Part shown: positions 1-64,000 of the stretch, piece after piece | Position numbering within the stretch: the first letter of the stretch is position 1 | Layout: each line of letters starts with the position of its first letter | The notes under the pieces: model-generated | What the model was told of the DNA's origin: nothing | Seen by the model: only the letters and a program-made list of their open reading frames with translations | Databases searched by the model: none | Program-made: the position numbers and the translations under genes | NCBI RefSeq assembly: GCF_008802355.1 | Contig: NZ_VZRA01000001.1 | Location: forward strand, 1,048,525 to 1,112,524 | Length of the DNA: 64,000 nucleotides | Direction: 5' to 3' | From: Oryzomonas sagensis | Lineage (GTDB): Bacteria > Desulfobacterota > Desulfuromonadia > Geobacterales > Pseudopelobacteraceae

Positions 1-1908
1 CCCGCCCATCCCGTGACCCGCGGCCTGCTCTGCCCCAAGATGCATCACTACGAGCGTACGGTCCACTCGCCGCGCCGTCTGGCGACTCCGCTGATGCGCA
101 CCGGTCCCAAGGGGGAGGGGCGTTTCGAACCTGTTTCGTGGCCGGAGGCGATCGAGCGCATCTGCACCTGTTGGAAGGGGCTGATCGCCAGCTACGGGGG
201 TGAATGCGTCCTCCCCTATTCCTATGCCGGCACCATGGGGCTGGTGCAGCGGAACAGCGGACACCCTTTCTTCCACAAGCTGGGGGCCTCGCGCCTGGAA
301 CGGACCATCTGCTCCCCGGCCAAGGATGCGGGATGGAAAGCGGTCATGGGGGACACCCCGGCCATGGAACCGGGGGAGGTGGAGCAGAGCGACCTGGTGA
401 TCCTGTGGGGGATCAACGCCAGCGCCACCAGCATCCACGCCATGCGGGACGTCCAGGTACCCCGGCGGCGCGGCGCCCGGGTGTGGGCCATCGACACCTA
501 CCGCACCCCCACCTGCGAGGCGGCGGACGAGGCCTTTATCGTGCGTCCCGGCGGCGACGGCGCCCTGGCCCTGGGGATGATGCATGTCATGGTCCGGGAC
601 GGCTTGGCGGACCATGATTTTATTCGTGATAACGTCCTCGGCTTCGAGGAGTTCGCCGCAAAGGTGCTCCCCGAGTGCGCCCCGGAGCGGATGGCGGAGG
701 TCTGCGGCCTGCCCGCCGCTGTCATCGAACGCCTGGCGCGGGAGTTTGTGGCTGCAAAGGCCCCCTTCGTCCGTCTGGGGAGCGGCCTCTCCCGCTACGG
801 CAACGGCGCCATGACCGTCCGCACCATCGCCTGCCTCCCCGCCGTCAGCGGGGCCTGGCAACGTCCCGGCGGCGGCGTGTTCCCCGGCACCTCCACCGGC
901 GGCGCCTTCCCCCTGCACCGGGTCACGCGGGAGGAATTCATGGAACGGCCGACGCGCCTGGTGAGCATGAACCAACTGGGGAGCGCGCTGACCGAACTGG
1001 ACGACCCGCCCATCATGTCCCTCTACGTCTATCACTCCAATCCGGCCGCCGTGACCCCGGATCAGAATGCGGTCATCAGGGGGCTCGAGCGCAACGACCT
1101 GTTTACGGTAGTGCACGAGCGTTTCCTGACCGATACGGCCCGCTATGCCGACATCGTCCTGCCGGCCACCACCTCCCTGGAACAGCCGGACCTGTACCGC
1201 TGTTACGGCGGCTACCACAGCCAGCGTTGCGGGGCGGCCCTGCCGCCGGTGGGGGAGGCCAAATCCAACTGGGAGGTGTTCTCGCTTTTGGCGGCCGGCA
1301 TGGGGTGGGACGAGCCCTTTTTCAGGCTGTCGGCCGACGACCTGGTGGAACAGCTGCTGGACTTCGACACCCCCTGGCGGGACCGGGAGACGACCCGGCG
1401 CCTGCGCCAGGGGGAGCCGGTGTTGCTGACGCCCCCCTCGAATCCCAAAGGCGACTGGAAGACCCCCTCGGGCAGGATCGAGATCCTGAACTCCCGGGAG
1501 TCGGAGCCCCTGCCGCGCCTGCTCCCCACCCATGCCGCAGGGGACGGCTTTCCCCTGCGCCTGCAGCCGGCCACCACCCCCTATGCCCTCAATTCCAGCT
1601 TCTACGAGCAGGACGACCTGCGGGAGAACCAGGGAACCGTGGCGTTGCGGATGCACCCGTTGGATGCGGCTGGGCGGGGGTTGTGTGACGGCCAACGGGT
1701 GACGGCATACAATGGGCTTGGCGAGGTGGCATTTGTTCTGCGGGTTACGGAGATGGTTCCGGCGGGGACCGTGGTCACGGAAGGGGTCTGGTGGCGGGAG
1801 TTCTGCCCCGGCGAGCGGGGGGTGAACGCCCTGACGTCCCAACGCCTCACCGACGGTGGCCGGGGGAGCACGCTGTACGATGTGGCGGTGGAGGTGCGGG
1901 GGGCGTAA
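1..1908 (+). CDS. Molybdopterin-dependent oxidoreductase, 3' part
   Basis: Catalytic subunit of a bis-molybdopterin guanine dinucleotide oxidoreductase of the DMSO reductase superfamily. The frame is open to the left edge, so the N-terminus (usual [4Fe-4S] cysteines) lies outside the window; the first visible residues, PVTRGLLCPKMHHY, are the family motif that follows the Fe-S region. The body shows the molybdopterin oxidoreductase domain (SDLVILWGINASAT near residue 130, counted from base 1) and a C-terminal molydopterin dinucleotide-binding domain (residues about 520-630) with LRMHPLDAAGRGLCDGQRV. The substrate cannot be told from sequence. No partner Fe-S or membrane subunit follows; downstream is a repeat and an unrelated nuclease. 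The GTG at base 13 should not be taken as the start. Confidence 0.9.
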   Translation, partial: PAHPVTRGLLCPKMHHYERTVHSPRRLATPLMRTGPKGEGRFEPVSWPEAIERICTCWKGLIASYGGECVLPYSYAGTMGLVQRNSGHPFFHKLGASRLERTICSPAKDAGWKAVMGDTPAMEPGEVEQSDLVILWGINASATSIHAMRDVQVPRRRGARVWAIDTYRTPTCEAADEAFIVRPGGDGALALGMMHVMVRDGLADHDFIRDNVLGFEEFAAKVLPECAPERMAEVCGLPAAVIERLAREFVAAKAPFVRLGSGLSRYGNGAMTVRTIACLPAVSGAWQRPGGGVFPGTSTGGAFPLHRVTREEFMERPTRLVSMNQLGSALTELDDPPIMSLYVYHSNPAAVTPDQNAVIRGLERNDLFTVVHERFLTDTARYADIVLPATTSLEQPDLYRCYGGYHSQRCGAALPPVGEAKSNWEVFSLLAAGMGWDEPFFRLSADDLVEQLLDFDTPWRDRETTRRLRQGEPVLLTPPSNPKGDWKTPSGRIEILNSRESEPLPRLLPTHAAGDGFPLRLQPATTPYALNSSFYEQDDLRENQGTVALRMHPLDAAGRGLCDGQRVTAYNGLGEVAFVLRVTEMVPAGTVVTEGVWWREFCPGERGVNALTSQRLTDGGRGSTLYDVAVEVRGA

Positions 1909-1931
1909 GCCCCCTCGGCCACGGTAAAGGC

Positions 1932-2030
1932 CCCCTCATCCGCCCCTACGGGGCACCTTCTCCCTGAGGGAGAAGGGTCAAATTTTACCCTCGCCCACCG
2001 GGAGAGGGTGGCCGAAGGCCGGGTGAGGGG
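1932..2030 (+). repeat. REP-like element, left of the DUF559 gene
   Basis: A 99-bp palindromic block beginning CCCCTCATCCGCCCCTACGG and ending GCCGGGTGAGGGG. It has two internal hairpins (CCTTCTCCCTGAGGGAGAAGG and a CCGGGAGAGGGTGG-type arm). The same block recurs in direct orientation at 2444-2545 and, slightly diverged, inside the composite repeats at 29538-29623, 42029-42114 and (most diverged) 63111-63185. Confidence 0.85.
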
Positions 2031-2057
2031 AAAACGCAGGAGTTGGCCTTGCCGCAT

Positions 2058-2435
2058 TCAGGAATTGTGTGATTGAGAATCAACTGAGAGAGCAAGCGCC
2101 CCATGCAGCGCTTCAAGAACCATCTCGGTATTCCGCAATACGTCATTATTCCAGAAACGTAGAACTTTTATTCCCGCCCCTTCAAGCTCTTTCGTCCGCT
2201 CGCAGTCGTAGGTTGCCTGCTCCTCTGTTGCATGCCCCCCACCGTCAAGTTCAACGGCAAGCCTGCACTCATGGCAATAAAAGTCGAGGATGTACCCGCT
2301 TATCGGATGCTGGCGACGGAATTTGAAGCCACAAAAACGCCGATCCCGCAGCAACATCCAGAGTAGATTTTCTGCGTCGGTATGTGTCCCCCTCAGTTCT
2401 CGGGCGAATTTGAGAATGTGGCTGGGCACAGCCAT
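2058..2435 (-). CDS. DUF559 family endonuclease-like protein
   Basis: A 125-residue protein of the DUF559 family, which belongs to the PD-(D/E)xK / Vsr-like nuclease superfamily. Visible motifs are RRQHPISGYILDFYCHECRL (about residues 40-59) and AVELDGGGHA (60-69), giving the D-(n)-ExD arrangement expected of the metal site, then VLRFWNNDVLRN near 95-106. DUF559 proteins are widespread and mostly uncharacterised. The gene is bracketed by two direct REP-like repeats, and its Shine-Dalgarno (GAGGGGAG, on the minus strand) overlaps the terminus of the right-hand copy. It has no operon partner: the left neighbour is convergent and selB lies upstream on the same strand beyond the repeat. Function unknown; a role in repeat mobility is only a hypothesis. 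Confidence 0.85.
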   Translation of the reverse strand: MAVPSHILKFARELRGTHTDAENLLWMLLRDRRFCGFKFRRQHPISGYILDFYCHECRLAVELDGGGHATEEQATYDCERTKELEGAGIKVLRFWNNDVLRNTEMVLEALHGALALSVDSQSHNS

Positions 2436-2443
2436 GATAGGCT

Positions 2444-2545
2444 CCCCTCATCCGCCCCTCCGGGGCACCTTCTCCCTGAGGAAGAAGGGTATAAATCTGA
2501 CCCTCGCCCACCGGGAGAGGGTGGCGCGGAGCGCCGGGTGAGGGG
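2444..2545 (+). repeat. REP-like element, right of the DUF559 gene
   Basis: Second copy of the block at 1932-2030, same orientation, starting CCCCTCATCCGCCCCTCCGG and ending GCCGGGTGAGGGG. It sits between the DUF559 start (2435) and the selB stop (2549), so it also forms the 3' end of selB, where its hairpins could stop transcription or protect mRNA. Confidence 0.85.
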
Positions 2546-2548
2546 ATT

Positions 2549-4459
2549 CTACCTCTTCCGCAGCACCCGTTTGTCCCCCACCCGGATGGTGAGCTTCTCG
2601 CTGTCGAAGTATTCCAGGAGCGGGATGAGGTACTTGCGCGACAGGCCGGTCTGTTCCCGGTATTCGGGCGGGGTGATCTCCCCCTTGGCCTGAAGGAGTG
2701 CCACCAGCTTCTCCCGCAGGCCGTCCAGGGCCGGGGCGGCGTAGAACAGATCGCTGGAGATGCGCACCGCCTCCCCCTTCCTGATTAGCAGGGCCAGGTT
2801 ATCGCGCACGCCCTTTTCGTCGCAGCGGAACCGTTCCATGATCTCCTTGATGGTCGGCGGCTCGCTCCCCTTCTCTCCCAGGAACGTTGCGATCTTCCCG
2901 GCCAGGCTGTCGCCGGCAGGTGAGCTCTGCACAACCCGTCCGACCGGTTTGACGATGTCCCGTTCCAAGAGGAGGGTGCCGTCCCGCTCCATGGCCGACA
3001 GCAGCGGGGTGAAGAAACGCTGGTCGCTCCTCTTGGGCAGGCGCGTTTTCAATTCCTCCTTGCCCATTCCCTCCCTGAGCGGATTGGCTGCCAGAAAGGC
3101 GGTGACCTCCCCCAGCAGGCCGCTTTTCAGGGCCGCAAACGCCTCCCGTGACAGGAAGGTGCGGGGTTCCCGGATCACCTGAAGGACCTCCCCGGAGGAG
3201 AGGAGCCCGGCCAGGGCTGTCTCGGCCGCTTTGCGCGGGATGCCGGAACGGAAGAGGATCTCCTCGAAGGCGATCCCCGAGAGCAGGCTTTGGTTGACGA
3301 GCAGGGCGCAGATGCGCTGGTGCTCCTCGCTGCCCAGCACCCCCAGCAACTGGAGCGCCTCGTCGCTGCGCCGGCGGCGGCGGGGAGGAAAGGGGTCCAG
3401 CACCACGCCGCCCCCCACCGTGGTGGCGGGAGAGGCGACCCGCAGGATGTAGCTGTCCCCCGGCAGCAGCAAGGCCGGTTCCTTGAGGCGCAACTGCACG
3501 AACGCGCTCTCCCCCGGCAGCAGCGTGTCCCGGTCCAGCAGGATCACCTGGGCCGGCACCTCGTAGGTGGCGGAATGGAGCCGCAGGGTGGCGCGATGTT
3601 TCAACTCCCGGGGCGCCGAGGCCAGGTGGTCCAGGCGCGCATCCACCGTCCGGGTCGCCCGGAAGATCCCCCGCGGTACGAGCACGTTGCCCCGGTGCAC
3701 CTGATCCAGGTCCACGCCCTGCACGTTCACCGCCAGGCGCTGTCCCGCCATCCCGGTATCGACCTTGCTGCCGTGGGCCTGGATGCCGCGCACCCGCCCC
3801 TCCCGGCCCGAGGGGAGCAGTTCCAGTTCGTCGCCCACCCTGATCTCGCCCGAGAGCAGGGTGCCGGTCACCACCGTGCCGAAGCCGGCCATGGTGAAGA
3901 CCCGGTCCACCGGCAGGCGGAAGTGCCCTTCACGCCGTTTTTCCGCGCTCAGTTCCGCCAGTCTGCCCAGTTCTGCCTTCAGCGCACCCAGCCCCTCGCC
4001 CGTGCGCGCCGAGACCGGTATGATCGGCGCGTCTTCCAGAAAACTGCCGGCCGTGAATTCCCGCACCTCCTCGGTGACCAGGGCCAGCCACTCCGGGTCC
4101 ACCATGTCCCGCTTGGTCAGGGCGATCAGTCCGCTCTTCACCCCCAGAAGCCGCAGGATGTCCAGGTGCTCCCGTGTCTGGGGCATGATCCCCTCGTCGG
4201 CGGCGATCACCAGCATGACCAGGTCCATCCCCCCCACGCCGGCCACCATGGTGCGCACGAATTTTTCGTGGCCCGGCACGTCCACGATGCCGAAGCGGAT
4301 GCCGCCCGCCAGTTCCAGGTGGGCGAATCCCAGCTCGATGGTGATGCCGCGGGCCTTCTCCTCCTTGAGACGGTCGGTGTCGATGCCGGTCAGGGCCTTG
4401 ACGAGCGAGGTCTTGCCGTGATCGATGTGCCCGGCGGTGCCGAGAATGAGATGTTTCAT
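2549..4459 (-). CDS. selB: Selenocysteine-specific elongation factor SelB
   Basis: SelB is the GTPase that delivers Sec-tRNA(Sec) to UGA codons followed by a SECIS hairpin. The 636-residue protein starts with the GTPase domain ([20 protein letters not shown]-loop at residues 8-17; DVPGHEKF switch II; TKRD in place of NKxD, as is normal in SelB), then EF-Tu-like beta-barrel domains and a C-terminal set of winged helices (about 380-636) that bind the mRNA hairpin. I chose the ATG at 4459 because it begins the conserved N-terminus and has AAGGA upstream; the frame stays open to 4654 but that part overlaps the response-regulator gene. No selA or tRNA-Sec gene is visible here. A likely client is the UGA-containing gene at 14843-15097. 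Confidence 0.95.
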
Positions 4460-4509
4460 AGGGGGTTCCTTCTTGCATTCATCCCTGGGAAGGGGTGATG
4501 AGGGGGAGA

Positions 4510-5214
4510 CTATGCCTGCCGGCTGAAGCGATACCCCACCCCGCGCACGGTCTGAAAATGGATCGGTTTGCCGGGGTCGGGCTCGAAGTACCTGCGCAGG
4601 CGGACGATGAAGTTGTCCAGGGTTCTGGTCTCGGTGTCGCTGGTGTAGCCCCATACCGACTGGAGCAACTCGCCCCGCGGGATGATCTCTCCCTCCTTCT
4701 GGAAGAAGAGCGCGAGGACGCGCACCTCCATCTCGGTCAGGTCGATCTCCCCCTGGGCGGTGCGGGCGCGGTAGGAAAGCGGGAACACCTCGTTGGCCCC
4801 GAAGCGGTACCCCTCCTCCACCGGGTCGGGGCGATACCAGGACGACCGGCGCAGCATTCCCTTCACCCGCAGCAAAAACTCCATCAGGTTGAACGGTTTG
4901 GTCAGGTAGTCGTCGGCCCCGTTCTCCAGTCCTTCCACCCGGTCGCTATCCTCGGAGCGGGCGGTCAGCATGAGAATCGGCACGCGCGGGTCCAGTTTGC
5001 GCACGGCGCGGCAGACCTGGAAGCCGTCCATGCCGGGCAGCATGACGTCCAGGATGATCAGATCGAAATGTTCCACCTCCAGGGTGACCAGCGCTTTTTC
5101 GCCCGAGTCGAAATGGCTGACGCGGCAACCCTCCTCCTCGAGGTTGAAACAGATGCCGCGGGCCAGGTGGATCTCGTCCTCGACAAGCATGATGTGGGGT
5201 TTATCGTTTGTCAT
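4510..5214 (-). CDS. OmpR/PhoB-type response regulator
   Basis: A two-domain DNA-binding response regulator. Residues 1-120 form a receiver domain with the acidic pocket (VEDE at 11-14) and the phospho-acceptor Asp near residue 56 in IILDVMLPGMDG; the C-terminal half is an OmpR-type winged helix (SVWGYTSDTETRTLDNFIVRLRR region, ending in VRGVGYRF). It follows the histidine kinase gene with almost no gap (kinase stop at 5228-5230), so the two are co-expressed and are a cognate pair. The start is uncertain: ATG at 5214 (GAGG 11 bases upstream) or ATG at 5223 (GAGG too close). Target genes are unknown; the linked ZnuA-like gene is the obvious first candidate. Confidence 0.92.
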   Translation of the reverse strand: MTNDKPHIMLVEDEIHLARGICFNLEEEGCRVSHFDSGEKALVTLEVEHFDLIILDVMLPGMDGFQVCRAVRKLDPRVPILMLTARSEDSDRVEGLENGADDYLTKPFNLMEFLLRVKGMLRRSSWYRPDPVEEGYRFGANEVFPLSYRARTAQGEIDLTEMEVRVLALFFQKEGEIIPRGELLQSVWGYTSDTETRTLDNFIVRLRRYFEPDPGKPIHFQTVRGVGYRFSRQA

Positions 5215-5227
5215 ACTCTGCATATCC

Positions 5228-6163
5228 TCAAGCAGCGGGGATTTTGATGGTAAAGGTGCTTCCTTTGCCAAGCCCTTCGCTTGTTACGCCGACCGTTCCG
5301 CCGTATCCCTTGACGACCGACTGGACGATATAGAGCCCCAGCCCGGTCCCCCGCACATATTCGTCGGTCTGGCGGACGCGGTAGAACATCTCGAAGATCT
5401 TTTTCAGTTCCTTATATTCCAAGCCACGCCCACAGTCCCTGACCGAGAGAATGAGATGAGCCCCTGCTTTGCTGAGTGTCACGGAGATATCGGGGGACTC
5501 GGGCGAATAGAGTTCGGCGTTTTCAAAAAGATTGCGCAGAACCATGCCCATTTCTTCGGGATCGACGGAGGCCTTGAGCCCCGCCTCGGTTTCCAGGGAG
5601 ATCGTCCCCCCCTGGGCCAACCTGCTGCGCTCCCGCTCCACATGCTCTTCCAGGAGCGTCGAAATATCGGTCAGGCGCCGCTCGGGCGGTTTGCGGCGCT
5701 GTTCCAGGCGCGCCGCCATGAGCAGGTTGTTGATCAGGTAGTGCAGGCGTTCCGTATCGGCCAGCATGGTGCCCACGAAGTTGTCCAGTTTTTCCTCGGA
5801 CGGCCGTCGCAGGCGGATGGTTTCGAGGTGGAGCTGGATGGAGGCCAGGGGCGATTTCAACTCATGGGTCACCTGGGAGATGATGTTACGCTGCTGGGCG
5901 TAAAGGTTCGACTGGCGGTTCCAAAAGTGGAAGATGACGTACACGCCGACCAGGATGGCCACCAGCATGACCAGCCCTTCGACCATGACCGGCCAGTTGT
6001 ACCCCTGGCCCAACAGCTCCGGGCGGTATTTCTCCGCCAGTTTGCGAAACTCGCGGTGCTTGCCGATGAACCAATAGATCCAGCAGACCACCAGGGTGAT
6101 CCAGACCACCTGGACGGCGATCAGCGCCATGACCGGATTCAATATGCGTCGAAGGAGTCGCAT
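5228..6163 (-). CDS. Membrane sensor histidine kinase
   Basis: A 311-residue inner-membrane kinase: transmembrane helix 1 about 10-33, a very short periplasmic loop of some 25 residues, helix 2 about 58-80, then HisKA with phospho-acceptor His100 (QVTHELKSPLASIQLH) and an HATPase_c domain with N box (LRNLFENAELYS), G1 (RDCGRGL) and G2 (GTGLGLYIV). The short loop makes a large ligand-binding sensor domain unlikely, so the signal may come through a partner protein or the membrane. The start lies one base from the stop of the ZnuA-like gene (6165) and the stop overlaps the response-regulator leader, so the three form one transcription unit. Confidence 0.92.
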   Translation of the reverse strand: MRLLRRILNPVMALIAVQVVWITLVVCWIYWFIGKHREFRKLAEKYRPELLGQGYNWPVMVEGLVMLVAILVGVYVIFHFWNRQSNLYAQQRNIISQVTHELKSPLASIQLHLETIRLRRPSEEKLDNFVGTMLADTERLHYLINNLLMAARLEQRRKPPERRLTDISTLLEEHVERERSRLAQGGTISLETEAGLKASVDPEEMGMVLRNLFENAELYSPESPDISVTLSKAGAHLILSVRDCGRGLEYKELKKIFEMFYRVRQTDEYVRGTGLGLYIVQSVVKGYGGTVGVTSEGLGKGSTFTIKIPAA

Positions 6164-6164
6164 G

Positions 6165-7085
6165 TCAGTGGAACGCCATGAGCAGTTTTCTGATGTTGAC
6201 CTGCATCAGTTCAAGATAGTTGCCGCTCATCATATCCGGATGTTCGTTTCCCATCACACCCAGGGGCACCAGGGTGGCGTCGATCCTTTTGGCGATCTGG
6301 GTGAGCGGCCGGCTAGGGGGGCGGTGGTTGCGGAAAATCAGGTGCACCCCCGCCAGCCTGCCCCTGGCGATCATCCGCGACACCCTTTCCGCGCTGATCT
6401 CTGCCCTCTCGTCGGGCACGACCACCTCCACAGGCGCCAGGCCGTAGCGGTTGAAGAAAAAGCTCCAGGCCCCGGTTTGGGCCATAAAGGGTTTGGGAGG
6501 CATCTGCGCCAGCAGGGCCCCGGTTTCGTTATCCATCTTTGAAAGTTCAAAGAAGAGGCGGCGGGAATTGCGCTTGAATTCCGCTGCCCGCGCGGGGCGC
6601 AACTCGACAAGGGCCTGCAATACGGCGGGCGCGATGCGGTCGCGGACGATCCGCGGGTCCAGCCAGACGTAGAGTTGCGGGATGGAGGGGCCTCCGGCAC
6701 CGGCCGGTTCCCGCGACCTGGCGAAGCGGTTCGCGATGGCAAGATCTTCCTGGCGGGCGGCGTTGATGACCGGTACCCTTGCGCCGATCGCCGCAATGAG
6801 GCGGTCGCTCCAGGGGTCTCCCCCCTCCCCGATACGGATGACCAAGTCCGTGCCCCTCATCTTTGCCAGGTACCCTTCGCGAAAGAGGTATTCGGAGGGG
6901 TATATGCCGGGCGCCAGGACGGTGGACACCACCACCTGTCGTCCGCCGATCTTGCGGACAATGTCACTCAAAGGAGATACCGTGCCGACCACCCTGATCG
7001 GCCCATCGGCCGCCGAAGCGGCAAAGGGGAGAACGGTAAGCCAGAGGATCACGACCGTGATCGTTCTGAGCGATGTTACCACCAT
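6165..7085 (-). CDS. ZnuA/TroA-like periplasmic protein without metal ligands
   Basis: A 306-residue exported protein of the metal ABC-transporter solute-binding family (cluster A-I/ZnuA). It has a signal peptide (residues 1-25, cut near AASA), the N-terminal lobe (VVGTVSPLSDIVRKIGG), and the family C-terminus (PLGVMGN...YLELMQVNIRKL). The usual metal-binding histidines are replaced at each expected place: YPSEY (Ser64) where P-H-x-Y is normal, QLYVWLDP (Tyr139) where xHxWLDP is normal, and QTGAWSFFFNRYGL (Thr204) where a His precedes the aromatic run. No ABC permease or ATPase lies nearby; instead the gene is the first in a unit with a histidine kinase and regulator. It may be a sensor accessory rather than a transport protein; that is inference. 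Confidence 0.8.
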   Translation of the reverse strand: MVVTSLRTITVVILWLTVLPFAASAADGPIRVVGTVSPLSDIVRKIGGRQVVVSTVLAPGIYPSEYLFREGYLAKMRGTDLVIRIGEGGDPWSDRLIAAIGARVPVINAARQEDLAIANRFARSREPAGAGGPSIPQLYVWLDPRIVRDRIAPAVLQALVELRPARAAEFKRNSRRLFFELSKMDNETGALLAQMPPKPFMAQTGAWSFFFNRYGLAPVEVVVPDERAEISAERVSRMIARGRLAGVHLIFRNHRPPSRPLTQIAKRIDATLVPLGVMGNEHPDMMSGNYLELMQVNIRKLLMAFH

Positions 7086-7183
7086 CTGACAGCTCCTTAT
7101 GAAGGCTTGCGTATAACCGTGTTATTCTGTTATAAACTCAGGGCGCCGCCAACGCAATCCATTATTGCCGCCGGGGAGAATAA

Positions 7184-7672
7184 ATGACCATGCCCAATCC
7201 CGATGTGAAGCGGGTTCACCGCACCATGATTGTTTACCGCGTTGTCCAGGTTGTGCTGATTGCCCTGTTGGGATATATGGCGTTCAATTTCCAGAGGCTC
7301 TTTGCCCTGCGCGGCCGGCCGGACCAATTCATAACCAGTATCGTCGCCGCCATCGTGGCCCAGTTGATCCTGATCTATCCGATTTACCGGCTTGCCTGGC
7401 GCGACGCCGGGATCGAGATTGAGGGGAGCGTGCCCGGCCTGTCCAGCGAACAACTGGCCGCGTTGCGTAAGAGACGCCTGATGGGCGACCTGTGGAAATC
7501 CTGCGCCGTCATCTTTTTTCTCACCTTCGTCGTCCTGGCCCCCGATCAGGCAAAGGCGAAGGCGGCGCCGTTGGTGCTTTCCTGTACCCTGTTCTCGTTT
7601 CTCTTCGCCTGCCTGTCCTACTTCCAATGTTTTAATTTCAGTGTCAGGAAGCGTCTGAAACAGCCGGAGTGA
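7184..7672 (+). CDS. Small four-helix membrane protein, unknown function
   Basis: A 162-residue protein that I do not recognise. It has four hydrophobic segments at about residues 18-36, 49-67, 103-120 and 127-148, with a cytoplasmic-looking charged loop (SSEQLAALRKRRLMGDLW, about 86-103) between helices 2 and 3 and a basic C-terminus (VRKRLKQPE). GGGGAG lies just upstream of the ATG at 7184. It is divergent from the ZnuA-like gene and convergent with the helicase gene, so it is probably a single-gene unit. Confidence 0.7.
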   Translation: MTMPNPDVKRVHRTMIVYRVVQVVLIALLGYMAFNFQRLFALRGRPDQFITSIVAAIVAQLILIYPIYRLAWRDAGIEIEGSVPGLSSEQLAALRKRRLMGDLWKSCAVIFFLTFVVLAPDQAKAKAAPLVLSCTLFSFLFACLSYFQCFNFSVRKRLKQPE

Positions 7673-7770
7673 CAGGGATGCCCTGAGAAGGGTCGCGGCG
7701 GCGATATCGCCAAGTGGTATCCCCTTGCCGTGCGCAGCAACCACCTTGCGCGGTGGAATCGGCTGCGCCC

Positions 7771-10278
7771 TTACGAGACGGGCTCGCCAAAAAACGCCGC
7801 CATTTTTCTGAAGACCTCCTCCGTAGTACCTTTCACCAGCGCCGTATCGGGCAGAGAGCGCAGAAAAATCCTGCCGTAATTCTTGGTGGTCACCCGCCGG
7901 TCGAGGATCAGCACCGCGCCGCGGTCATCCCTGCTGCGGATCAGGCGGCCGAACCCCTGGCGGAATTTGATGACCGCCTGGGGCACGGAAAATTCGCGGA
8001 ACGGATCGCCGCCGGCGGCCTGGATCTGTTCGGTGCGGGCCTGTTGTACCGGCTCGGTCGGCACCTGGAAGGGGAGCCGGGCGATGATCACCAGCCTGAG
8101 CGCCTCCCCCTTGACGTCCACCCCCTCCCAGAACGAATCGGTGCCGAACAGCACGGCGTTGTTCTCTTTGCGAAAGCGGGAGAGCAGGGCATGGCGACCG
8201 GTTTCCCCCTGCTTGAGGGCCGTAAGCCCCCGTCTGGCCAGTTCCGGGGCCAGGGCGCCGTGGACGCGGTTGAGCAGGTCGTAGGAGGTGAACAGGATAA
8301 AGGCCCCCCCTTTCGAGATGGTCACGGCTTGCAGGATGCGTTCCTCCAGCGCCTGGCGAAACCCGGGCGCGGTCGGCTCGGGCATGTCCTCCGGGATGCC
8401 GGCGAAGACCTGGGAGGCGTAGTCGAAGGGAGAGGCCAGGCGCAGTTCTCCCAGGCGCTCGGGCGCCAGAAGGCCAAAGCCGGTACGTTTCTTCAGGTAG
8501 CCGAAATCGCCCCCCACGGTCAGGGTGGCGGAAGTGACGATGATGGTCTTGATCCGGTCCAGGATGGTCTCCTTGACCTGGCCCGAGATATCCAGCGGGG
8601 CGGCGCAGAGACGAGCCTGCACGCCGCGGTGGCCGGAACGGGCCTCGATCCAGCGGCAATAGCCTTCGGCATCGGAGGTGAAGAACAGGAGGCCGTCGGC
8701 CATGGCCTGGAGGCGCCCTTCGATGCCCCCGGCATCCAGCAACTGGTCGGCCATCTTCTCCCGCAGTTTGTCCGGTAGGTCCTCGCAACGGCGCAACAGG
8801 CTGCGCAGGGCCGAGGTGTAGTCGTTCACCGCATCGGCCAGAGCGTGGGCCCGCCCTCGGCATTCCTGCCAGAAAGCGCCCTGTTCCAGGGCCGGCGTGA
8901 TCCGCAGCTTGCGCTCCCGCCCCCCTTCGCCCCCCGCCTCCCGCTCAACGGCCAGGGCCAGCCAATCCATGCTCTGCTCGGTCAGGCCGGTCAGGTCGTG
9001 GGCCTTGGGAAGCAGGTGGCTCTCAAGCAGGGCCGACAGCTCGGTATAGAGCGCCTCCATGGTGTCCGGCAGATCCCGGGCCAGGCGGGCGGAGATGATG
9101 GTCAACAGGCCACTGCGGTTGGCCTTCGGGGGGACCAGCCGGTACAACTGGCGCAGGATACCGCCGCGGGAGATTATCAGGGAGAGGTGGTTGGTGGCCA
9201 CGTCCTCCAGGTGATGCCCTTCGTCGAAAATCAGGCGGGTGAAGGGAGGGAGGATGGCGGTGGCGTCGTAGCCGGTCTCCTTGCGCAGGACAATGTCCGA
9301 CAGCAGGAGGGCATGGTTGACCACCAGCACCTTGGCGGCCGAGGCATCGCGCCGGGCCCGGTAGAAGAAACAGCGGTTGAAATGCTTGCAGCGGGAGCGG
9401 CTGCACTGGTCCGCCTCGCAGCAGACCTCCTCCCAGGTGCCTTCCCGCGGGGTGAAGGCCAGGTCGCTGCGGCAGCCGTCCTGGCAGCTTTTGCTCCATT
9501 CGATGATGGCGGTCAACTCCGCCGCCGCCTCGTCCGGGAACAGGGAGGGCTCGGCCTCGGCGTTTTCCAGCTTGCGCAGGCAGGCATAGTTGCCGCGCCC
9601 CTTGACCAGCACCGCCTTGAATTCCAGCGAGGAGTTGCGCGCCAGAAAGGGGAGGTCCTTGCGGATCAACTGTTCCTGGAGGTTGATGGTATTGGTGGAC
9701 ACCACCACCCGCTGGTTGTTGCGCACCGCCCAGAGGATGGCGGGCACCAGGTAGGCCAGGGATTTGCCGGTTCCGGTGCCGGCCTCCACCAGGACCACCC
9801 GGTCGCGGTTGAACGCCTCGGCCACGGCAAAGGCCATGTGCACCTGTTCGTCCCGCTGCTCGTACCCCTTGAGGTGAGCCATCATGCCGTCCGGCGCAAA
9901 GACCCGGGCGATCTCGTCCAGGGAGAGCAACTCCCCCTTTTTCTCGGTAAAGGGGGATACCACCTGATAGCAGCGCGTGCAACCGTTGTCGATGATCGCG
10001 AAACCGATCCCCTGGTTGCCGGCCACCGAGGCGATGTCCATGTCGGCCCCGGAGGGGGTCAGATCACCGGAGGGGTGGTTGTGAATGACCACGTCGCCGC
10101 AGGCCGCACGGGTGAGGATTGCCGGTACGGCCTGTTTGCTGCCGCGGGCGATGGCCTCCACCTCGAAAACGATGCCTTCGAGATCGGCCCGGCCGATGAA
10201 AAAGACCTCGTTGCCGGCGGCCGCCTCTATCTCGTGGCGCATCAGCAGCAACGCGTCGTCGCTGAAATATTTGTGCAT
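7771..10278 (-). CDS. JAB/RadC-like domain fused to DinG-family helicase
   Basis: An 835-residue fusion. Residues 1-130 form a JAB/RadC-like domain with an intact JAMM signature: Glu24, His66-x-His68, Ser76 and Asp79 in HNHPSGDLTPSGAD. The rest is an XPD/DinG-type superfamily 2 DNA helicase: Walker A GTGTGKS (167-173), Fe-S cluster cysteines (Cys233 and the cluster at 286-303), DEGH box (352-355) and a C-terminal helicase domain with a GTDSFWEGVDV motif and QGFGRLIRSRDDRG near the end. DinG helicases unwind structured DNA such as R-loops and forks. The JAMM ligands suggest a Zn-dependent hydrolase or at least a folded metal site; its substrate is not known. No clear operon partner. Confidence 0.9.
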   Translation of the reverse strand: MHKYFSDDALLLMRHEIEAAAGNEVFFIGRADLEGIVFEVEAIARGSKQAVPAILTRAACGDVVIHNHPSGDLTPSGADMDIASVAGNQGIGFAIIDNGCTRCYQVVSPFTEKKGELLSLDEIARVFAPDGMMAHLKGYEQRDEQVHMAFAVAEAFNRDRVVLVEAGTGTGKSLAYLVPAILWAVRNNQRVVVSTNTINLQEQLIRKDLPFLARNSSLEFKAVLVKGRGNYACLRKLENAEAEPSLFPDEAAAELTAIIEWSKSCQDGCRSDLAFTPREGTWEEVCCEADQCSRSRCKHFNRCFFYRARRDASAAKVLVVNHALLLSDIVLRKETGYDATAILPPFTRLIFDEGHHLEDVATNHLSLIISRGGILRQLYRLVPPKANRSGLLTIISARLARDLPDTMEALYTELSALLESHLLPKAHDLTGLTEQSMDWLALAVEREAGGEGGRERKLRITPALEQGAFWQECRGRAHALADAVNDYTSALRSLLRRCEDLPDKLREKMADQLLDAGGIEGRLQAMADGLLFFTSDAEGYCRWIEARSGHRGVQARLCAAPLDISGQVKETILDRIKTIIVTSATLTVGGDFGYLKKRTGFGLLAPERLGELRLASPFDYASQVFAGIPEDMPEPTAPGFRQALEERILQAVTISKGGAFILFTSYDLLNRVHGALAPELARRGLTALKQGETGRHALLSRFRKENNAVLFGTDSFWEGVDVKGEALRLVIIARLPFQVPTEPVQQARTEQIQAAGGDPFREFSVPQAVIKFRQGFGRLIRSRDDRGAVLILDRRVTTKNYGRIFLRSLPDTALVKGTTEEVFRKMAAFFGEPVS

Positions 10279-10459
10279 TGGTTGTGTGTGCTTCTTTCGT
10301 GCTGGTCGGGGTGCCGGAAGGATGCCGCAGATCTTCTTGAGAGTTTAGCAGCGCTGCCGGGGAGCGGCAAGGAAAAAGGGTGCGGTGCCCGGTTGAAATG
10401 ATTGCCTGAGTCCGGGCCTCCGTGATACATATATCAAGCGGTTGCACTATTGTACTAAC

Positions 10460-10597
10460 AGGCTGTTGAAAAACTGAGGTTGTTCAAAAATAGTCAGATC
10501 GTCGCACCCGCAGGAAGTCCTGAGGAGGCGTAGCAGCGCTACGCCGCACGAAAGGGCTTTCGAGGACGGCGTCGAGATGGCTGTTTTTCAACAACCT
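10460..10597 (-). repeat. Composite repeat copy A (empty form)
   Basis: A 138-bp element with imperfect 17-bp terminal inverted repeats (AGGCTGTTGAAAAACTG left; the complement of AGGTTGTTGAAAAACAG right). Inside it keeps an uninterrupted hairpin GGCGTAGCAGCGCTACGCC. In the three other copies this hairpin is the point where a REP-like block is inserted, so copy A shows the state without insertion. It lies in reverse orientation to the others and ends two bases before the AAGGAG of mtnA. Confidence 0.88.
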
Positions 10598-10610
10598 AAA
10601 GGAGCTTTGT

Positions 10611-11651
10611 ATGTCCTTCCGCACCATTGAGTGGCGTGACAACGCCGTGATCATGATCGACCAGACCCGGCTGCCGGGGGAAGAGGTCTACACTACCTAT
10701 GAGGATTTTAAATCCGTGGCCGAGGCCATCAAGGGGATGATCATCCGGGGAGCCCCGGCCATCGGTGTTGCGGCGGCCATGGGGGTCGCCCTGGGGGCGC
10801 GGGAAATCATCGCCGATACCCATGAGTCCTTTTTCCGCCAGTTGGAGAACGTCTGCGAGATCATGGCCCGCACCCGTCCCACGGCGGTCAATCTGTTCTG
10901 GGGCATCGAGCGCATGAAGCGGGTGGCCGAGGCCCACCGCGGCAAGAGCCTCGATCAGATTCGGGAGGCGCTCAAAAAGGAGGCCATCCGTATCGAGGAG
11001 GAGGACCTGACCATCTGCCGCAATATCGGCAAATGGGGCGCCACCCTGATCCCCCAGGGGGCTACGATCTTGACCCACTGCAATGCCGGAGGCCTGGCGA
11101 CCGCCGGCTACGGCACCGCCCTGGGGGTGATCCGGGCCGCCCATGAGGCGGGCAAGGATATCAAGGTTTTTGCCGATGAAACCCGCCCCTGGCTGCAGGG
11201 GGCTCGGCTGACCGCCTGGGAGTTGGTGAAGGAGGGGATCCCCGCCACCCTGATCTCCGACAACATGGCCGGGTTTTTCATGAACCGGGGCGAGATTACC
11301 TGCTGTGTGGTGGGGGCCGACCGGATCGCCGCCAACGGTGACACGGCCAATAAGATCGGCACCTATTCGGTGGCCGTGCTGGCCAAGGAGAACAACATTC
11401 CGTTCTATGTCGCCGCGCCGCTCTCGACCCTGGATCTCTCCCTGAGCGACGGCAGCCGGATTCCCATCGAAGAACGCCCGAGGGACGAGGTAACCCACAT
11501 CAAGGGTATTGCCATCGCCCCGGCGGGGGTCAGTGTGCGCAACCCTGCCTTCGACGTTACCCCGGCCCGTTACATTACCGCCATCATCACCGAAAAAGGG
11601 ATCGTCAGCGGTGATTACCTCTTCGGGCTCAGAAAGGCCGCGGGTATCTGA
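10611..11651 (+). CDS. mtnA: S-methyl-5-thioribose-1-phosphate isomerase
   Basis: Methionine-salvage isomerase converting methylthioribose-1-phosphate to methylthioribulose-1-phosphate. The 346-residue protein has normal family length and motifs: [13 protein letters not shown] (about 48-60), [10 protein letters not shown] with the catalytic Cys (about 158-167) and [18 protein letters not shown] with the catalytic Asp (about 238-255). AAGGAG lies seven bases upstream of the ATG, directly after the repeat at 10460-10597. glnE starts three bases after the stop, so the two are co-transcribed; a link between methionine salvage and nitrogen control is not obvious. Confidence 0.96.
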
Positions 11652-11654
11652 CCT

Positions 11655-14600
11655 ATGCACGTGGAACGTTTTTCCCATGAGTTCAGCCGCATCATGGGCC
11701 TTGCCGACCAGGGGGACCGGGCACGGGCGCTGGCCTCCTTTCTGGAGTTCCACGGCTATCTCCACGGTGAGCGTTCGGCAGAAAATACCATCCTGTCCGG
11801 GGCGCACCTTTCCGTCGATGCATTGCACCGCATTATTGTCGGCTCGCTTTTGACCCCCGTGCCCGACATGGCGCTCAACGCCTTTGAACGCCTGACCGCC
11901 GTCATCCCCACCCAAGACCTGGCCGAAGTAGCCCAGCGCCGAAAGCGTCTGGGACAATTTATCCAGGTGTGCGGTTCCTCCCCGTTCCTGGTCAACCTGA
12001 TGTATAAGACCCCCGCCACATTCCGCTGGCTGTTTCTGGAGAACGCCGTCGATCTTGCCCGCAAGGATGGGGAGATGCTGGCCACCCTCCGCTCCCGGGT
12101 GGATGAGGGAACCGATTTCACGGAACTGCTCAGGGTGCTGCGCTGTTTCAAACGGGCCGAGATCCTGCGGATCGCCGCGCGCGATCTGAACGGCCTGGCC
12201 TCCCTGGAGGAGGTGACCGGCGAACTTTCCTGCTTGGCGGCCGCGTCGCTGCAGGTGGCCTACGAGGTCTGCCGCCGTTGCCTGATCCGGGAGTACGGCG
12301 TCCCTCTGGTTGAGGGCGAAGACGGCCTCCGGGAAGCGGAGATGACCGTGATCGGCATGGGCAAGCTGGGGGGGAATGAACTGAACTTCTCCTCGGACAT
12401 CGATATCATCTATTTTTATGAGTCGGACCGTGGAGAGACCAGTGGCATAGAGAATGGCCCCGGTGTGAGGAAGGGGGTGGTCTCCCTGCACACCTTTTTC
12501 AACAAGCTGGGGGAGATGATCAGCAAGGCGCTCTCCCTGGTTACCGAGGACGGCTTCGTCTTTCGGGTGGACGTGGGGCTGCGACCGGAGGGCAAATCCG
12601 GCGATATGGCGATTTCCCTGCGTTCTGCGGAGATCTACTACGAATCCTGGGGCCAGTCCTGGGAGCGTACGGCCATGCTCAAGGCGAGGCCGGTGGCCGG
12701 TTCCCTGGAACTGGGCAATCAGTTGCTGAAGCTGCTCCAGCCGTTCGTCTACCGCAAATACCTCGATTACAACCTGATCGAGGATATGAAGAACATGAAG
12801 CAGAAGATCGATGCCTCCCTGGCCCGCTCCATGGAGGGGGAGGCCAACCTCAAGCTGGGGCGTGGGGGGATACGGGAGATCGAGTTTTTCATCCAGGCTC
12901 TGCAACTGGTCTATGCCGGCAAGAATCCCCATCTGCGGGAGCGTAATTCGCTCAAGGCGTTGGACACCCTGCTGGCGGCGCACCTGATCACGGACGACGA
13001 CCATCGCAGACTTTCCGAGGCCTACCGTTTTCTCCGCACGGCCGAGCACCGTATCCAGGTGGTTCAGGAGCGTCAGACCCATAATCTCCCCGCCAAAGAG
13101 GAGGAGTTGGAGGCCCTGGCCCGCCGCTGCGGTTTCCTGCGCCCCAACGGCCCGGAACGATTTATGGAAACCCTGGAGGAACATCGCAGTAACGTCTCCT
13201 CCATCTACGGCAACCTGTTCCTTTCCCGCGACGAGAAGCTCAAACAGGATGTGGACCCCAAGGTGCTCCTTTTCCTCGATGCCAAGGCCGATCCCGACCT
13301 GGTCAAGGATATGCTGGCCGAGCGCCGTTTCGAGGACGTGGAGCGTGCCTACGAGAACCTCCAGGCGCTGCGGCGCGGCCCTGAGAGCGGCAACCTCACC
13401 GAGCGCGGCCGCCGCACCCTGGAAAAGATCGCTCCCCTGCTGTTACAGGAGATCTTCCTGTCGCCCGACCCCGATATGGCCCTTGCCAACCTGGAACGTT
13501 TTCTGGCCATCATCGGCACCCGCTCCTCCTACTATGCCCTGCTGGCCGAAAATCGTGAGACGCTCAAGCTGCTGGTCTCACTGTTCGGCATGTCCGAATT
13601 CCTCTCCAAGATCCTGATCAGCCACCCGGAGCTGCTGGACAGCATGGTGGCCCGCAGTTATGCCTCCACGCTCAAACCGAGGGAGATGATGGACCGGGAA
13701 CTGGTGGGCCTGCTGGAGCGATCCGACTATTTCGAAGAACAGTTGGACGTGCTGCGGCGATACCGCAACGAGGAGTTCCTGCGCATCGGCTTGAACGATA
13801 TCCACGGCAAACTGGGCCAGGGGGAGGCCACCGCCCAGTTGACCGTGCTGGGCGAGGCCTGCCTGGGGGCGGCCTACCGCTTGGCGGTGCAGGACCTGAA
13901 GCGTTTCGGCCGCCCGATGTTCCGCTTCGAGGGGAACGATGCCGAGGCGTCCCTGGCGGTGATCGCCATGGGCAAACTGGGGGGGGGCGACCTCAACTAT
14001 CATTCCGACCTGGACATCATCTTCGTCTATGATCGCCAGGGTACGACGAACGGCGAGAAACGGATCTCCAACCACGAATACTTTGCCAAACTGGCCCAAA
14101 AGATCATCTCGATCCTGAGCATGCAGACCCGCGAGGGATATGTGTACAAGATCGACACCCGCCTGCGACCGTCGGGCAACGCCGGTCCACTGGTCACCTC
14201 CCTGGATTCGTTCCTGGAATATCACCGCAAGGAGGCGCAGATATGGGAACGCCAGGCGCTTACCAAGGCACGGGTGGTGCTGGGAAACGATAGCCTGGGG
14301 GTCCAGTTGCACGACGTGATCCGCCATACGGTCTACGGGACCTCGATCGATGACGAGGGACGCCGCGAGATCCATCGGCTGCGGATGCGCATGGAGAACG
14401 AACTGGCGCGGGAAAAGGACGGCAGCTACAATATCAAGACCGGCCGGGGCGGCATCGTCGACGTGGAGTTCGTCACCCAGTATCTGCAACTCAAGTACGG
14501 GTGCCGGTATCCTGAACTGCGCACCACCAGTACCTTGGTGGCCCTCAGGGAGATCGGGGGGCTGGGCCTTGTGCCGGAAAACGGCGCCGAGGTGCTGCTC

Positions 14601-14825
14601 TCCGGTTTCACCTTCCTGCGCAAGCTGGAAAATCGCCTGCGCATCATCCACGACTACTCGGTGAACGATCTGGCCGGGTCGAAAAACTACCTGAACAAGC
14701 TGGCCCGGCGCTTGGGCTATGATCCTGCCCTGAAAAACCCGGGCGCGGCGCTGATCAGCGATTACGAGGAGACCACCGGGAAAATCCGGGACTGCTATGC
14801 CCGGATTCTGGGCGAATTGGCGTAA
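11655..14825 (+). CDS. glnE: Glutamine synthetase adenylyl-/deadenylyltransferase
   Basis: Bifunctional enzyme that adds and removes AMP on glutamine synthetase in response to PII and glutamine. The 1,056-residue protein has the two expected nucleotidyltransferase halves, each followed by a helical domain: N-terminal deadenylylase with GMGKLGGNELNFSSDIDI (about residue 234) and C-terminal adenylylase with AMGKLGGGDLNYHSDLDI (about 771). It is somewhat longer than the enterobacterial protein (about 946). The ATG at 11655 follows the mtnA stop after three bases with no strong ribosome site of its own, suggesting translational coupling. The next gene, the UGA-containing AhpD-like one, begins 17 bases after the stop. 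Confidence 0.96.
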   Translation: MHVERFSHEFSRIMGLADQGDRARALASFLEFHGYLHGERSAENTILSGAHLSVDALHRIIVGSLLTPVPDMALNAFERLTAVIPTQDLAEVAQRRKRLGQFIQVCGSSPFLVNLMYKTPATFRWLFLENAVDLARKDGEMLATLRSRVDEGTDFTELLRVLRCFKRAEILRIAARDLNGLASLEEVTGELSCLAAASLQVAYEVCRRCLIREYGVPLVEGEDGLREAEMTVIGMGKLGGNELNFSSDIDIIYFYESDRGETSGIENGPGVRKGVVSLHTFFNKLGEMISKALSLVTEDGFVFRVDVGLRPEGKSGDMAISLRSAEIYYESWGQSWERTAMLKARPVAGSLELGNQLLKLLQPFVYRKYLDYNLIEDMKNMKQKIDASLARSMEGEANLKLGRGGIREIEFFIQALQLVYAGKNPHLRERNSLKALDTLLAAHLITDDDHRRLSEAYRFLRTAEHRIQVVQERQTHNLPAKEEELEALARRCGFLRPNGPERFMETLEEHRSNVSSIYGNLFLSRDEKLKQDVDPKVLLFLDAKADPDLVKDMLAERRFEDVERAYENLQALRRGPESGNLTERGRRTLEKIAPLLLQEIFLSPDPDMALANLERFLAIIGTRSSYYALLAENRETLKLLVSLFGMSEFLSKILISHPELLDSMVARSYASTLKPREMMDRELVGLLERSDYFEEQLDVLRRYRNEEFLRIGLNDIHGKLGQGEATAQLTVLGEACLGAAYRLAVQDLKRFGRPMFRFEGNDAEASLAVIAMGKLGGGDLNYHSDLDIIFVYDRQGTTNGEKRISNHEYFAKLAQKIISILSMQTREGYVYKIDTRLRPSGNAGPLVTSLDSFLEYHRKEAQIWERQALTKARVVLGNDSLGVQLHDVIRHTVYGTSIDDEGRREIHRLRMRMENELAREKDGSYNIKTGRGGIVDVEFVTQYLQLKYGCRYPELRTTSTLVALREIGGLGLVPENGAEVLLSGFTFLRKLENRLRIIHDYSVNDLAGSKNYLNKLARRLGYDPALKNPGAALISDYEETTGKIRDCYARILGELA

Positions 14826-14842
14826 CAAGGAGAGGGGGAGCC

Positions 14843-15097
14843 ATGAACATCCGCAAGAAGTTCCTTGACTATGAGTACGAAGAGGTGCTGGACGGCCGCA
14901 CGCGCGAGCTGATCCGCGTGGGCTGCGCCATCGCCGTGGGGTGCCCCACCTGACTGAAGAAGCACTTCGCGGCCGCGAAGTCCCATGGCGCTACGGATGC
15001 GGAACTCCGTGAGGCGATCGCCTACGGCGCGATAGCCCCCGGCGGCAGGGCCAAGAATTTTGCCCTGGATATGCTGGCGGAGATGGAACAGGAATAG
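14843..15097 (+). CDS. AhpD-like selenoprotein (in-frame UGA, Sec37)
   Basis: Small alkylhydroperoxidase-like protein of the carboxymuconolactone decarboxylase/AhpD family, read through a UGA at 14951-14953 as selenocysteine. Product: 84 residues, Sec37. The frame starts at ATG 14843 behind AGGAGAGGGGGAG and ends at TAG 15095. Around the UGA it reads AIAVGCPT-U-LKKHFAAAK, that is CxxU followed by xxxH, matching the AhpD CxxCxxxH redox motif with U for the second Cys; after the UGA the family pattern continues (GATDAELREAIAYGAIAPGG). A perfect 18-base palindrome 10 bases after the UGA can form a SECIS hairpin, and selB is encoded 10 kb away. It follows glnE by 17 bases. A termination or pseudogene reading would give a 36-residue stub ending just before the active-site position, which I consider much less likely. 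Confidence 0.88.
14951..14985 (+). promoter_or_regulatory. Candidate SECIS hairpin after the Sec UGA
   Basis: UGA at 14951-14953, then a perfect palindrome ACTTCGCGGCCGCGAAGT at 14964-14981. As RNA it folds to a 7-bp stem with a GGCC loop; the loop starts 18 bases after the UGA. Bacterial SECIS elements lie within the coding region shortly after the UGA and carry a G at the start of the apical loop, which this does. The element is inside the AhpD-like coding sequence. Confidence 0.72.
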
Positions 15098-15138
15098 CAA
15101 AAGATACGGGTGGGGGAGGTCTCCGCCCGTATCTTTTG
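15098..15138. terminator. Bidirectional terminator, selenoprotein / DUF116
   Basis: A 13-bp stem CAAAAGATACGGG (15098-15110) and CCCGTATCTTTTG (15126-15138) with a 15-base loop, placed immediately after the selenoprotein stop and just before the stop of the convergent DUF116 gene. The A/T runs at the base of the stem suit termination on both strands. Confidence 0.85.
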
Positions 15139-15142
15139 CGTA

Positions 15143-15940
15143 TCAGGCGGTTTCTGAAGCCGGCTCTTCCTGGAGGATCACCTGGCTCAACGCCTCGTCG
15201 ATTTTGTTGATATCGACGGTGGTATTGAAACAGGGGCCGAAAGGACGGTCGTTGAGGATGCCGATTACCGGCAAGGGATAACAATCCTTGATGCCGGAGG
15301 TGAGGTCACGTTCGCAGGCCACGGCCAACACCAGTTTCGGGCGCTTCTCCACGATCACCTTGCGGGCCAGTGTGCCCCCGGTGGCCACGGAGATGTCCAC
15401 ATGGTACTTTTTGCCGATGCCCACCAAGCCTTTGATGTCGCAACGGCCGCACTGCACGCATTTCTTGATGTCGCCCGTGACCTTGATCTCGCAGTCGAAC
15501 AACTGGATGCAGTGGGGGAGCAGCACCAGGATACGGTCGGGCTTGACTTTCTGGCGCTGGGAGATGACCAGGCTGTTGTTCATGGCGATGAAGGATTGGC
15601 GGATGCTGTCCTTGTCGAGCCCCAGCCCCCGGCCGACCAGTTCGATCATCGGCAGGAGAAACTTGATGACCACCAGGCGCATGAAACGGGTGAAAAAGAT
15701 GTCCTTGCCCAGGGCGGTGGTCAGCACCAGCAGGCCGGTCCCCAGGATGGCCACCCCCGAGAGCACCGCCACGACGATGCCGACGATGTGGGGCAGTTGG
15801 GGGTGGATGTTGGCAAGGCCGCGATTGGGGACCCACCAGGCAAGAAAGGTCAGGCCGACCACGAGCAGGCAGGTGAAGCCCATCAGGGAGATGAACAGGC
15901 GTTTGCGGGGTGGGGTGGTGGTCCCTTGCGTGTCGGTCAT
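15143..15940 (-). CDS. DUF116 membrane protein
   Basis: A 265-residue protein of the DUF116 family. Two hydrophobic helices lie at about residues 14-37 and 48-75; the remainder is soluble and cysteine-containing, with CVQCGRCDIKGL (about 161-172) and other single cysteines (LPHCIQLFDC, VACERD, DCYPLP) that could hold a metal or Fe-S site. Family function is not established. Its ATG overlaps the fmt stop (TAATG), so it is the last gene of a def-fmt-DUF116 unit. That fixed linkage to N-formylmethionine handling is common in related bacteria as far as I know, but no mechanism follows from it. Confidence 0.88.
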   Translation of the reverse strand: MTDTQGTTTPPRKRLFISLMGFTCLLVVGLTFLAWWVPNRGLANIHPQLPHIVGIVVAVLSGVAILGTGLLVLTTALGKDIFFTRFMRLVVIKFLLPMIELVGRGLGLDKDSIRQSFIAMNNSLVISQRQKVKPDRILVLLPHCIQLFDCEIKVTGDIKKCVQCGRCDIKGLVGIGKKYHVDISVATGGTLARKVIVEKRPKLVLAVACERDLTSGIKDCYPLPVIGILNDRPFGPCFNTTVDINKIDEALSQVILQEEPASETA

Positions 15941-16899
15941 TACGGTGTCTCTCCGCCACTGGTTTCTATCCCGAGCAGGGAACCTTCCGAAACCGGGTAG
16001 CCGGCCAGGAAACTGGCGGCGTCCAAGCGCTTTTTCCCTGCCGTCTGCAATTCCTCTATAATGATGCTCCCGGTTAGGCAGGCGATTTCGAACGCGCCTT
16101 TGGCCGCCCGCAACACCGCGCCGGGTTGGCCGCTGCCGTTACCGACCCGGGTGCGGTAGATTTTGAGCACGTGGCCGTCCATGAAGGTATAGGCGCCGGG
16201 CCAGACGCTCAGGCCGCGCACCTGGTTATGGATGGCGCGGGCGTCGCGGGACCAGTCGATCAGGCCGTCCTCCTTCTTCAGCATGGGGGCGTAGCATGAT
16301 ACGGCATTGTCCTGTTCCCGGGGCGGTATGGAGGTGGTCTTGAGCCCGTCCAGGGTCTCGGCCAGCAATTGCGCGCCCATGACGGACATGCGGTCGTGGA
16401 GAACGGCGATATTCTCGTTCTCGTCAATGGGCGTGGCCCGGGAGAGCAGCATCGGGCCGGTATCCAGGCCGACATCCATCAGCATCGTCGTAACGCCGGT
16501 TTCGCTCTCGCCGTTGACGATGCACCAGTTGAGGGGCGCAGCCCCACGGTACCGGGGCAGGAGCGAAGCGTGGACGTTGATGCAGCCATGGGGGGGAATT
16601 TCCAGGAGCACCTTGGGAAGAATCTGCCCGAAGGCCACCACCACGATCACATCCGGTTCGAGCCGGCGGATCTCGTCGATGAAGGCCGGGTCGCGCACCT
16701 TGTGGGGTTGGTACACCGGGATGCCGTGACGCTGCGCCACTTCCTTTACCGGCGGCGGCATCAGCTTCTGGCCGCGCCCTTTGGGCCGGTCCGGCTGGGT
16801 GACCACTGCCAGCAGGTTTTCGCCGCGGTCGATGAGGACCTGCAGTGTGGGGCACGCGAATTCGGGAGTCCCCATGAAAATGATCCGCCAGCCGGTCAT
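15940..16899 (-). CDS. fmt: Methionyl-tRNA formyltransferase
   Basis: Transfers the formyl group from 10-formyl-tetrahydrofolate to initiator Met-tRNA. 319 residues, the normal length. Motifs: IIFMGTPEFACPTL at the N-terminus, HASLLPRYRGAAPLNW (catalytic Asn/His region, about 110-125) and TMLMDVGLDTGPML (about 136-149); a C-terminal tRNA-binding domain follows from about 205. The ATG overlaps the def stop (ATGA), and the stop overlaps the DUF116 start, so the three genes are translationally coupled. Confidence 0.97.
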   Translation of the reverse strand: MTGWRIIFMGTPEFACPTLQVLIDRGENLLAVVTQPDRPKGRGQKLMPPPVKEVAQRHGIPVYQPHKVRDPAFIDEIRRLEPDVIVVVAFGQILPKVLLEIPPHGCINVHASLLPRYRGAAPLNWCIVNGESETGVTTMLMDVGLDTGPMLLSRATPIDENENIAVLHDRMSVMGAQLLAETLDGLKTTSIPPREQDNAVSCYAPMLKKEDGLIDWSRDARAIHNQVRGLSVWPGAYTFMDGHVLKIYRTRVGNGSGQPGAVLRAAKGAFEIACLTGSIIIEELQTAGKKRLDAASFLAGYPVSEGSLLGIETSGGETP

Positions 16900-17411
16900 T
16901 TGTCGCCCCTTTTCTCTTCGGCGGCTTTGCGGAACTTGCGCTGGAACAGGTCGCGCTTGAGCGGGGAAAGGTGATCGACAAAAAGAATCCCGTCCAAATG
17001 GTCGATCTCATGCTGGAAGGCGATGGCCAGCAGATCTTCCGCCCGCCAGGTCTTTTCGTTTCCGGCCGGGTCCAGGCCCTTGACCACAACGCTGGCATGG
17101 CGGCGGACATTGGCGGAGTACCCCGGAACGGAAAGGCATCCCTCCTCTTCGTAGGCTTCCCCCTCGGCATGGACAATGACCGGGTTGATTGCTACAATCA
17201 ATGCCGGCGGTTCGTCCTTGGCGGAGACATCGATCACCACGATGCGCTGGTGTACGCCGATCTGCGGGGCGGCCAGGCCGACCCCCGGTGCGTCGTACAT
17301 GGTTTCCGCCATGTCCTTGACCAGTTGTTGGATGGAATCGTTGATAACGGCGACGGGTGCCGACTTCTTTTTGAGTTCGGGATTGGGATAGGTGAGAATT
17401 GTACGGATCAT
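16896..17411 (-). CDS. def: Peptide deformylase
   Basis: Removes the formyl group from nascent N-terminal formyl-methionine. All three class I motifs are present: GVGLAAPQIG (about 43-52), EEGCLSVPG with the metal-binding Cys, and QHEIDHLDG with the two metal-binding His and the catalytic Glu. I chose ATG 17411 (MIRTILTYPNP) because AAGGA is five bases upstream; an ATG two codons earlier at 17417 has a worse site. The product is 171 residues with a basic tail. It is first gene of the def-fmt-DUF116 unit. Confidence 0.97.
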   Translation of the reverse strand: MIRTILTYPNPELKKKSAPVAVINDSIQQLVKDMAETMYDAPGVGLAAPQIGVHQRIVVIDVSAKDEPPALIVAINPVIVHAEGEAYEEEGCLSVPGYSANVRRHASVVVKGLDPAGNEKTWRAEDLLAIAFQHEIDHLDGILFVDHLSPLKRDLFQRKFRKAAEEKRGDK

Positions 17412-17577
17412 AGACATCCTTGCGGCGTATTCGCTCTGCTCGGCGCCATCGTAGGGCGCTGCCTGAGTTGAGAGTTTAGAGATTCATCGACCATTCTGGC
17501 ATCATATAAAATATAACGATACTATTTCAGGCGAAAAAAATCAATTTATCATCTTGGTCGATGGCACGGGAGGGAAT

Positions 17578-17763
17578 ATGACGGATTCGGTCAGTGGTAT
17601 CAGCGGGGTGAAGGAAGCCGGCAGGAACAGCTCCCCGGGCGGGGGCGTCTTCAAAAAGGGGAAAGGGGCGGGGCACCGGAAGGAGCCGGAAGAGGACCGC
17701 ATCGATATTTCCCGGGAGGCCAGTGAAAAGGCGTTGGAAGAAAAGGCGGGGAACGGTCCCTGA
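17578..17763 (+). CDS. Small hydrophilic protein, unknown
   Basis: A possible 61-residue protein starting at ATG 17578 behind GGGAGGGAAT. It is rich in Gly, Lys, Glu and Ser, with no hydrophobic segment, and ends EEDRIDISREASEKALEEKAGNGP-like, an amphipathic helix that recalls small anti-sigma or flagellar accessory proteins only loosely. I do not recognise it. It lies between the divergent def gene and the convergent HDOD gene. Confidence 0.5.
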   Translation: MTDSVSGISGVKEAGRNSSPGGGVFKKGKGAGHRKEPEEDRIDISREASEKALEEKAGNGP

Positions 17764-17782
17764 AGCGTTTTCGGCGCCCTTC

Positions 17783-18628
17783 CTAGCTGAAGAAGCCCTT
17801 GTCCCGGTTAAAGGCCGTCACGAAGGTTTCCAGGAGGAACGTCATCTCCTTCTCTTCGATGTTGAGCAGGATGGCGGGCGGCGTCTCGTGGAGGGGAAGC
17901 TCCTCCGGTTCGCGCACGCCCACTCCGACCCGGTGGCAGAAGAGATTTGCCAGGCCGACGACACTGGTCAGGCGCATCTGATAGGGGTCCTCGTCGTCGG
18001 CGAAATCAAAGGTGTGATGTTTCTGGACCGCCTGCATGAGGATCGTGGGGAAGTTCCACTTCTTGATGACCAGCGCCCCCACATCGGCATGGCTGTAAGG
18101 ATAGACCTGTCGTTCGGCCTCCAGGAATGAAATCCGATCATTATAGCATTTCTGCATGACGGCCTGGAACTGCTGGCTGTCCATGGTATTCATGATGATC
18201 TTGCCGATATCATGGAACAACCCCCCCAGGAATGCCTCCTCCTCATTCACCAGCCGGGTTACGCCGGCAATGATGCGGGCGGCAAGGCCGGCGCCGAAGG
18301 AGTGTTCCCACAGCATCTTTTCGGTCAAACCGTAGGGTTTGTACACCTGTTTGACCGAGGCCGCCACCACGAGGCTCTTCAAGGTGCTGAAGCCTAAGAT
18401 CATGATGGCGTGGGACAATGTCTGGATCTGACGCTGGCACCCGTAAAATGAGGAGTTGGAGATCTTCAGGACGCGGGCGGCAACGGCCGGGTCGGCCGCC
18501 ACGATCTTGGCCAGCTCTTCCGATGTGGTGGTTTCGCTTCCGATCATCTGCATGACCTTGGTCGCAACCACCGGGATGGTGGGCAGGTCGCTGGCATTCA
18601 TGATCAACGTCTCTAGCTCTTGATTCAT
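17783..18628 (-). CDS. HDOD domain signalling protein
   Basis: A 281-residue protein made mostly of an HDOD domain (about 15-210), a non-catalytic relative of HD phosphohydrolases found in bacterial signalling proteins. Visible are MNASDLPTIPVVATKVMQMI at the domain start, HAIMILGFSTLKSLVVA, and GLFHDIGKIIM, which keeps the HD pair. No receiver, PAS or GGDEF domain is attached. The start at 18628 has AAGGAG eight bases upstream; an open extension to 18682 lacks support. Partners are unknown. Confidence 0.9.
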   Translation of the reverse strand: MNQELETLIMNASDLPTIPVVATKVMQMIGSETTTSEELAKIVAADPAVAARVLKISNSSFYGCQRQIQTLSHAIMILGFSTLKSLVVAASVKQVYKPYGLTEKMLWEHSFGAGLAARIIAGVTRLVNEEEAFLGGLFHDIGKIIMNTMDSQQFQAVMQKCYNDRISFLEAERQVYPYSHADVGALVIKKWNFPTILMQAVQKHHTFDFADDEDPYQMRLTSVVGLANLFCHRVGVGVREPEELPLHETPPAILLNIEEKEMTFLLETFVTAFNRDKGFFS

Positions 18629-18808
18629 CTCGCTGCTCCTTAATGCGTACCGGCTCGGGGGTGTGCGGTCGGCAGGCCTCACAGGGGGAGAATTATTGCA
18701 TAAAAATGTAAATAATCAAAGATATTTGCCTAAATAATTGAATTTTGAACGGGCGCCATGTATAATCCGCTCCCAACACATCGATCTTGCCAAGGACAAT
18801 CCAAGCAC

Positions 18809-20752
18809 ATGCCAATGATTCGCTCATATCTTGCCCTGCCCTGCGCGGTACTCATGCTGACCGGTTTCACCTGGGGGTTTGGGGCCGACAAATGCCCCAA
18901 GGCCCTGGAACTTACCGGGCAGTTGGGGGCGCTTCGCGATGAAGCCCAGGTGCGTCAGGCCGAGGCTGAGATCCTTTCCATCTGCCCCGACGGCGCCGCC
19001 GGTCATTACGTCACTGCCCTGCAGTTAGAGCGGGTCGGCAATCTGGATGGCGCGATTGCGGAGTATCGCAAGGCGCTGCAACTGGAACGGTCTTTCCCCT
19101 TGGCCAGCGGCAATCTGGGGCTCCTGTACGCCCAGAAAGGGATGAACGACGAGGCCTCGGTGGAGCTGGCCCGCGGCTTGGCGACGATTTCCAACCCCAA
19201 ATACCATAAGGCCATGGCCCTGATCCTGGCGGAGCGCAAGGTTTACCCGCTGGCCATCTATCACTTCAATGAAGCGGGCCGCGAGCTGACCACGGACGCC
19301 AGTGTGTTCACCGGCCTGGCGGAGATTTACGTCGCCATCGGTCAACCGGCTAAGGCGCTGGAGGAGTATCGCCGGGCGCTCCAGGCCGATCCGAATTCCG
19401 AAAGGGCCCATATGGGCATTGCCGCCATCCATCTGGAGCGCAACGATCTGAACAAGGCGCTGGACGAACTCAAAAAGGGTTCGCTGTCCAGCCCGCAGAA
19501 TCGCGAGATCCATCTGATGATGGCCGATATTTATACGAAAAAGGGCGATAGCAAACAGGCCGAGTATGAAAGACTCCTGGGGGGTAAGGGTAAGCCGGCC
19601 CCGGCCACTTCACCCGCCCCGGCCATCGTCCCGCGCCCGCTCGCTTCCCCGGCACCAGTTGTTGCCAAGCCGGTTGTCGCCCCCCGCCCCAAGGCAGAGC
19701 TGGAAAAGGCGATCGAAAGGTTGAAGGCGACCATCAAGGATCAACCCGATGCCGTGGCGTCGTACGAAGAACTCGGCAACCTGTACCGTGCCGCGGGTAT
19801 GGACAACGAAGCCATTGCGGCCTATAAGGAAGCGGCCTACCGCAACAGCACCAGCAGTGACGTGTACCTCAATCTCGGTATTCTCTATGAAAAACAGGAT
19901 ATGCTGGACGAGGCGGTGGTCGCCTACAAACAGGCCGTGCAGGTCAAACCGCAGAACGCCGACGCCAGGCTGCGCCTGGCGGATATCTACCTGAACCGCG
20001 GGAGCAACGCCCCGGCGGTGGAGCAGTACGGCGAGTTTCTCAAGCTCAAGCCGAACAGTCCCGATATCCAGCTCAAATTGGCCCGTCTCTTTGCCCGCAA
20101 CAAGGAAACGAATCTGGCCATCGAAGGGTATCTGGCGGTGCTGAAGCAGTCGCCCGACAACGTGGACGCAAACCGGGAAATCGCCGCCCTCTACAAGACC
20201 AAAAGCTTGAACGACAAGGCCATCGAGCATTACAAAAGGGTGCTGACGCAACAGAAAGACGACGTGGAAACGCGCAACGCCCTGGTGTCGCTCTACGTCA
20301 AGGACAAACGCTACGATGAAATCACCGACCTGCTCAAGGGCACGGCGGAACTCTTCCCCGATGACCCCAACAACCATTACAAGCTGGGCTTGATCTACGA
20401 TTTCAAGAAAGACTACGACAACGCCATTGCCTGCTATAAACGGGCCCTGGCGCTGAAACCGGACCACGCCCGCTCTCTTAACGCGCTGGGACGCCTCTAT
20501 CTGAAGACCGGCCGGCTCGCAGAGGCAAAAGTGGCACTCGAAGCGGCCAAAAAGGCCGATCCCTCCCTCGAAGAAGCCTCGGTGCTGTTGAACAATATCC
20601 GTGACGAGTTCAGCCCGGAACCGCGAAAAATCAGCAGCAAAATCGGCAGCAAGAGCAAGAAAATCAAGGCCAAAAAGACAAAGAAGACGAAAGCGTCCAA
20701 GAGCGGCAAGTCCACAAAAACGGAAAAGAGCAAAGCCAGGAAAAAACATTAG
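18809..20752 (+). CDS. Exported TPR-repeat protein
   Basis: A 647-residue secreted or periplasmic protein. The N-terminus is a signal peptide (MIRSYLALPCAVLMLTGF region), followed by tandem TPR units at about 65-270, a Pro/Ala/Val-rich linker (about 270-305) and a second TPR array (about 310-600); the last 40 residues are an extreme Lys/Ser tail. TPR arrays mediate protein contacts; no catalytic domain is visible. I chose ATG 18809 (AAGGA 12 bases upstream); MIRS at 18815 is equally possible. The amylase-family gene starts within about 100 bases, so they may be co-transcribed. Confidence 0.85.
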   Translation: MPMIRSYLALPCAVLMLTGFTWGFGADKCPKALELTGQLGALRDEAQVRQAEAEILSICPDGAAGHYVTALQLERVGNLDGAIAEYRKALQLERSFPLASGNLGLLYAQKGMNDEASVELARGLATISNPKYHKAMALILAERKVYPLAIYHFNEAGRELTTDASVFTGLAEIYVAIGQPAKALEEYRRALQADPNSERAHMGIAAIHLERNDLNKALDELKKGSLSSPQNREIHLMMADIYTKKGDSKQAEYERLLGGKGKPAPATSPAPAIVPRPLASPAPVVAKPVVAPRPKAELEKAIERLKATIKDQPDAVASYEELGNLYRAAGMDNEAIAAYKEAAYRNSTSSDVYLNLGILYEKQDMLDEAVVAYKQAVQVKPQNADARLRLADIYLNRGSNAPAVEQYGEFLKLKPNSPDIQLKLARLFARNKETNLAIEGYLAVLKQSPDNVDANREIAALYKTKSLNDKAIEHYKRVLTQQKDDVETRNALVSLYVKDKRYDEITDLLKGTAELFPDDPNNHYKLGLIYDFKKDYDNAIACYKRALALKPDHARSLNALGRLYLKTGRLAEAKVALEAAKKADPSLEEASVLLNNIRDEFSPEPRKISSKIGSKSKKIKAKKTKKTKASKSGKSTKTEKSKARKKH

Positions 20753-20847
20753 CACTCATGTTGCGTTCATCGGTTCGGCGGATTACGGGCAGTCCCGTTC
20801 CGCCGTTCCCGCCGCCGTACCCCTCACGCTCACGGCTGGACACAGAT

Positions 20848-23800
20848 ATGACTGAACTGAGCAGCGCGCTAGCCTACTTCCCCCGCACCATCCAGATATC
20901 CGCCCAATATTGGCGCGACCTCGACCTGGGAGCGCTTTCGCACCTCATCGCCATCCGCGGCATCCCCGCCGTCGTATTTTACCGCCAACTCGCCTTCAAG
21001 CTGAATCGCGGCAAAGCTCCCGCTGCGCCGCCGGTTTCCGCCGGCCATCTTGTCCTGTACGCCATGCTGCTCAAGGCCTACCGCCATATCATCGACGTCT
21101 ATGGGGAGCGCGCAACACCGGGGGTGATGGTGGATGCCCTGCAACGCGGGGGGTATGATCCCGCCGGGGCTGGAACGGTGGCAACCCTGGAGCGTTTCGT
21201 GGCGCTCTTCCCGCCGGATGAGGTCCTGCAAGGCGCGCAGCAGAGCGACGAGTGGCTTGGTGCCGCCGGTGAAAGGGGGCGCCGCCTGGTCCTGCGGGAA
21301 CTGCTGCTGCTCAGGCTGGCCGCCCAAAACCCGGCCCTCGACAGCTTTCGCCCTCTCCTCGACGACCGGGCCCTGGCGGATGCGACCGCATACCCGGCCA
21401 TGGCCGCCGGCATGCAGACCGCCCTGAAACAGGGGCCCCTTCTGGCGGAGTTGCGCTGTACCCTGGGCGAGGCTTTGTGGGCGCCCATCGGTTCCGCTCC
21501 TACCTCGCTCGCCGGCCAACTGGACTTCATCCGCACCCAATGGGCCAAGCTGCTGCCGCCGGAACTGCTGGAAGAGGTGACGGTCGCCTTCGATATACTG
21601 CTGGAAGAGGAACGGGAGTGGGGCGGAACCGGAGAGCCGGGGCCACCGCCGGTTCTGGAGTTCGGCCGGGGCGGGCACGGGCAGGCCGGGGGGAGTTCGG
21701 TCTTCGGGGGCTATGATTACCCCGAGTACGAGCGATTCTCGCCGGATGCGGACTGGATGTCCAATGTGGTGCTGATGGCCAAGATGGTCTATGTCTGGCT
21801 CGACCAGCTCTCGAAACAGTACGGTTGGCCCATCACCCGCCTCGACCAGGTGCCGGACGGGGAGTTGGACCGGCTGGCGGCCGCCGGCATCACCGGACTC
21901 TGGCTGATCGGGGTGTGGGAACGTTCGCCGGCCTCCCAGCGTATCAAGCAGTTGTGCGGCAATGCCGATGCCATCGCCTCGGCCTATTCCCTGTACGATT
22001 ACGAGATCGCCGCGGACCTGGGGGGATGGGATGCGCTGGGCAGCCTGCGGGAGCGGGCCGGCCGGCGGGGCATCCGCCTGGCCAGCGACATGGTCCCCAA
22101 CCACACCGGCATCTATTCCCGCTGGGTCGTCCAGCACCCGGACTGGTTCGTCCAGACCGATTATCCCCCGTTCCCCACCTATCACTTCACTGGCGACGAC
22201 CTGTCCCGTTCGGGCGACGCCTGCATCCAGATCGAGGACGGCTACTGGACCAAGACCGATGCCGCCGTGGTCTTCCGGCTGATCGAACGCGCCACCGGCC
22301 GCATCCGTTACATCTACCACGGCAACGACGGCACCAGCATCCCCTGGAACGACACGGCCCAGCTCAACTACCTGATTCCCGAGGTGCGGGAGGCGGTCAT
22401 CCGGACCATCCTGCACGTAGCCCACAATTTTCCGATCATCCGTTTCGACGCCGCCATGACCTTGGCCAAGAAGCACTACCAGCGCCTCTGGTTCCCGATC
22501 CGCGGCCTGGGAGGCGGTATCCCGTCCCGGGCCGAACACGGCATGAGCCGGGAGGAGTTCGACGCCCTCTTTCCCGTGGAGTTCTGGCGCGAGGTGGTGG
22601 ATCGGGTAGCGGCCGAGGCGCCGGGCACCCTGCTTTTGGCCGAGGCATTCTGGCTGATGGAGGGCTATTTCGTGCGGACCCTGGGGATGCACCGGGTCTA
22701 CAACAGCGCCTTCATGAACATGCTCAAGATGGAGGAAAACGCCAAGTACCGCCAGACCATCAAGAATGTCCTGGAATTCAATCCCGAGGTGCTCAAGCGT
22801 TTCGTCAATTTCATGAACAACCCGGACGAAAAGACCGCCGTGGAGCAGTTCGGGGCCCAGGGCAAGTACTTCGGCGCCTGCGTGCTGCTGGCCACCATGC
22901 CGGGGTTGCCCATGCTCGGCCACGGCCAGATCGAGGGCTTCCACGAAAAGTACGGCATGGAGTACAAGCGGGCCTACTGGGACGAGGCGGTCGACGCGGG
23001 GCTGGTGCGCGGCCACGAAATGTGGATATTTCCGCTGCTGCGCCGGCGTTGGCTCTTCTCCGGCGCGGAGAACTTCGTGCTCTACGATTTCTACGCCGGC
23101 AACGCGGTTGACGAGAACGTCTTCGCCTATTCGAACCGGGTGGGCGAGCAGCGGGCGTTGGTCCTGTACCACAACCGGTACGCCAGTTGCGCGGGATGGA
23201 TCAAGGATTCCGCCGCCTTTGCCGTCAAGACCGACGGCGATGCCACCGAACTGCGCCGGACGACACTGGGCGCCGCCCTCGGCGTTACGGCTGACGATCA
23301 TCTCTATTACGCTTTCCGCGACCATACCCGGGGGCTGGAATATGTGCGTAGCGGCCGGGAACTGACGGAAAAGGGGCTCTATGTGGAGCTCGGCGAATAC
23401 CAGTTCCATGTCTTCATGGATTTCCGCGAAATCCGCGACGATGGAGAGGGGAACTGGCGGAATCTCTGTGCGGCCCTGGGCGGCCGCGGCGTGGAAAACC
23501 TGGAGGACGAACTCAAACAGCAACGTTACGCCTCCCTGAATGCCGCCTTCCGGGCCCTGCTGCAACTGGTCCCGGTGCCCAGGGAGAGCGCTGTTCCGGC
23601 AAAGCCTGCCGATGTGGCCCGGGCTGCCCAGCGTTTCCTGGCGGTCCTGCATGCCCACCTGGCTGGGGGCGTGAGCGGGGCTGATGCCGTGTTGAAGACC
23701 ATGGCCGTCTGGCACGAGTTCGTGACGGCCTTCACGGCGTTGAAACCGGCTGCCAAGGCCGCCCGGTCAGCGCATGCCGGGCTGGTGGAACTGTTGGATG

Positions 23801-24399
23801 CCCCTGCGGGCGCCCGGGTGCTGATGGGGTGGCTGCTCCTGCGGGATGCCGGGGCGGGATGCCTGGATACCTTCGGGCTCGATTGCACCCTGCGACGCGT
23901 GTTGGAGGAGGATTCGGACCGGGAGGGAGCGCAACGTGCCGCTCAACTCCTCGGAGCCTTGCTGGCAGGGGCCGCCCCGGATGGCTGCGGTCAGGGCAGG
24001 GTGCCAACGGCGGCCATGGCGAGAGCTTTTTCCTCCCCGGCCTGCCGCGACTTCATGCTGGTTCACGAAAGCGGCGGCGTCGAGTGGTTCAACAAGGAGC
24101 GCTTTGAGGAACTGGCCGCATGGCTCACCGTGGCCGGCCTGGTGGCATTGGCGCTGCAACGGCCGGCCAGCCGCACCGTCTCGGCGTGGTTGGCCGCGGC
24201 CGGCCGGGAACGGGAGGCCTGTATCGCCCTGGCCGCCCATGCCGGCTACCGCAGCAACCTGTTCCAGCAGCTATTGGAACCGACGTTGAAGGCCAACGTT
24301 GGAACTCCAGCGAAAAAGGGCAAGGGAAAGGGCACGGATGCTCAAGGCGACGCTCGAGCGCATACGGCAAAAACATCGGACGACACGCTACCCCGCTGA
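20848..24399 (+). CDS. Large alpha-amylase family (GH13-like) protein
   Basis: A 1,183-residue protein with a GH13-type catalytic barrel between about 300 and 750. Region I is DMVPNH (about 414-419); the nucleophile is Asp534 in IIRFDAAMTLAKKH; the acid/base is Glu599 in LLLAEAFWLM; region IV is FVNFMNNPDEK with Asp660, where the usual His before Asp is Pro. About 290 residues before and 430 after the barrel match no domain I know; the head is mostly helical. Activity is likely on alpha-glucans or trehalose/maltose-type donors, but specificity is not readable. Start at 20848 is preferred because the open part before it (from 20758) is low-complexity Pro/Ser/Arg; the ribosome site is weak. The 3' end overlaps the next gene by 62 bases. 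Confidence 0.82.
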   Translation: MTELSSALAYFPRTIQISAQYWRDLDLGALSHLIAIRGIPAVVFYRQLAFKLNRGKAPAAPPVSAGHLVLYAMLLKAYRHIIDVYGERATPGVMVDALQRGGYDPAGAGTVATLERFVALFPPDEVLQGAQQSDEWLGAAGERGRRLVLRELLLLRLAAQNPALDSFRPLLDDRALADATAYPAMAAGMQTALKQGPLLAELRCTLGEALWAPIGSAPTSLAGQLDFIRTQWAKLLPPELLEEVTVAFDILLEEEREWGGTGEPGPPPVLEFGRGGHGQAGGSSVFGGYDYPEYERFSPDADWMSNVVLMAKMVYVWLDQLSKQYGWPITRLDQVPDGELDRLAAAGITGLWLIGVWERSPASQRIKQLCGNADAIASAYSLYDYEIAADLGGWDALGSLRERAGRRGIRLASDMVPNHTGIYSRWVVQHPDWFVQTDYPPFPTYHFTGDDLSRSGDACIQIEDGYWTKTDAAVVFRLIERATGRIRYIYHGNDGTSIPWNDTAQLNYLIPEVREAVIRTILHVAHNFPIIRFDAAMTLAKKHYQRLWFPIRGLGGGIPSRAEHGMSREEFDALFPVEFWREVVDRVAAEAPGTLLLAEAFWLMEGYFVRTLGMHRVYNSAFMNMLKMEENAKYRQTIKNVLEFNPEVLKRFVNFMNNPDEKTAVEQFGAQGKYFGACVLLATMPGLPMLGHGQIEGFHEKYGMEYKRAYWDEAVDAGLVRGHEMWIFPLLRRRWLFSGAENFVLYDFYAGNAVDENVFAYSNRVGEQRALVLYHNRYASCAGWIKDSAAFAVKTDGDATELRRTTLGAALGVTADDHLYYAFRDHTRGLEYVRSGRELTEKGLYVELGEYQFHVFMDFREIRDDGEGNWRNLCAALGGRGVENLEDELKQQRYASLNAAFRALLQLVPVPRESAVPAKPADVARAAQRFLAVLHAHLAGGVSGADAVLKTMAVWHEFVTAFTALKPAAKAARSAHAGLVELLDAPAGARVLMGWLLLRDAGAGCLDTFGLDCTLRRVLEEDSDREGAQRAAQLLGALLAGAAPDGCGQGRVPTAAMARAFSSPACRDFMLVHESGGVEWFNKERFEELAAWLTVAGLVALALQRPASRTVSAWLAAAGREREACIALAAHAGYRSNLFQQLLEPTLKANVGTPAKKGKGKGTDAQGDARAHTAKTSDDTLPR

Positions 24400-25093
24400 A
24401 CCGGCGTCCCTGCCGGAGCTGTTCCGGGGGTATCCGCAGCTCGACCCGGCCAGGTGCCCGCCCGGCTGCACCTGCTGCACCGAGGCCTGCCCGGTGGCTG
24501 CCATCTACCACGCCAACGGTCTGGCCGTGGACTTGGGCAAATGCCTCTTCTGCCCCGAATGCGAACAAGCCTGCCCCACCGGCGCGGTGCGCTTCACCGC
24601 CGACGAAAAGCTGGCCACGTCGGAACGTGAGGACCTGGTGGTCCGGGAGGGGGAAGAACGCCGGCTGGCCCATGATCTGGGCAAGGAGTTGGTGTCCCTG
24701 TACGGACGCTCCTTCAAGCTGCGGGAGGTGAGCGCCGGCGGCTGCGGCGCCTGCGAGGCCGACACCAATGTCCTCTCCACGGTCGGGTACGACCTGGGGC
24801 GCTTCGGTATCCAGTTCGTGGCCTCGCCGCGCCATGCCGACGGCATGTTCGTCACCGGGCCGGTCACGGAAAACATGCGCAGCGCCCTGCTCAAGACCTG
24901 GGAGGCGATCCCCGGCCCCAAGGTGCTCATCGCCGCCGGGGCCTGCGCCATCGATGGCGGCCCGTTCCACGGACACCACGAGGTGCATGACGGTGTCGAT
25001 ACCTTTCTGCCGGTGGATCTCTACATCCCCGGCTGCCCGCCCCATCCCCTGACCATCCTGGACGGGTTGCTGCGGCTGTTGGGGAGGAGATAG
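24338..25093 (+). CDS. Orphan ferredoxin-NuoB/hydrogenase small subunit-like protein
   Basis: A 251-residue fusion. The N-terminal part has two [4Fe-4S] ferredoxin-like motifs (Cys40-51 cluster, CPPGCTCCTEACP; and Cys69-79, CLFCPECEQACP). The C-terminal part belongs to the NuoB / group 4 [NiFe]-hydrogenase small subunit family and has all four proximal-cluster ligands: Cys136, Cys139 (GGCGACE), Cys203 (GACA) and Cys233 (GCPPHP). Such proteins normally sit in large complexes with a catalytic subunit and membrane subunits, none of which is here. The ATG at 24338 has GGGAAAGGGC upstream and lies inside the end of the amylase gene; the MoxR gene starts four bases after the stop. Confidence 0.85.
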   Translation: MLKATLERIRQKHRTTRYPAEPASLPELFRGYPQLDPARCPPGCTCCTEACPVAAIYHANGLAVDLGKCLFCPECEQACPTGAVRFTADEKLATSEREDLVVREGEERRLAHDLGKELVSLYGRSFKLREVSAGGCGACEADTNVLSTVGYDLGRFGIQFVASPRHADGMFVTGPVTENMRSALLKTWEAIPGPKVLIAAGACAIDGGPFHGHHEVHDGVDTFLPVDLYIPGCPPHPLTILDGLLRLLGRR

Positions 25094-25097
25094 ACCG

Positions 25098-25916
25098 ATG
25101 AAGCAGACGACGATAGACGGTATTGCCCTGAATCTGGCCTCGCCCGTGAGCCTGGCCCTGAAGTGGGTGGGGCAGGAGGAGTTGCTCACCCAGCTTTTGG
25201 CGGCCTGGATGGTGATCGACGCCCGGGACATCCCCTTCAATCCCCGCCTGGTGGGCAGGCCGGGGGTGGGGAAGACCACCCTGGCCTATGCCGCGGCCCA
25301 GCGCCTGGGGCGGCCGGTCTATCTCTACCAGGCCACCATGGACACCCGGCCCGAGGACCTGATCATCTCGCCGGTGATCAGCCCGGACGGGAAGATCCAG
25401 TACGCCGCCTCGTCCCTGGTTTCGGCGATGCTCGCCGGCGGGGTGCTGATCCTGGACGAGGGGAACCGCATGAGCGAGAAGGCCTGGGCCTCCCTGGCGC
25501 CGCTGTTGGACGACCGCCGCTACGTGGAGTCCATCGTCACCGGCCTGCGCATCCCGGCAGCCCGGGATTTCCGCATCGTCGTCACCATGAACGAGGACTC
25601 CTCCACCTTCGAGGTGCCGGAATACATCCACTCCCGGCTCCAGCCCCAGATCTACATCGACTTTCCGGCTGCCGACGAGGAGTTGCTGATCCTCAGGGAG
25701 AACCTCCCCTTCAGCAGCGGCCGCATCCTGCAGTATGTGGTGGATTTCCTGCAGCGCGCCCATGCCGCCGATGAAGCGTACTCCGTGCGGGACGGCATCA
25801 ATATCGCCCGCTATGCCCTCAAGATGATGCGCGTGCAAGGGACGGAGGCGGTCGAACTGCTCCACTTGGCCGTGGAACGGGTGCTGGGGGACGAGGCCCT
25901 GGAGTATCTGAAATAG
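25098..25916 (+). CDS. MoxR-family AAA+ ATPase
   Basis: A 272-residue AAA+ protein of the MoxR type, chaperone-like ATPases that usually work with von Willebrand A domain proteins in metal insertion or complex assembly. Walker A GRPGVGKTT lies at about 53-61, Walker B GGVLILDEGNRM at about 114-125, sensor 1 VVTMNED near 160, and a sensor 2 region with SRLQPQI and a C-terminal lid. The gene is coupled to the preceding hydrogenase-subunit-like gene (four-base gap) and precedes an unrecognised TraB/ChaN-like gene beyond a palindromic spacer. No VWA gene is visible. Confidence 0.88.
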   Translation: MKQTTIDGIALNLASPVSLALKWVGQEELLTQLLAAWMVIDARDIPFNPRLVGRPGVGKTTLAYAAAQRLGRPVYLYQATMDTRPEDLIISPVISPDGKIQYAASSLVSAMLAGGVLILDEGNRMSEKAWASLAPLLDDRRYVESIVTGLRIPAARDFRIVVTMNEDSSTFEVPEYIHSRLQPQIYIDFPAADEELLILRENLPFSSGRILQYVVDFLQRAHAADEAYSVRDGINIARYALKMMRVQGTEAVELLHLAVERVLGDEALEYLK

Positions 25917-25917
25917 A

Positions 25918-26096
25918 ACCTGAAACCGTGACGCCTCCATGCCTTCGTTGGTCCGAAAGGCCTCTGCCCTTGCCCTTGAGAAGGTGCGCACCAGGCCGGC
26001 GGAGGACCGATGAAGCGAGTGGTTTGACGCGGCAGGGCGGCGGGCAGGCCCCGGCTCTTCCGGACACTGCGGCATTCCGGCGTCACGGTTTCAGGT
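25918..26096. repeat. Interrupted palindrome, 18-bp perfect arms
   Basis: Perfect inverted arms ACCTGAAACCGTGACGCC (25918-25935) and GGCGTCACGGTTTCAGGT (26079-26096) enclose about 143 bp that can continue as an imperfect stem (ATGCC/GGCAT, GCCC-rich blocks). It starts two bases after the moxR stop and ends just before the next ribosome site. It looks like a MITE or large intercistronic hairpin. I see no second copy in the window. Confidence 0.75.
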
Positions 26097-26112
26097 AAGA
26101 GAGTCCTGACCT

Positions 26113-28089
26113 ATGACCAGCCGCCTCCACCTGGAAACCTTCGGTCCCGTCCACGCCCTGCCCATACTGCATTACCGCATGGAGTTCGCCCACCTGGTGC
26201 GCCAGACCGTCCAAGAGATCCGGCCCGACTGCATCGCCGTCGAACTCCCCGCCACCCTGGAGGAACGTTTTCTCCAGGCGGTACGCAGACTGCCCCAGGT
26301 CTCGGTCGTCTCTTACGATACTATCCCCCGTTCCGCTTCCACCGCCGCCCAAAATCGAACCCTCCATCTGCTGGTGGAACCGGCCGACCCGCTGGCGGAG
26401 GCCGCCCGCTGTGCCCTGGAACAGGCGATCCCGCTCCACCTGGTGGATGTCGACCTGGACGACTACCCGGCGGTGCAAGAATTTCTGCCCGATTCCTATG
26501 CCGTTCAGCGCCTCGGCCTGGCCGACTATTATCGGGAATACTGCCGTGCCACAGAGGGGGCGGTGCCGGGCCGCGAGGATCTCCGCCGCGAACAGGGGAT
26601 GGCGTTTCGGCTGCAACGGCTGGCGGAGCGCCATGAACGCATCCTGTTCGTGGGGGGGATGGCCCATGTGGGGCGGATCAGGGAGTTCTACGGGCAGGCG
26701 CGCACTGAACCGCTGGGCAGGGTGCGCCGCCATGATGTCCGCATTTTCAACCTCCATCCCGACTCCTGCGGAGAGGTCATGGGCGAGTTCCCCTTTGCCT
26801 CGGCCATCTACGAGATGCGCCGTAACGGTCCGCCACCGGAGCGGAAAGACGCGGCGCCCTCCCTGCGGCGGCGTTTTAACGCCCTGGAGTTGATCGCGGG
26901 GGGGAAGCAGGCCATTCCCGAACAGGAGGTCATGCGGGCGGCCGTGGAAAGCAGCGCTGGAAAAGTAGGGGCGAGCGGGGAGATGCCGGACCGGCAGCGC
27001 ATCCATCTGCGCCTGTTCGAGCAGGCCGCCCGGCACTACCGGCAGGAAACGGGAGAACAACTCCACTACTGGCAGAAACGGGCCTTCTTTCGTTTCTGTC
27101 GCAACTATGCCGCCCTTTCGGGACAGTTGCTCCCGGACCTCTTCCAGCTCCTGACCGCTGCCCGGGGGTGCGTGGACGACAACTTCGCCTACGCTTTCTG
27201 GCGCTTGGCCGGATGTTACCCCTGGCAACGGGAGGAGGCGGAGATTCCGGTGGTGCGCCTGCGGGTCGAGGACCTGTGGGACCAGAGCCGCACGATCCGT
27301 TTTCGTCCCCGCAAACAGTCGGACAAGGGACGCTCCGGTTTGCGCTTCCTCAAACGGAAACGGGAACAGCGGCCGGGCGAATGGCTGGAGGGATTCGACG
27401 ACGGTTCGATCTGTTCCTGGCCGCCCGAGGACATCGTCATCGAAGACTACGGCAAGTTTCTGCGGCGGACCGGGATACGGCAGCTTTCCGAGGAGCAGAG
27501 CCGGGTGGAACCCCTGAGCACTTCGCTGCTGGACGGCATCGACCTGCGCGAAACGATCCGTAATCAGCCCCACGACGGCCGCATCTACGTGTGGGAGCGG
27601 ATGCGGATCAAAGGCGGCGTGGGCAGCGTGGTGGTCATCTTCGACGAAGATCGCCGCAACCGCTACCCTTTTGCCATGACCTGGCTGGGAGAGCACGAAC
27701 AGGAATCCGACATGGCCTTTTACGCCACCGAACCGGGAGACAACGTGAGCGGGCCGGGCATCTGCCGTTGCGAGTACGGCGGGCTGCTGCTCTCCTATCC
27801 GCCGCGTCGGATGCGGGATGTGTGGCAGGACCCATCATACCGGGGGTGGGGGACCAAGGCCGAAATCCTCCTCATGGCCGCCCTCGATTATTCGCCGGAC
27901 CCCCATGTGGTCTATGCGGCGGCCCGTCCGCCGCGCAGCATCTTCAAGCGCATAGCGGCCGGCATGGGAAAGAAGATTGTCTACATCCCCCTGGGGAGCC
28001 TGTCTCCTCCCGCGTTGAAACGGATCAGGGTGATGCACCTGCTGTTTGGACATGACAAACGGGAGATCGCAAAGGACTACATCTGGTAG
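26113..28089 (+). CDS. Unrecognised protein with TraB/ChaN-like N-terminus
   Basis: A 658-residue soluble protein. Residues 1-240 resemble the TraB/PrgY-ChaN-TIKI superfamily (GPVHALPILH, PDCIAVELPATLEERF, FVGGMAHVGRI), a fold with candidate metal-binding Glu/His residues. The C-terminal two thirds have no domain I recognise; features are RKQSDKGRSGLRFLKRKR-like basic stretch (about 400-420), VWERMRIKGGVGSVVVIFDEDR (about 495-516) and a strongly aromatic end. It is the last gene of a run with MoxR. Proteins of the DUF5682 type share a similar MoxR neighbourhood, so this may be a distant relative; that is inference. There is no signal peptide or membrane segment. Confidence 0.7.
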   Translation: MTSRLHLETFGPVHALPILHYRMEFAHLVRQTVQEIRPDCIAVELPATLEERFLQAVRRLPQVSVVSYDTIPRSASTAAQNRTLHLLVEPADPLAEAARCALEQAIPLHLVDVDLDDYPAVQEFLPDSYAVQRLGLADYYREYCRATEGAVPGREDLRREQGMAFRLQRLAERHERILFVGGMAHVGRIREFYGQARTEPLGRVRRHDVRIFNLHPDSCGEVMGEFPFASAIYEMRRNGPPPERKDAAPSLRRRFNALELIAGGKQAIPEQEVMRAAVESSAGKVGASGEMPDRQRIHLRLFEQAARHYRQETGEQLHYWQKRAFFRFCRNYAALSGQLLPDLFQLLTAARGCVDDNFAYAFWRLAGCYPWQREEAEIPVVRLRVEDLWDQSRTIRFRPRKQSDKGRSGLRFLKRKREQRPGEWLEGFDDGSICSWPPEDIVIEDYGKFLRRTGIRQLSEEQSRVEPLSTSLLDGIDLRETIRNQPHDGRIYVWERMRIKGGVGSVVVIFDEDRRNRYPFAMTWLGEHEQESDMAFYATEPGDNVSGPGICRCEYGGLLLSYPPRRMRDVWQDPSYRGWGTKAEILLMAALDYSPDPHVVYAAARPPRSIFKRIAAGMGKKIVYIPLGSLSPPALKRIRVMHLLFGHDKREIAKDYIW

Positions 28090-28107
28090 CGGGTGGGGCG
28101 GACAATA

Positions 28108-28147
28108 AAAAAGCCCCCCGAAGTCTTCAGACCTCGGGGGGCTTTTT
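28108..28147. terminator. Bidirectional terminator
   Basis: Stem AAAAAGCCCCCCGA (28108-28121) and TCGGGGGGCTTTTT (28134-28147) with a 12-base loop, A-rich on the left and T-rich on the right, between the convergent TraB-like gene and purA. It should stop transcription from both sides. Confidence 0.95.
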
Positions 28148-28163
28148 ATTGGTCAAAAAGCGG

Positions 28164-29676
<1,513 letters not shown>

Positions 29677-29693
<17 letters not shown>

Positions 29694-30999
29694 GCTGGTT
29701 TTCTTCAATAAAAGTAACAAGATTTTCGTTCAGTAGCATTTCCCTGGTGATTTTGAACCGTTTGCCGTCACGGACACGCACGGCGGTATAGGTGTCGTTG
29801 CCGCACGCTTCATCGCCAACGATAAGCATGCTGCGGATATTCATGCGTCGGGCATAGGTCAGAGAGTCTTCGTACTCCCTGCGGATGATGTCCCGTGCGG
29901 CGGTGTAACCGCGGGAACGGAGCATGCGCGCCACCTCCAGTACCTCGCGCCGGTCGTCCCGGCTGTTGAACAACAGGAAGTCACGGGCCGTGCTGGCCTC
30001 AACGTCGGGCCGCCGTTCCAGCGCCTGGAGCAGGCTGAGCACGTTAAAGGTGAAGCCGGTGGCCGGGGCGGCGAAACCATAACGGGCCGTCAGGTTGTCG
30101 TAACGGCCGCCGCTGCAGACCGGTTCGCCCAGGCCGGTGACAAATCCTTCGAAGGTGATGCCGGTGTGATAGCCCAGCCCACGGATCTCTCCCAGGTCTA
30201 TGGTCAGATGGTCGCTGACCCCGTGGATATCCAGGATAGCCAACACCTGGCGCAGGTTCGCAAGCGCCGCGCGGGAACGCTGGTTGACCACCACTTTCTC
30301 TGCCTCCGCCACTACTTCGCGCCCGCCGAAAAGGCGCGGCAGGGCAGCGATCTCACGATGTGATGTTTCCGTAACCGTGCTGGCGGCCAGTATTTTCGAA
30401 ACGGCCGACACATCCTTGCGCGCGATGGCCTCCTGCAATTCCCGCAGCGGCTGGCCGTCCAGGCCGGAGGCGGCCATGATCCCGCGGCAGAACTCCACCT
30501 GCCCCAGGTCGATCTTGAAGTTGTCGAAGCCGAGTTGCTGCATGGCCTCGATCGCCATGGTCACCATTTCAGCATCCGCCTCGGGCGAGTCGAGGCCGAT
30601 CAGTTCCACCCCCGACTGAAAGAGCTCCCGGCTGCGGCCGGTCTGGCTTTCGGTCTGACGCAGGACACGCCCGTTGTAGCTGATGCGGTGGGGCAGGGGC
30701 CACCCGGACAGGCGGGTCGCCACGATGCGGGCGATCTGCGGCGTAATGTCCGGCGGGAAAGCCAGCAGGCGCCCGGTTTGACGGTCGTCGAAACGGTAGG
30801 TCTTGCCCCTCAGCTCCTCTCCCATGCCGATGGTCAGCACATCCTCGTATTCCAGCTTGGGGGGGATGATGCGCCGAAACCCCCATAGCTCGAAGACGTG
30901 GCGGATCTTCGCTTCGATGAAACCGATCTTGGCGGCGGCGTCGGGCAGGAAGTCGCTGACGCCGCGGGGGAGTGAAATGTCGGGTGATAATATGGTCAT
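29677..30999 (-). CDS. hisZ: ATP phosphoribosyltransferase regulatory subunit
   Basis: HisZ, a catalytically inactive histidyl-tRNA synthetase paralogue needed by short-form HisG in the first step of histidine synthesis. 440 residues, with [48 protein letters not shown] (about 285-291) and a C-terminal extension from about 330. It differs from HisS in lacking the full class II motif 2 and the insertion domain. The next gene downstream on the strand is purA, after a composite repeat; the last five or six codons and the stop derive from the repeat end. Confidence 0.9.
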
Positions 31000-31062
31000 G
31001 TAGATCTATTCCTGAAAAGGATTGTCTTTCACACGCCCGGTCAGCGACGAGTACAAAGAATT

Positions 31063-31106
31063 CGGACCGGGAAGCCGTCCAAGGAGGAGAACGGCTTCCC
31101 GGTCCG
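31063..31106 (-). terminator. Strong hairpin downstream of the exported protein gene
   Basis: Sixteen-base-pair perfect stem CGGACCGGGAAGCCGT (31063-31078) and ACGGCTTCCCGGTCCG (31091-31106) with a 12-base loop. On the minus strand it follows the stop at 31132 and is trailed by GAATTCTTTG, a weak T run, so termination or 3'-end stabilisation is likely. It precedes hisZ. Confidence 0.8.
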
Positions 31107-31131
31107 TGTTGCCTGGGGCCGGGTGGGTGGG

Positions 31132-32667
31132 CTATTCCACCTTCTTGATCGCCAGTGATGACGCCCCGCGGGTGGTTATCCCGGGGCGCTGCACGGTTTG
31201 CAGGATCAAAAGCTCGTTACGGGCCTCGTCGAAATAATAGTCGGGCATGTAATTCTGGGTATCGCGGGTACGCCACTTTTCTTCCAGGGTCGAGCCATTC
31301 CAAGCCATGCAGTAGACCGTGCCCTTCTTATAGGCCCGGGCATTGCCCAGCACCCAGAACCCGTCGTTCTTGCCCACCAGGATAAGGCCTCCGGCGGTTA
31401 CCTGAATACGCATGTTCATGAATATCCAGCGATATTTATCCCCGGTTACGCGGGCGTTGACCGTGGTGTCCTCTTTCTGGAAATACAGCTCCGAACCGCC
31501 GAACCTGTCGTTACTGCGCCAGAGCTCTTTCCGGTCCTGGTCGTATACGATCAGGTAACCATCCGAGTTGATGACGACAGTAAACATCTTGCCGTCCTGG
31601 TCGCGGAATTGGTTGAAGGAGTAGATGTCGCCGAAGCGCGGCATCTTGATGGGGTTTTTCAGGGAAATCTCGTTGCCGGAGCGGGTCGCCTCGAATACCT
31701 CGCCGTAGAAATCGGCATCGCGGCCCATTGCCTGGGCATAGAGCTTTTTCGGCCCGCCGGCCAAGCTGAAGGTGCGGAAGAAGTAGGACAGGTCTTCGGC
31801 AAGCTTCACCAGCTTGTCCCCCTGTACCTGCCAGACCTGGGAGGCGAGTTCGTCGCCGCGAATGAGCGTCACGTAGATCTCAAGGCCCTTGCTGCCGGTG
31901 ATCGTATCCAGGGAGAGAATCTTCTCGGAGCTCCTGAATTCCGTCTCCGCGACCAGTTTCATGGTGCCGCCCTTGCGATAGTAGGAGAGGCGGCGGTCCT
32001 CGGCCAGAAATACCTCGCGGCTGCCGTCGGGCAGGGTATCCCCCAGGGCCACCAGATTGGCGGCACCGGTGAGGCGTTTGCTCTGCCAGCCGCCGGTGTT
32101 CCCCTGCTCCGTTTCCTTGGGTTTGATGAACTCACCGACCGGGGCCACGCTGACCTGTTCTTTTTTGATGATATCGGACTTTGGCGCAGCAAGCGGTGTC
32201 TGAGTGGCTGCGGTGACTGCTGCTGCAACCCCGGGAATGGCGGCCACGGGAGCGCCGGGTGCCGGTTGCCCGCTGAAATAAACCTTGTCCAGTTCGGCGG
32301 CCAGTTTTTCCGCCAGTTTTCCCACCGACGGGATCAGTTCCTCGCTGCTGTCGCCCTGGATGTAGGCGCGGGTCAGGGTCTTGCCGGCGCTCGTCCTGGC
32401 CATGGCATCCATGCTGAAGACCTTGCCCAGAACGATATAGGTCCCGCTCACCACGGCATCGGCCTCGGCCGCGCTGCCGACGGCTATGATCTTGTCGCTG
32501 TTCAGGCGTGCGGCCAGCAGGGCCTGGAGAGTGGCTTTCATCTCATCTTTGTTCGGCACGCCGATGGCGTTCATGTCGGCCACGAACACCCGCACCTGGG
32601 CTGCAAAAGCCGGCAGTGCCACCAGCGGAAGGGATAGCACGGCAAGCAGTACGATCAGTTTTTTCAT
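31132..32667 (-). CDS. Exported protein with beta-propeller-like repeats
   Basis: A 511-residue exported protein. The signal peptide is MKKLIVLLAVLSLPLVALPAFA, cut near residue 22. Residues 23-130 look like a TolB/FlgO-type N-terminal domain (VRVFVADMNAIGVPNKDEM, SAAEADAVVSGTYIVLG). After an Ala/Pro linker, residues about 185-511 are rich in short beta strands (e.g. VFLAEDRRLSYYRK, IYSFNQFRDQDGKMF), consistent with VCBS/FG-GAP or other propeller repeats. The function is not known. It sits between hisZ and a porin, each with its own terminator, so it is likely monocistronic. Confidence 0.82.
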   Translation of the reverse strand: MKKLIVLLAVLSLPLVALPAFAAQVRVFVADMNAIGVPNKDEMKATLQALLAARLNSDKIIAVGSAAEADAVVSGTYIVLGKVFSMDAMARTSAGKTLTRAYIQGDSSEELIPSVGKLAEKLAAELDKVYFSGQPAPGAPVAAIPGVAAAVTAATQTPLAAPKSDIIKKEQVSVAPVGEFIKPKETEQGNTGGWQSKRLTGAANLVALGDTLPDGSREVFLAEDRRLSYYRKGGTMKLVAETEFRSSEKILSLDTITGSKGLEIYVTLIRGDELASQVWQVQGDKLVKLAEDLSYFFRTFSLAGGPKKLYAQAMGRDADFYGEVFEATRSGNEISLKNPIKMPRFGDIYSFNQFRDQDGKMFTVVINSDGYLIVYDQDRKELWRSNDRFGGSELYFQKEDTTVNARVTGDKYRWIFMNMRIQVTAGGLILVGKNDGFWVLGNARAYKKGTVYCMAWNGSTLEEKWRTRDTQNYMPDYYFDEARNELLILQTVQRPGITTRGASSLAIKKVE

Positions 32668-32778
32668 GGTTTCTCCTCAGCCTGTTTCGGGGAACATTTG
32701 TTTCGGGACGGTCTAGTTAGCATTGAAATGATGAAGAACAATAGGCCGTGGGATTATCGCAAAATAGGCCGGACATGT

Positions 32779-32810
32779 CAAAAAAAAAGGGCGGGATTGC
32801 TCCCGCCCTC
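32779..32810 (-). terminator. Terminator of the porin gene
   Basis: Stem GGGCGGGA (32789-32796), loop TTGC, TCCCGCCC (32801-32808). On the minus strand it is followed by eight or more Ts (the A run at 32779-32788), a textbook intrinsic terminator, 26 bases past the porin stop. Confidence 0.93.
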
Positions 32811-32835
32811 AAGGGTTTATTACAGATGAAACGGT

Positions 32836-34422
32836 TTAGAATGCGTAGCTCAGCACAATGCGTGCGGTGTAGGGGTTGTCGGGATCGGCCGCGCCGGTAG
32901 TGCCGGCTTTGTACACCGAGTTCTTGTAGTAGCCGCCCAGGATAACGTAGGCGGCCTGGAGTTTGGCGGTCAGGTTGTCGTACATTTTGTAGCCGGTTTC
33001 CACGTTAATTTCCGTACCCTGGAAGTTGCTTGCATTTTGGAAGGAGCCGCTGGTGATGCTTTTGTCGGTCGGCTTCAGGGCGTTGTTGTGAGCGGCCCAG
33101 AGGAAGCCGACATTCGTGTTGACATAGGCCTTGGGGGTGATGGAAAGGTCGTAACCAAGGGTGTAGAGGTACATGCCCTGGGCATTGACCGGATTGGTAC
33201 CGTTGCCGGTGTTGTAGGCGATACCATAGTCGGACGTGGTGCCCTGGCTGAGGGCGTTGCGGTTGAGGAGCATCATGCCGGATTCGTTGTAGGAACAGGT
33301 GCCGTTGCCGCCAGCGTTGTTCCATACGGCTGTCCCGTTCGAGGTCGCGCCCTGGGTCTGGGTGGTGCCGACCCAGCCGGTCAGGTGTTTGCCGGGATTG
33401 CTGCCGTTGCCGGAGGTGAAGAGCAGGGCGCTGTGCAGGGTGCCGGGGCCGACGGCGGCCTTGGCGGCTACGTTGTAGGCCAGGGAGTTCAGGTAGGCGC
33501 TATCGGCAGAGCCGTTGATGCTCCTGACAACCCCGCCCTGGTAGGCAGCAAAGCCGCTCAGGGCCACGGGACCGACCTTGGCGTCGCCGTAGAGTCCGAC
33601 GACATGCACCAGGAGGTCGCTGGCGGTGACGGGGACCGCGGTAGTATTGAGGTTGGTGTTGCGGCCATCCTCATAGACGTAATAGTCGAGGCCGATGTTT
33701 GCATCCTTGTTGAGGGCGTACTTGAATTCAAGGGCGCCGATATTCAGGTCCTGGTTGCCGAGGATGCCGCTTTTTGAGACGCCGTTGGTGGTGCCGCTGA
33801 CGTTGGTGCCGGTGCTGGAGTTGGTGGTCAGGCTGCCGCCGAAGGCGCCGTCATAACCGCGGAAATAGCCGGCAACAACGGTAGCGTTGTCCATCTTGGT
33901 CGAGGTGACGACGCCGGCTGCGTCAAAATCGGCGAAGATCCCTTTGAGGTTGTCCTTGAAGGGCTGGACGCCGGCAATGACCGTGGTGGGGGTGGACGGT
34001 ATCTTGAACTGCAGATAGACCCATTTGGTTTCCAGGTTGACGGCGTCGGATTCCAGGGCGGCGCCGCTGTTGCGGTATGTATTTCCCTGAGCCCTGTCGC
34101 CCCAGACGGAGTCGATCTCGAAACCGGTCACCAGTTTCAGGTCGTCATTGGCTTTGGCGGTGTAGAACAGGCGGGCGCGCTGCTCGAAATAGTTGTTGGT
34201 TTTCAGGTTTGCCGTCGTATTGCCCGAAACGCCTGTACCCGTAGTGGTGGTGCTGGCGGAGGGGAGAATGATGCCGCCGCCACCCTGCTCATAGTTGGAC
34301 AGGAAGTATTTCAGGGTGTAGCTGCCGTGGAATTCGTTCTCGAATGCCATTGCCGGCACAGCGGCCATGGCGCCGAGGGCGCTTGCTGCTGCAACTGCCA
34401 AAATCCTTTTTTTGATACTCAT
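32836..34422 (-). CDS. Outer-membrane porin-like protein
   Basis: A 528-residue exported beta-barrel protein. The start at 34422 (MSIKKRILAVAAAS) has GGAGG eight bases upstream; the signal peptide is cut at PAMA-FEN. The mature part is rich in Gly, Asn, Thr and aromatic residues, has alternating hydrophobic strands throughout and ends with the outer-membrane signature IVLSYAF (C-terminal Phe). Its length and style match the large porin-like proteins of Geobacter; no ligand can be inferred. It is a single-gene unit, with a long leader (see 34574-34614) and a terminator after it. Confidence 0.85.
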   Translation of the reverse strand: MSIKKRILAVAAASALGAMAAVPAMAFENEFHGSYTLKYFLSNYEQGGGGIILPSASTTTTGTGVSGNTTANLKTNNYFEQRARLFYTAKANDDLKLVTGFEIDSVWGDRAQGNTYRNSGAALESDAVNLETKWVYLQFKIPSTPTTVIAGVQPFKDNLKGIFADFDAAGVVTSTKMDNATVVAGYFRGYDGAFGGSLTTNSSTGTNVSGTTNGVSKSGILGNQDLNIGALEFKYALNKDANIGLDYYVYEDGRNTNLNTTAVPVTASDLLVHVVGLYGDAKVGPVALSGFAAYQGGVVRSINGSADSAYLNSLAYNVAAKAAVGPGTLHSALLFTSGNGSNPGKHLTGWVGTTQTQGATSNGTAVWNNAGGNGTCSYNESGMMLLNRNALSQGTTSDYGIAYNTGNGTNPVNAQGMYLYTLGYDLSITPKAYVNTNVGFLWAAHNNALKPTDKSITSGSFQNASNFQGTEINVETGYKMYDNLTAKLQAAYVILGGYYKNSVYKAGTTGAADPDNPYTARIVLSYAF

Positions 34423-34573
34423 GTGTGCCTCCTTCAATTTTTATTACATGCTTGATACTACTGCTGGCTGCAAACAGATCGGTTTCGTTTTCGATGAATC
34501 ACCACCCTTCATTGCGAAATTGGGCATCGGGCAACGTATTACGGCTGTGAAATCATGGCTGTAAAAACACAAA

Positions 34574-34614
34574 TACCTCCAAGCCTCCTGTCTGAGACAG
34601 GTTGCCTGGAGGTA
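34574..34614 (-). promoter_or_regulatory. Two-tier hairpin in the porin leader
   Basis: Outer arms TACCTCCA (34574-34581) and TGGAGGTA (34607-34614), inner arms CCTGTC (34587-34592) and GACAGG (34596-34601). Read on the minus strand it is followed by TATTTGTGTTTTT. It lies about 150 bases upstream of the porin ribosome site, so it may be an attenuator or the terminator of a short leader RNA; no known riboswitch consensus is recognised. Confidence 0.5.
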
Positions 34615-34778
34615 ATAGAAGACCTTCGCGCTTTTTTCGATGATTCTCCGAAACGGTTCACAGTGTCATTCGCTCCCTTGGTCGTTGTCGCTTGAAGTGG
34701 CAAAAGTGACAATAAAACAACAGGATAGCTATTTTGGCGGATCGTCTGTTTCAGGATATGTTCTAAAAAGTTGTGCAA

Positions 34779-34806
34779 AATATACAATAAATAAAACCGA
34801 AGTCAA
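34779..34806 (-). promoter_or_regulatory. Sigma-70-like promoter for the porin leader
   Basis: On the minus strand TTGACT (34806-34801), 16-base spacer, TATATT (34784-34779). Transcription would start near 34770 and run through the hairpin at 34574-34614 towards the porin gene. The remaining interval 34423-34936 holds no other gene that I can support. Confidence 0.55.
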
Positions 34807-34936
34807 GCAAAAAGTGGTTTCCACGGGGCTTCGCGGCCCTTGGACCGTGCCGCGAACGTGGTTGTCAAGAGCCTTGTTTCATGCTACAAAAACAGTCCTC
34901 GCAAGGACTAATTTCTCTGTAGTGGAGCATGGTGTC

Positions 34937-35224
34937 ATGAAAATATCGGTTGCCGAGGTTGAGTATGTGGCCCGTTTGGCCCGTCTGGAGTTGAACAAGG
35001 CTGAAACGGACCTTTTTGCCGGACAGATGGATGCGATTCTCGGCTATGTGGAAAAGTTGAATGAACTCGACACCGCCGATATCCGTCCCACCTCCCATGC
35101 CGTTCCGGTGGAAAACGCTTTCCGCGAGGATGCAACCAGTCCTTCTCTTGGCGTCGCGAAGGCCCTTGCCAATGCTCCGGACAGGGCCGACAGCTTCTAC
35201 CGCGTACCGAAGGTCATCGAATGA
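34937..35224 (+). CDS. gatC: Glu/Asp-tRNA amidotransferase subunit C
   Basis: Small subunit of the GatCAB amidotransferase that converts misacylated Glu-tRNA(Gln) or Asp-tRNA(Asn). 95 residues, family length, with VAEVEYVARLARLELNKAE at the start, LNELDTADIRPTSHA (about 45-59) and FYRVPKVIE at the C-terminus. ATG 34937 has GGAG nine bases upstream; the frame stays open far upstream but that part is not conserved sequence. gatA follows after 144 bp. Confidence 0.95.
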   Translation: MKISVAEVEYVARLARLELNKAETDLFAGQMDAILGYVEKLNELDTADIRPTSHAVPVENAFREDATSPSLGVAKALANAPDRADSFYRVPKVIE

Positions 35225-35368
35225 TGCTGCCCGCTCCCCGCACGGTTCACAGGACATAAGGTGCACACCATACGCTGCAAAATTGGAGATGGGGTTGCCG
35301 TAATGTTTCGTTTGCGTTACATGCGGGGTTGTTGTTGAGAAACGATTTGAATCGGAGATGCTATTCAC

Positions 35369-36826
35369 ATGGATATTTTTGAACTTACCATACATGAACT
35401 GCACAGGAAGCTGAATGCGCGGGAGCTGTCCTCCGCCGAAGCGACCCGGGCCATGCTGGAGCGCATTGAGTCGGTTGAGCCCCGTGTCGGTTCATTCATC
35501 ACCCGGACCCCCGAGTCGGCCCTGGCCGAAGCGGCGGCCGCCGACCGGCGCATCGCTTCCGGAGATGCCCACATCCTCACGGGGATTCCCCTGGCCCTCA
35601 AGGACATCTTTCTGACCGAGGGTATCCGCACCACCTGCGGTTCGCGCATGCTCCATAACTTTATCCCCCCCTACAGCGCCACCGCCTGGGAGCGGCTGCG
35701 CGATTGCGGGTCCGTTTTGCTGGGCAAGCTCAACCAGGACGAATTCGCCATGGGATCATCCAACGAATCCAGCGCCTTTGGCGTTACCCGCAACCCCTGG
35801 GATACCGCCCGCATCCCGGGCGGGTCGTCCGGCGGCTCGGCGGCGGCCATTGCCGCCCGGCAGGCAACGGCGACCCTGGGCACCGATACCGGCGGCTCCA
35901 TTCGTCAGCCATCCTCCCACTGCGGCTGCGTCGGCCTCAAGCCCACCTATGGCCGCGTCTCGCGCTACGGCGTAATCGCGTTCGCGTCCTCCCTTGACCA
36001 GGTGGGCCCGATCACGCGTGACGTAACCGATTGCGCCATCATGCTGGGGGCGGTCGCCGGCTACGACTCCAAGGATTCCACCAGTGTCAATACGCCGGTT
36101 CCCGATTACACGGCTGCCTTGACCGGCGACATCAAGGGCCTGAGGATCGGCCTGCCCAAGGAGTACTATATCGACGGCCTCGACCGGGACGTTCAGGCGG
36201 CCATGGACCGGGCCATCGAGACCTATCGCCGGCTGGGGGCGGAATTCGTCGACATATCCCTGCCCCACACCGACTATGCCGTGGCGACCTATTATCTGAT
36301 CGCCACTGCCGAGGCCAGCTCCAATCTGGCCCGTTACGACGGCGTCCGTTTCGGGCATCGCAGCGAACAGGCCGAAGGGCTGATCGACATGATGACCAAA
36401 AGCCGTAGCGAGGGGTTCGGGGCCGAGGTCAAGCGCCGCATCATGCTGGGCACCTACGCCCTCTCCTCCGGTTACTACGACGCTTATTACGTCAAGGCCC
36501 AGAAGGTGCGCACGCTGATCATGGGCGATTTCACCCGCGCCTTCGAGAATGTGGATGCGATCCTGACCCCGGTGGCCCCGACGCCGGCCTTCAAGATCGG
36601 CGAGATGGTCGATGACCCGTTGCAGATGTACCTGTCGGATATCTTCACCATCCCGGTCAACCTGGCCGGTACCTGCGCCATGTCCGTGCCGGCCGGTTTC
36701 TCCGCTTCCGGCCTCCCCATCGGCCTGCAACTGATCGGCAAGCCCTTTGGCGAGGAGACCATCCTGCGCGCGGGCCACGCCTTCGAGCAGGCAACGGAGT
36801 GGCATACGAGGAAGGCGGAGATTTAA
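35369..36826 (+). CDS. gatA: Glu/Asp-tRNA amidotransferase subunit A
   Basis: Amidase subunit of GatCAB, hydrolysing glutamine to supply ammonia. 485 residues, normal length. The Ser-cisSer-Lys triad is visible: Lys in [11 protein letters not shown] (about 75-85), the [10 protein letters not shown] run (about 150-160) and the nucleophile region [16 protein letters not shown] (about 170-185). GGAGAT lies 10 bases before ATG 35369. gatB follows but is separated by a 128-bp inverted-repeat element. Confidence 0.97.
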
Positions 36827-36836
36827 TTTTAAAATC

Positions 36837-36964
36837 TGCCACGGAGACACAGAGACACGGAGAAAATCTTTGTGTATCTTCGAGAAACAACCCCTTTTCA
36901 TGGTCACGGTTGCTTTTCTCGATGAAATCTCTGTGAACCTCTGTGTCTCCGTGTCTCTGTGGCA
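36837..36964. repeat. Inverted repeat between gatA and gatB
   Basis: Arms starting TGCCACGGAGACACAGAGAC (from 36837) and ending CCGTGTCTCTGTGGCA (to 36964) form a long near-perfect stem of about 26 bp around a 75-base interior. Repeats with this CACGGAGACACAGAG core are scattered in many bacterial genomes, to my knowledge. It lies between two genes that must be co-produced, so it may form an intercistronic hairpin. Confidence 0.85.
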
Positions 36965-37016
36965 GGTTTATTTATATGCTTGAGCGTTTCAACTTAGTTT
37001 TTTGGAGCCACTACCT

Positions 37017-38459
37017 ATGAAATTTCAGCCTGTTATCGGCCTTGAGGTCCATGCCCAGCTCAAAACCGGGTCAAAGATATTCTGCGGCTGTTCCACGACC
37101 TTCGGTTCCGAGCCCAACTCCCAGACCTGCCCCGTCTGCCTGGGGCTGCCGGGTGCCTTGCCGGTGCTCAACAAGAAGGTGGTCGAGTTCGCCATCAAGG
37201 CCGGGCTGGCCACCAATTGCACTATCGCCCATCATAGCGTCTTTGCCCGCAAGAACTATTTTTATCCCGACCTCCCCAAGGGATACCAGATCAGCCAGTT
37301 CGAGGATCCGATCTGCCGCAAGGGGTGGCTCGATATCCAGTTGGAAGGGCAGGGGCCCAAGCGTATCGGCATCACCCGTATCCACATGGAAGAGGATGCG
37401 GGCAAGCTGGTGCATGGCGACGTCCCCGGCCTGGAGAACGGCTCCGGGGTTGACCTGAACCGGGCCTGCACGCCGCTTCTGGAGATCGTTTCCGAACCGG
37501 ATTTGCGCTCATCGGATGAAGCGGTGGCCTATCTGAAACAGTTGCACCGGATCGTGACCTGGCTGGGGATCTGTGACGGCAACATGGAAGAGGGAAGTTT
37601 CCGCTGCGATGCGAACGTCTCGGTCATGCCGGTCGGTTCCGATACCCTCGGCACCCGGGCCGAGATCAAGAACGTCAACTCGTTCAAATTCGTCAAACAG
37701 GCCATCGAGTATGAGATCCAGCGCCAGATCGACCTGATCGAGGACGGGGACAGTGTGGTTCAGGAAACGCGCCTGTTTGACCCGAACAGCGGGGCGACCC
37801 GCTCCATGCGCAGCAAGGAAGAGGCCCACGACTACCGTTATTTTCCCGATCCCGACCTGGTGCCGTTGGTAATCGACGCCGATTGGGTACAGCGTGCGCA
37901 AAAGGCATTGCCGGAACTCCCCGAGCATCGGCAGCAGCGTTTCATCACCGAGATGGGGTTGTCGGAGTACGATGCGGAGGTTCTCACCGCCAGCCACGAA
38001 CTGGCCGATTACTTTGAAGAGTGCGTGGCCTTTCACCACAACGCCAAGGCCGTATCCAACTGGTTGATGGGCGAGGTGACCCGGGCGCTCAACGATTCGG
38101 GAACTGCCATCGCGGCATGTCCCGTCATCCCGCGCCAATTGTCCGAACTGATCAAGTTGATCGACAGTGGCGCCATTTCCGGCAAGATAGCCAAGACGGT
38201 CTTTGAGGAGATGTGGAAAAACGGCGGAGACCCCAAGTCGATCGTGGAAAAACAGGGATTGGCCCAGGTCTCCGACAGCGGAGCGATTGAAGCCATTATC
38301 GATGAGATCATTGCCGCCAATGCCGCCCAGGTGGAAGAGTTCCGGGGGGGCAAGGAAAAGGTGTTCGGCTTCTTTGTCGGGCAGGTCATGAAGGCCAGCA
38401 AGGGCAAGGCTAACCCTGCGGTGGTGAACGAGCTTTTATTGGCCAAACTCAAAGGCTAA
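37017..38459 (+). CDS. gatB: Glu/Asp-tRNA amidotransferase subunit B
   Basis: tRNA-binding and kinase-like subunit of GatCAB. 480 residues, normal length. Motifs: [20 protein letters not shown] (about 6-25), the zinc-site CPVCLGLPG (about 40-48), [12 protein letters not shown] (about 122-133), [17 protein letters not shown] (about 145-161) and [17 protein letters not shown] (about 265-281); a C-terminal YqeY/GatB helical domain from about 330. The start ATG 37017 has TTTGGAGCC upstream. Confidence 0.97.
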
Positions 38460-38546
38460 TACCCGGTAGCCGTCACGGATGGTTTTGCGCCGCACCTCGC
38501 TGTTTATGTACCCGATTTGCCGCCCACGAGTGCAATGGAGGCCACA

Positions 38547-38912
38547 ATGAGTAATGCTAAGGTGATGATCGTCGATGACGCCCTTTTCATGCGCAAGAAT
38601 CTCGGCACAATCCTGAGAGACAAGGGCTATACCGTGGTGGCCGAGGCGGCCAGCGGCATAGAGACCATGAAAAAACTCCACGACTGCGATCCGGACATCG
38701 TGTTCCTGGATATCATCCTGCCCGACGCCAATGGGATGCAACTGTTGGATTTTATTAGAAATATTAAGCCGCAGGTCAAGGTGATCCTCTGCTCGGCCAT
38801 CGGCCAGGAGGCGATCGTGAAGAAGGGATTGGAGTCGGGCGCCAGTTTTTTTGTCCAGAAGCCCTTCAACCCGGAAAAGATTGCGGAAGCGCTGGAAAAC
38901 CTGGGGGAGTGA
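38547..38912 (+). CDS. CheY-like single-domain response regulator
   Basis: A 121-residue receiver domain with no output domain. Conserved residues: Asp10-Asp11 (IVDD), the phospho-acceptor Asp55 (IVFLDIILPDANG), and Lys in FVQKPF (about 104). GGAGG lies six bases upstream of ATG 38547. The CheA-like kinase starts three bases past the stop, so this pair is a phosphorelay unit without any other chemotaxis gene nearby. Confidence 0.92.
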   Translation: MSNAKVMIVDDALFMRKNLGTILRDKGYTVVAEAASGIETMKKLHDCDPDIVFLDIILPDANGMQLLDFIRNIKPQVKVILCSAIGQEAIVKKGLESGASFFVQKPFNPEKIAEALENLGE

Positions 38913-38915
38913 CCC

Positions 38916-40547
38916 ATGGATATGTCCCAATACCGGGATTTGTTCGTCTCAGAATCCAAGGGGCACATCCAGGTATTCAATGAGCTGATTGTCGTGCTTG
39001 AGGAGAGCGCCGCCGACCAAGCCGCCATCGACGAGTTGTTCCGCCATGCCCATTCACTCAAGGGAATGGCGGCAACCATGCAGTACCAAGCCATCGCCGA
39101 CCTTGCCCATCGCATGGAAGACCTTTTGGGCAAGGTGCGGAGCGGAGCGTTCGGCTTCAGCCCGGGCCTGGCCGACCTCCTGCTGGAAGGGAGCGACGCC
39201 CTCGCCGCAATGGTCTCGGCAATCGAAGCCGATGACGAGCGCTTGCCGGATGCCGCCGACCTGATCAATCGCTTGGCCGGTTTCGACGCTGCCGGCAATC
39301 CGCCTCCCCCCCCACAGCCGGTCGCCGCCGCAGATGCCGCACCCGGCATCGATGATCGCGATCAGGCCGGCACGGTCCCGGATCACCAACCCCGGCACAC
39401 CGATTCCTTCAAAAGCGTCCGCGTCAGGACCGAAACCCTGGACCGGCTGGTCAACATCACCGGTGAGTTGCTCACAACACGTTACCGTCTGGCCGACCGC
39501 GCGCTGCACTGCGAGGGCGCACAACTCGAAGAGCCGCTCAACCGGCTTTCCATGCTGTTGCGGGAACTGCGGGACGAGGTGTTCCAGGCCCGCATGCTCC
39601 CTTTCTCCTTTGTTGCCGATCGTTTCCCCCGGCTGGTGCGCGACCTGTCCCGCCGGCAGGGCAAGGAGATCCTCTTTCAGGTGGAGGGGAAGGAGATCGA
39701 GTTGGATCGGGGGGTTCTCGAGGAGATAAGCGAACCGTTGGTGCATATCCTGCGCAACGCCGTCGACCACGGCATGGAAACGCCCGAAGAGCGGGTCGCT
39801 GCCGGCAAGCCCGGCATCGGCACGATTCGCATCGTCGTCACCCGCGACAAGGATTGCGTGAATATTGTCGTTGCCGACGACGGGCGGGGCATGGCCCCCG
39901 ACAGACTCGCCGACAAGGCGGTGGAAAAGGGGATGATCAGCCGGGAACATGCCGATGCCCTGACGCGGCATGAGGCGTTCATGCTGATCTGTGCCCCCGG
40001 TTTTTCCACGGCTGAAACCGTGAGCGACATCTCGGGCCGGGGCGTTGGCATGGATGCCGTCAAGGTTGCTGTGCACGCCTTGGGGGGAGGGCTCGTCATC
40101 GAATCGGAGATGGGGCGGGGAAGCCGTTTCCTGCTGAGGCTCCCCATTTCGGTCTCGATCATTCACGCCCTCCTGGTGGAGTGCGGCCCCCTGACGGTCT
40201 CCTTTCCGGTCAATGCCGTCAACCGCACCATTGAACTCGGGCGTGAGGAGATATTCGAGGAGCGGGAACAGTTCTTTTTCATGCTCGACGGCAGGCAGGT
40301 GCCTCTCAGAAGTCTCAACCGTCTGCTCGGGCAAGCGCCGGCACCCGATGCACGGGCGTTCGTCCCGACGGTCGTGATCGAAATGGGTGACACGATGGTG
40401 GGGCTGGCTGCGGATCGTCTGCTCGGCCAGAGAGAGATCTTCGTGAAGCCGCTCGGTATTCCCCTGAGCCGCATCAAAGGGCTTAGCGGCGGGGCCATCA
40501 TGGGGGACGGCCGCATCGTATATGTCATTGATGCCACTGCGCTGTGA
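38916..40547 (+). CDS. CheA-like histidine kinase
   Basis: A 543-residue CheA relative. Domains in order: Hpt/P1 with phospho-His46 (FRHAHSLKG), a Pro/Ala linker (about 128-150) in place of a P2 domain, dimerisation P3 (about 165-235), HATPase P4 with N box (LRNAVDHGMETPEER), DDGRGMAP and GRGVGMDAVK, and a CheW-like P5 (about 405-543). It is shorter than E. coli CheA (654). The GGGGAG ahead of ATG 38916 overlaps the end of the CheY gene. Receptors, CheW, CheR and CheB are not linked, so the pathway may act on something other than the flagellar motor. Confidence 0.9.
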   Translation: MDMSQYRDLFVSESKGHIQVFNELIVVLEESAADQAAIDELFRHAHSLKGMAATMQYQAIADLAHRMEDLLGKVRSGAFGFSPGLADLLLEGSDALAAMVSAIEADDERLPDAADLINRLAGFDAAGNPPPPPQPVAAADAAPGIDDRDQAGTVPDHQPRHTDSFKSVRVRTETLDRLVNITGELLTTRYRLADRALHCEGAQLEEPLNRLSMLLRELRDEVFQARMLPFSFVADRFPRLVRDLSRRQGKEILFQVEGKEIELDRGVLEEISEPLVHILRNAVDHGMETPEERVAAGKPGIGTIRIVVTRDKDCVNIVVADDGRGMAPDRLADKAVEKGMISREHADALTRHEAFMLICAPGFSTAETVSDISGRGVGMDAVKVAVHALGGGLVIESEMGRGSRFLLRLPISVSIIHALLVECGPLTVSFPVNAVNRTIELGREEIFEEREQFFFMLDGRQVPLRSLNRLLGQAPAPDARAFVPTVVIEMGDTMVGLAADRLLGQREIFVKPLGIPLSRIKGLSGGAIMGDGRIVYVIDATAL

Positions 40548-40645
40548 TACCATCCAATGTTCAAAACCGGTTGCGATAGGTGCGGTCCTGTGGCAGAATT
40601 AACGACCGGTTTACGCCATTTTGCATTTTTCAGGAAAGGTTACCC

Positions 40646-41365
40646 ATGATACGCTGGTTAACATGCAGTTTGTCTCTTCTTCTGCTGGTTTTGGTCTGGA
40701 CACCGTCGCAGGCTGCCGATAGGTCTGCAAGCCTCAAGGATGTGATCGGGGCGCTGGAAAAAGGGTATGCAGGCCTGCAAGACGTTCGTGCCGATTTTTC
40801 CCAACGGACGCTTATCGCCGGGGTCGGCCGCGAACAGAAAGGCAACGGCGAAGTATTCCTGAAACGGCCCGCTTCCAGTACCGCCATGTTCCGTTTCAAC
40901 TACACAAAGCCCAAACAGCAGATCGTCTCCAACGGCAAGCAGGTCTGGTTCTATTTGCCCGAAAACCGGCAGGTGATGGTCAGCACGGTGGCCGAAATGT
41001 TCAAGGGCGGCAATGCCATCGCACTCTCCTATCTGACCGGCCTGGGGCATGTGTCGCGCGATTTCACCGTGTCCTTTGCCAAGGAACAGCGTGATAAACA
41101 CGGCGACTACCAGTTGGAATTGATCCCCAAAAAGCCTACGCCGGTCCTGGCACGGCTCCAGTTGACGGTGTCGGCAGAGGCGGTGGAGCGTTTTCTGCGC
41201 CAGGGCAACGTGCAGGATCTCTTCCCGGTGCAGGCGTCGGTCGTGCATGATGCCGGCGGCAACCAGACCCGCATCGACTACAGCCATGTCAGGGTCAACA
41301 AGGGGGTGGACAACAGCAAGTTCACCTTCAAGGTCCCCGCGGGGGTTGCGGTCGTCAAGCCGTAA
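40646..41365 (+). CDS. lolA: Outer-membrane lipoprotein carrier LolA
   Basis: Periplasmic chaperone that carries lipoproteins from the LolCDE transporter to the outer membrane. 239 residues with a signal peptide (MIRWLTCSLSLLLLVLVWTPSQA, cut near ADRS) and family features VRADFSQRT, GEVFLKRPASSTAMFRFNY, QIVSNGKQVWFYLPENRQV and a C-terminal DNSKFTFKVPAGVAVVKP. Start ATG 40646 has AGGAAAGG upstream. No lolB is seen. It stands alone between the CheA and yajQ genes. Confidence 0.92.
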   Translation: MIRWLTCSLSLLLLVLVWTPSQAADRSASLKDVIGALEKGYAGLQDVRADFSQRTLIAGVGREQKGNGEVFLKRPASSTAMFRFNYTKPKQQIVSNGKQVWFYLPENRQVMVSTVAEMFKGGNAIALSYLTGLGHVSRDFTVSFAKEQRDKHGDYQLELIPKKPTPVLARLQLTVSAEAVERFLRQGNVQDLFPVQASVVHDAGGNQTRIDYSHVRVNKGVDNSKFTFKVPAGVAVVKP

Positions 41366-41448
41366 GACGCTACCCGTCGCCCAGGGAGCCACAAGCATGC
41401 CGGGCTGAACGTCTGCCCTGCATCCCCTGTACTGTTTCAAGGGGATGT

Positions 41449-41464
41449 AGTATACTAGTATACT
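41449..41464. promoter_or_regulatory. Palindrome AGTATACTAGTATACT before yajQ
   Basis: A perfect 16-base palindrome ending 16 bases before the yajQ ATG at 41481. Its position would overlap a promoter or the ribosome-site region, and its symmetry fits a dimeric regulator site. A related half-pattern TACTAGTCTAGTA occurs at 53785-53797. Confidence 0.5.
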
Positions 41465-41480
41465 TTCGGAGGTTGCCTCT

Positions 41481-41966
41481 ATGCCGTCATTCGACATCGT
41501 TTCAAAAGTGGATATGCAGGAAGTGGACAACGCGATCAACCAGGCGATCAAGGAAATCGGCCAACGCTACGACTTCAAAGGGTCCAAGAGCGAGATCAGC
41601 CAGGAGAAGGACGCCGTCAAGATTCTTGCCGACGACGACTACAAGCTCAAGGCCGTGGTAGACGTGCTCCAGTCCAAATTCCTCAAGCGCAATATCTCCA
41701 TCAAGGCCTTGCAGTACGGCAAGGTCGAACCTGCCTCGGGTGGGATGGTGCGGCAGCTCATCACGGTCCAGCAGGGAATCTCCAAGGAAAAGGGGAAGGA
41801 GATCGTCGCCGTCATCAAGGAGAGCAAGGTGAAAGTGCAGGCGCAGATCCAGGACGACCAGGTACGGGTAACCGGCAAGAACCGGGACGACCTGCAGGGG
41901 ACGATTCAACTCCTGAAAGGGAAGGACCTGGGGGTGGAGATGCAGTTCGTGAATTTCAGGGAATAG
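41481..41966 (+). CDS. YajQ-family nucleotide-binding protein
   Basis: A 161-residue protein of the YajQ (UPF0234) family; members bind cyclic di-GMP or RNA. Family features: [20 protein letters not shown] at the start, [11 protein letters not shown] (about 29-39), a middle segment [20 protein letters not shown], and the C-terminal [11 protein letters not shown] and QFVNFRE. Length is typical. GGAGG lies 9 bases upstream of the ATG. A composite repeat starts one base after the stop. Confidence 0.95.
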
Positions 41967-41967
41967 G

Positions 41968-42185
41968 AGGTTGTTGAAAAACAGCCATCAGGCCTTCGTC
42001 CTCAAAAGCCCTTTCGTGCGGCGTAGCGCCCCTCATCCTATCCTTCTCCCAAGGGGAGAAGGGATACCGTTCCCCTCTCCCTCCGGGAGAGGGTGGCCAA
42101 AGGCCGGGTGAGGGCCTCCTCAGGGCTTGTCTCGCGGGTGCGACGATCTGACTGTTTTTGAACAACCTGGGTTTTTCAACAGCCT
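41968..42185 (+). repeat. Composite repeat copy C, filled form
   Basis: Left terminal repeat AGGTTGTTGAAAAACAG (41968-41984); right end with the distal repeat GTTTTTCAACAGCCT to 42185. A REP-like block at 42029-42114 (CCCCTCATCCTATCC to GGGTGAGGG) interrupts the internal GCGTAGCG hairpin. It begins one base after the yajQ stop and ends 26 bases before rimO. Confidence 0.88.
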
Positions 42186-42211
42186 TATAGTGAAAAAATG
42201 AAGAGGTGTCT

Positions 42212-43561
42212 GTGAGCGAAAGGGTTAAACAGAAAGTGAGCATGGTCAGCCTGGGCTGCCCCAAGAATCTGGTGGATGCCGAGGTGATGCTCGGTGTGCT
42301 TGCCAAGGATGACTACGAGATTACGACCGACGAAAAGGATGCGGACGTGATCATCGTCAATACCTGCTCGTTCATCAAGGAGGCCAAGCAGGAGAGCATC
42401 GACGCCATTTTGGACTTGGCGGAACGCAAGCACGACGGGCGTTGCCACACCCTGATCGTCTCCGGTTGTCTGCCGCAGCGGTATCAGGAGGAGTTGGCCA
42501 ACGATCTGCCCGAGGTGGATATCTTCATCGGCACCGGCGATTACCCCCGCATTGCCGAGATTCTGGCGGAGAAAAAAGGTTCCGACAGCCAGCTGCGCTA
42601 CGTCGGCGACCCGGATTACATCTATGACGAAACCCTGCCGCGCCTCAACTCTTCGCCGGCATGGTACTCCTATCTCAAAATCGGCGAAGGTTGTTCCAAT
42701 TGCTGCTCGTACTGCGTGATCCCCCGGTTGCGGGGCGCCTACCGGTCCCGGCCGCTGGAGTCGCTGGTGGCCGAGGCGGAGCGGCTGGCCGCCCGCGGGG
42801 TAAAAGAGATCAATGTCATCTCCCAGGATGTCACCCGTTACGGCAGCGACCTGGACGACGGGTCCACTCTCGAGACACTGCTGCGCCGGTTGGCTGCCAT
42901 TGAGGGGATTCGGTGGATCCGCCTCTTGTACGCATATCCCGACGGGATCACCGACGGCCTGATCGAACTGATTCGGGACGAACCCAAGATCTGCAAATAT
43001 CTGGATATTCCGATCCAGCACATCGCCGACGCGGTTCTCAAGCGGATGAACCGCCGGAGCAGCGAGGCTCAGATTCGAAACCTGATCGCCACCTTGCGCC
43101 GGGAGATCCCCGGCATTGCGCTGCGCACCTCCTTGATCGTCGGCTTTCCGGGCGAAACGGTGGACGATTTTGCCAGCCTGATGCAGTTCATCGAGCAGAC
43201 CCAATTCGATCGCCTCGGGGTCTTCTGCTACTCCCGGGAGGAGAATACGCCGGCAGCCTCCATGCCGGACCAGGTCTCGGAGCGGGTCAAGCGCGAGCGC
43301 TACCGCAAGTTGATGCGCGCCCAGGCGCGGCTTTCGTTCCGTCGCAACCGGGCTCTCATCGGCACCACGGAACAGGTCATCGTGGAGGGGTACAGCGAAG
43401 AAACCGACCTGCTCCTGAGGGGGCGCTCGTCGCGTCAGGCGCCGGATATCGACGGGCAGGTCTATATCACCGCCGGAACCGCCGAGGTTGGTGATATCGT
43501 TTCTCTCAAGGTCACGGACTCGTCGGATTACGACCTGATCGGTGAAATAGTCGTCGAATGA
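42212..43561 (+). CDS. rimO: Ribosomal protein S12 methylthiotransferase
   Basis: Radical-SAM methylthiotransferase that modifies Asp88 of ribosomal protein S12. About 449 residues. N-terminal UPF0004 domain with conserved cysteines ([31 protein letters not shown]), the radical-SAM motif CSNCCSYC (about 165-172, CxxxCxxC), and a C-terminal TRAM domain (about 380-449). GTG 42212 is preferred since AAGAGG lies five bases upstream; GTG 42206 is also possible. Confidence 0.94.
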
Positions 43562-43579
43562 TGCCTCCGGTTGTTTGGC

Positions 43580-43608
43580 TTGACAAACAATCCGTTTTCT
43601 GCAATAGT
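43580..43608 (+). promoter_or_regulatory. Sigma-70-like promoter before the DksA-like gene
   Basis: TTGACA (43580-43585), 17-base spacer, AATAGT (43603-43608). It lies about 55 bases before the gene start at 43661 and gives a short leader. Confidence 0.6.
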
Positions 43609-43660
43609 TTGCCCCCTTTTCAGGGGTGGTACGAAAGCAGACCAGGGGAGTGAGGGCAAC

Positions 43661-44101
43661 ATGGCCACGAAACCGGCAAAAAAGAAATGGCAGGAAATAA
43701 GGGAAATCCTTCAACAAATGAAGGAGGATACCCTGCGGGAAATATCCAAAACTGTCAAGAACGGCGCCGAAACCACGGCCGTCGGAGAGCCGAGCGGCGA
43801 CATCTATGACCAGGCCTCATCGGAGCGGGATCGCGAACTCGGGCTTTTATTGGGTGACCGGGAACGGGAAAAATTGCACAATATCGACGAGGCCCTCCTG
43901 AGAATCGACGAGGGAGAATATGGCCTTTGCGAAGAGTGTGAAGAGGAAATCCCCTTGGGGCGGCTCAAGGCCATGCCGTTCGCGCGGTATTGCGTCAAGT
44001 GCAAATCCGATCTGGAAAAGCTTCAGGCCCAGACCAAGCGCTTTGAGGAGGACCGCACCTACCGCGAGATCCCTCTCGGCGGCGAGGAAGAAGACGCCTA
44101 G
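43661..44101 (+). CDS. DksA/TraR-family zinc-finger protein
   Basis: A 146-residue protein of the DksA/TraR family, which bind RNA polymerase through its secondary channel. An N-terminal coiled coil (about 5-80) ends in the EGEYGLCEECEEEIPLGRLK region; the four-Cys zinc site is CEEC (about 89-92) and CVKC (about 110-113), and it has an acidic C-terminal tail. The start ATG 43661 has GGGGAGTGAGGG upstream. Whether it is true DksA cannot be told; the coiled-coil tip residues Asp-x-x-Asp are not evident to me. It overlaps the end of the convergent DUF362 gene by four bases. Confidence 0.9.
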   Translation: MATKPAKKKWQEIREILQQMKEDTLREISKTVKNGAETTAVGEPSGDIYDQASSERDRELGLLLGDREREKLHNIDEALLRIDEGEYGLCEECEEEIPLGRLKAMPFARYCVKCKSDLEKLQAQTKRFEEDRTYREIPLGGEEEDA

Positions 44102-45246
44102 CGCCGTTTCCCCCGTGGACGGCTGAAAGCCGTTGCTATCCTCAACAATGCCCCTCGCCGCACCTGCATGGCGTCGTGGGGGCACAATTCGCGGCAGCAC
44201 CAACAACGAATACAGCTCTTTTGGTTGACCACCAGGGAGCTGTTTTTTATTTGTATGGCTTCCGGCGGGCAGGCGTCCCGGCAAATGCCGCACAGCACGC
44301 ATCGGCGGGCGTCGGCCACGGGGAATGACAGGAGGTGGCGCCTGAGGCCGTTTTTGATAAAGGCCGGCAGGCCGAACTGAACATCCAGGCCGGTGGGGAG
44401 GTTGAACCGCTTCCCTCCGAAGCGGTCAAGGGGCACGCCGAAAAGTTCCAGTGCGCCTATCTCCGTTCCCGGCAGCCCCATGCGTGCCGCTTCCCGTTCC
44501 ACATAGAGCAGCTCTGCGGGTATCCCCGCCAGGCGGCCGGCCACCGTATCCACCGCCACCGGATTGATGCCGGCGATCAATGCGCCCAATTCGATCGGGT
44601 CGCCGCTTCCGGGGCCGTTCCCCTCCATGGCCACGACGGCATCCACAATATTCAGGGTCGGCTTTTTCAACAGGTATATCTCCAGCAGCAGTCGGGCGAA
44701 CTGTTCGCGCGAGGTTCCCGCCTTGAGGTGCCACGCCGGCTTTTCCGCCCCCACAACTACGCCGAAAAGGTTCTTCACCGCGCAGGTCATGGTCATCATC
44801 TCGTGGGTTTTCAGCTTGGGCAGGTTGATGACCTTGTCCGCCTCCCAGTAAGCCCGCGCTATGGCGATGCGGCGGAAGGTTCCCGCGCCGTTGAGCTCGA
44901 TGGTCTCGTCGAATGCGACCAGTTCGGCGCCGCTCTCCCGGGCCGCCTGGCTGATGCCGCTTTTGTCGGCCACCTTCCGGAACCCGCCGATGCCGGGGCT
45001 GTCGCCGATCAGGACCCGGCCCCCGGCCTCCCTGACCAATTCCGCAACAGCCTTCACGACGGCAGGGTGGGTGGTTACCGCCGCTTCCGGATCTTTGGCG
45101 GCCAGCAGGTTGGGCTTGAGCAAGACCCGCTCTCCCGGCCGTACGAAGGCCCCCATGCCGCCCAACGGCTCCAGGAGCGAGACTAGTGCCTCCCGCACCC
45201 GGGTGGGATCATAATCGTTGCACTGGGCAAGGCTGATTTTTTTCAT
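44098..45246 (-). CDS. DUF362 domain protein with two [4Fe-4S] motifs
   Basis: A 382-residue protein with an N-terminal DUF362 domain (about 30-290; NLLAAKDPEAAVTTHPAVV, INLPKLKTHEMMTMTCAVKNLFG) and a C-terminal pair of ferredoxin-like clusters (CVLCGICRDACP at about 318-329 and CIRCWCCRELCP at about 345-356). No signal peptide is visible. DUF362-ferredoxins occur in many anaerobes; their partner oxidoreductase is usually unknown. It ends four bases into the stop region of the DksA-like gene. There is no co-directional neighbour. Confidence 0.88.
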   Translation of the reverse strand: MKKISLAQCNDYDPTRVREALVSLLEPLGGMGAFVRPGERVLLKPNLLAAKDPEAAVTTHPAVVKAVAELVREAGGRVLIGDSPGIGGFRKVADKSGISQAARESGAELVAFDETIELNGAGTFRRIAIARAYWEADKVINLPKLKTHEMMTMTCAVKNLFGVVVGAEKPAWHLKAGTSREQFARLLLEIYLLKKPTLNIVDAVVAMEGNGPGSGDPIELGALIAGINPVAVDTVAGRLAGIPAELLYVEREAARMGLPGTEIGALELFGVPLDRFGGKRFNLPTGLDVQFGLPAFIKNGLRRHLLSFPVADARRCVLCGICRDACPPEAIQIKNSSLVVNQKSCIRCWCCRELCPHDAMQVRRGALLRIATAFSRPRGKRR

Positions 45247-45349
45247 CCTAGCTTCCTTTGGCGGACGTTCGCCGACCTACTTGCGGCGGGCCGATTGTGC
45301 GATACACTGGTGGACACAGGGGCATCCAATACGAAATCGGTTTGAAGCC

Positions 45350-46651
45350 ATGGCGCCACCGGTTCTCTATAACGACATATCCTTGCTGTATGCCGAGGAC
45401 GACCAGATCACCCGGGACACGGTTTCGCGCCTGCTCATGCGTGCGGTCGGCACCGTGTATGTGGCCGCCGACGGCAGGGAGGGGCTCGATATGTACCGGG
45501 CCCATGTCCCCGATGTCGTGGTGACCGATATCAGGATGCCGGGCATGGACGGTATGACCATGGTTCGCGAAATTCGCCGTCTTCAGCCGGATTGCCCCGT
45601 CATCGTTTTGTCGGCATTCAACGATACCGAATACCTGCTGGAGTGCGTCTCAATCGGCATCAACCATTACATCGGCAAGCCGGTCGATTTCGCCAAGCTT
45701 ACGGAGGCCGTGGCCCAATGCTGTGATTACGTCAACCTCAAGCGCCGCCTCAGAAAACAGGACGAGTCCCTCAATCTGCTCTCCCAGGCCATGGAACAGG
45801 CCCCCACCTCGGTTCTCATCACGGACCTCAACGGCACCATAGAATATGTCAATGCGACATTTACCAAGGTGACCGGCTACCGCGCCGAGGAGGTCATCGG
45901 GTTGAATCCGCGCATCCTCAAGTCGGATCTCACCCCCTCCGAACGTTACCAGGAACTCTGGGACAGTATCAGGGCGGGAGAGGAGTGGGAGTGCGAGTTG
46001 GCCAATTGCCGCAAGGATGGCCAGGTTTATTGGGAGTTGGCAAAGTTTTGCCCGCTACGCAATTCCGAGGGTGCCGTCATCAAGTATCTCAAGGTATCCC
46101 AGGATATTACCGAGCGCAAGCACTATGAAGAGAACCTGCGGTATCTCAGCACCCATGACTCGCTCACCAATCTTTACAACAGGGCGTATTTCGAGGCCGA
46201 GATGAGCCGGCTGGCCGCCAGCCGGGATTTTCCGGTCAGTATTGTCATCGCCGATATTGACGGCCTCAAGACGATCAATGACAACTACGGTCATGATGAG
46301 GGCGACCGATTGATTCGCATGGCTGCCGATTTGCTCCTGTCCGCCTTTCGGGCCGGAGACGTCGTTTCCCGTATCGGCGGGGATGAATTCGCCGTGCTGC
46401 TGCCGCGCACCGACTTGGAAACCGCCCAGGCGGCGGTGCAGCGCATCATCCAGGGTGGCTGCCGCCCCAGAAGGGAAAAAAACGGTTATTCGCGCGGCCT
46501 GTCCCTGGGGGTGGCAACTGCCCGTGACGCATCCGAACTCTCTGTCGCCCTCAAGCTGGCCGACCGGCGCATGTATCAGGACAAGTACGACAAGAAAGGG
46601 CGCACGACAGAGCGGCCTCGCGCCGAGGATGATGGCATTGCCGGAGATTAA
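45350..46651 (+). CDS. REC-PAS-GGDEF diguanylate cyclase
   Basis: A 433-residue signalling protein. Receiver domain (about 10-125) with phospho-acceptor Asp60 (VVVTDIRMPGMDG), a PAS domain (about 140-255; SVLITDLNGTIEYVNATF), then a GGDEF domain (about 265-430) with intact GGDEF near 343. The inhibitory I-site RxxD is present (RAGD, five residues before GGDEF), so product feedback is expected; the enzyme should make c-di-GMP. ATG 45350 has only a weak GAAG ribosome site. It runs divergently from the DUF362 gene. Confidence 0.9.
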   Translation: MAPPVLYNDISLLYAEDDQITRDTVSRLLMRAVGTVYVAADGREGLDMYRAHVPDVVVTDIRMPGMDGMTMVREIRRLQPDCPVIVLSAFNDTEYLLECVSIGINHYIGKPVDFAKLTEAVAQCCDYVNLKRRLRKQDESLNLLSQAMEQAPTSVLITDLNGTIEYVNATFTKVTGYRAEEVIGLNPRILKSDLTPSERYQELWDSIRAGEEWECELANCRKDGQVYWELAKFCPLRNSEGAVIKYLKVSQDITERKHYEENLRYLSTHDSLTNLYNRAYFEAEMSRLAASRDFPVSIVIADIDGLKTINDNYGHDEGDRLIRMAADLLLSAFRAGDVVSRIGGDEFAVLLPRTDLETAQAAVQRIIQGGCRPRREKNGYSRGLSLGVATARDASELSVALKLADRRMYQDKYDKKGRTTERPRAEDDGIAGD

Positions 46652-46674
46652 TTGTTACGGATAAAAAATAATTG

Positions 46675-46703
46675 TTGACTCCACCTTATTTATATTGTAA
46701 AAA
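46675..46703 (+). promoter_or_regulatory. Promoter-like sequence before the tRNA cluster
   Basis: TTGACT (46675-46680), 17-base spacer, TAAAAA (46698-46703), then an AT-rich run to the tRNA-Lys 5' end at 46717. The -10 box is weak. Confidence 0.45.
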
Positions 46704-46716
46704 TGCAATTCTCTTT

Positions 46717-46792
46717 GAGCCGCTAGCTCAGTTGGTAGAGCACCTGACTTTTAATCAGGTGGTCGTTGGTTCGATCCCAACGCGGCTCACCA
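46717..46792 (+). tRNA. tRNA-Lys (TTT)
   Basis: Complete cloverleaf with encoded CCA: acceptor GAGCCGC / GCGGCTC, D arm GCTC-AGTTGGTA-GAGC, anticodon loop CTTTTAA (anticodon TTT), T arm GTTGG-TTCGATC-CCAAC. It is the first of three tRNAs. Confidence 0.97.
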
Positions 46793-46800
46793 CTGAAAAC

Positions 46801-46878
<78 letters not shown>

Positions 46879-46886
46879 AAAACAAC

Positions 46887-46917
46887 GGCCCTGGACATTA
46901 CGTCCGGGGCCTTATTT
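46887..46917 (+). terminator. Terminator after tRNA-Glu
   Basis: Stem GGCCCTGGAC (46887-46896) and GTCCGGGGCC (46902-46911) with one G-U pair, loop ATTAC, then TTATTTC. It separates the first two tRNAs from the third. Confidence 0.75.
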
Positions 46918-46921
46918 CGTT

Positions 46922-46997
46922 GGGCACATAGCTTAGCTGGTAGAGCAGCCGACTCTTAATCGGCAGGTCGACGGTTCGATCCCGTCTGTGCCCACCA
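46922..46997 (+). tRNA. tRNA-Lys (CTT)
   Basis: Acceptor GGGCACA / TGTGCCC with encoded ACCA end, anticodon stem GCCGA / TCGGC and loop CTCTTAA (anticodon CTT), T arm GACGG-TTCGATC-CCGTC. It is the second lysine isoacceptor of the cluster and has its own terminator. Confidence 0.97.
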
Positions 46998-47006
46998 AAA
47001 TTTAAG

Positions 47007-47034
47007 GACCTGACACCTTGTCAGGTCTTTTTTT
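47007..47034 (+). terminator. Terminator after tRNA-Lys (CTT)
   Basis: Stem GACCTGACA (47007-47015) and TGTCAGGTC (47019-47027), loop CCT, then seven Ts. From here to the gltB promoter I see no gene; the short open frames lack ribosome sites. Confidence 0.95.
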
Positions 47035-47201
47035 GTTGGTATGCCCGGAATTTCGCTTCCGGGGCAGCGAACACCGCCGTTTTCCGGGCGAGGCGCGGGA
47101 CCGCTCCTTTGCCCGTGCCCGGATTCCCGGCCCTTCCTCCTGTTTCCCACTGCTTCGTGCGCCCGAATAACGCGTTTTCTTGCCGCACTCGGCATTTGGT
47201 G

Positions 47202-47230
47202 TTGAAAATATCCGCGCAAATAGATATATT
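47202..47230 (+). promoter_or_regulatory. Sigma-70-like promoter of gltBD
   Basis: TTGAAA (47202-47207), 17-base spacer, TATATT (47225-47230). The predicted start near 47237 leaves a 120-base leader before gltB. Confidence 0.65.
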
Positions 47231-47358
47231 AACTCTCTTTATACGTCGTTTGAATACCCCCATTACAAGAGCATGCACCGTATCACGTTCATCCTCTACC
47301 CGCCTCACCGTCGAGCGGTACATAACAAGATACCAGCACCATACATAAAGGTAGCCAT

Positions 47359-50300
47359 ATGAAAAACATCGAACCACCTAAAAAGCAGGGCCTCTACGAT
47401 CCCCAGTTCGAACACGACGCCTGCGGCGTCGGTTTCGTGGCCAATATCAAGGGGGCGAAATCCCACGAGATCGTGCGTCAGGCTCTGACGATGCTTGTCA
47501 ACCTCGATCACCGCGGCGCCTGCGGCTGCGAACCCAATACCGGGGATGGCGCGGGCATTCTCCTGCAGGTGCCGGACCGCTTCCTGCGCAAGGTCTGCGC
47601 GCCGTTGGGCATAGAGCTGCCCGAGCCGTTCCGCTACGGGGTCGCCATGGTGTTCACCTCGCCCAGCGCGACCGAACGCAACAGCGCCCGCCATGTGCTG
47701 GAAAAGATCGTTGCCGAGGAAGGGCTCGCGATCATCGGCTGGCGTGATGTGCCCACTGACCACGCTTCCCTTGGCGCTACCGCCCGGGCCAGCGAACCGG
47801 TGGTGCGCCAACTGTTTTTCAAAACCTGCGAGGAGTGCGCCGACGAACAGGAGCTCAACCGCAAGCTGTACATCGTCAATCAACGCGCCGTCAACGAGAT
47901 CCGCCGGGCCGGGGTCGACAAGTGCTGGTACGTGGCCAGCATCTCCAGCCGGACCATGATCTACAAAGGCATGCTCATGCCGGTTCAGGTGGACCAGTAC
48001 TACCCCGACCTGCGCGATCCTGACATGGAGACCGCCCTGGCGCTCGTGCATTCGCGTTTTTCCACCAATACCTTTCCCAGCTGGGACCGGGCCCACCCCT
48101 ACCACTTTTTGGCCCATAACGGCGAAATCAACACCCTGCGCGGCAACGTCAACTGGATGCATGCGCGCCAATCGCTTTTTGCCAGCCACCTGTTCGGCGA
48201 CGACCTCAAGAAGGCGCTGCCGATCATCAACACCGACGGTTCCGATTCGGCCATGTTCGACAACTGCCTGGAACTTTTGGTCATGGCCGGCCGTTCGCTG
48301 CCCCACGCCGTCATGATGATGGTCCCCGAGCCGTGGGAAAATCATGAGACCATGGAGCCCGCCAAAAAAGCCTTTTACGAGTACCATTCCTGTCTGATGG
48401 AACCGTGGGACGGTCCCGCGGCCATCGCCTTTACCGACGGCCGCAGCATCGGCACCGTGCTCGACCGCAACGGCCTGCGGCCGTCACGGTATTATGTCAC
48501 CAGCGATGATCTTGTTATCATGGCCTCCGAGGCCGGGGTGCTGCCGATCGAGCCGGAGCGCGTCCTGCAGAAGGGGCGCCTGCAGCCCGGCCGGATGTTC
48601 CTGGTGGATACGGAGCAGGGGCGCATCGTGCCGGACGAGGAGATCAAACGCGAATTGGCGGAGGCCCGCCCTTACGGCGAGTGGTTGCGCGATAATCATA
48701 TCCTTCTCGAGGACCTGCCCGATGCGCTCCATGTGTACGGACCGGACCATGATACGGTCCTGCAGCGCCAGCAGGCTTTCGGCTACACCTTCGAGGATCA
48801 GCGCGTCATCCTGGGGCCCATGGCGCTGAACGGCGTCCAGCCGCTCGGTTCCATGGGCACCGACACGCCGCTGGCGGTGCTGTCCGATCAGTCGCAACTG
48901 CTCTACAACTATTTCAAGCAGCTCTTCGCCCAGGTGACCAACCCCCCCATCGACCCGATCCGCGAGGAGATCATCACCTCCACCACCACCCTGATCGGCT
49001 CCGAGGCCAACCTGCTCAAGCCGACCGCGGCCAGCGCCCGCATGATCAGGCTGGAACACCCCCTGCTCTCCAACGAGGAGCTTGAAAAACTGCGCCATGT
49101 GGAGAAACCCGATTTCAAGGCGGTCACCCTGTCGCTGCTCTTCCCGGTAGCCGAAGGAACCGCCGGGCTGGAGAAGGCCCTGGAGAGGCTTTTCGAAGCC
49201 GCCGTCATAACGGTCGAGGCCGGCACCACCATTGTAGTCCTCTCCGATCGCGGAGTTGACAAGGACCATGCCGCCATTCCCGCCCTGCTGGCGGTTTCCG
49301 GGCTTCACCATCACCTGATCCGGACGGCCACCCGCACGCGGGTATCGCTGGTACTCGAATCGGGCGAACCGCGCGAGGTCCACCACTTCGCCGTGCTGCT
49401 CGGCTACGGCGTCAACGCCATCAACCCCTATCTGGCCTTCGAGTCCCTGGACGACATGATCCGGCAGGGGATGTTGCCGGACATCACCTACAAGAAGGCG
49501 GTGAAAAACTTTATCAAGGCGTCCATCAAGGGGGTCGTCAAGACCATGGCCAAGATGGGCATCTCCACCGTGCAGAGTTACCGCGGCGCCCAGATCTTCG
49601 AGGCGGTCGGCCTGCATCAGTCGGTGATCGACCGGTACTTTACCTGGACGCCGTCACGTATCGGGGGCACCGATCTGGAGGGGATCGCCACGGAACTCCT
49701 GGCGCGGCACCACCGGGCCTGGCCCGAACGGGTGCCCGCCGATCCCACCCTGGACGCGGGCGGGGTCTACCAGTGGCGCGAGGCCGGGGAGGAACACCAG
49801 TACAACCCGCTCACCATCAGTTCGCTCCAGAAGGCGGTCCGTACCGGCGACTACCATGAGTTCAAGCAGTTCTCCTCACTGATCGACGAACAGGACACCC
49901 GCCTGTACACCCTGCGCGGCCTGCTGGATTTCCGGGAAACGACCGTCCCGGTGCCGATCGAGGAGGTCGAGCCGGTGGAAGAGATCATGAAGCGCTTCAA
50001 GACCGGCGCCATGTCCTACGGCTCCATCAGCCAGGAGGCCCACGAGGCGTTGGCCATCGCCATGAACCGGATCGGCGGCCTCTCCAATACCGGCGAGGGG
50101 GGGGAGGACCCGGAGCGCTTCACCTGGACCAACGAACTGGGCGATTCCAAGAACAGCGCCATCAAACAGGTGGCCTCGGGCCGCTTCGGCGTTACCAGCG
50201 ACTATCTCACCAATGCCCGGGAGATTCAGATCAAGATGGCCCAGGGGGCCAAGCCGGGTGAAGGGGGCGAACTGCCCGGCCAGAAGGTGTTCCCCTGGAT

Positions 50301-51939
50301 CGCCAAGACCCGCCATACCACCCCGGGGGTCGGTCTGGTTTCGCCGCCGCCGCACCACGATATCTATTCCATCGAGGATCTTGCCGAACTGATCCATGAC
50401 CTGAAAAACGCCAACCGTCGCGCCCGCATCAGCGTCAAGCTGGTGTCCGAGGTCGGGGTCGGCACCATCGCGGCCGGCGTTGCCAAGGCCCACGCCGATG
50501 TGGTGCTCGTCAGCGGCTACGATGGCGGCACCGGCGCCTCGCCGGTATCCAGCATCAAGCACGCCGGTCTCCCCTGGGAGTTGGGCGTGGCGGAAACCCA
50601 CCAGACCCTGGTGTTGAACAACCTGCGCAGCCGCATCGTCATCGAGGCGGACGGCCAGCTCAAGACCGGCCGCGACGTGGCCGTCGCCGCCCTCTTGGGG
50701 GCCGAGGAGTTCGGCTTCGCCACCGCGCCGCTGGTCTCTCTCGGCTGCGTCATGATGCGGGTCTGCCACAGCAATACCTGTCCGACCGGCGTGGCCACCC
50801 AGGACCCGGTCTTGCGGGCCAAGTTTGCCGGCAAGCCGGAATACGTGGTCAACTTCATGCGTTTCGTGGCCCAGGAATTGCGGGAGATCATGGCCCGGCT
50901 CGGTTTCCGGACCCTGAACGAGATGGTCGGGCGCGCGGACGTTCTGGAACCCCGAAAGGCCATTGCCCACTGGAAGGCCAAGGGGCTCGATTTCACCAAT
51001 ATCCTTTACCAGCCCCAGGTCGGCCTGGATGTGGGACGCTACTGCACGGAGCCCCAGGACCACGGCCTGGAGAAGTCCATCGACATGGCCAGGCTGCTTG
51101 ACCTCTGCATGCCCGCCATCGAGCACGCTGAGAGGGTCGAGGCGGAACTGCCCATCACCAACGTCGACCGGGTGGTGGGAACGATCCTCGGCAACGAGAT
51201 CACCCGCCATCACGGCCCCCAAGGGCTCCCGGACGGGACCGTCAACCTGCTGTTCAACGGTTCGGCCGGCCAGAGCTTCGGCGCTTTCGTCCCCAAAGGG
51301 GTCACCCTGGGGTTGTGCGGCGACGCCAACGACTACCTGGGCAAGGGGTTGAGCGGCGGCACGATCCTGGTCTATCCCCCCAAGGGGTCGCCCTTCAAGG
51401 CGGAAGAGAACATCATCGCCGGCAACGTGGCTTTCTACGGCGCCACCAGCGGTGAAGCCTTTATCCGCGGCATGGCCGGCGAGCGTTTCTGCGTGCGCAA
51501 CTCCGGCGTCAATGCCGTGGTAGAGGCGGTGGGCGACCATGGCTGCGAGTATATGACCGGCGGTACGGTGGTGATCCTCGGTCCGACGGGGCGCAACTTT
51601 GCGGCCGGCATGAGCGGCGGCGTGGCCTACGTGCTCGATGAAGAGGGCGTTTTTGCCGGTCGCTGCAATACCCAGATGGTCGGGCTCGAGGAGTTGGACG
51701 AGCGGGATGCGGCCACCCTCAAAGACATGATCGGCCGCCATGGCGCGTTGACCGGGAGTGAGCGTGCAGCGGCCGTATTGGCGGATTGGGATGGATTCCT
51801 CCCCCGGTTTGTCAAGGTCATGCCCAAGGACTACAAGCGGGTCGTGCAGGCTCTGGAAAGGGCGCAGGCCGCCGGCCTGAGCGGCGACGAGGCGCTGGCC
51901 GCCGCCTTCGAGGAAAATGCCCGGCTCGAGGGGAAATAG
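47359..51939 (+). CDS. gltB: Glutamate synthase large subunit
   Basis: Large (alpha) subunit of glutamate synthase, which transfers the amide of glutamine to 2-oxoglutarate. 1,526 residues, close to the usual 1,500. Domains: N-terminal class II glutamine amidotransferase with the nucleophile Cys22 after a 21-residue propeptide ([10 protein letters not shown]), a central domain (about 430-790), the FMN-binding synthase domain with the Fe-S cysteines ([22 protein letters not shown], about 1130-1151), and the C-terminal GXGXG beta-helix ([11 protein letters not shown] onward). AAAGG precedes ATG 47359. gltD follows after 63 bases. Confidence 0.97.
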
Positions 51940-52002
51940 GCCGTCGGCGCGTTAGTAGGTTACATGGGGTCGAATTCAAGCACATCGATATAGGAAAACG
52001 AC

Positions 52003-53484
52003 ATGGGAAAAAGCACCGGATTTTTGGAATACCAGCGGGAAGTGCCGGCCGACCGGGAGCCGTTGGAGCGGATCAAGGGGTGGAACGAGTTTCACCTCCA
52101 TATGGACGACGAGGCCCTGCGTACCCAGGGGGCTCGCTGCATGGATTGCGGCATCCCCTTTTGCCATACCGGAAAGCTCATCAGCGGTATGGCCAGCGGT
52201 TGCCCGGTCAATAACCTGATCCCTGAGTGGAATGACCTGGTCTACCGCAATCTCTGGCGGCAGGCGCTCGACCGGCTGCACAAGACCAACAACTTCCCGG
52301 AGTTTACCGGGCGGGTCTGCCCGGCCCCCTGTGAAGGGTCCTGCACCCTCGGCATCATCGACCCGCCCGTCACCATCAAGAATATCGAGGTCAGCATCGT
52401 CGAGCGGGGTTTTGATGAGGGGTGGATCGTTCCGGTGCTGCCCCAGGTCCGCACCGGCAAGCGGGTGGCGGTGGTCGGGTCGGGGCCGGCCGGCCTTTCG
52501 GCGGCGGCGCAGCTCAACAGGGCGGGCCACAGCGTGACGGTCTTCGAACGGGAGGACCTGCCCGGGGGGCTTTTGATGTACGGTATCCCCAACATGAAGC
52601 TCGACAAGCGTCGGGTGGTCCAGCGTCGCCTGAAGCTGATGGAGGCGGAGGGCATTACCTTTGCCTGCAACACCGAAATCGGCACTGCAGCCTTCCCGGC
52701 CGACCGGCTGCGCAGCGAGTTCGACGCCGTGGTGCTGGCAACCGGGTCGACCGTCCCGCGCGATCTCCCCGTCGAGGGGCGTGCCCTTACCGGAGTCCAC
52801 TTTGCCATGGATTTCCTGACAGCCAATACCAAGGGGGTGCTCAACCGATCCGGCGACGTCATCTCGGCCCGGGACAAGGACGTGGTGATCATCGGCGGCG
52901 GCGACACCGGCACCGACTGTGTCGGCACCTCTTTGCGCCATGGCTGCCGTTCGGTCACCCAACTGGAGATCATGCCCCGTTCGCCCGGGGAACGCGCGGC
53001 GGACAACCCCTGGCCCGAATGGCCCAAGGTGCACAAGGTTGACTACGGCCAGGAGGAGGCCGCCGCCAAGTTCGGCGCCGACCCGCGGACCTACCTGACT
53101 ACCGCGACGGGATTCGAAGGGGACGGAAGCGGCACGGTCACGGCGGTCCGCACCGTCGAGGTCGCCTGGGAAAAGAACGACCGTGGGCAGTTCACGCCCA
53201 AGCCGGTGCCGGGCACCGAACAGGTGCGCCCCGCCGGTCTGGTATTGCTGGCCATGGGCTTTCTCGGGCCGGAACAGTCGTTGCTCGACGCCCTGGGACT
53301 GGAACGGGACCCGCGCGGCAACATCAAGGCAGAGTATGGCCGGTACGCCACCAGCCTGCCGGGCGTCTTTGCCGCCGGGGATTGCCGCCGCGGCCAAAGC
53401 CTGGTGGTCTGGGCCTTCAACGAGGGGCGCGGCGCGGCGCGGGAGTGCGACCGTTACCTGATGGGCTCCACGGAATTGCCGTAA
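52003..53484 (+). CDS. gltD: Glutamate synthase small subunit
   Basis: Beta subunit of glutamate synthase, bringing electrons from NAD(P)H to the large subunit. 493 residues. N-terminal Fe-S region ([12 protein letters not shown], about 44-55; [13 protein letters not shown], about 105-117), FAD-binding motif [14 protein letters not shown] (about 155-168) and NAD(P)-binding motif [16 protein letters not shown] (about 294-309). The gene is directly downstream of gltB and should be translated from the same mRNA. Confidence 0.97.
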
Positions 53485-53493
53485 ATCAATCGT

Positions 53494-53519
53494 GGCGGTG
53501 CCGAAACGGCACCCCGCCG
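53494..53519 (+). terminator. Weak terminator after gltD
   Basis: Hairpin GGCGGTGCCG / CGGCACCCCGCC around AAA, ten bases after the gltD stop, with only a short T-poor tail (AATAATCTTC). The following 230 bases up to the next promoter hold nothing I can support. Confidence 0.45.
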
Positions 53520-53764
53520 CAATAATCTTCTTGGATATGCGACCATCCGTGCGCCGGCAGAGGAATTTCATTCGACTGCCGGCGTTTTTTCGTTGCAGGG
53601 GCGGCATGGGAAGAACCGCCCCGCCTCCCCTCCCGCCGTCGCCGTAGAACCGTGCGGCTCAAGGCGAAATTGCCTCCCCCGCTGCCTTCTCTCCCGGCGG
53701 TATCCGCCCCACACCTCTCGTGCATCATCGCGCCATATACCAGTAAAAAGACCGGATTAATCGT

Positions 53765-53797
53765 TTGACAGCCGTTAATTGCAGTACTAGTCTAGTA
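53765..53797 (+). promoter_or_regulatory. Promoter with overlapping palindromic operator
   Basis: TTGACA (53765-53770) followed by the palindrome TACTAG-T-CTAGTA (53785-53797), which covers the expected -10 position. A dimeric repressor bound here would block the promoter of the Fe-S protein gene. The regulator is unknown. Confidence 0.5.
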
Positions 53798-53904
53798 TCC
53801 GATTGTATTTTTGTGGTATTGTTACAAAATCGCATATCGCTCCCCGATTTCCGTGGGGCGTGCATACGGACAAACTTTGCAGTACCGGGAAAAGGAACGT
53901 ATTT

Positions 53905-55182
53905 GTGGAACACCCTCAAGATCCCCTCAAGCGAGTTGAAAAAGACCTGAAAAAATGTGTGAAATGCGGCGCCTGCCGGGCAAACTGCCCCGCCTTCACC
54001 GCATTCCGGCGTGAACCGGCCGTTGCCCGCGGCAAGGTGGCCCTGGCCCAGCATATTCTCAAAAACGACATCGAGTTGGACGACCAGACCTATGTGGCCA
54101 TGTCCAAATGCCTGTTGTGTGGCAGTTGCGTGGAGAAGTGCCCGAACGAGGTGCCGACCGACGAGATCGTTGTCGCCGCACGGGAGGCCCTGGCGCAGCG
54201 TCGCGGCCTGACCACCTTCCACGCGGCTGTCGGCCAGGTGATCAAGCACCGCACCCTGATGAAGATGGGGGCCAAGATGGCCAGCCTCCTCGGCCCGCTC
54301 TTTTTCAGAAAGGTTCCTGAAACATCGGGGCTGCGGCTGCGCTTTCCGGTGCCGTTTATCGGCCGGAAGCGCCATATCCCCACCATCGCCAAAAAACCGT
54401 TCATGGACCGGCATCCCGAAGTCATCCCGGGCGAACCGGGCAAGCCGCGGATCGTCTTCTTTGTCGGCTGCATGACCAACTTCGTCTATACCGAGATCGG
54501 CGAAGCGGCCCTGGCGCTCTTTCGCCACCTGGGCTGCACGGTGATCATCCCCAAGGGGCAGCAGTGCTGCGGCCTGCCGGCCATGTCCGGCGGCGACATC
54601 GCCACCGTGCGCGGCCTGGCTGAGAAAAACCTGGCTGAGATGGAACGCTATGAAGCCGACTATGTCATGAGCGCCTGCGCCACCTGCAGCGGCGCCCTTC
54701 ATCGCTTCTACCCGCTGGTGGTGGGCAAGCGCAATCCCGAACTGCGGGCGCGGCTGGATGCCCTGGCGGCAAAGACCGTGGATGCCTCCCAACTGCTGTA
54801 CCACCTGGGGCTCAGCCCCGCCGAAACCGGCGCGGGCGACGCCGTGCGCGTGACCTACCACGATCCCTGCCACCTGCGCACCCGCGGTTTGACCAAGCAG
54901 CCCCGGGAGCTTTTGCGGGGAACGCCGGGCATCGAACTGACCGAGATGGAAGGGGCCGACCGCTGCTGCGGCCTGGGCGGCACGTTCAATGTCTACCACT
55001 ACGGTTCGTCCATGACCATCAACGACGCCAAGAGCCGCGCCATCATCGATACCGCCGCCCAAGTCGTGGCGACCGGGTGCCCCGGCTGCATGATGCAACT
55101 TTCCGATGGTTTGAAGCAGCACGGTTCCCGCGTCCAGGTGCTGCACACCGTGCAACTTCTTGCCCGTCAACTGAAGCGGTGA
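53905..55182 (+). CDS. GlcF/LutA-like (Fe-S)-binding oxidoreductase subunit
   Basis: A 425-residue iron-sulfur protein resembling the GlcF subunit of glycolate oxidase or the LutA/CCG family in lactate oxidation. N-terminal [4Fe-4S] pairs are CVKCGACRANCP (Cys18-28) and CLLCGSCVEKCP (Cys69-79); two CCG domains follow, with VIIPKGQQCCGLPAMSGGD and YHDPCHLRTRG...CCGLGGTF. I chose GTG 53905 since AAGGA is eight bases upstream; the frame runs open to 53803 but without family similarity. The flavin-dependent partner (GlcD/LldD type) is not here, so its substrate is uncertain. Confidence 0.86.
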   Translation: MEHPQDPLKRVEKDLKKCVKCGACRANCPAFTAFRREPAVARGKVALAQHILKNDIELDDQTYVAMSKCLLCGSCVEKCPNEVPTDEIVVAAREALAQRRGLTTFHAAVGQVIKHRTLMKMGAKMASLLGPLFFRKVPETSGLRLRFPVPFIGRKRHIPTIAKKPFMDRHPEVIPGEPGKPRIVFFVGCMTNFVYTEIGEAALALFRHLGCTVIIPKGQQCCGLPAMSGGDIATVRGLAEKNLAEMERYEADYVMSACATCSGALHRFYPLVVGKRNPELRARLDALAAKTVDASQLLYHLGLSPAETGAGDAVRVTYHDPCHLRTRGLTKQPRELLRGTPGIELTEMEGADRCCGLGGTFNVYHYGSSMTINDAKSRAIIDTAAQVVATGCPGCMMQLSDGLKQHGSRVQVLHTVQLLARQLKR

Positions 55183-55253
55183 TACATCTTTTTATTGTCG
55201 CTAAAGGTTTTTTATCACTGCTTATATACTTTGTTCTTGATAAAAATTTTTTA

Positions 55254-55281
55254 TTGACATAACAATACAAATTGTATACAA
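55254..55281 (+). promoter_or_regulatory. Promoter and operator of the XRE-cupin gene
   Basis: TTGACA (55254-55259) and TATACA (55275-55280), overlapped by two palindromes, ATACAA-A-TTGTAT (55265-55277) and TTGTATACAA (55272-55281). Spacing of 15 is short for sigma-70. The layout suggests autoregulation by the XRE protein encoded next. Confidence 0.5.
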
Positions 55282-55322
55282 AGCCCGGCATAAAAATGGG
55301 TTCTATTTCTGGCAGGGTATGA

Positions 55323-55886
55323 ATGAGCGACTTCAATATTGGGGCAAAAATCAAAAAATTGCGCCTCGCGAAGAAAATGACCCTTCAGGCAGTGGCCAGG
55401 GAAACGGGATTTTCTCCCGCCCTCATCTCGCAGATCGAGAATAACAACGTCTCTCCGCCCATTGCCACGTTGTCCAAGATTGCCAAGTTCTTTGATGTCA
55501 AGATCGGGATGTTCTTTGCCGAGGACGAGGAGGAATGCCGCTTCGAGGTGGTCCGTTCCAACGAGCGCAAGGTTATTCCGCGGGTGATCTCCCGCGCCGG
55601 TACGAGCCAGGGCTATTCCTATGAATCGCTTTCCTTCCGCAAGCAGAGCAAGAAGATGGAGCCCTTTCTTCTGACGGTCGCGGAAAAGGCGCTTGAGGAG
55701 AACACCTACAGCCACGACGGCGAGGAGTTCCTTTTCGTCATGAAAGGAACGGCCGACCTGCTGCTGGATGACCGCAAGATCACCCTCTACGAAGGGGATT
55801 GCGTCTACTTCGATTCCGCCCTGAAGCATCGCCTGCTTTCCAAGGACGGGGAAGAGGTGAAGGTGCTGGCCGTCGTGACGAGGTAG
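55323..55886 (+). CDS. XRE-family regulator with cupin domain
   Basis: A 187-residue transcription regulator: a helix-turn-helix of the XRE/Cro type at about 7-62 (IGAKIKKLRLAKKMTLQAVA, FSPALISQIENNNVSPPIATL) and a C-terminal cupin domain at about 108-187 (SHDGEEFLFVMKGTADLLLDD). Such proteins usually sense a small molecule in the cupin and control nearby metabolic genes. It lies between the Fe-S protein and the acyl-CoA carboxylase cluster; either may be its target. The stop codon falls inside a 20-base motif repeated 200 bases on (see 55878-56097). Confidence 0.92.
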   Translation: MSDFNIGAKIKKLRLAKKMTLQAVARETGFSPALISQIENNNVSPPIATLSKIAKFFDVKIGMFFAEDEEECRFEVVRSNERKVIPRVISRAGTSQGYSYESLSFRKQSKKMEPFLLTVAEKALEENTYSHDGEEFLFVMKGTADLLLDDRKITLYEGDCVYFDSALKHRLLSKDGEEVKVLAVVTR

Positions 55887-56097
55887 TTTCCGCCCGGAAA
55901 AAGGTTCTTTTCCGCCCATGCGGCGTCAATCTTCGGGATTGCTTGGCCTGGACGACAACGAGCACCGCGAGTTGGACCGCGAAGGCGCTCCGAAGGAGGC
56001 GACCGTAAGGTCGAGTCAAAAAGCCCTCCTTTCCGAATCGGAAACTGCTCGTTTTCATCCGTAGTTTCCGAATGAAAACGAGGTAGTTTCCCTCCGG
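55878..56097. repeat. Repeat-rich spacer with 20-bp direct ends and a hairpin
   Basis: The motif ACGAGGTAGTTTCC-N2-CCGG occurs at 55878-55897 and 56078-56097, exactly 200 bases apart. Between them is an inverted repeat (CTCGTTTTCAT at 56048-56058, ATGAAAACGAG at 56072-56082, flanked by GGAAACT and AGTTTCC). The left motif includes the last codons and stop of the XRE gene. It looks like an inserted element; the rest of the gap to 56226 (about 130 bases) has no gene. Confidence 0.6.
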
Positions 56098-56226
56098 GAC
56101 ACGGCAAGTCCGCTCCTGCCGCCCCTTCTGTTCCCATGGCAATTTCATGCACAATAAACAAGATGTGTTTGCTGAATAGAACCTGACGCTGCTAAAAAAA
56201 TCCCCTGTATCGGAAGGATAGCGGAG

Positions 56227-57951
56227 ATGTCCAAGAAAGCGATTAAGCCGTCACTGCAAAACCCGTTTGCCCCGCCTGAGGTTGTCAAATTCACGATTCC
56301 CGGAGAGATCCCCGGCAAGACCGGCGGTTATGAAGAGGTGATGAAGGATGGTCATGACCTGATTCATCGCCCCATCAGATCGGTCAAGATCGATCAGATC
56401 GAAAAGCAGCACTTTAAAAAGCGGATGACCGTTTGGGAGAGGATCCGCGTCCTTACCGAAAACGAGCCGAATATCCTGTTCCAGAACTGGGGTAAGAACC
56501 TGGATGGCGCCTCCCTGGTAACCGGCATCCTCAATATCCGCGGCCGAGATGTGGCGGTCTATGGCCATGACTTCACGGTCCGGGCGGGTTCCATGGACGC
56601 CACCAACGGCAACAAACTGGCCCGACTGTTCCAGATGGCCGGGGAAAAGGGAATCCCGCTGATCGGCATGAACGACAGCGCCGGCGCCTACGTGCCTGCG
56701 GGGGTCGGCGGCCTGGACGGCTATGCCGAGGCCTTTACGGCGCTGCGCAAGATCAGCGGCGTTGTCCCCAGCATCATGTGCATGTTCGGCTTCAATGCCG
56801 GCGGCGGCAGCTACCTCCCCCGCCAGGGCAGCTTTGTGATCCAGCCCAACGATACGTTCTTCGGCCTGACCGGCCCCGGCGTCGTCAAGTCGGTCCTGGG
56901 TGAGGATGTCACCCCCGAGGAGCTCGGCGGACCCAAGGTGCACGGGCTGTCGGGCGTTGCCGACCTCACGGTCGAGGACGAGGTGGGCGCCCTGAGAAGC
57001 GCGCTTCAACTGCTCAACTACCTGCCGGACAACAACAGCGTCCTGGCCCCTTTCCAACAGACGAGCGACCCCCTCGACCGCAAGACCTGGGAGATCAACA
57101 CGCTCCTGAAAAAGGCCTTCAACTCCCCCACCGGCTTCAATACCCCCTTCGATGTGTCGATTATGATCCAGCAGATCTGCGACCATGGCGACTATTTCGA
57201 GATGCAGCGGGATCGGGCGCGCAATGCCATCACCGCCTTTGGCCGCCTGGGGGGCAACGTGGTCGGTTTCGTGGCCAACAACAGCGCCGTGGCCTCCGGC
57301 CAGATCGATGTGGATGCGGCCTACAAGATCGCCCGCTTCAACCGTTTCTGCAACATCTACAACATCCCGCTGATCTTCATGGAGGATACCACCGGCTTCC
57401 TGCCGGGGCGTGAGCAGGAGGCCCGCGGCATCGTGCAGGCCGGCCGCGCCATGCTGGATTCCATCGTGGATATCCGAACCCCGCGCATCCTGCTGATCAT
57501 CCGCAACGCCTACGGCGGGGCCTATGCCTCCTATAACAACTACCCCACCGGCGCCGACCTGGTGCTGGCGCTGCCGACCACCCGCCTGGCGGTCATGGGG
57601 CCGGCCGGCAAGGAGTTCGTCTACAAGGACGAACTGCGCAAGGTGCGCAACGCGGTCGCCGAGCAGGTGAAGCAGGGGACCCAGGAGCGGACCGCGGCCG
57701 GCATGGAGCCGGGCGAGGCCAAGAAAGAGGCGGAAAAGGACGCGACCGAGTGGCTGAAGGCGCGGGAGGCCGAACTGAACCTCCGCTATGAAAAGGAGCT
57801 GATGAACCCCAAAGAAGCGCTCAGCCTGGGCTCCATCTCCTCACTCGTGATGCCCACGGACCTGCGCAAGGTGCTTGGCGAGAACCTGAATTTCTTCCTC
57901 CGCCATTACAAGCCTTCTCCAATGCAGGGCGTGCAGCGCGAGTTCCACTAA
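56227..57951 (+). CDS. Acyl-CoA (propionyl-CoA type) carboxyltransferase subunit
   Basis: Carboxyltransferase subunit of a biotin-dependent acyl-CoA carboxylase. 574 residues with the paired crotonase-fold halves: N-terminal half with [35 protein letters not shown] and [13 protein letters not shown]-terminal half with [16 protein letters not shown]-type core ([20 protein letters not shown]) and [14 protein letters not shown]. It may form methylmalonyl-CoA from propionyl-CoA, or run in the opposite direction, given the mutase and epimerase downstream. The biotin carboxylase gene follows after 33 bases. Confidence 0.9.
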
Positions 57952-57984
57952 TCTATTTTACGACGAGATTGGAGATAGAGACCC

Positions 57985-60885
57985 ATGTCACAAGCTTCCG
58001 ATTACTACCTGAACAACCCCCTGACCCACCGGGCCCGTCGCCTGAGCAGTGCCGCTTCCGAGTGGGTGCGCTCCTTTTCCTGCGAGGACCTGAAGCCGCT
58101 CATCGTCTGCCGCGGCCCGATCCGGAAGGAGGCGATGGATGTGTACCAGGAGATGGGCATCACCCACTACGGTATCCTGCTCTCCGAAAAGGATTCCATC
58201 GTGTATCCCACCGCCCTGGCCCCCGAACTGCGCCAGCTGACCGATTCCAACCGGGTGCATCGCGTGCCCGACTATACCGGCGCCAGCAAGGAGGAGCGGG
58301 TGGAGCGCATCCACCAGATCATCGAGATCGCCCTGGATAACGGTTACGACTCGATCTTTGCCGGCTACGGCTTCATGGCCGAGGATGAGGAATTCGTTGC
58401 CGAGATCGAGAAGGCCGGCCTCGCCTTCATCGGTCCCTGCGCAAATACCCAGGCCCGGGCCGGCAAAAAGGACGAAGCCAAACGGACCGCCCTTACGGTG
58501 AATGTCAGCGTCACCCCCGGCGTCAACAACGTAACGGCCCTGACCCTGCTCAAGAAGCATCCCACCCGCGAGAAGCTCCTGGCGCTGGTCAAGGCCGAGG
58601 GGCTCGTCTGCGATGCCAAGGTGCTCAAGGACGCCAAGGTGCCGCTTGAAGCGTTGGCCGACCATGTCCTGACCGCCTCCTATGCCAAGGGGATCGACCT
58701 CTTTACCATCGAGGAGTTGTGCGCCCAGGTCCAGAACGAGGTGGCCGAACTGTTCCGCAACTACCCCCGTAACCGTTTCCGCCTGAAGGCCATCGGCGGC
58801 GGCGGCGGCAAGGGGCAGCGCATCGTCGGCGCCGCGCTGTTGGCGGCGAAGCATGCCGACGAAAAGATGATCGCCAAGGCGGCCGCCGAGGCGCCGGCCA
58901 TGGTCCGGGAGATCCTCAACGAGGTCAAGGCCAACGGCGTCGGCGACAACAAGAACATCCTGATCGAACTCAACATCGAGCAGACCCGCCACAACGAGAT
59001 CCAGCTCTTGGGCAACGGCGAGTGGTGCATCGCCCTTGGCGGGCGTGATTGTTCCCTGCAGATGCATGAACAGAAGCTGCTGGAGGTCTCCGTCACCCAG
59101 GAAAGCCTGGCCGCGGCCATTGCCAAGGCAAAGGCAGCAGGCAGGAAGGAAGAGGTCAAAGCCCTGGAGAGCGACCTGAAGGTGCTCCAGCGTATGGAAG
59201 AGGAATCGGCCCGTTTCGGTCAGGCGGTCGGCCTGGACTCGGCCTCGACCTTCGAGTGCATCGTTGACCGCGACCGTCACTATTTCATGGAGGTGAACAC
59301 CCGTATCCAGGTGGAACACCGGGTCACGGAGCTCTGCTACAGCCTCAAGTTCGTCAATCCCAAGAACAAAAACGACTTCTTTGTCGTCGAATCCCTGGTG
59401 GAGGCCATGGCACTGTTGGCGCGGCACAAGAAGCGCCTCCCCAAACCGGAGCGGATCGTCCGTTTCAATGCGGCCGTAGAGGCCCGCCTGAACGCCACCG
59501 ACGCCTCCCTTTCCCCCCACGCCGGCGGCATGATCCGCTACTGGTCGAAGCCGATCGAAGGGGAGATCCGGGACGATCAGGGGATCAGCATGCTGAACCC
59601 CGACACCGCCGTCTTCATGAAGTACAAGGTGGCCGGGGCCTATGATTCCAATATTGCCCTCCTTCTGACCAAGGGGGAGGACCGCTTCGCCAGCTACGAG
59701 CATCTGTCCGAGGTATTGCGCAGCACCACACTGCGGGGCAGCGCGCTGGCGACCAACCTGGAGTTCCATTACGGCCTCGTGAACTGGTTTTTGGGCAGGA
59801 ACGTCATGGCCAAGCCGACCACCCGGTTCGTGGTCCCGTACCTGACCCTGGTCGGAACCCTGAAGGAAGAGGCCAACAGGCTGGACCCGGTGTACGCCTT
59901 CCTGCAGATGAAGAAGCACTATGACAAGATCGTCTGCGAACAATACGCCGATCAGCCCGAGGTGTGCGCCAGGGAGCGCAAACACATGTCGGCCCTGCTG
60001 GACCGCAAGGGGACCCTGATCACCCGCCCCATGGAGCGCCTCCTGGGTGACCCCCACCTGCTCTCCGGCTGGCTGAGCATGAATACGATCAACTTCCGCA
60101 TCGAGAAGGGACGCGTCATTTGGCTGCGCAACCCCTTGGGCGTCCTCAACGAGACGTACGAATATATGCACATGTCCTATCGTCCGCACAAACCGGCGGC
60201 CGAGATCATCTGGAACCATGACAACGAACTGCTCCAGCAGTCGCTGCATTTCTACCGTACCCTGCGCGAGAAGTTGGGTCTGGCGCGCGACGAATATTTC
60301 CAGCTCAACGAACTGCTGAAAAAGGAACAACCCCAGGGCGGCTTTGACGCCGAGCAGTGGGACCAGATCCGTTCAGCCCATTTCGGCTACGAGGCCGGAC
60401 TCGAACTGCTCGGCATGCTGTTCCTGGTCGGCGGAAACACCCGGTTCTGGGATATGCACGTCCAGGACGACCTGGAGATCGTCATTCCCGATTACCTCAC
60501 CGACCCGGACCTGCAGGCGCGGATGAAAAAGATCCTGGTGCCGCCGCCCGCAACCAAGGCCGATGAAATCGTCGCCGCCTGCGGGGGGATGTACTATGGC
60601 CAGGAAGCGCCGGGACTCCCCATGTTCGTCTATGAAGGGATGCACTTCGAGAAGGATCAGCCGCTCTACATCATCGAGGTCATGAAGATGTTCAACACGA
60701 TCAAGGCGCAGTTCTCCGGGACTATCGACAAGATCATCATGGACGGCGGCGACGGGACGATCGTGCAGAAGGGGCAACCGCTCTTCAAGATCACGCCTGA
60801 CGAGAAATTCGTCGAGGTGGACCCCAAGGTTCTGGAACGCGAGAAGCGCGAACGGACGGCCGAATACCTGAAGGCGGTCATCTGA
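57985..60885 (+). CDS. Biotin carboxylase / biotin carrier fusion protein
   Basis: A 966-residue biotin-dependent carboxylase subunit. The N-terminal half is a biotin carboxylase: KAIGGGGGKGQRIV (ATP-grasp glycine loop, about 263-276) and FMEVNTRIQVEHRVTE (catalytic region, about 434-449). A long middle domain of about 300 residues (550-860) has no strong match that I can name. The C-terminus is a biotin carrier domain with the biotinyl Lys901 in EVMKM. It is longer than typical acyl-CoA carboxylase alpha chains (about 660-700) and shorter than pyruvate carboxylase. The adjacent carboxyltransferase gene is its partner. Confidence 0.88.
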   Translation: MSQASDYYLNNPLTHRARRLSSAASEWVRSFSCEDLKPLIVCRGPIRKEAMDVYQEMGITHYGILLSEKDSIVYPTALAPELRQLTDSNRVHRVPDYTGASKEERVERIHQIIEIALDNGYDSIFAGYGFMAEDEEFVAEIEKAGLAFIGPCANTQARAGKKDEAKRTALTVNVSVTPGVNNVTALTLLKKHPTREKLLALVKAEGLVCDAKVLKDAKVPLEALADHVLTASYAKGIDLFTIEELCAQVQNEVAELFRNYPRNRFRLKAIGGGGGKGQRIVGAALLAAKHADEKMIAKAAAEAPAMVREILNEVKANGVGDNKNILIELNIEQTRHNEIQLLGNGEWCIALGGRDCSLQMHEQKLLEVSVTQESLAAAIAKAKAAGRKEEVKALESDLKVLQRMEEESARFGQAVGLDSASTFECIVDRDRHYFMEVNTRIQVEHRVTELCYSLKFVNPKNKNDFFVVESLVEAMALLARHKKRLPKPERIVRFNAAVEARLNATDASLSPHAGGMIRYWSKPIEGEIRDDQGISMLNPDTAVFMKYKVAGAYDSNIALLLTKGEDRFASYEHLSEVLRSTTLRGSALATNLEFHYGLVNWFLGRNVMAKPTTRFVVPYLTLVGTLKEEANRLDPVYAFLQMKKHYDKIVCEQYADQPEVCARERKHMSALLDRKGTLITRPMERLLGDPHLLSGWLSMNTINFRIEKGRVIWLRNPLGVLNETYEYMHMSYRPHKPAAEIIWNHDNELLQQSLHFYRTLREKLGLARDEYFQLNELLKKEQPQGGFDAEQWDQIRSAHFGYEAGLELLGMLFLVGGNTRFWDMHVQDDLEIVIPDYLTDPDLQARMKKILVPPPATKADEIVAACGGMYYGQEAPGLPMFVYEGMHFEKDQPLYIIEVMKMFNTIKAQFSGTIDKIIMDGGDGTIVQKGQPLFKITPDEKFVEVDPKVLEREKRERTAEYLKAVI

Positions 60886-60945
60886 CCGGCAATCCGGCTC
60901 ATGGGGTAAGGAACGGCGCCGGGACCGGCTCTTGATCCCCGAGGT

Positions 60946-60982
60946 ATCAGCGGACCCCGCCTGAAAAACGGGGTCCGCTGAT
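60946..60982. terminator. Strong hairpin after the carboxylase operon
   Basis: Stem ATCAGCGGACCCCG (60946-60959) and CGGGGTCCGCTGAT (60969-60982), 14 bp, loop of nine bases with an A run (CCTGAAAAA). It lies between the carboxylase stop and the convergent zinc-ribbon gene, so it may serve both. Confidence 0.75.
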
Positions 60983-61001
60983 TTCGTGAACGCGGGGGAT
61001 G

Positions 61002-61217
61002 CTAGGGGCCGGAGGAGTTGGTGTCGTCCCCCTCCACGCACTCCGATTGTGCCTGCAGAAACGACTTTCTATGGGGGTCCTTGACGATCTCGACAGCGCC
61101 GTGATTAATCGACCATACGGTCCCGCAGGAACGGCATTCCATGATCTGCTCGGCAAATCCGTCGGTCTGCAGGTCGATAGCGCTGTAGTCGTAGCTGCTG
61201 CATAGGGGGCATTTCAT
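61002..61217 (-). CDS. Small zinc-ribbon protein
   Basis: A 71-residue protein with two CxxC pairs (MKCPLCSSYDYSAI at the start and MECRSCGTVWSI at about 27-38), a rubredoxin/zinc-ribbon-like knuckle. The start at 61217 has AAGGAA six bases upstream; the longer open frame to 61328 lacks a site. The function is unknown. It lies between the carboxylase and mutase genes, on the opposite strand. Confidence 0.75.
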   Translation of the reverse strand: MKCPLCSSYDYSAIDLQTDGFAEQIMECRSCGTVWSINHGAVEIVKDPHRKSFLQAQSECVEGDDTNSSGP

Positions 61218-61386
61218 GGTCTGTTCCTTTCCGTCGGATACCTGGAGAACCGTGGCGACAAAGGGGTAGGTGAGGTATGCCTCTAGTATAGCGCCATCCC
61301 ATGTCTCTGCATGCAAAAATAAAGACATGCTGATCTGCGTATAGGGTAGATAGTTCTATCATTTTCAATGGTGAGGAGATCATCTC

Positions 61387-63042
<1,656 letters not shown>

Positions 63043-63043
63043 A

Positions 63044-63241
63044 AGGTTGTTGAAAAACAGCCATCTCGCCGCCGTCCTCGAAAACCCCTCGTGCGGCGTA
63101 GCGCTGCGGTCCCTCACCCAATCCCTCTCCCGGAGGGAGAGGGCAAAGCATGCTCTCCCCCTCTGGGGGAGAGATAGAGAGAGGGCTGCCTCCGCGGGGC
63201 TTTTCTGCGGGTGCGACGATCTGGCTATTTTTGAACAACCT
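63044..63241 (+). repeat. Composite repeat copy D, filled form
   Basis: Left end AGGTTGTTGAAAAACAG (63044-63060), right end TTGAACAACCT at 63241. A REP-like block (63111-63185, CCCTCACCC to AGAGAGGG) interrupts the internal hairpin GCGTAGCGCTGC. It lies one base after the mutase stop and 19 bases before the epimerase start, so it forms the whole intergenic region of the pair. Confidence 0.88.
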
Positions 63242-63260
63242 GTTAGAAAGAGAGGTTTCC

Positions 63261-63665
63261 ATGCTTACCAAGATCAATCATATCGGCATTGCCGTGCGGT
63301 CCCTCGATGAGACCCTGCCGTTCTACCGGGACAATCTGGGGATGGCCTTTGCGGGCATCGAAGAGGTTGCCGAGCAAAAGGTGCGGGTCGCCATGCTGCA
63401 GGTGGGCGAATCCAAGATCGAACTCCTGGAGCCGACCGGCGAGGACAGCCCGGTGGCGAAGTTCCTGGAAAAGAACGGTCCCGGCATTCACCATCTGGCG
63501 TACGAGGTGGAGGATATCGAGGCGGCCATAGCCCGGCTGCTGGCCGACGGGGCGCGGATGATCGACGAGCGGCCGAGAAGCGGCGCCCATGGGACGCGGA
63601 TCGCTTTCGTGCATCCCAAGAGCAGTAACGGCGTCCTGACGGAGCTGTGCCAGTCAGGGCACTGA
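63261..63665 (+). CDS. mce: Methylmalonyl-CoA epimerase
   Basis: Interconverts the (R) and (S) forms of methylmalonyl-CoA. 134 residues, a vicinal-oxygen-chelate fold with metal ligands: His7 in KINHIGIAV, Gln/Glu in QVGESKIELLEP and His in GPGIHHLAYEVED (about 74-86), Glu in GVLTELCQ. AGAGAGG lies seven bases upstream of ATG 63261, just outside the repeat. Confidence 0.95.
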   Translation: MLTKINHIGIAVRSLDETLPFYRDNLGMAFAGIEEVAEQKVRVAMLQVGESKIELLEPTGEDSPVAKFLEKNGPGIHHLAYEVEDIEAAIARLLADGARMIDERPRSGAHGTRIAFVHPKSSNGVLTELCQSGH

Positions 63666-63687
63666 CGGGCCGCTGAAATCCCGAATA

Positions 63688-63730
63688 AATCGGAGACTCT
63701 GCCCAAATATTTAAAGAGTCTGATTTTTTT
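63688..63730 (+). terminator. Terminator after the epimerase gene
   Basis: Arms AATC-GG-AGACTCT (63688-63700) and AGAGTCT-GATT (63715-63725), then a T run to 63730; 22 bases past the mce stop and just before the rplM promoter. Confidence 0.8.
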
Positions 63731-63731
63731 G

Positions 63732-63760
63732 TTGACAGGCCGCCATTCTTTCAGTAAGTT
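63732..63760 (+). promoter_or_regulatory. Sigma-70-like promoter of rplM
   Basis: TTGACA (63732-63737), 17-base spacer, TAAGTT (63755-63760). The leader to rplM is about 55 bases, long enough for autogenous control by L13, which is inference. Confidence 0.6.
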
Positions 63761-63820
63761 ACATCTCTTCGAAAAAACCATGGTCTGTCTCTAACAGATC
63801 GTGCAGCATGTGAGGAAGCT

Positions 63821-64000
63821 ATGAAAACCGAAGTTGCAAAAGCGGAAGACGTAAAACGTGATTGGTATATTGTGGACGCGCAGGATGTCGTGTTGGGACG
63901 TCTTGCCACCCAGGTCGCCAATGTGTTGCGCGGCAAGAACAAGGCCATTTTTACCCCCAGCGTGGACACCGGTGATTTCGTTATCGTGGTGAACGCCGAG
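63821..64000 (+). CDS. rplM: Ribosomal protein L13, 5' part
   Basis: First 60 residues of large-subunit ribosomal protein L13, cut by the window edge. [21 protein letters not shown] (about 16-36) and [17 protein letters not shown] are the family N-terminus. TGAGGAAGCT precedes ATG 63821. rpsI is expected next, outside the window. Confidence 0.96.

Follow-up and report, generated by a model that had tools for sequence, protein, structure and literature searches.

The DNA analyzed here (the window) is a 64,000-nucleotide stretch of the Oryzomonas sagensis genome, and it contains, just downstream of glnE, a short reading frame with a UGA codon that falls between Cys-Pro-Thr and Leu-Lys-Lys-His. 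The question that this locus raises is whether the UGA interrupts a broken gene or is decoded as selenocysteine (Sec). A preliminary description, made from the letters of the window, had proposed that this is a cryptic gene for an AhpD-like selenoprotein. At a probability of roughly 95%, we favor the reading that the product is a Sec37-containing redox protein of the AhpD/CMD fold, that UGA37 would be decoded by means of SelB and an RNA hairpin, and that the protein is most likely a peroxidase or a thiol-selenol redox protein. The features on which the analysis is based are as follows.

10611..11651, plus strand: mtnA, 5' of glnE
11655..14825, plus strand: glnE, the end of which is 17 nt 5' of the selenoprotein gene
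14827..14842, plus strand: likely ribosome binding site region AAGGAGAGGGGGAGCC, before the ATG, found by eye
14843..15097, plus strand: selenoprotein gene of the GSU3128 family (NF041047) with a CMD/AhpD domain, 84 residues, stop codon TAG
14951..14953, plus strand: UGA codon 37, predicted Sec in C34-P-T-U37-L-K-K-H41
14964..14981, plus strand: SECIS-like hairpin with a 7-bp stem, ACUUCGC/GCGAAGU, and the apical loop GGCC at 14971-14974
15097..15139, no strand assigned: 19-bp hairpin found by folding, likely a two-way transcription terminator
15143..15940, minus strand: DUF116 protein gene, convergent with the selenoprotein gene
2549..4459, minus strand: selB, one of two genomic copies, with its probable start inside the longer ORF 2549-4654

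Family identity and gene neighborhood

The coordinates, the ATG start, the UGA at 14951, and the TAG stop are all as the preliminary description gave them, and the ribosome site that it claimed corresponds to a site-like stretch visible directly before the ATG. When UGA is translated as U, the 84-residue product has a single U, at codon 37. With Cys substituted for Sec, this product matches the NCBIfam model NF041047, "GSU3128 family (seleno)protein," over its full length with 143.7 bits (NF041047 is an equivalog model with a curated cutoff of 110 bits), and it matches Pfam CMD at 5e-15, which bears out the proposal of an AhpD-like selenoprotein gene. C34-P-T-U37 has the CxxU form of the family motif, and the closest named relative is that of Oryzomonas japonica, at 96% identity. 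The family is listed as "distant alkylhydroperoxidase (AhpD) homolog," motif CxxU, in passages of a 2026 review (PMC13188914), which credit the distant AhpD homolog to Kryukov and Gladyshev (2004). The relevant part of a 2006 paper (PMC1794560) also assigns a "distant AhpD homolog" selenoprotein to Geobacter sulfurreducens and G. uraniireducens (spelled uraniumreducens there); the shared name and organism group suggest that this entry is the NF041047 family. The word AhpD does not occur in the available main text of PMC12013277, and a literature search for GSU3128 found no paper. Based on the NCBIfam equivalog model and the listings in the literature, we conclude that the gene is a genuine member of a catalogued selenoprotein family that has been known for about two decades. 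It is not new, and the word "cryptic" does not fit it. The finding opens no new kind of system, but a reading of the raw sequence was able to recover a genuine selenoprotein, and what the present analysis adds is family-level SECIS evidence (six codons with hardly any synonymous variation) and the absence of a Cys form above the family cutoff among the genomes searched.

The arrangement of mtnA, glnE, and the selenoprotein gene suggests that glnE and the selenoprotein gene are likely to be cotranscribed in the window. The preliminary description had read this arrangement as an operon tied to nitrogen control. The gene order is correct, but glnE adjacency is patchy among relatives, which makes it weak evidence for a nitrogen role: of the 24 close loci, 13 have glnE directly upstream, as do 17 of 29 family-genome loci (a set that overlaps the 24). 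Among 36 wider loci, for which the upstream stretches are only a few hundred bases long, glnE was found in three, all from the same family. We judge the proposed nitrogen-control operon to be a weak candidate. The terminator proposed at the end of the gene has a counterpart in the 19-bp hairpin at 15097-15139, which has a folding energy of -34.3 kcal/mol (z of -8.6) and is situated between the convergent genes, whereas a terminator pattern scan of 14700-15200 gave no match. A search of the whole window with Rfam at gathering thresholds detected three tRNAs and nothing else.

Conservation of the UGA codon among relatives

A scan of genome contigs detected 26 loci. Codon 37 is TGA in all 24 of the close relatives among them (79 to 96% identity), and the remaining two are distant CxxC proteins with 37% and 42% identity. 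Among the 76 genomes of the taxonomic family, 57 have a match. There are 48 strong matches, every one with an in-frame TGA. The 12 further matches are weak (29 to 38 bits) and stop-free; they come from 12 genomes, and a strong match is also present in 3 of these. A gene masked in part, in G068, is one of the 12 weak matches. In the class, 137 places above the family cutoff were found in 136 of 277 genomes, and all 137 have the in-frame TGA. (One of these places, G496:C112:13813-14040, is close to the end of a contig; it is a second gene copy in its genome and contains a TAG as well.) In a sample of 297 genomes from the phylum, matches at 1e-8 were found in 37. Eleven are above the cutoff, all with TGA; below it, four more have TGA and the remaining matches have none. 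Altogether, 92 loci were examined. One of them (L114, from G068) has no codon 37, the gene being N-masked from that point, and 22 of the other 91 were dropped since their 105-nt stretch is the same as an earlier one, which leaves 69 nonredundant sequences. TGA is present at codon 37 in all 69, and E22, C34, U37, and H41 are invariant in all 69. The proposal that Sec occupies a CPTU...H motif is thus upheld by C34-P-T-U37-L-K-K-H41 and by the conserved TGA of the relatives.

An in-frame stop would be expected of a broken gene, and a competing reading is therefore a pseudogene or a sequencing error, with the UGA as a simple nonsense mutation. This reading does not account for a UGA that is common to the whole family, at every class place above the cutoff and in every nonredundant sequence checked, nor for the selection pressure on the codons that follow. 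Uncorrected pN/pS is 0.204 before the UGA and 0.263 after it (64 sequences; L097-L100 and the truncated L113 were left out), so that coding is conserved on either side of the codon and purifying selection at the protein level persists past it. The pattern of a conserved in-frame UGA exceeds chance. We therefore reject the pseudogene reading, to which we assign next to no probability.

A different possibility is that the UGA acts as a selenium switch, with a functional 36-residue stub made at low selenium and the full protein made only when selenium is plentiful. UGA decoding requires SelB and Sec-tRNA, and termination at Sec-UGA codons is common, and both points speak for such a switch. Nothing in this analysis supports a function for the stub, however, and residues are conserved throughout the part after the UGA, so we consider the switch highly improbable.

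The preliminary description had suggested a search for orthologues with Cys in place of Sec. Such Cys forms are absent above the family cutoff (none of the 137 class places and none in the 297-genome phylum sample), and Cys counterparts are confined to distant CMD/AhpD proteins with CxxC. Decoding of UGA37 as selenocysteine is strongly supported by these comparisons of sequence.

Four loci (L097-L100) from other classes of the phylum are small, stand-alone AhpD-domain genes with TGA in C-x-x-U and a similar hairpin. They score 72 to 78 bits, under the NF041047 cutoff, and are perhaps a sister family.

The SECIS-like hairpin and the Sec decoding genes

Codons 41 to 46 (CAC TTC GCG GTC GCG AAG, beginning at H41) are nearly frozen at synonymous sites. 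The chance of a shared codon for the commonest residue is 0.91 to 1.0 at these codons versus 0.26 to 0.81 elsewhere, Met codons and the UGA being left aside (65 sequences; L097-L100 were omitted as below the family cutoff). Mean pS is 0.062 for codons 41 to 46 versus 0.672 for the other codons after the UGA (64 sequences). The RNA of this stretch forms the family hairpin CUUCGC-GGUC-GCGAAG, with a loop that begins 17 nt after the UGA. The limits for bacterial SECIS elements given in the pertinent passages of PMC13188914 are a loop of 3 to 9 nt, a stem of 4 to 16 bp, a spacing of 16 to 37 nt, a G in the first two loop positions, and a minimum free energy of at most -7.5; the window hairpin, with a loop of 4 nt that begins with GG, a 7-bp stem, a spacing of 17 nt, and -9.4 kcal/mol, is within all of them. 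Compared with the fdhF SECIS of Escherichia coli K-12, which we used as a yardstick and in which a GGUC loop follows the UGA at 18 nt, the window hairpin has GGCC at 17 nt and an unlike stem sequence. Nothing of substance sets the gene apart from the rest of the GSU3128 family; the difference is in the loop, which is GGCC here, as it is throughout the genus (six genomes), versus GGUC in 53 of the 69 sequences.

Each of the 69 sequences has a stem with 6 to 8 pairs, whereas at least 6 pairs are found at 39.5% of 3890 other codon positions, in a scan that allowed loops of 3 to 14 nt starting 14 to 37 nt after the UGA, which is wider than the published SECIS model. L097-L100 retain the usual stem with the loop GGGC, GGCC, or GGCG. 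The family member at L103:210-458 (minus strand) has a different SECIS stem, of 8 bp with loop GGCA, and Ala replaces Phe42 there. In L104, the loop at the usual place is CCUG, which breaks the loop rule, and the stem scan detected no alternative hairpin of the model type.

Tests of single-sequence stability do not support the hairpin. Synonymous shuffles of single sequences gave no significant result (mean z of -0.28, negative in 42 of 69, within the lowest 5% in 3 of 69), stem length reached P ≤ 0.05 against a sequence's own shuffles in 0 of 69, and the window hairpin is no better than its dinucleotide shuffles (z of -0.02). The best stems after 28 terminal TGA stops range from 2 to 16, which indicates that stem length alone is not discriminating. 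In a structure alignment of 29 sequences, the stem is almost invariant, and a compensatory double change is seen in none of six pairs. The hairpin of codons 41 to 46 fits the model of a bacterial SECIS, and it is family-level conservation and geometry, not the stability of any one sequence, that suggest this assignment.

The element is also a near-perfect inverted repeat, as would be expected if the codons were frozen by a DNA site such as a protein-binding palindrome instead of a SECIS. In the own genome (3.6 Mb, 18 contigs), however, CTTCGCGGNCGCGAAG occurs at one place only, which is this one, and this disfavors a DNA site. Loop and spacing agree with the SECIS model and with E. coli fdhF, and the stem is kept in the four distant UGA relatives of other classes. 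We regard the DNA-site explanation as very unlikely and retain the SECIS reading.

The genome that carries the gene has genes for Sec decoding, namely, two selB genes and three tRNA-Sec genes, the latter above the Rfam cutoff and with ARAGORN in agreement. As had been claimed from the raw sequence, the window contains one selB (minus strand, about 2549-4459). The second, at L115:1023-2966 (minus strand), is 75% identical to it over 636 residues. The tRNA-Sec genes are at L115:4070-4167 (minus strand), L116:1699-1796 (plus strand), and L117:2500-2597 (minus strand). The six genomes of the genus have one to three tRNA-Sec genes each; genomes with more than one have been reported, according to the relevant part of PMC5330540. 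selB is present in 63 of the 76 family genomes, as one copy in 59 and as two copies in four, namely, G000, G051, and G052 of the own genus, in which it is thus duplicated in three of six genomes, and G043. A literature search on selB, tRNA-Sec, and Oryzomonas found nothing that names Oryzomonas. It is conceivable that the two SelB paralogues divide the selenoprotein mRNAs by SECIS type, with the GGCC-loop gene as a client of one of them, but the GGCC loop also occurs in the three members of the genus for which a single selB was found, which counts against such a division, and we think it quite unlikely.

Across the 76 family genomes, 45 of the 64 with selB or tRNA-Sec carry the gene, versus 3 of the 12 with neither (Fisher P = 0.0066, relatedness ignored). 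At a completeness of ≥90%, the numbers are 35 of 49 versus 2 of 10 (P = 0.0037, relatedness again ignored). G068 was counted as being without the gene, and the search for tRNA-Sec covered the 13 genomes that lacked a selB match and the six of the genus. The TGA gene is present and selB and tRNA-Sec were undetected in G017, G027, and G061 (completeness of 96, 99, and 85%). L012 and L023, two metagenome-assembled genome records, have genes identical to those of G017 and G027, so contigs may be missing; these three genomes perhaps lack contigs or have recently lost Sec decoding.

Predicted fold and possible redox chemistry

The AlphaFold model of the product has a mean pLDDT of 94.2, and CMD/AhpD-like proteins lead its PDB matches, although the E value is below 0.001 for only 1 of 96 matches. 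The Pfam CMD match, the model, and the PDB matches agree on a CMD/AhpD fold. The best structural matches are RclX (7y4r; E value of 7e-4) and O27018 (3bey), with a root mean square deviation of 1.2 to 1.4 Å over 62 to 71 columns; both are CxxC...H proteins by sequence and are also the top two in a sequence search, but they have Cys where Sec stands here and their chains are longer. Mycobacterium tuberculosis AhpD (1gu9; E value of about 1) and Pseudomonas aeruginosa PA0269 (2ijc; E value of 0.6) are weak matches that have the CMD fold and, at corresponding spacing, the Glu, Cys, Cys, and His positions of the relay in common with the product, which differs from both in having Sec for the second Cys and only 84 residues.

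In M. tuberculosis AhpD, protons are relayed by Glu118, Cys130, His132, Cys133, and His137, according to the pertinent passages of PMC3141380. E22, C34, U37, and H41 match four of these five residues by spacing. The position of His132 is Thr36 here and Tyr in PA0269. By the same spacing, U37 is in the position of Cys133, which we take to be the peroxide-attacking residue. On this assumption, U37 would be the attacking residue and C34 the resolving one, which is the opposite of the label in the preliminary description.

The features described above are consistent with the following sequence of steps. SelB would bind the hairpin 17 nt downstream of UGA37 and, while bound, would bring Sec-tRNA-Sec to the codon in place of release. 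The product would be a small, single-domain protein, most likely a peroxidase or a thiol-selenol redox protein, in which the U37 selenolate, aided by E22 and H41, may attack peroxide or an oxidized substrate. C34 would then resolve U37 to a selenenylsulfide, and a cellular thiol system would reduce the C34-U37 selenenylsulfide. The sequence itself shows the gene, the UGA and its conservation, the hairpin, the decoding genes, and the predicted fold, from which we infer both Sec insertion and this redox chemistry.

The AhpD domain is also weakly alike in two other kinds of selenoproteins: ArsM_AhpD_UU (NF041537), with 35.5 bits against a cutoff of 510 and a model of 345 positions, and MduS (NF045649), with 31.8 bits against a cutoff of 380 and a model of 338 positions.
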